From the IMG/VR virus record IMGVR_UViG_3300029267_000502, positions 1 through 21,928 of that record: a DNA stretch of 21,928 nucleotides; one strand, written 5' to 3'. The stretch is from a virus. Below the pieces are notes generated by a model. It saw only the letters and a program-made list of their open reading frames with translations. It searched no databases and was not told the origin of the DNA. A program made the position numbers and the translations under genes. This document shows positions 1 through 21,928 of the stretch, piece after piece (position 1 is the stretch's first letter; each line of letters opens with the position of its first letter).

Positions 1-236
1 TTGATTTCTCGGGACTGCCCGCTGGCGCAACCCTCCCCGCTGGCGCGACTGGCAGCGATCACATCATCGGCCCTGTGGAGCGCGACGACGCCGGGAAGCT
101 GCACCTGACCGTGCGCTTCCCGATTGGCTACCACGCCGGGGAGAGCGCGCGTTTCCCCGCCCCGATCACCGTCACCAAGGACGGGCCGATCCACCTGCCC
201 GATCCGGGCCACGAGCCGAAGGGGGCAAGCGCATGA
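1..236 (+). CDS. C-terminal end of an unidentified, probably tail-associated protein (5' partial)
   Basis: The frame starting at base 3 stays open from the left edge to a TGA at 234-236, giving the last 77 residues of a longer protein whose start lies outside. The segment opens with a short tandem LPAGAT repeat and then has a beta-rich, Pro/Gly-rich stretch (HLTVRFPIGYHAGE). I do not recognise a domain. Its stop overlaps the next start as ATGA, so the two genes are probably coupled. Position just before a tail-assembly-like gene and the lysis genes suggests the C-terminus of a tail or receptor-binding protein, by inference only. The segment is very G+C-rich with almost exclusively G/C-ending codons, unlike the genes beyond 1000. 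Confidence 0.6.
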   Translation, partial: DFSGLPAGATLPAGATGSDHIIGPVERDDAGKLHLTVRFPIGYHAGESARFPAPITVTKDGPIHLPDPGHEPKGASA

Positions 237-439
237 GCATTGACTGGACACAGGTAGTTACCGCTGAGGACAAGGCGGCGCAGGAAGCCGAACAAGCCCG
301 CCGCGCCCGGATCGCGGAGTTGGAGCAAAAGCTGCGGGACACCGATTACGTGGCCCTTGCCGATTATGACAAGGAGAGGCCGGACATGCTGGCCCAGCGT
401 CAGGCGTGGCGCGACGAAATCAGGGAGCTTGGCGGCTGA
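233..439 (+). CDS. Small tail-assembly-like protein (XkdW / tail-fibre-assembly type)
   Basis: This 68-residue charged protein has a helical Ala/Glu/Arg-rich first half (about residues 14-35). The second half has the pattern LRDTDYVALADYD followed by QRQAWRDEIREL. A 'TDY' motif followed by an Arg/Trp-rich 'RQAWRDEI' helix is typical of small proteins encoded just after tail fibres (XkdW or tail-fibre-assembly-like), which are thought to act as chaperones or tail accessories. The ATG overlaps the upstream stop as ATGA and is preceded by a G-rich ribosome-binding stretch (GGGGGC). The stop overlaps the next start as TGATG. Family assignment is by motif feel, so moderate. Composition is strongly G+C-rich, as in its left neighbour. 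Confidence 0.6.
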   Translation: MSIDWTQVVTAEDKAAQEAEQARRARIAELEQKLRDTDYVALADYDKERPDMLAQRQAWRDEIRELGG

Positions 440-984
440 TGTATGCCTCCCACCACGCCGCCGTAGGAACAGCCCTGACCGTGGGCGGCTACATCGCCGC
501 AGGGCCGGTGGGTGTGCTCGTGGGCGGCGCTCTGGCGTTCCTGTTGCATGATCCGATGGACCGGCTGGGCGAGGCCGCCTTTGGCCGCTCGTTCCCGCCT
601 GACCGTCAGACGCTGATCTGGGAGGGCCTGCCCTTCCTCGCATTCATCCTTGCCGCCGTCCTCGCTGGCCCGCTCTGGTGGGTGCTTGCAACAGGCTGGA
701 TCGCGGCCACGGGTATGGACCTGATCGACAAGGCGCGTTGGTTCATGGGCAGGCCTACCGTGTTCCGCTGCCATGACCGAGCCCCGGATGTGCGCCTGAC
801 GCTCTGGCAGACCAAGGCGCTCGCTGTGCTGGCGGCGCCGGTGCCGTTTGGGCTGGTGGCGGTGATAGCCAATGCCGGTGCTGCGGGGCAACTTCTAGCC
901 ACCTTTGCGGCCATTTGTCTGGGAGCGGTGGCCGGAGTTGCGTTTATGTTTTGGCTTCTGACCCGACCGGGAGGGGGGTTGTGA
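439..984 (+). CDS. Multi-pass membrane protein of the lysis/tail boundary, function unknown
   Basis: The product has 181 residues and several hydrophobic segments: about residues 8-38 (Gly/Ala-rich), 62-90 (FLAFILAAVLAGPLWWVLAT), 124-145, and 147-177 near the C-terminus. The N-terminus has a His-His pair (MYASHHAAVG) and a Leu-His-Asp (LLHDPMDRL), reminiscent of DUF457/YdjM-type membrane proteins, but I cannot confirm that. The start is the ATG at 439 because it forms a TGATG coupling with the preceding stop and a GGGAG lies upstream. An in-frame ATG at 406 would overlap the previous gene by 34 bases and is less likely. A holin or lysis-regulatory role is possible from position next to a holin-like gene and an endolysin. 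It is the last complete gene of the high-G+C segment. Confidence 0.65.
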   Translation: MYASHHAAVGTALTVGGYIAAGPVGVLVGGALAFLLHDPMDRLGEAAFGRSFPPDRQTLIWEGLPFLAFILAAVLAGPLWWVLATGWIAATGMDLIDKARWFMGRPTVFRCHDRAPDVRLTLWQTKALAVLAAPVPFGLVAVIANAGAAGQLLATFAAICLGAVAGVAFMFWLLTRPGGGL

Positions 985-1265
985 TGACTGCACCGAAAAT
1001 GGATTGGAGGGTGAGTATAGGTAACATCATCCAAATTGTTGCACTCCTAGTAACAATAGGTGTACTATATGCTTCGGGGGCAGCAGAGCTAAAAAGTACA
1101 AAAGATGCTATTGTAGAGACTCGTGCTGAGCAAGCACGATATGAGGTAAGACTCCGTACACTAGAAACAGATAGTGCTAGGGCAGATGAAAGACTCTCCT
1201 CAATCTATACACTATTAAGTAGAATTGATTCCAGACTTGAACGCATTGAGCGTAACCCCCAATAG
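984..1265 (+). CDS. Holin-like protein: one membrane segment plus C-terminal coiled coil
   Basis: The product has 93 residues, with one hydrophobic segment at about residues 13-30 (IIQIVALLVTIGVLYASG). A long charged heptad-like helix follows (about 35-93; RAEQARYEVRLRTLET, LLSRIDSRLERIER). One membrane anchor plus a coiled coil, encoded directly before an endolysin, matches small phage lysis accessory or holin proteins of the XhlA-like layout. The ATG at 984 is chosen because the TGATG overlap and the GGAGGGG run at 970-977 support it. The in-frame ATG at 999 has no ribosome-binding site. The first codons lie in high-G+C DNA, but from about 1010 codons such as AGG, ATA and CTA appear, so the gene straddles the composition break. 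Confidence 0.65.
   Translation: MTAPKMDWRVSIGNIIQIVALLVTIGVLYASGAAELKSTKDAIVETRAEQARYEVRLRTLETDSARADERLSSIYTLLSRIDSRLERIERNPQ
985..1015. other. Abrupt composition boundary (high-G+C left, about 46% G+C right)
   Basis: Left of here, third codon positions are almost all G or C. Right of here, A/T-ending and AGA/ATA/CTA codons dominate for the next 20 kb. The change happens within about 30 bases just after the start of the holin-like gene, while the reading frame and the TGATG coupling remain intact. No direct repeat, integrase gene or tRNA is visible at the boundary. It is either a mosaic recombination joint or an assembly chimera, and the sequence alone cannot decide. Confidence 0.8.
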
Positions 1266-1274
1266 GAGACTTAG

Positions 1275-1907
1275 ATGACTAAGCTATACCAAAGATGGAA
1301 AGACTACCCTATTACGGAATGGCGCTGGCCTGATTTCAGCCCCCAAGAGATGGCTTGTAAGGGTACTGGTAAGTTGATGCTTGACCCAGACGCAATGGAT
1401 AAGCTTCAATCTCTGCGCACCCGTCTTGGTAAGCCGTTGATTATCACTAGCGCCTACCGTTCGCCGGAACATAACAGGAATGTTGGTGGGGCTAAAAGCA
1501 GCTACCATATGAAGGGCGTAGCTTTTGATGTTCGTCAAGATAACCACAACCCTGCTGAGTTCTTGGCTGCCGCAAAGGAAGTAGGATTCACTGGGTTCGG
1601 GACTTACCCGAAGTCTGGTTTCATACACGTTGATACAGGGCCAGCTAGAAAGTGGGGTAGACCTTTCCCGGCGTCCGCAACCAATCTTTCTGTTGAGCCG
1701 CCTGCTCGTTCTAACCCAGCAAAATCTACTACAATACAGGCAGCAGGGGCTACTGGTGTAGCAACTGCTACAGGAGCGGCAACAGCCATTAGCCAACTTG
1801 ACGGTACAGCACAGCTTGTAGTAATTGGTGCGACAGTGGTTGTAGCCCTAGCAGTGCTCTGGATTATGCGAGAGCGCCTGCGTAAGTGGGCCGAAGGAGA
1901 CAGGTAG
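1275..1907 (+). CDS. Endolysin, M15 family peptidase with C-terminal membrane segment
   Basis: The product has 210 residues. The first ~130 are an M15A/VanY-like zinc peptidase that would cut the peptide part of murein. The SxHxxGxAxD signature is present (SSYHMKGVAFDV, zinc ligands His78 and Asp85), and the third ligand comes from HVD (His118, with Asp120). A Ser/Ala/Thr-rich linker follows, then a single hydrophobic segment at about 178-200 (LVVIGATVVVALAVLWIM) and a basic tail. A C-terminal anchor is common in lysins of alphaproteobacterial phages and may hold the enzyme at the inner membrane until the holin acts. A good ribosome-binding site (TAGGAG) precedes the ATG. The gene lies between the holin-like gene and the terminase. 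Its catalytic domain resembles the M15 domain at the end of the ejection protein at 16560-19589. Confidence 0.88.
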   Translation: MTKLYQRWKDYPITEWRWPDFSPQEMACKGTGKLMLDPDAMDKLQSLRTRLGKPLIITSAYRSPEHNRNVGGAKSSYHMKGVAFDVRQDNHNPAEFLAAAKEVGFTGFGTYPKSGFIHVDTGPARKWGRPFPASATNLSVEPPARSNPAKSTTIQAAGATGVATATGAATAISQLDGTAQLVVIGATVVVALAVLWIMRERLRKWAEGDR

Positions 1908-1910
1908 TTT

Positions 1911-3470
1911 ATGAATAAGACCTCTAAGACATCGGCTACAACTGAGATTAGAGAAGCAGCAGAAGCTGATCTTGAGGTATTCATCAGACTAGTAGCCCCC
2001 CATGAAATGATTGGTAGCTGTCACAGGGACGTAATTAGGTGGTGGACACGAGAACAAGCCAAGACTCATCAACTCCTTCTATTCCCTAGAGATCATGGTA
2101 AGAGTAGACACATTGCTTATAGGGTGGCTTGGGAGATTACTAAAGACCCAACCCTTCGTGTGCTATACATTTCAGCCACCTCTAACCTAGCAGAGAAGCA
2201 ACTTACTTTCATTAAAGGTATTCTCACTAGCGACATCTATAGGCACTACTGGCCCGGCCATGTTAATAAGGAAGAGGGTAAGAGAGAGAAGTGGACTTCC
2301 ACTGAGATTTCCCTAGACCACCCCGCAAGAAAAGAACATAACATTAGGGAACCCACTGTATTCACTGCTGGCCTTACTACTGGCATCACTGGTCTACACT
2401 GTGACATTGCAGTGCTGGATGATGTGGTTGTTCAGGAGAATGCTTACAACGAAGAAGGACGTAACAAGGTTAGAAGTCAATACTCTCTTTTGTCTTCCAT
2501 CGAAACCTCAGATGCTAAAGAGTGGGTGGTTGGTACTAGATACCACCCCAAAGATCTGTACTCAGATATGCTTAGTATGAAAGAGGACATATACGATGAA
2601 GATGGCGAGAAGATAGATGAAGTACCAATCTATGAAATCTATGAGCGCCCGGTAGAAGATAGAGGAGATGGCACAGGACAGTTCCTATGGCCACGACTGA
2701 AGCGTAAAGATGGTAAATGGTTTGGGTTTAATATCCAAGTGCTGGCAAAGAAGCGTGGTCAATATCTTGACAGGATGCAGTTTAGGGCACAGTATTACAA
2801 CGATCCCTCTGACCCTGACTCCAGACCAGTTGACTACCACCAGTTCCAATATTTCGAGAGTAAGTTCTTGACACAAGATAAGGGCAACTGGTTTTATAAA
2901 GACAAGAGACTAAACCTTATAGCCTCTATTGACTTTGCCTACTCGATCAGGAAGACTGCTGACTACACTGCAATTGTTGTGATTGGTGCTGACGAAGATA
3001 ATAATATCTATGTTTTGGATATTGACAGGTTTCGTACGGAGAATATCAGCGACTACTTCAAAGCCATTCTTGGCCTGTCTAACAGATGGGGCTTTAGGAA
3101 ACTCAGGGCTGAAGTTACAGCAGCTCAGGCAGCTATTGTAAAAAGTCTTAAGCAAGACTTCTTCGCTCCGCATGGTCTAACTATTCGTGTAGAAGAGGTT
3201 AGACCAACTAGACATCAAGGTAGCAAAGAGGAAAGGCTTGAAGCTGTACTACTTCCTCGTTATGAGAATGGCCAGATCTTCCACTATAGGGGAGGCAACA
3301 TTCAATACTTAGAGGAAGAAATGGTAAGTAGAAACCCACCGCACGATGACGTTAAGGATGCTCTAGCTACCGCCATTGAAGGCGCAGTTAGGCCAGCTAA
3401 GCAGATGAGGCAGAGAAGTATGGGGTCAAATATTATTAGTCACCCAAGGTTCGGAGGTATTAGCAGATGA
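1911..3470 (+). CDS. terL: Terminase large subunit (packaging ATPase and nuclease)
   Basis: At 519 residues this is the usual size for a podovirus large terminase, which pumps DNA into the prohead and cuts concatemers. The ATPase half shows a variant Walker A, FPRDHGKS (Lys64, Ser65), and a Walker B, IAVLDDV (Asp170, Asp171). The RNase H-like nuclease half shows SIDFAYS with Asp341, then a late acidic cluster, HDDVKDA (Asp479, Asp480, Asp483). A GAAGGAGA ribosome-binding site lies before the ATG, which starts three bases after the endolysin stop. Its TGA overlaps the portal ATG (ATGA). No small terminase subunit is encoded upstream in this window, so it must lie elsewhere or be unrecognised. 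Confidence 0.93.
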   Translation: MNKTSKTSATTEIREAAEADLEVFIRLVAPHEMIGSCHRDVIRWWTREQAKTHQLLLFPRDHGKSRHIAYRVAWEITKDPTLRVLYISATSNLAEKQLTFIKGILTSDIYRHYWPGHVNKEEGKREKWTSTEISLDHPARKEHNIREPTVFTAGLTTGITGLHCDIAVLDDVVVQENAYNEEGRNKVRSQYSLLSSIETSDAKEWVVGTRYHPKDLYSDMLSMKEDIYDEDGEKIDEVPIYEIYERPVEDRGDGTGQFLWPRLKRKDGKWFGFNIQVLAKKRGQYLDRMQFRAQYYNDPSDPDSRPVDYHQFQYFESKFLTQDKGNWFYKDKRLNLIASIDFAYSIRKTADYTAIVVIGADEDNNIYVLDIDRFRTENISDYFKAILGLSNRWGFRKLRAEVTAAQAAIVKSLKQDFFAPHGLTIRVEEVRPTRHQGSKEERLEAVLLPRYENGQIFHYRGGNIQYLEEEMVSRNPPHDDVKDALATAIEGAVRPAKQMRQRSMGSNIISHPRFGGISR

Positions 3471-5197
3471 GTAAACCTACCCTTGATGTAGAACATCTGT
3501 TGTCCCCGCATGGGTTGGCATCAGACATTGCTTCAAAGTTTCAGGAGTGGAACTCTTTACGACAGCAGTGGCTAGAGAGTAAGAAAGAGCTTCGTAACTA
3601 TCTGTATGCAACAGATACCACCACTACATCCAACAAAGCTCTCCCGTGGATGAACTCTACTACCACACCTAAGCTTACTCAGATCTATGATAACTTGAAG
3701 GCTAACTACTCTGCTGCCCTATTCCCCAACTCCAATTGGATGAAGTGGAATGGAGACGACAGAAACTCTGCCACAAGAGAGAAGAAAAGAATTGTCCAAG
3801 CCTATATGGAGAATAAGGTTAGGCAAGGAAAGTTTGAGCTTGAGGTGGATAAACTCATTGATGACTACATTCTATACGGGAATGTATTCGCATCTGTGAG
3901 TTTTGAACAGAATTATCATAAGGTAGGGGATGAACTTGTAGCTGGCTACATTGGCCCAAAGCTAAACCGCATCAGTCCTAATGATATTGTGTTCAACCCT
4001 ACCGCTTCTTCTTTTAACCACACCCCTAAAATTATCCGCTCTCTTGTACAACTAGGAGAAGTAAAGCGTGATGTAGATAAGGGCGAAGAGTGGATGAAAG
4101 ACATCTTCTCTAAGATGCTTTCTAACAGGCAAGAGATTAGCGGGGGAGTCTCTACAGAAAAGAGTGATGGGTTCATTGCAGATGGATTCAGCTCTATTGA
4201 ACACTACTACGGCTCTTCTTACGTGGAACTCCTCACATTCTATGGGGACATCTACGACACAGTTGCAGGTGAACTCAAAGAGAACCGGATGATTACGGTT
4301 GTAGATAGGGCCTATATCCTTCGTGATGAACCCATCCCGTCTTGGTTGGGCACTGATCCGATCTTCCACTCCGGGTGGAGACATAGGCCAGACAACCTTT
4401 ACGCAATGGGACCCCTAGATAATCTTGTTGGTTTGCAATATCGCATCGACCACCTTGAGAATCTTAAGGCAGATGTCTTCGATCAGATCGCCCTGCCCCT
4501 CCTTAAAATCAGGGGGGATGTTGAAGATTTTGACTACGGCCCTAGTGCTAGAATCTATCTGGGGGAAGAGGGTGATGTAGTACCAATGGTTCCTGACGCA
4601 ACAGCACTGAATGCTGATATGCAAATCCAACTTATCGAGAATAAGATGGAAGAGCTGGCAGGTGCTCCGCGTCAAGCTATGGGTATTAGAACCCCCGGCG
4701 AGAAAACTGCTTTTGAGGTACAGAGTTTGGAGAACGCATCGAGCCGCATTTTCCAACATAAAGCCTCTCAATTTGAGCGGGAGTTTATCGAACCCATCCT
4801 TAACGCTATGCTCGAAAGTGCTAGACGTTCTATGGATGTGGTAGACGTTATCAGAGTTCTTGATGATCAAACTGGTGCTGAGTTGTTCAAACAAATCACT
4901 AGGGAAGACATCACAGCTAAGGGTACTCTGGTGCCGATTGGTGCTAGACACTTTGCTGAGAGAGCACAGAGGGTGCAGAACATTAATCAGTTTGTACAGT
5001 TTAAGCAATTGCCTGATGTGGGTGTTCACCTCTCTGGTAAGAGAATTGCTGAGCTTGTTGCGTATGAGTTGGGAGAAGAGGCTCTCTTCGGTGACAACAT
5101 CGCCATTGATGAGCAGATGGAAACCCAAGCTAAGATGCAAGATAGCGAAGCTGACATGATGGAACAAATGCAGGTTGCAGCAGAGGAAGGACTCTAA
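3467..5197 (+). CDS. Portal protein (head-to-tail connector)
   Basis: This 576-residue protein follows the terminase with an ATGA overlap and a GGAGG site upstream. It would form the dodecameric ring through which DNA enters and leaves the head. Typical podovirus portal signatures are an N-terminal segment with LPWMNSTTTPKLTQIYDNLK (about 58-77), a SAALFPNSNWMKW stretch, and the conserved clip/stem region APRQAMGIRTPGEKTA (about residues 399-414), followed by the helical region around FEREFIEPILNAML. The C-terminus is acidic and Met/Gln-rich (about 545-576). Size and position match T7-like and SIO1-like portals. The stop overlaps the next start as TAATG. Confidence 0.9.
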   Translation: MSKPTLDVEHLLSPHGLASDIASKFQEWNSLRQQWLESKKELRNYLYATDTTTTSNKALPWMNSTTTPKLTQIYDNLKANYSAALFPNSNWMKWNGDDRNSATREKKRIVQAYMENKVRQGKFELEVDKLIDDYILYGNVFASVSFEQNYHKVGDELVAGYIGPKLNRISPNDIVFNPTASSFNHTPKIIRSLVQLGEVKRDVDKGEEWMKDIFSKMLSNRQEISGGVSTEKSDGFIADGFSSIEHYYGSSYVELLTFYGDIYDTVAGELKENRMITVVDRAYILRDEPIPSWLGTDPIFHSGWRHRPDNLYAMGPLDNLVGLQYRIDHLENLKADVFDQIALPLLKIRGDVEDFDYGPSARIYLGEEGDVVPMVPDATALNADMQIQLIENKMEELAGAPRQAMGIRTPGEKTAFEVQSLENASSRIFQHKASQFEREFIEPILNAMLESARRSMDVVDVIRVLDDQTGAELFKQITREDITAKGTLVPIGARHFAERAQRVQNINQFVQFKQLPDVGVHLSGKRIAELVAYELGEEALFGDNIAIDEQMETQAKMQDSEADMMEQMQVAAEEGL

Positions 5198-5427
5198 TGC
5201 AAACAGTTTGGACCAAAGGTCATAAGAATACTGCGGCTAGGAAGAGTGAAGTTCTCTCCTACCGTATCGCCTTTAACGCCTTGAAAGAGGTGTTAGAAAA
5301 GGAGTATGTGCCAGCTCCTCCTGTGGATTATGATAATCCAGCATGGGCTTATAAGCAGGCACACATCAATGGGCAGAACCAAATGCTCGAAAGAGTAATG
5401 TCCCTGATAACCATCAAGGAGAACTAA
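5197..5427 (+). CDS. Small conserved-looking protein between portal and scaffold, unknown function
   Basis: The product has 76 residues, charged and probably helical, with no membrane segment or signal peptide. It starts in a TAATG overlap with the portal (GAGGAAGGA upstream) and ends directly before the scaffold ATG. The centre, VPAPPVDYDNPAWAYKQA, and the following helix (HINGQNQMLERVMSLIT) resemble small proteins found at this position in other podoviruses that bind nothing I can name. The tight packing on both sides and the good ribosome-binding site argue it is translated. A head-assembly role is inferred from position only. Confidence 0.6.
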   Translation: MQTVWTKGHKNTAARKSEVLSYRIAFNALKEVLEKEYVPAPPVDYDNPAWAYKQAHINGQNQMLERVMSLITIKEN

Positions 5428-6141
5428 ATGAGCGTCTTTAACCAAGAAGACAACTGGCTTGAAAAAGTTATTGAAGAGAAGGGCGAGCAGTGGAAAGATC
5501 CCCAAGTAATCGCTAAGGGATACTACAATGCTCAAGAGTACATCAAAGAACTTGAACGTCAGACCGCTGAGCAGCGCGAAGACCTCGCAAAGAAAGCTGG
5601 TGTAGAAGAGCTTCTCGAACAATTGCAGAAGGGACAGGCACAGCCTCCCGCCGGGGAACCCTCTGCACATAACGGCGGCACAGAATCGGGAGAGCAGACC
5701 ACTCAGACCGATAGTGAAGAGAGACTAAAAAGCCTGATTGAAGAGACCCTCACTTCGCGTGAAAGACAGAACTCTCAGGAGCAAAATCTCATCGAGGCAG
5801 ATAAGAAACTGTCAGAGACTTTTGGTACTGAGGCTAAAGCTGTTGTAGAGAAAAGGGCACGGGAACTTGGTATGGATATGGATCGTCTTAGGTCCCTTGC
5901 TGCCGAGTCCCCCACTGCTTTCTTTACTCTCATCGGTGAGCAGACTAAGAAAGAGTCTAACCCCACCACTGCTGGCTCTGTTAACACCGCTGCTGGGGCT
6001 TTTAATCAGTCCTCTAAACGCGACTTCCAATACTACCAACAGTTGCGTAGGAGTGATCCAAAGCAATACTACACACCCAAGATTCAGAACCAGATGGTTC
6101 AAGATAGACAGTCAATGTCTAGAGAAGATTGGGGTGGGTAA
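5428..6141 (+). CDS. Scaffold (head assembly) protein
   Basis: This 237-residue, highly charged, Gln/Glu-rich protein sits directly between the portal region and the major capsid gene, the standard place for a scaffold that shapes the prohead and leaves before packaging. It has coiled-coil-like helices at about residues 35-72 (YIKELERQTAEQREDLAKKA), a low-complexity linker (about 72-95, Ala/Gly/Ser/Thr/Gln), and a second helical region to about 175. The basic, Gln/Tyr-rich C-terminus (PKIQNQMVQDRQSMSRE) is where scaffolds usually contact capsid protein. An AGGAG site lies before the ATG. The identification rests on composition and position rather than a sequence motif. Confidence 0.78.
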   Translation: MSVFNQEDNWLEKVIEEKGEQWKDPQVIAKGYYNAQEYIKELERQTAEQREDLAKKAGVEELLEQLQKGQAQPPAGEPSAHNGGTESGEQTTQTDSEERLKSLIEETLTSRERQNSQEQNLIEADKKLSETFGTEAKAVVEKRARELGMDMDRLRSLAAESPTAFFTLIGEQTKKESNPTTAGSVNTAAGAFNQSSKRDFQYYQQLRRSDPKQYYTPKIQNQMVQDRQSMSREDWGG

Positions 6142-6162
6142 ATATAACTAGGAGAGACTTAA

Positions 6163-7128
6163 ATGTCTATGACTACCTCGAATACCTCTCTTCTCACTCG
6201 TGCCGAAATTTGGTCCAGTGAGCTTAAAGAGGTCCTCCAAGACGACCTGTTCGGAATGGGCTATGTCGATTTTTTGACTGAGTTCCCGGACGGTACGCAA
6301 TTCACCATCCCGTCGATTGGTGATGCCCTCGTGGACGACTACACCGAAGATCAGGCTGTTAACTACCGCCCGATGGATACCGGTGAGTGGACGTTCACCA
6401 TTGATGAGTACCTGTCTTCGGGCACGTACATCACCAAGAAGGCTGAGCAAGACATCTACTACATGAACCAGCTCGTATCGGGCTTTGTTCCGAAGCAGCG
6501 CCGTGCAATCATGGAGCACTTCGAGAAGACGATGTTTGAAAAGCCCGAGGCCATCTATTCGGCTAACGCTCAGGGCGCTATCAACGGTGCTTACCACCGC
6601 ATGGCTGGCGGGAACGGTGGTATCATTGAACTCGCCGACTTTGCGTATGCTAACTATGCTCTGGATAAGGCCAATGTGCCTGCCCAGAATCGTGTAGCCA
6701 TCGTAGATCCCTCGGTTGGGTTTACCTTTGAAACTCTTTCCAACCTTGTGTCGGTTTCTAACAACCCGATGTGGGAAGGTATTGTTTCCGAGGGCATCCA
6801 CTCTGGCCTCAAGTTCGTTAAGAACGTGTATGGCTTCGATGTGTATGTGTCGAACCGACTCCCTGCTGTCACTGACTCTGCTCTGCCGGAACGTGATGGT
6901 TCCACCACTAAGGACTTCTCGTCCACCAATGGTGTTGCCAACTACTTCTTCTCGGCTACCTCGGATATTCTTCCGTGGAAAGGCGCATGGCGTCAGATGC
7001 CCGAAGTGGATATGGAGTATAACAAGGACTATCAGCGCACTGAGTTCGTTACCACGGCTCGTTACGGTGTCAAGTTGTTCCGTCCTGAAAACATGGTGAC
7101 GGTTGTTACTAACCCGACCATTAGCTAA
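6163..7128 (+). CDS. Major capsid protein
   Basis: The product has 321 residues, the size and gene position expected for a podovirus major capsid subunit (HK97 fold assumed from family knowledge). The N-terminal half contains FTIPSIGDALVDDY and NYRPMDTGEW (about 46-75). The rest is the mixed alpha/beta, aromatic-rich sequence typical of capsids, with an insertion-like VYGFDVYVSNRLP near 222. A strong TAGGAGAG ribosome-binding site precedes the ATG. Codon choice shifts toward C/G-ending codons compared with neighbouring genes, as is common for the most highly translated phage gene. The next gene follows 12 bases later. Confidence 0.88.
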   Translation: MSMTTSNTSLLTRAEIWSSELKEVLQDDLFGMGYVDFLTEFPDGTQFTIPSIGDALVDDYTEDQAVNYRPMDTGEWTFTIDEYLSSGTYITKKAEQDIYYMNQLVSGFVPKQRRAIMEHFEKTMFEKPEAIYSANAQGAINGAYHRMAGGNGGIIELADFAYANYALDKANVPAQNRVAIVDPSVGFTFETLSNLVSVSNNPMWEGIVSEGIHSGLKFVKNVYGFDVYVSNRLPAVTDSALPERDGSTTKDFSSTNGVANYFFSATSDILPWKGAWRQMPEVDMEYNKDYQRTEFVTTARYGVKLFRPENMVTVVTNPTIS

Positions 7129-7140
7129 GGAGAAAAACTA

Positions 7141-7635
7141 ATGACTTGGACTAACGAAGACGGCCTTGTGGTTCGTTTCGGTAAAGAGAACGCTGAAGTG
7201 GTTAACCAAGGTACCACTGCTGCCAATGTTAAGAAGTCGCTTGTTCACAAGTTTGACTACACTGACATTGCGGATACCGATACCACGGCCCCTGACCCGC
7301 TCCTCCCGGTAATCCCGGCAGGCTCGGTCATTGTCAGTGCTACTCTGTATGTCACCACTGCTTTTGTTGGTGCTACTGGGACACTCGACATTGGCCTGAA
7401 AACTGCTGATGGTACTAACACTGATGATGACGGCATTGATGCTGCCATTGCAGTGACGGCTCTTGACGCAGTAGGGGATGTCATCCAGTGCGATGGTGCA
7501 TATGTTATGGACCAAACTGGAAACCTCACTGGTATTCGCCTTACCGCAGACCAATACATTATGACTACGTATGACACGGCTGCCTTTACGGCGGGTGCTG
7601 CTACGCTGGTTGTAGAGTATCTGGAAATCGAGTAA
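7141..7635 (+). CDS. Probable head decoration / minor capsid protein
   Basis: The product has 164 residues, acidic, Thr/Ala/Val/Gly-rich and almost certainly all-beta. It has the appearance of a soluble structural protein: many strands ending in Thr or Val, no Cys-rich or membrane region. An excellent AAGGAG site sits 12 bases after the capsid stop, and it shares the capsid's codon bias (GTC, ACC, CTC, GGC), suggesting similarly high expression. Those two facts suggest a capsid-surface cement or decoration protein, but there is no diagnostic motif. An alternative is a short fibre or collar subunit. A stem-loop follows immediately, possibly limiting read-through into the less abundant tail genes. 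Confidence 0.6.
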   Translation: MTWTNEDGLVVRFGKENAEVVNQGTTAANVKKSLVHKFDYTDIADTDTTAPDPLLPVIPAGSVIVSATLYVTTAFVGATGTLDIGLKTADGTNTDDDGIDAAIAVTALDAVGDVIQCDGAYVMDQTGNLTGIRLTADQYIMTTYDTAAFTAGAATLVVEYLEIE

Positions 7636-7642
7636 CACAATT

Positions 7643-7668
7643 GGGCCGCTGCTTTAGAGTGGCGGCCC
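7643..7668 (+). terminator. Stem-loop after capsid/decoration genes, possible partial terminator
   Basis: GGGCCGC at 7643-7649 can pair with GCGGCCC at 7662-7668, a perfect 7-bp G+C stem. It can extend inward by G·T wobbles and C-G/T-A pairs to leave a small loop. Only TTCC follows instead of a clear T-run, so it is probably a leaky terminator or an mRNA-stabilising 3' end for the two strongly expressed genes upstream. It occupies almost the whole 54-base gap before the next gene. Confidence 0.6.
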
Positions 7669-7689
7669 TTCCACCTTTAGGAGAATAAT

Positions 7690-8145
7690 ATGGCTGAACA
7701 TAGCACACTAACTGGGGCAGAACTTCACGAGCCTAAAGGTGCAGATAGCGCAAACGCAGGTGAAGTGTATGTGTCGGATGGAGCTGGCTCCGGGGACTGG
7801 TTTCCGAGAGAGGACATCTACTACGGAGTAATTGAAGATGTCTCGACAGCAGAGACTGTTTATATCCCAGTAGCTAACGCAGGTACGGTGGCTAAAGTTA
7901 CTACGGTGCTTGAAGGTGCCATCGGCACTGCTGACTCTACCATCACTGTTAAGAATGCTGCTGGTTCTAGTATGGGTACACTGACTATTGCGTACACTAG
8001 TTCGGCGGCGGGCGATGTAGACACTCTGGCACCAGCTTCAAACAACACCGTATCAGGTAATGATGCCATCACTATCGAAACTGATGGAGCCTCTACCACT
8101 GCCCAAAAACTTTGGTTCACCATTGTTGTCCAAAGGAGTAGCTAA
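7690..8145 (+). CDS. Head-fibre-like / surface structural protein
   Basis: The product has 151 residues. The N-terminus, HSTLTGAELHEPKGADSA followed by GEVYVSDGAGSG, is a recurrent opening of small phage head-fibre or virion-surface proteins; I recognise the pattern from annotated phages but not an experimentally tested protein. The remainder (about 45-151) is a Thr/Ser/Ala/Val-rich beta domain ending in KLWFTIVVQRSS, compatible with an immunoglobulin-like or jelly-roll fold. A clear TTTAGGAGA site precedes the ATG after the stem-loop. The stop overlaps the adaptor start (TAATG). A role on the head surface, perhaps sugar or host-surface binding, is inferred. Confidence 0.62.
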   Translation: MAEHSTLTGAELHEPKGADSANAGEVYVSDGAGSGDWFPREDIYYGVIEDVSTAETVYIPVANAGTVAKVTTVLEGAIGTADSTITVKNAAGSSMGTLTIAYTSSAAGDVDTLAPASNNTVSGNDAITIETDGASTTAQKLWFTIVVQRSS

Positions 8146-8891
8146 TGGCTATTAGAAAAACTCTTTTAGAGATCGTTCAAGAAATTTTGAGCGATATGGA
8201 CTCTGAGGATGTTAACAGTATCTCGGACACTCTTGAAGCTGTACAAATTGTAAATATTGTAGAGAGCACTTTCTATAACATCATTGCTACCAGAGAGATC
8301 CCTGAACATTACGAGCTGATTAAACTTACAGCCCTCTCCGACTCTGACTATCCAACTCATTTTGAGTACCCAGAGAATGTTAGAAGGCTAGACAAAGTTG
8401 ATTATGATGTAAGCTCTGATGCCTCTTTTGATTACAGAGAGATTAAATGGAAAGACCCGCTTGACTTTTTGGCTATGTCAGATAGCTTACAAGATAATTA
8501 TGATAATGTCTCTGATAAAAATGGTGGTACTAACCTAAGAATTAGAAATAATAAACAGCCTGAATGGTTCACTTCTTTTGACGACCACTACCTCATTATG
8601 GATAGCTATGACAGCACTGTGGATAACACTTTGCAAGAGGGGAAGTCTAGAGCTTTTGGTGTTAAGTATCCTGTGTTCTCTAAGGCAGATGGTTATATCC
8701 CCGACCTAGATGGGGATATGTTTAGATACCTTATCAATGAGTCTAAAGCTGTAAGTCAGTCCTTGCTAAAGGGTGGCACTGACCCAAAGACCGAACAAGC
8801 CGCCCGCAGACAAAAGAGTTATATTCAAAATGACAGATACAAAACAAATCGAGGGAACCTCTGGAACAATTTCGGTAGAAGAAGGTCTTGA
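8145..8891 (+). CDS. Adaptor / head-tail connector (tail tubular protein A-like)
   Basis: The product has 248 residues and is located between the head genes and the nozzle, where T7-like phages encode the gp11-type adaptor ring that docks under the portal. The N-terminal helix (TLLEIVQEILSDMDSEDVNS) and the central PENVRRLDKVDYDV and FTSFDDHYLIMDSYDS segments follow the layout of this family. The C-terminus is basic and helical (QAARRQKSYIQND, then NLWNNFGRRRS). An AAGGAG site lies before the ATG, which overlaps the upstream stop. Its last 62 bases overlap the start of the next small gene. Assignment is by position, size and general sequence character. Confidence 0.75.
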   Translation: MAIRKTLLEIVQEILSDMDSEDVNSISDTLEAVQIVNIVESTFYNIIATREIPEHYELIKLTALSDSDYPTHFEYPENVRRLDKVDYDVSSDASFDYREIKWKDPLDFLAMSDSLQDNYDNVSDKNGGTNLRIRNNKQPEWFTSFDDHYLIMDSYDSTVDNTLQEGKSRAFGVKYPVFSKADGYIPDLDGDMFRYLINESKAVSQSLLKGGTDPKTEQAARRQKSYIQNDRYKTNRGNLWNNFGRRRS

Positions 8892-9135
8892 TGACTGGGG
8901 TAAAGTTACCCTAACTGTCTCAAGCCCTAAGTTCAACCACAAGTTCTCGGTTAATAAGACTAATGACGGGTTTAGCTTTTTTGAGGTGGGGGTTACAAAG
9001 GGGAAAGTACCTAGTGAGCTTTCTAGCAGGTACACCACAGCCTATTTGGCTAAGGACGCCATTGTAACTTACATTAATAAGTCTAGAGAATCCCCTTCTG
9101 TACGAAGAGATAAGAACTATAGAGAGAATCACTAA
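8830..9135 (+). CDS. Small unknown protein between adaptor and nozzle
   Basis: The product has 101 residues if the ATG at 8830 is used (MTDTKQIEGTSG). An upstream GTG at 8773 would add 19 residues. Neither start has a strong ribosome-binding site, and both lie inside the adaptor gene, so translation probably depends on coupling. The sequence looks like a real soluble protein: a beta region (WGKVTLTVSSPKFNHKFSV) then an alpha helix (SSRYTTAYLAKDAIVTYINK) and a basic tail. The stop overlaps the nozzle ATG (TAATG). I do not recognise the family. Conserved placement between the two tail-tube genes suggests a tail or assembly role. Confidence 0.6.
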   Translation: MTDTKQIEGTSGTISVEEGLDDWGKVTLTVSSPKFNHKFSVNKTNDGFSFFEVGVTKGKVPSELSSRYTTAYLAKDAIVTYINKSRESPSVRRDKNYRENH

Positions 9136-11330
9136 TGGCTCAACAGTTTCTCCAAGAAGCATCTAACACTTTTATTAAAGGTCTCATCACCGAGGCTGGG
9201 GAACTCACTTTCCCTAAAGATGCTTCGGTGGATGAACTGAACTGTGATTTGGAAAGGGATGGTAGTAGACGAAGAAGATTGGGGGTAGAAGAAGAGGCTG
9301 GGTTTTCTTTGTCCTCGGAAACTATCAGTGACAGCACTGTAGTATCTACTAATAGCTGGACTAATGTTGGGGGAGAAGCTGGCGTAGAGTTTTCTGTGGT
9401 GCAGTTAGGCTCAGACATTATCTTCTACCAGAAATCTTCCGGGGCTTGGTCTGGTAATAGGGTAAACACTACTAAAACTTCCGGGTCTGAATATACATTA
9501 GACCTTACTCCCTACGCCAGAAGCGGGGGTAGTGGCGCGTCTTCAGCTAGAGTAGATTGTACTTCAATTAATGGGGCACTTGTTATAGCTTCCCCCGAAA
9601 TTGAAACTCTCCTTGTAGAAAGAAACTCTACTACTGGGGCTTTCACTGTAACTCAAATTGACTTTAAGGTTAGAGACTTTGAGTGGCAGGGGGATACCAG
9701 TACCTACTATAAGAAGTCTAGCTCTAACCCACCGGGTGTAGATCGTAGATATGACACCCTAAATACTGGGTGGGTTGGCACTACTGGGGGTGCAGCTCTA
9801 ACTACTTACGCTTCTGCTGAGAGTGCGTACCCTCCGCTAACCCTACCTTGGTATAGTGGTAAAGATAGTAGTGATGACTTTAGTGTGTCCGAGTGGAAGA
9901 AGATTTTTTCGGGCAACACTCTTATTGTCAATGGGCACTTTATTCTAGACCTTTTTGATAAAAATAGAAACTCTGCCTCAGGGCTAAGTGGTGTTAGCTC
10001 TTCTACAGAGTCAGCTAGATTCGGTACTGTTGCTGCCTACTCGGGCAGGGTGTTTTATGCTGGTCTTGAAAATAGCTCAGCTAATAATGGGTCGAAGATT
10101 TATTTTAGCCGTCTGCTCATTGATGATTTTGATGAGGTCGGCGATTGCTACCAAGTTAATGACCCAACCTCTGAAGTATTGCCAGACCTGCTCGATACAG
10201 ATGGTGGTGTAATCTATATCCCGGAAGCCTACAACATCAAGAAGCTTCATGTGTTTGGGCCTACCCTATACATATTTGCTGAAAATGGTGTATGGGCTGC
10301 GGGGGGTGTAGATGATGTATTTAGGGCCACAGAGTACTCAGTATCAAAGATTACAGAAGCTGGGTTGGGGTATAAAGACTCCTTCATCTCGGCAAATGGT
10401 AGACCATATTGGTGGTCTTACCTAGGCATCTTCACTGTAGCTGTAGAGAATAACTCAGTAGTTGCTCAGAATATTTCTATCGGGACCATCCAAACTTTTT
10501 GGGAAGCAGCTACTTCCTCAGCAAAGAGTAAAGTAGTCTCTGTATATGATGGTGTTAACAACAGGATCTTGTGGCTATACCCTAATACTGGGGAGTCTGT
10601 AGAGACTAAATTCAACAATGTTTTGTTGTTTGACGAGACTATCGGGGCTTTCTTCCCATGGAAGATAGTAGATGAGTCTAGCAATACCTCTGCTGTAATC
10701 GGAGCTGACTTCTACAATGGGGCCGGTAGCTCTAACATTGAAGTGGCAGTGACTGACAGCAGTGGTACCACTGTCACTGATAGTTCTGGTGATGCTGTAG
10801 TTGTGACAAGATCTGGCAGAGATTTTAGCTCTTCCGCTGTTAAGCTTTTAATTAGAGACGGGGCCACCAACAAGGTTACATTTGGCGGGTTTTCTAGTAC
10901 TTCTTTCTATGATTGGGGTAGCATGAATTACTCTAGCTACGCGGAAGCAGCCTATAATTTTATGGGGGATCTTACAACCTTCAAGAATGCCCCGTATATA
11001 ATGACCTATTGTAAGACTACAGAGACTGGGTGGGAATTAGTGGGGAGTTCTTATACCCCCATTAGAGAATCTTCTTGCTACATCTCTTCACACTGGGACT
11101 TCAAGACTTCTTCTAGCTCTGTACCCCAACAAATATATAGACCTAAGCCTGCTCCTGTTGTAAATACTAGTAACCTTTCTCTTTATGATTACCCCAAGAC
11201 TGTAGTGACCGCTCGTATTAAGACTAGAGGTAGGGGCAGGAATATGAAACTCAGGTTTGAAAGCGAAGAGGGTAAAGACTTTCATCTTCTCGGCTATGAG
11301 GTTATCGGTGCAAAAAACCAACGCTTCTAA
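9135..11330 (+). CDS. Nozzle / stabilisation protein (tail tubular protein B-like)
   Basis: The product has 731 residues. The N-terminus NTFIKGLITEAGELTFPKDA followed by DELNCDLERDGSRRRRLG is characteristic of podovirus nozzle proteins, which extend the short tail below the adaptor. The middle is a long series of aromatic and Gly/Ser-rich beta strands, as expected for a beta-propeller (e.g. LYIFAENGVWAAGG near 375, PYWWSYLGIFTVAVE near 420). The C-terminus contains RIKTRGRGRNMKLRFES, a common ending of this family. It follows the small unknown gene with a one-base overlap, and its last 35 bases overlap the next gene. Confidence 0.85.
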   Translation: MAQQFLQEASNTFIKGLITEAGELTFPKDASVDELNCDLERDGSRRRRLGVEEEAGFSLSSETISDSTVVSTNSWTNVGGEAGVEFSVVQLGSDIIFYQKSSGAWSGNRVNTTKTSGSEYTLDLTPYARSGGSGASSARVDCTSINGALVIASPEIETLLVERNSTTGAFTVTQIDFKVRDFEWQGDTSTYYKKSSSNPPGVDRRYDTLNTGWVGTTGGAALTTYASAESAYPPLTLPWYSGKDSSDDFSVSEWKKIFSGNTLIVNGHFILDLFDKNRNSASGLSGVSSSTESARFGTVAAYSGRVFYAGLENSSANNGSKIYFSRLLIDDFDEVGDCYQVNDPTSEVLPDLLDTDGGVIYIPEAYNIKKLHVFGPTLYIFAENGVWAAGGVDDVFRATEYSVSKITEAGLGYKDSFISANGRPYWWSYLGIFTVAVENNSVVAQNISIGTIQTFWEAATSSAKSKVVSVYDGVNNRILWLYPNTGESVETKFNNVLLFDETIGAFFPWKIVDESSNTSAVIGADFYNGAGSSNIEVAVTDSSGTTVTDSSGDAVVVTRSGRDFSSSAVKLLIRDGATNKVTFGGFSSTSFYDWGSMNYSSYAEAAYNFMGDLTTFKNAPYIMTYCKTTETGWELVGSSYTPIRESSCYISSHWDFKTSSSSVPQQIYRPKPAPVVNTSNLSLYDYPKTVVTARIKTRGRGRNMKLRFESEEGKDFHLLGYEVIGAKNQRF

Positions 11331-11634
11331 ACGAATAGCTCTGGTGGAGAAGCCAGACTACAGGATAGATCTGGAGTATGGTAGTGTTGATGGTAAAGAC
11401 TACGCCATACTCCATCTCCCAGTTGTAAATAGATTTACTAAGTCTGTATATTTAGATATAAAGATAGTGGTTGAAAACATCTGGGAGTTTCTCTCAGATA
11501 TTCACTACAAAGATATGTTCTGCGCTATTCTTAAAGAAAATGAAGTTACTAAAAAGTTTGCTTCCAGAATAGGATTTGTCTACTTAGGTGATGACGCAGA
11601 ATACTCTGTTTACCAATATAAGGAGTTCAAATAA
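11296..11634 (+). CDS. Internal virion protein A-like, with an acetyltransferase-like (GNAT) look
   Basis: The product has 112 residues from the ATG at 11296, or 108 from a GTG at 11308 that has GAGG six bases upstream. Both starts lie inside the end of the nozzle gene. The sequence has beta strands at the start (YAILHLPVVNRFT), a helix, and a C-terminal KKFASRIGFVYLGDDAEY, which resembles the acceptor-loop end of GNAT acetyltransferases ('F.ekiGF...'). Many podoviruses encode such a protein at the start of the ejection block, corresponding in position to T7 gp13. Whether it is enzymatic is unknown. The stop overlaps the next start (TAATG) with an AAGGAG site. Confidence 0.62.
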   Translation: MRLSVQKTNASKRIALVEKPDYRIDLEYGSVDGKDYAILHLPVVNRFTKSVYLDIKIVVENIWEFLSDIHYKDMFCAILKENEVTKKFASRIGFVYLGDDAEYSVYQYKEFK

Positions 11635-12188
11635 TGACCGTAGGTGTCGCCGCCGTAATTGGAGCAGTAGCTTCTGTAGTCGGTACTGTAGGCTCCCTTG
11701 TTATGCAAGGGAAGGCTATGAAGGCCCAAGAGAAACAACAAGAGTTAACCACCAGACGCTCCAGAAGGCAGGCTATTAGGCAGATGCAGCTCACTAGAGC
11801 ACAGTCTCTTATGTCTGCTCAGGGGGCTGGGTCTCTCTACGGGTCAGGAGCTGCTGGTGGCATCGGTGCCCTAAGCTCTCAACTGGGTGCTGACCTTGGC
11901 TACCAGACTGCCTATAACTCTCTCAGCGGGGATATTAGCAGGGCGAACCAAGCAGCTAACCTATTCTCTGGTATTGCCTCTGTGGGCGGAACCTTGTTCA
12001 ATATGAGCGGGGGCTTCGGAGGCTCAGGCGGTGCTCAACCAGCAGGCCCTGTAGGACCTACTATGACTGCCGCCCAAGTAAGAGCTGCTACCCCCAACAG
12101 GCCCCCTAGTCTGGCCCCCACTGGGGTATATAACCCGAGAACTAACATGGTTGGTGCTCTCGGAACACAAGGTGGATACGCACTTTAA
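11634..12188 (+). CDS. Internal virion protein B-like (gp14 position), ejection protein
   Basis: The product has 184 residues. The N-terminal hydrophobic Gly/Ala/Val segment (residues 2-26, VAAVIGAVASVVGTVGSLVM) could insert in a membrane. An amphipathic basic helix follows (KAQEKQQELTTRRSRRQAIR), then the Gly/Ser/Ala-rich stretch GAGSLYGSGAAGGIGALSSQ and a Pro-rich C-terminus. This layout is typical of gp14-like ejection proteins, which leave the virion first and form a channel in the outer membrane (T7 knowledge). AAGGAG precedes the ATG. The stop overlaps the start of the giant protein that follows. Confidence 0.75.
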   Translation: MTVGVAAVIGAVASVVGTVGSLVMQGKAMKAQEKQQELTTRRSRRQAIRQMQLTRAQSLMSAQGAGSLYGSGAAGGIGALSSQLGADLGYQTAYNSLSGDISRANQAANLFSGIASVGGTLFNMSGGFGGSGGAQPAGPVGPTMTAAQVRAATPNRPPSLAPTGVYNPRTNMVGALGTQGGYAL

Positions 12189-15100
12189 TGGAACCTCAAG
12201 AGTACAAACCCGGCTGGAAAGTCCTAGAAGACACCCCAGAAGATCCTTCTCCGCTTTCGCTGGAGGAGCAGAAGCCTGCTGCGGTTGACTCTCTGTCCAT
12301 TGGCCATGAGGCTAAACAACCCAGTGCAATTGATGCTCTCTCCACCTACCTCGAAGGATCTCTCGGTAGAGAAAAGGCAGCTCTCGTAGAAGATTTGATG
12401 AATGGCCAGTATGAATCTCTGGCCTATGAGTCTGATATGGTTACCGAGGATATGAGGAAGGATAGGGCTAGACGTAAGGCAGAAGAGATACTGTCTAGCC
12501 AAGAGGGCGGTGAAGAAAGACTGGCGGCTCTGGGGGATGTAACTGAAAGTTTGTTCTTCTGGCAGCATCTGGCCCCCGAGGTAGGCCCTATTCTAGAGGG
12601 TATGCCTGAGATGAAGGAGATTGATAGGCGTAGGCTTGACTCAGTATTTGCTGCACAACGCATCGTACAGGACAGGCTTGCCGACCAACCTTGGTATAAA
12701 GATCTTGGGGACTTTGCTGATCTAGCCCTATCTTCAGGCCCGCAGAATATCCTAGACCTACTCCCCGAAGATCAAACTTTCGAGGGGGCTGGTGCTCTTA
12801 GAGATTTGGCCAGAGAGGCTTCTGATCTTATGCTTCGTGGCCTTAGCCCTGAAGAGTTTGATAGGGAGTTCAATGCTATCCTTGACCGGGTTGAGGAGGC
12901 TGGGTTTTTCACTGATGAAAATATTTGGTATGTGGCTGGCTTTCTAGATCTTGTGGCCGAAGGGGGCGAGGGGTTTTGGTCTAGGACCGAATCTGTTTTC
13001 CAAGCTATGGATGTGGCCCTTCTCCCTCTCACTGTGCTCCCCTTTGTCCCTTCAGCCTCTTTTTTGTACAAAGGGGCACATGCCCTAAAGGCGATGTCTA
13101 CTCTTAAAAGCTTCAAGACTGCTGTAAGTACTACAGTGGATGTGGTCGAACGCGGCTCTCAGACCCTTGCTACAGAGGCAGGGTCTGTTGCCATGATTAA
13201 TCCGGGGGTAATCGGAGATAAGATGCTCACTTCCCCCGACCTTGTGGTGCGTCGTCAGCTTGAGGCTAATAATGCTGCCCTAAAGTTTGTCAAAGACTCT
13301 GCTTGGGGGGAACTTCTGGATGAAGAACAACTCCAGAAAGCAACAGCAGAGTGGACTGCTACAATTAAAGAGAAGAACGAAGACTGGCTTAACAGGACTC
13401 AAGAGGTTAACTACTTCATTGAGAATGACCACCTTGGTAATCCAGTGGGTGGTGTATTGCTTGGTAAGGTTGGGGGTGGAGAGGGCTTTAAGGTCCAGAG
13501 GTTCGCTGAGGAGTTCGCTGAGTCTATCGGTGGCTCCGTAGTAGAGTCTATGGTTAGCGGAGAGAGGAGGTTCTTTGTAAGAAAAGAGTGGAACCTCCCC
13601 ACCGAGGGCTTTGTAGATCCTACTGATGTCAAGGAAGTAGCCACTGGCTTCTTTTCCACCATCTTGTCCTCCACCTTCAAAGAACCCCCGATGATAGATG
13701 CCCTTGCTAAGCGGGGGGAAGCCCAGATCAGCAGGAACTTGAGGACACTTGGTAGAGATTACTTGCGTCTTCGTAATAAGGCTGGTAATAGAAATGTTGG
13801 TCTAGTGAATGGAATTATGGAGGAGCTTAGGGATGACCCAAACTTCTTCAGGAACACTCCGTATGACGTAGAAGAGTTTGGTAAAAGGTTCTACGATAAG
13901 TATGGGGAGATGCCTAACCAAGATACCATCAACTACTACAGTAAGATGGTGGAACTTAACGATACAGACTACTACATTCAAGCCGACATCATTCTCAAAG
14001 AGTCCGTAAACAACGGAGAAGAGATGGTGAAGGTTGAGGGTAACTATTACCTAGGTAAAAAGGTAGACGACATCCCTGAGGATGCCACTGTATTTGACCC
14101 TAAAGGTGGGCAGCTCCGCCTGCGTCGCCCTGAAGATGATGTGTATGAGATTAAACACTTTGAGTATTCACCTGAAGGCGTCGGCCCTGTCCGCTACGTA
14201 GCGGGGGAGGGTATTGTCACTCGTCGTATCTACCACTCCGATGTGCTGCCCTATAACGCCGGGGGTCACAGGACTCCTGCGGGTATCAGTGAACACTTCC
14301 TCAAACAAGACAAGGATATTACCCTTGCCACTGGGGAGAAAGTTCAAGGTAGCCCCTCTACTTTCTTAGCTGCTCGTACTGAAGCAGAAGCTAACCTAGC
14401 TGTTAGACAAATCAATACAATCATTGACACTATCAATGAGAGTGATAGTCTGGCAGAAGTTAATGCTGTCATCAGGGCCAATCGTGACTGGAACCTTAAC
14501 ATCGAAGACTACGATGATTTCAGAAACTATATGGCTAGATATAACCTTGATGAGACTAAGAGGGTTGTGAGGGTTGAGGACAAGGGGCTTACCCCAGCAC
14601 AGAAGGCTGTACTAAAGTCTGGTAAGACCACCTTCTACCATTCGGGGGCTGCTTCTGCTAGGGGTAGGAAAGACATCCCACTTACTAGGTTTGGTGGGGA
14701 GGAGCTTCAAGCCCTTGACCCGTCTAAGGCTATTGAGAGGGGCTTCGCAAAGACCATTGCCCGTAAGGGTAATCAAATCTATGACTACAGGGCTATTAAC
14801 TCTTGGGTAAACTTTGTTAAGAAGAACCCAGAGTCCATTACTAACTACCCCGAGATTGCTACCCTCCCAGCTAAGGAGTTCTTCAAGAGGGCTGAGCCAG
14901 TTAAACTTACCAAGGCTGGTAGGGCACTTGCTGCTCAACAGAGGCAGATTAACTTCAGGCTGTCTAACACCACTTCTCGTATTGCCCAAGAGAACCGCCT
15001 CTTTAGGCGGATCAGTGAGTTTGTCTACAACAAGGGTATGAAGAAGCTCTCCAAAGCTTTGGACTGGGCTAGCACCAAAGACCCCATTGGTTTCACTAGG

Positions 15101-16567
15101 GCTGTAGCTTTCCATTCTAAGCTAGGTATGTGGAACCCAGACCAACTGTATGTTCAGGGCAACCAGCTTATGAACATCTTGGGGGTAGGTGTTGGTAGTG
15201 TTGGTCCTGTAAAAACTATGCAAGCACTTCTATCTGTAGCTCCTATGAGGATAGCATTGGTGGACAATATCCCAGATGCTGCTCTCACTAGAATTGCAGG
15301 CATCCAAAAAGCTTTCACTGGTATCTCTGAAGAAGATTTTATCCTTCTTCGTAATTGGATCAAAAGCACTGGCAGAGATGTAATTGATAAAACTGTGGTG
15401 GAAGAGAACAACACTGTATCCTTCTTGGGTAAGAGTAGGGCACTACAGACTAGTCAATTCTTCTTCACTGAGGGTGAACTCTCTGGTAGGTTGGGGGCTG
15501 CTGCTCTTAACCTCATCGAGAGAAGGATTAAGTATGGGCAAGAGAATATCTTTTCGGACAGGGTAACTAATGCCATGATCCAGAGACAAGATGTTCTCAC
15601 TGCTTCTATGACCTCAGCTTCAGCAGCTCCTTGGCAAAGATCTGCCTTGGCTCTGCCCTTGCAGTTTGTCACCTACCATATCCGTATGGTGGAACAGATC
15701 TTGACTAATGGGATCCTCACTCCTAAAGAGAGGGCTAGCCTAGCATTCACTCATGTCTTGGCATATGGGGCAGCGGCTGTACCTGCCACTGGATGGTTTG
15801 TGGATAGACTTGCCCATGAGGGTAAAATTGATCCTAACGATAAGATGTATGACTTGGCTAGATACGGTGCTTTGGATGCCTTCCTATCTATTCTTACCGG
15901 GGAAGAGACAGCCCTAACTCCTAGACTTGCTGTCGGTGATGGTTTGTTTGACCTTCTTCGTGCCACTGGAGAAGAAAGCCTGTTGGAAACTGCAATGGGT
16001 CCGGGCGGCCAAATCGGTTGGGAGTTCATTGTAGCTTTCAACTCTATGCAAAAGAACATCTTTGCTGGTAAGTTCAACCACCTTACTCACGACTGGAATA
16101 GGTTTGCTAGAAACGTATCCAGCTACGACAAAGGCTATAAATACTGGATGGCGCATAGGTATGGCCAGATGGTTAGTCGTAAGTCGGGCAGTCTTATGAG
16201 AGATGACCTCACAGGTATGGAGGGAGTCCTTACAGCTTTGGGTATTGGCCTGAAAGAAGAGCGAGAAGCTTGGATGGCTGTTGATATGATGAAGCTGGAC
16301 AAACAGGGGTTCAACCAAACTGTTAAAGAAGTCACAAGACTCGGTGGTATAGTCTCTAGAATGGTCCAAGATAAGGATTATGATGGGGCTGCTAGGATGA
16401 TTGAAGATATTGGTGCTCATTTGGAGCTGCTTAATACAGCCGAAAGGGAAAAACTCTTAGGTATCATGAAGAATAATATGTCTATGCACGAATCAGTTGT
16501 TGAAGATCTTATTGAGAACTACAAGCTGAAGAATGCTGAACGGCTAATGGAGCTTACAAATGACTAA
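12188..16567 (+). CDS. Large internal virion / DNA-ejection protein (1459 aa)
   Basis: This is the largest gene here, a mostly helical, charged protein in the ejection block between the gp14-like and the transglycosylase-bearing proteins. Visible regions are an acidic N-terminus (1-130), a hydrophobic stretch at about 270-300 (DVALLPLTVLPFVPSASFLY), a central part rich in Asp/Glu and Tyr (550-800), and a C-terminal third with long amphipathic helices and further hydrophobic patches near 1160-1210 (HVLAYGAAAVPATGWFVD). T7 gp15/gp16 proteins of similar size form the periplasmic and inner-membrane part of the ejection channel. I see no enzymatic motif. Its ATG overlaps the previous stop (TAATG) and its end overlaps the next gene by 8 bases. 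Confidence 0.78.
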   Translation: MEPQEYKPGWKVLEDTPEDPSPLSLEEQKPAAVDSLSIGHEAKQPSAIDALSTYLEGSLGREKAALVEDLMNGQYESLAYESDMVTEDMRKDRARRKAEEILSSQEGGEERLAALGDVTESLFFWQHLAPEVGPILEGMPEMKEIDRRRLDSVFAAQRIVQDRLADQPWYKDLGDFADLALSSGPQNILDLLPEDQTFEGAGALRDLAREASDLMLRGLSPEEFDREFNAILDRVEEAGFFTDENIWYVAGFLDLVAEGGEGFWSRTESVFQAMDVALLPLTVLPFVPSASFLYKGAHALKAMSTLKSFKTAVSTTVDVVERGSQTLATEAGSVAMINPGVIGDKMLTSPDLVVRRQLEANNAALKFVKDSAWGELLDEEQLQKATAEWTATIKEKNEDWLNRTQEVNYFIENDHLGNPVGGVLLGKVGGGEGFKVQRFAEEFAESIGGSVVESMVSGERRFFVRKEWNLPTEGFVDPTDVKEVATGFFSTILSSTFKEPPMIDALAKRGEAQISRNLRTLGRDYLRLRNKAGNRNVGLVNGIMEELRDDPNFFRNTPYDVEEFGKRFYDKYGEMPNQDTINYYSKMVELNDTDYYIQADIILKESVNNGEEMVKVEGNYYLGKKVDDIPEDATVFDPKGGQLRLRRPEDDVYEIKHFEYSPEGVGPVRYVAGEGIVTRRIYHSDVLPYNAGGHRTPAGISEHFLKQDKDITLATGEKVQGSPSTFLAARTEAEANLAVRQINTIIDTINESDSLAEVNAVIRANRDWNLNIEDYDDFRNYMARYNLDETKRVVRVEDKGLTPAQKAVLKSGKTTFYHSGAASARGRKDIPLTRFGGEELQALDPSKAIERGFAKTIARKGNQIYDYRAINSWVNFVKKNPESITNYPEIATLPAKEFFKRAEPVKLTKAGRALAAQQRQINFRLSNTTSRIAQENRLFRRISEFVYNKGMKKLSKALDWASTKDPIGFTRAVAFHSKLGMWNPDQLYVQGNQLMNILGVGVGSVGPVKTMQALLSVAPMRIALVDNIPDAALTRIAGIQKAFTGISEEDFILLRNWIKSTGRDVIDKTVVEENNTVSFLGKSRALQTSQFFFTEGELSGRLGAAALNLIERRIKYGQENIFSDRVTNAMIQRQDVLTASMTSASAAPWQRSALALPLQFVTYHIRMVEQILTNGILTPKERASLAFTHVLAYGAAAVPATGWFVDRLAHEGKIDPNDKMYDLARYGALDAFLSILTGEETALTPRLAVGDGLFDLLRATGEESLLETAMGPGGQIGWEFIVAFNSMQKNIFAGKFNHLTHDWNRFARNVSSYDKGYKYWMAHRYGQMVSRKSGSLMRDDLTGMEGVLTALGIGLKEEREAWMAVDMMKLDKQGFNQTVKEVTRLGGIVSRMVQDKDYDGAARMIEDIGAHLELLNTAEREKLLGIMKNNMSMHESVVEDLIENYKLKNAERLMELTND

Positions 16568-19500
16568 TACACTCAACCCAGTACTTAGTAGCAACCTAAC
16601 TGTAGAGCAGCCAACCCAACCTATTGACGTTGGGGGGGCACTGAGTGGTTTGGTTAATATGTTTGCTGGGGCCTATGCTGAGAGCCAGAAAACTGAGAAG
16701 CCTTCGGCGGACCAGTTGAAACAACAGGCTCTCAGCCCCTTCTTCTCTCGTGTGCAAGAGTTGAAGGAGATGGACCTGACCCCAACCCAATACCAGAATG
16801 AGTTGAGTAAACTTACTAGGCAACAGCTTACAGCTACTCCGCAATATAGAACTGACATTGTGGGTGGTGTTAAGGATGTGTACGGGGTAGACCCCAGTGT
16901 AGACCCCCAGACCCAAATCATCGGAACTCTGGATAGATTGGCTAACACCCCGCAAGGGGAACAAGCTCTCCTACTCTCTATTACTAGAGATGAGACTGGG
17001 GCTATTGACTACGAAGCTACTGCTGCCGAGAGGGATAGGAGACTTGTAGGACTCCTTAACACTGAGGCTGAAATTGCTCGTATGGCGGATCAAACTGCTA
17101 GGCTTGAAGGGGATACTAATAGACTTAATGCCTACACTACCAACCAACTGGAAACTACCCTCCTCCCCGGTTGGACTGCTAGAACTCAAGAAACTACCAC
17201 CAAACTGATAGAAGAATCTTTGAGAGCCGGGGGGGCTGTTGACCAAGCAGAGGCTCTTGGTACACTTAAAAATACTAGAGAAAACCTCATTAACATGTAC
17301 AGACAGGAGGCCCTCGCGGCGGGCCTGTCTATGACTGTGGTTAATGAGGGCTTGGCAAATGCTGTAGCCCCGCTAGACGGGCTTATCTCTGGTCTTGAGG
17401 GGTCTGCTGAAGGGTATAGCACAGTGCTCACAGCCTTCCAGAAGTCATTGGAGTTGGGGGCACTAGAGCAACTGACAGATACCTTTGGTTCAGTGGCTGC
17501 TTTCCCTGAGTTTCGTGAGGAGATTGCTTCTATTATCGCTATGCAAGCTTGGAACAGTGAGAGTTTCAAAGGTGCTCTAGAAGTGTGGGAGAAACAATCA
17601 GATAACGGCCTAACTACAGCCTTTGACTTATGGTCTGACTTCCGGACCCCCGAAGAGTCTGCTTCGGCTGAGGACATCCTTAGCCCAGAGGCTATGGATA
17701 GTATCAAGACTGGTGTAGAAGACGGGTCTATTGACCCTGTTAAGTTCATGCGTACCTCTATTGACACTATTGGTTCCGCTGATATCTCTACTACCAAGGG
17801 CTTGGACACCATTACCAGAGAGATTGGTAACTTGGCTGCTATTAGCCAGAGTATGGATAGCCCGTTTGCTCTAGACACCCTGCAAAAAATGTTTGGCGGG
17901 GCAGCTCTTCGTAATCTAACTACAGCTCTGGATAGTAATACCGAAGGTAGCTATGAACTTAGGTCTGCTATGGCCTATCTCTTTGGCAGCCAAATTACTA
18001 GGATGGGCATTAGAGTAGAGAACCTTGGGTATAGAGTTGGATGGGATGAAAATGGTGTAGCCTATCTTTCAGATAGTGGTGGGGGTAGGATTCCTTCTAT
18101 CGTCAACCCGAGTGGTCCGCTTAAGGATGCTCAAAACTACATTAAGAGTCTAAACCTTATCGGCTCGGTCCTGAACAGAACTGAAAAACTAAAGGAACCT
18201 GTGTTCAAAGGTCTAGGCATCACCCCCGGAGGTAGCCCTGCTGACATTGAGGAGTTCCTCGGTAATGGTGGAGACGCTGAAGTAAAAGGTGGAGAGGGGG
18301 ATGATGTCATCTCTTCCAAAGGAGGCGGAGACCTTAAAGCTCTCGCTGCTGATGCAGCAGCTAGGCATGGTGTACCTGTTGATCTCTTCTTCGGCCTTAT
18401 CGGGCAAGAGAGTAGTTGGAATCCCAACGCAGAAAGCCCTGCTAAAGCTTGGGGGCTAACCCAGCTTATGCCGAAAACAGCAGAGGAGCTGGGGGTAGAC
18501 CCTCGCAACATTGCAGAGAACGTGGATGGGGGCGCTAGGTATATTAAGCAAATGCTTAATAAGTACGGGGATACTAAGACTGCCCTTATGGCCTACAATT
18601 GGGGTCCGGGAAATATGGACTCTTGGCTTAAGACTGGTAAAGGTATCCACGGGCAAGATATGCCTAAAGAAACCATTGAGTACCCGGCTAAGGTTTTGAA
18701 TAGGGGTGGTCCTGAGTATAAGGACTATGCCTATGTCGATAAGACCTACACTCCTGCCTCTCTCCCAAGCAATATTGTAGTTAATCCGGATATGGCTCCT
18801 CTATACAATAGTTTGGAGGGGGCTTCTAGTCTTACTAAGCCTTATGCTCTGGACCATATGAACTATGTATTGAATGGTCCGTTCCAAACCTTGCAAGAGT
18901 TGTTCGGTAAACCAATTATAATCAATGACGCCATTGCTAAGGCTGGTACTTCTAGAGAGGGGAGTACCCCCGGTAGCCAACACTTCCACGGTAATGCTCT
19001 TGACCTGTCCACTGCTGGTATGTCAGACGAAGAAAAGCTTAACCTCTTTCAAGCTGCCCTCAAAGCTGGGTTTACCGGCTTCGGTTTCGGTAATGGTATT
19101 CTCCACGTAGACATCGGGCCTACCCGTTCTTGGGCATATGGTAATGATAGCTATGGTGGTGTCCCAATTGCAGAGCTACAGAACATGGTAGCTAGCGGCG
19201 CTGGACCAAGACTCAGGGTTGCCACCCTGCCAGAAGGCAACGACAGGGATGTTGGTGAATGGAAGCCAGAGATGGATCTGGGTGAGGGCACTCCCTCCTC
19301 CTTTACGGCCATCACTGACCAAGCCCCAGCCAGCTCTCCCGTACCACCAGAGAGGCCCATTGAAGACGGGTCTGCTAGGGAGGCTAGGGGTAAACCTACT
19401 GCCTCTGAGAAGGCAACACACGAACTCTCAGAGCGTACTCTAGCTATGCTGAAAAGCAAGGGTATTGATGCTTCTAACATTATGAAGTTTAGTGATGAAG

Positions 19501-19589
19501 AGGAATACCAGAAGGCTGTAGAAGAGGGTAAAGTCCCCAAGGGTAGCCTAGTTGCTGTCGGGCAAGAGGTGTTTGAGAGAGGAAGCTAA
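16560..19589 (+). CDS. Virion ejection protein with lytic transglycosylase and M15 peptidase domains
   Basis: The product has 1009 residues. The first ~580 are helical and Gln/Glu/Thr-rich without a recognised domain. Residues about 592-690 form an SLT lytic transglycosylase: GQESSWNPNAES with catalytic Glu617, then AWGLTQLMPKTAEELG and MAYNWGPGNM. Residues about 760-870 form an M15-type zinc peptidase: SQHFHGNALDL (His808, Asp815) and LHVDIG (His849). The C-terminus is a Pro/Glu-rich tail. Together these would cut both glycan and peptide parts of murein, locally opening the wall during DNA entry. In T7 only a transglycosylase is present, at the N-terminus of gp16. A GGAG site lies before the ATG, which overlaps the previous gene by 8 bases. 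Confidence 0.88.
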   Translation: MTNTLNPVLSSNLTVEQPTQPIDVGGALSGLVNMFAGAYAESQKTEKPSADQLKQQALSPFFSRVQELKEMDLTPTQYQNELSKLTRQQLTATPQYRTDIVGGVKDVYGVDPSVDPQTQIIGTLDRLANTPQGEQALLLSITRDETGAIDYEATAAERDRRLVGLLNTEAEIARMADQTARLEGDTNRLNAYTTNQLETTLLPGWTARTQETTTKLIEESLRAGGAVDQAEALGTLKNTRENLINMYRQEALAAGLSMTVVNEGLANAVAPLDGLISGLEGSAEGYSTVLTAFQKSLELGALEQLTDTFGSVAAFPEFREEIASIIAMQAWNSESFKGALEVWEKQSDNGLTTAFDLWSDFRTPEESASAEDILSPEAMDSIKTGVEDGSIDPVKFMRTSIDTIGSADISTTKGLDTITREIGNLAAISQSMDSPFALDTLQKMFGGAALRNLTTALDSNTEGSYELRSAMAYLFGSQITRMGIRVENLGYRVGWDENGVAYLSDSGGGRIPSIVNPSGPLKDAQNYIKSLNLIGSVLNRTEKLKEPVFKGLGITPGGSPADIEEFLGNGGDAEVKGGEGDDVISSKGGGDLKALAADAAARHGVPVDLFFGLIGQESSWNPNAESPAKAWGLTQLMPKTAEELGVDPRNIAENVDGGARYIKQMLNKYGDTKTALMAYNWGPGNMDSWLKTGKGIHGQDMPKETIEYPAKVLNRGGPEYKDYAYVDKTYTPASLPSNIVVNPDMAPLYNSLEGASSLTKPYALDHMNYVLNGPFQTLQELFGKPIIINDAIAKAGTSREGSTPGSQHFHGNALDLSTAGMSDEEKLNLFQAALKAGFTGFGFGNGILHVDIGPTRSWAYGNDSYGGVPIAELQNMVASGAGPRLRVATLPEGNDRDVGEWKPEMDLGEGTPSSFTAITDQAPASSPVPPERPIEDGSAREARGKPTASEKATHELSERTLAMLKSKGIDASNIMKFSDEEEYQKAVEEGKVPKGSLVAVGQEVFERGS

Positions 19590-19591
19590 GT

Positions 19592-19825
19592 ATGTTAAAA
19601 CTTCTACTCAGTAGGGGGGTGCTAAAGATAGCACTCCCCATTCTCCTAGTAATGTCTATAGTTGGGTACTCTTATTACAAAGGAGTTGACAACACTAAGC
19701 AAGCTCAAGAAGAGAAAGCTAATAAGGAGTTTGTAGATACCACGAAAAGGATAAACAATGCGCCCACTAGCCGTAGCAGGGATGATGCTCTTGACCTCTT
19801 GCGGTCAATGGGCGATCTCCGCTGA
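19592..19825 (+). CDS. Inner-membrane spanin subunit (Rz-like)
   Basis: The product has 77 residues, with a basic start followed by one membrane segment (residues 11-28, KIALPILLVMSIVGYSYY). A charged periplasmic helix follows (KQAQEEKANKEFVDTTKRI). It ends in a region encoded in common with the lipoprotein gene that begins at 19758 in another frame. This is the architecture of an i-spanin, which joins an outer-membrane lipoprotein to fuse the membranes at lysis. It is shorter than lambda Rz. AGAGGAAG precedes the ATG, two bases after the previous stop. Identification rests on the paired architecture. Confidence 0.72.
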   Translation: MLKLLLSRGVLKIALPILLVMSIVGYSYYKGVDNTKQAQEEKANKEFVDTTKRINNAPTSRSRDDALDLLRSMGDLR

Positions 19826-19964
19826 AGCTCTTTGTGAGCTTGAGAAAGAACTCCCCACTGTGTCAGAGAAAGATACTGACCAGACCATTATTGAGGTTGC
19901 CAACTTCAATTCTAAGTTCAGGTCAGGGTGTAATATTGAAGTAGATAAAAAAGAAAGCCCCTAG
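19758..19964 (+). CDS. Outer-membrane lipoprotein spanin subunit (Rz1-like)
   Basis: The product has 68 residues and starts inside the i-spanin gene in a different frame (68-base overlap). The N-terminus MRPLAVAGMMLLTSCG is a short lipoprotein signal with lipobox LTSC, so Cys15 would be lipidated and the mature ~54-residue protein tethered to the outer membrane. The mature part is acidic and has two further cysteines (about Cys26 and Cys58). AAAGGA lies before the ATG. The TAG stop at 19962-19964 falls inside the terminator stem. It lacks the Pro-richness of lambda Rz1, but an embedded lipoprotein after a membrane-anchored coiled protein is the classic spanin arrangement. Confidence 0.72.
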   Translation: MRPLAVAGMMLLTSCGQWAISAEALCELEKELPTVSEKDTDQTIIEVANFNSKFRSGCNIEVDKKESP

Positions 19965-19986
19965 GAATTTCCTAGGGGCTTTTCTT
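19951..19986. terminator. Bidirectional intrinsic terminator between convergent operons
   Basis: AGCCCCTAGG (19956-19965) pairs with CCTAGGGGCT (19971-19980) around a 5-base loop. The stem is flanked by A-runs on the left and T-runs on the right, so both strands end in a U-tract. It separates the + strand late operon from the - strand nrdJ block. The o-spanin TAG and the TAA of the - strand gene (19985-19987) lie within or next to it. Confidence 0.92.
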
Positions 19987-20173
19987 ATGCCTTGAACCAA
20001 TTAACACACTGAGCATCTACCACCTTACCTTGTGGGATGTCTAGGGTGCTAAACTTTTCTACAATAGTTTGTTCACAACTCTCCTTATCACGAAAGATTG
20101 TGGTGTAGTCCCCCGTGGAGTGTACAACTGTAGTACACATAGAGGAACAAACCAGTACAACAATACTCCACAT
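19985..20173 (-). CDS. Small exported Cys-containing protein, unknown function
   Basis: The product has 62 residues, with a hydrophobic N-terminus (MWSIVVLVCSSMCTTVV) that looks like a signal peptide or weak lipoprotein signal. A small domain follows with two cysteines that could form a disulfide (SCEQTIVEK and VVDAQCVNWF). The pattern 'tF..keSCe..i...' with a late 'vdAqCv' is familiar from small phage proteins of unknown function. The ATG overlaps the preceding TAA (TAATG). It is the last gene of the - strand operon and ends in the bidirectional terminator. Possible roles such as superinfection exclusion or envelope modification are speculation. Confidence 0.62.
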   Translation of the reverse strand: MWSIVVLVCSSMCTTVVHSTGDYTTIFRDKESCEQTIVEKFSTLDIPQGKVVDAQCVNWFKA

Positions 20174-20340
20174 TAGTTTACTGGCTTAAGGTGGTTAATC
20201 TCAGCCGACTCTTTCTGTTTGAACTCTACGTCTTCGGTAACCCACTCATACAGATTTTTGAGGGTTACTTCAAACTCCTCCCCATTCGTAATGGGGGGCA
20301 TCATACCAAGGATAGTAAGTTTAAGTTCTAGGGTATTCAT
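20173..20340 (-). CDS. Small 55-residue protein directly downstream of nrdJ
   Basis: A short frame on the - strand: ATG at 20340-20338 overlaps the nrdJ TGA (ATGA), and its TAA at 20175-20173 overlaps the next ATG (TAATG). Such double coupling is good evidence for a translated gene. The product begins MNTLELKLTILGMMPPITN and continues with a charged helix (EEFEVTLKNLYEWVTEDVEF), with no membrane segment. I do not recognise it. It is too short for many gene callers and could easily be missed. Confidence 0.65.
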   Translation of the reverse strand: MNTLELKLTILGMMPPITNGEEFEVTLKNLYEWVTEDVEFKQKESAEINHLKPVN

Positions 20341-21319
20341 TCACAGCTCCTTAAGCCAGAAGTTGGGTCGTAGTAGCAAGCTCCCCCCTCATCAATGAAG
20401 AAGTCTGTTGCCTCGTCTTGTACGTCTTTAGGTTCAGCTACCTCCTCGTCTTTCGATGCCTTGAGAATGCCGTAGCGTTTACCTGCTGCACGGAAAGTTG
20501 TAATTCCACTCGCTCCTCCATCATATGCTGCCATATAGACATCTTTGAATTGGTCCCAAGACACCTCTTCTCCAACATTACATGTCTTAGAGCAAGCACT
20601 GTCAACATAATGAGAAGCTGTAGTGAGAACGTTAACATGATCCATAACACTAAGCTCATCAGCAGTCTTCCCTTTTACACCAAACACTCTATACCCGTAG
20701 TCTTTCACCCTTTCTACAGTTGGTCCCTCAAATGTTTGGATTGTTCTGTCGTACTCATGCGAGAATACAGGTTCGATGCCGGAAGAAACATTGTCAGCAG
20801 AAAGGCTGATAGTACCGGTAGGAGCAATACTGAGAAGATGGCTATTCCTAACGCCATAAGACTTGATGTCATTTTGAATATCCAACGGGAGAGATTCAAA
20901 GAAGGTGCCTCCATACTCTTCTCTGTTAAACAGGGGGAAAGCCCCCTTCTCTACAGCCAGAGCAATAGAGGAACGATAGGCAGTGTCTCTAAGGGTGCTC
21001 AAGATAGTAGACATCCACTCAATGAATTGCTCGCTGCCATACTCAAACCCCAGAGCCTCCCCTGCATTAGCTAGACCAGTAACTCCGAGACCCATCCGCC
21101 TCTTATTCTTAGCCTCTCCTTCTTGCTGAGGAAGTGGATAGGTTGCCCTATCAATTACATTGTCCATAGCCCTAACAACATGGGGGATGTCATGCTTAAA
21201 TTTCTCGTAATCGAAAAAGAACTCTCTCCCGCCTTGGTCATTATCTTCAACTATATACGTAACTAGGTTAAACGACCCTAGGAGACAGGCTCCATAAGGA
21301 GGCAAGGGCTGCTCGCCAC
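20337..21319 (-). CDS. nrdJ: Ribonucleotide reductase, class II (B12-dependent), 3' exon
   Basis: The C-terminal ~326 residues of adenosylcobalamin-dependent ribonucleotide reductase, which makes deoxynucleotides for phage DNA. The coding sequence is clear from GEQPLPPYGACLLGSFNL onward. The Cys in YGAC matches the redox-active cysteine of the family. RMGLGVTGLANAGEALG, the phosphate-binding IAPTGTISLSADNVSSGIEP, the CSKTCNV segment, GITTFRAAGKRYGIL and a C-terminal Cys pair (GACYYDP...RSCE) follow. The true exon begins at 21319, in the middle of a codon. The TTG at 21305 is not a start. The upstream half, including Asn-Pro-Cys of the active site, is outside the window, separated by an intron. 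The stop overlaps the next gene. Confidence 0.88.
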
Positions 21320-21344
21320 CGTCACACTGACCCTTGTGTTGCAG

Positions 21345-21773
21345 TTAGGTCTGTGCGCTGGACTGTCGCATGTGTATATCAGTGTGCTTGTTTTTCCAAT
21401 GCCCCTCTTCGTAAGTACGAAGAGCATGGCAATTTTTACAAGTCACTACGCATTTAGCTAGCTCTTGTTCTATACGAGACCAAGACCACCCGGCATCATA
21501 AGATTTATGAGAACCTCGGTAAGTTTTTGTTTTTGGGTCTGTATGATCCAAGTCAAGTTGGCAGGAATGCTCGGCTTGAAAACCACAAACCTCGCAACCT
21601 TTAGACAACTTGTAGGCAGAAACACGATTTCTTTGTTCCTGCCTGTAATTTCTAGCTCTTGCCCTAGAACACTCTTTACAATCTGCTTGAAGACCTTTTC
21701 TACTACCACCACGATAGAAGAACCCTTCTTCATTTTTGTGTCCTAAACAAGTTCTACACTGTCTTTTATTCAT
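21345..21773 (-). CDS. HNH homing endonuclease inside the nrdJ intron
   Basis: The product has 142 residues. The N-terminus has a zinc-ribbon-like CxxC pair set (CRTC, about 5-8; CKEC near 35). The nuclease core is CEVCG, LDLDHTDP (the first His of HNH), WSRIEQELAKCVVTCKNCHALRT (Asn and His of the motif, with the second Cys pair). Enzymes like this nick or cut intronless alleles so that the intron is copied in. The start is the ATG at 21773, with AGGAG seven bases upstream. A GTG at 21797 would overlap that site. The stop (TAA, 21347-21345) lies beyond the P7 3' strand, so the last residues are encoded by the intron core. Confidence 0.87.
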   Translation of the reverse strand: MNKRQCRTCLGHKNEEGFFYRGGSRKGLQADCKECSRARARNYRQEQRNRVSAYKLSKGCEVCGFQAEHSCQLDLDHTDPKTKTYRGSHKSYDAGWSWSRIEQELAKCVVTCKNCHALRTYEEGHWKNKHTDIHMRQSSAQT

Positions 21774-21801
21774 ATGGTTGCTCCTGTATATAGTCACAAC
21801 A

Positions 21802-21829
21802 CATATAGTAATTAATTTATATTTGTCAA
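21802..21829 (-). promoter_or_regulatory. Candidate sigma-70-type promoter for the HNH gene
   Basis: On the - strand TTGACA (21829-21824) is followed after 16 bases by TATATG (21807-21802), in a very A+T-rich stretch about 30 bases upstream of the HNH ATG. The -35 box is a perfect consensus. The -10 box is a weak match and the spacing one base short of ideal. It would let the endonuclease be made independently of nrdJ transcription. Confidence 0.45.
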
Positions 21830-21928
21830 GAGGTGTAGGAAAATTTATTTATACACCCCCCTCGCTCAGTCTCTCACGCTGCACAGGCGGTTAACCTTGC
21901 TTGCGCCCTGTCGCCTCCGCAAAGGCTT

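Follow-up and report, generated by a model that had tools for sequence, protein, structure and literature searches.

A mobile group I intron very probably splits the radical-cysteine codon of a phage class II ribonucleotide reductase

What interrupts a phage ribonucleotide reductase (RNR) gene at the codon of its catalytic cysteine, and how could that codon be rebuilt? The window, meaning the whole stretch of DNA analysed here, is a complete IMG/VR virus record of 21,928 b, and the record ends where its minus strand begins. On that strand, the last ~1.6 kb hold the C-terminal exon of NrdJ, a short spacer, an HNH ORF and ~155 non-coding bases that reach the contig end. A first-pass annotation, made from the letters alone, had read the nrdJ frame as broken upstream of a Gly codon. 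We find the same break: the ORF that occupies this place, closed by a TAA at 21347-21345, encodes an HNH protein and contains no NrdJ N-terminal sequence. We consider it very probable that, in the gene for a phage class II RNR, a mobile group I intron lies between bases 1 and 2 of the radical-cysteine codon, which belongs to the N-P-C-G-E motif. For this explanation, sequence comparison establishes the intron anatomy, the exact site in homologues, the covariation and the patchy presence among close nrdJ relatives.

The NrdJ 3' exon (20337..21319, minus strand) comes from a class II (adenosylcobalamin) RNR. It reads GT-GGC-GAG-CAG-CCC from 21319, opening with the GT of the split Cys codon (U|GU), and has its stop at 20337; after removal of an intron ending at G21320, it supplies the restored Cys-Gly-Glu-Gln of NrdJ. 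The exon matches Ribonuc_red_lgC (PF02867) at 4.5e-51 and NrdJ_Z (TIGR02504) at 5.8e-74, the latter under the model's full-length cut-off because exon 1 is absent from the contig. The NPCGEQPLP motif is unbroken in 14 intron-less nrdJ relatives (L001-L014), where it is written ATNPCGEQPLPP or close variants. Through the NrdJ of CRP-9, an intact relative, the Cys of NPC aligns with residue 322 of Thermotoga maritima NrdJ (1xje), a position counted from the printed alignment coordinates. Cys322 is established as the residue that carries the transient thiyl radical, and the earlier claim that the catalytic cysteine codon is the one split is borne out by this alignment. With an NrdJ barrel and an N-P-C-x-E radical cysteine, the window gene is assigned to nrdJ.

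Because the record ends at 21928, exon 1 and ~50-60 nt of intron before the 5' splice site are missing from the window; P1 and the 5' strands of P3 and P4 likewise fall past the contig end. An exact-pattern search with CGCAAGCAAGGTTAACCGC returned as its sole match an unrelated contig (L017); it recovered no contig that overlaps the window and carries its exon 1. Therefore, we searched for homologues carrying the same intron with both exons. Searching with the HNH protein gave L018 and L019, which are complete introns with both nrdJ exons. A core-derived pattern gave 16 contigs including L027, and a P1-derived pattern gave 55 contigs, in most of which the 5' exon is from an RNR and finishes with ...N-P plus U. 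A contig was counted as having both exons when its intron ends in G and its 3' exon starts with G[UC], continues with C-x-E and resembles an RNR. By this measure 38 other contigs pass (~29 without near-duplicates), and all are split AAT CCG U|G[UC], as anticipated by the first-pass annotation, which had called for a 5' exon ending in AAY-CCN-T. The junction is identical, as judged by eye, in L066 and L075. In silico splicing gives an unbroken N-P-C-x-E in 38/38 of the both-exon contigs. Their host RNRs are very diverse: some are close NrdJ relatives, and others share no more than ~25-30% identity with the CRP-118 type. Exon 1 of the window phage would presumably end in the same way.

The full-length counterpart of the window is L058, with an HNH of the same type at the corresponding position, the same core and both exons; its 3' junction is GTGTGATG followed by exon GTGGAGAACAA. 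L081 has no ORF, and its junction (GTGTGACG followed by GCGGAGAACAA, exon GCGG) shares an identical intron end with the window (GTGTGACG followed by GTGGCGAGCAG, exon GTGG). L027 is a 5' half that holds an nrdJ exon ending ...ATNP plus U, P1, P3, the core and the first part of a related HNH. In all three, exon 1 ends AAT CCG U|. The cultured Roseobacter phage CRP-118 (L041, OR420741.1) has a 172-nt ORF-less intron in the same codon (~35054-35225); its RNR is annotated as two genes, gp44 and gp45, and the intron between them is unannotated. G21320 (minus strand), the terminal (omega) G expected of a group I intron, is the predicted last intron base and 3' splice site of the window, matching the introns of L081, L058 and CRP-118 and the intron end first proposed for this locus.

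The same intron might instead follow the Gly codon, 5 nt downstream (TGT GGY|GAG), as it does at GGU|GAA in L018 (757-1425) and L019 (~2791-3445). The window HNH is 75% identical to that of L018 and 66% to that of L019, and the cores are homologous. At this site, however, the last base of the window intron would be C (..GGUGGC|GAG) and not G, whereas L018 and L019 end UCG|GAA; moreover, the window's 3' end, GTGTGACG before GTGGC, agrees with L081 and L058, whose exon 1 ends AAUCCGU. The +5 site was rejected for the window on its terminal C, and we regard it as quite improbable. Because L018 and L019, so close in their HNH, insert 5 nt further, the exact position within the cysteine codon rests on the window's own 3' junction together with L058, L081 and L027.

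Does the RNA between these exons look like a group I ribozyme? The 3' ~609 nt of the intron lie in the window (21320..21928, minus strand, as are all the elements below), where P5, P6, P7, P8 and P9 are found; P3 and P4 are complete in homologues. The P5 hairpin (GCCU/AGGC, 21913..21926) covaries in the family. It is followed by the P4 3' strand (CAGG, 21907..21910), whose partner CUUG is past the contig end, and by P6 with a variable P6a (21876..21906), in which GCGC (21906-21903) faces GCGU (21879-21876) and a C-G has become G-C on both sides in L053 and L060. The guanosine-site helix P7 is formed by GACUG (21867..21871) and by CAGUC (21361..21365), which lies within the end of the HNH ORF. 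Its end pair is always compensated in the family, being G-C in 11/24 introns (including the window) and A-U in 13/24, and is never broken. The P3 3' strand GAGGGGG (21857..21863) pairs in homologues with the 5' strand that the first-pass annotation had suggested looking for, and 5/7 pairs show compensatory change. P8 joins GUGUAUA (21850..21856), upstream of the ORF, to UAUACAC (21372..21378, pairing as 21378-21372), closes the loop containing the ORF and covaries across the family. P9 (21323..21357) is a hairpin of CGCACaGACC (21357-21348) and GGUCaGUGUG (21332-21323) with compensatory change in 7/9 pairs. Thus, the HNH ORF is looped out in P8, P7 and P8 both pair across it, and P9 stands beyond it. 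In the homologues P1 is AAUCCGU/GCGGAUU, and the U·G pair predicted at the splice site is present.

All of P1, P3, P4, P5, P6, P7, P8 and P9 are supported by an alignment of 24 introns, the window included, from which P8 loops with ORFs were removed. Paired cells make up 95.4% of this alignment, 22 pairs are changed on both sides, and 175 cells are doubly changed. None of 500 shuffles was as good in covariation. Sliding the register by 1-3 columns left 35-46% paired, a control biased in favour of the structure, since L081 served as the template for counting all 24; the compensatory changes are unaffected by this. The search with the Rfam group I model RF00028 gave no match in the window, nor in 21290-21928 alone, at E up to 10, and it misses all family members tested; it does recover the controls and L083, L070 and L090. 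A family covariance model was built from 18 relatives with the window left out; searched against the window plus eight nrdJ loci that lack the intron, it gave a single match, 21928-21829 (44 bits, E=3.4e-9). The absence of a covariance-model match, named at the outset as a refuting outcome, is formally the case with RF00028, whereas the family model finds the window. We treat a match to RF00028 as a detection tool and not as a defining feature of group I introns, and the coverage of the Rfam model is acknowledged to be incomplete (PMC11878797). With a P3/P7 pseudoknot core, P4-P6, P8 and P9, the minus strand from 21928 to 21320 is, on this comparative evidence, the 3' part of a group I intron.

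The ORF (21345..21773, minus strand, ATG at 21773) encodes 142 aa. The protein matches PHROG 2255 at 7e-28, and also PHROG 3106 and 4234; Pfam and NCBIfam gave no match. Its membership of an HNH/zinc-finger sequence family makes it a putative HNH homing endonuclease. The last codons of the ORF double as the ribozyme strands P8 3', P7 3' and P9 5' (window 21345-21378). The A-U form of P7 gives the TAG stop of the ORF in L058 (GCGATAGTC), and the G-C form is read through by the ORF in the window and in L018 (GCGACAGTC). The C/T covariation in P7 decides whether the HNH ORF stops there, as in L058, or continues, as in the window and L018.

An HNH gene next to a broken nrdJ could also be free-standing, having split nrdJ into two separately translated genes with no splicing. 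The genes-in-pieces nrdA of Aeh1 is a precedent (PMC3653736), and the CRP-118 halves are annotated as two genes. Against this, the split falls inside one codon, so that an unspliced second gene would be without the catalytic Cys, and the sequence flanking the split folds as a covarying group I core. Furthermore, ORF-less introns occupy the identical site in L041, L073 (also among the both-exon contigs) and L081. We rejected the free-standing gene on the split codon and these ORF-less introns, and rate it as very improbable. An assembly chimera or a pseudogene comes to mind since the intron lies at a contig end, and has next to no likelihood: the independent contigs L058 (record of 30.6 kb) and L018 (23.8 kb) are organised in the same way, each with its two exons and unbroken frames.

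We return to the intron in the cysteine codon and to how it would work. The folded RNA would form the P3-P9 core of a group I intron, and the loop of P8 would contain the HNH ORF. From group I chemistry, we expect guanosine to attack after the exon U held in P1; the exon 3'-OH would then attack after the terminal G, joining U|GU and rebuilding Cys in a self-splicing reaction. The HNH enzyme may nick or cut the intron-less nrdJ of co-infecting phages at the conserved sequence, and repair of the cut allele would copy the intron in. On a tree of exon-2 proteins, genes that have the intron are dispersed among genes that lack it, and the closest relatives of L081, L001 and L003, are without the intron. 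Since intron-less close relatives are intermixed in this way, the tree fits mobility.

The first-pass annotation had gone further and tied the phage's nucleotide supply to splicing, an idea that we regard as speculation. The exon U and the first intron bases AA form UAA in 25/42 distinct RNR introns; therefore, translation of an unspliced message ends just short of the catalytic residue. Such a stop may protect the ribozyme from ribosomes or serve as a fail-safe. That the intron is a fail-safe on-switch for dNTP synthesis, retained by phages rather than merely tolerated, seems to us doubtful. The proposal that it is a regulated on-switch whose splicing times phage dNTP production, a general idea discussed in PMC11878797, is unlikely. 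In its favour, the UAA stops the message exactly at the catalytic codon, and PMC3653736 cites a link between T4 intron splicing and growth state. However, close nrdJ relatives do without the intron, the same intron family occupies structural genes, and an early stop also simply keeps ribosomes off the ribozyme.

How far does this family extend? A strict core pattern that contains no target sequence placed the intron in the RNR N-P-C-x-E motif in 14/16 contigs, a count that includes the shifted sites of L018, L019 and L029. With a looser core-only pattern, at least 103 distinct introns were found, of which 16 adjoin RNR exons among the matches listed, and on this count we rejected an RNR-specific intron family. 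Most of the other upstream exons among the matches listed look like phage coat, major capsid, tape-measure, portal and terminase genes, names that come from a look at the sequences and the existing annotation of L040. The same compact core is seen in L101-L207, in structural-looking phage genes (P22-type coat, capsid-like, tape-measure-like), and RF00028 misses the members tested; L161, L200 and L039 have two or three intron copies each. Among the matches listed, P1 reaches at least 7 bp in 52% of 102 family loci from many genes, versus 15% with swapped exons; therefore, the guide follows the host gene. These introns therefore belong to a general family of phage introns, for which the RNR position is a recurrent site.

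Within the N-P-C-x-E motif the site is not always the same base. Besides the 5-nt shift of L018 and L019, the intron of L029 (minus strand, ~2030-2225) sits, by reading, 3 nt downstream, at TGC U|CG GAA. The shifted P1 helices (CGUGUGGU/GCCUCACG in L018 and CCUGUGGU/GCCUCAGG in L019), also by reading, have a guide that changed together with the exon. The RNR insertion site appears to have crept within the motif in these three contigs, with guides adapted to the new exon. As a separate observation, positions 2829-2900 of L018 (minus strand) give a weak Rfam match to the BjrC68 sRNA (E 0.002, below cut-off); this G+C-rich hairpin downstream of nrdJ is possibly a terminator.

Other introns use the site as well. 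A second type, recognised by RF00028 and carrying LAGLIDADG ORFs, is inserted at the identical RNR nucleotide in L070, L083 and L090; L086 has the LAGLIDADG type at the same site with an RF00028 match below cut-off (38.9 vs 50 bits). GIY-YIG ORFs lie in introns at this site in L030 and L050. In bacterial genomes the strict core pattern found none, and the P1 pattern found 9 contigs; RNR introns are present in three of them (L090, L091, L096), and the rest look like chance. L090 is a Bacillus sp. AFS073361 contig; L091 and L096 are Lachnospiraceae genome bins with an ORF-less family member at the RNR site. In highly divergent phage RNRs, the catalytic-cysteine codon is a convergence point: three families of endonuclease (HNH, GIY-YIG and LAGLIDADG) and two distinguishable types of group I ribozyme have reached the identical nucleotide.

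Phage RNR genes have long been known to contain group I introns, as in T4 nrdB, Staphylococcus phage Twort nrdE and SPbeta nrdE/nrdF (PMC3653736, PMC3984707). Like the window intron, these are group I introns, some with HNH, in conserved parts of RNR genes. In contrast, their hosts are class I or III genes, while the window gene is a class II nrdJ interrupted in the catalytic Cys codon itself, and the window ribozyme belongs to a lineage that RF00028 does not recognise. The DNA polymerase introns of SPO1-type phages and of cyanophage Pf-WMP3, the latter described as group IA2, also combine a small HNH with a phage group I intron, in a host gene other than nrdJ (PMC3428280). The LAGLIDADG introns of L083, L070 and L090 share the RNR insertion site and P1 sequence of the window family, but differ in their RF00028-recognised core and endonuclease family. 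Split nrdJ genes have been noted in Thermus phage phiYS40 and Synechococcus phage P60 (PMC3653736). In the open-access literature we found no paper that describes an intron splitting the catalytic cysteine codon of an RNR, a weak negative given that most subscription papers are outside this scope.

RNRs are among the metabolic genes commonly carried by viruses of the sea and other waters. When an intron of a family that RF00028 misses is placed in the one codon that an RNR cannot do without, the gene may be lost from annotation or, as happened with CRP-118, be entered as two broken genes. The cultured CRP-118, with its 172-nt intron at the site, makes splicing directly testable. The exact site, recurring across RNRs, ribozyme types and endonuclease families, offers a clean natural experiment for asking what draws mobile introns to catalytic codons.
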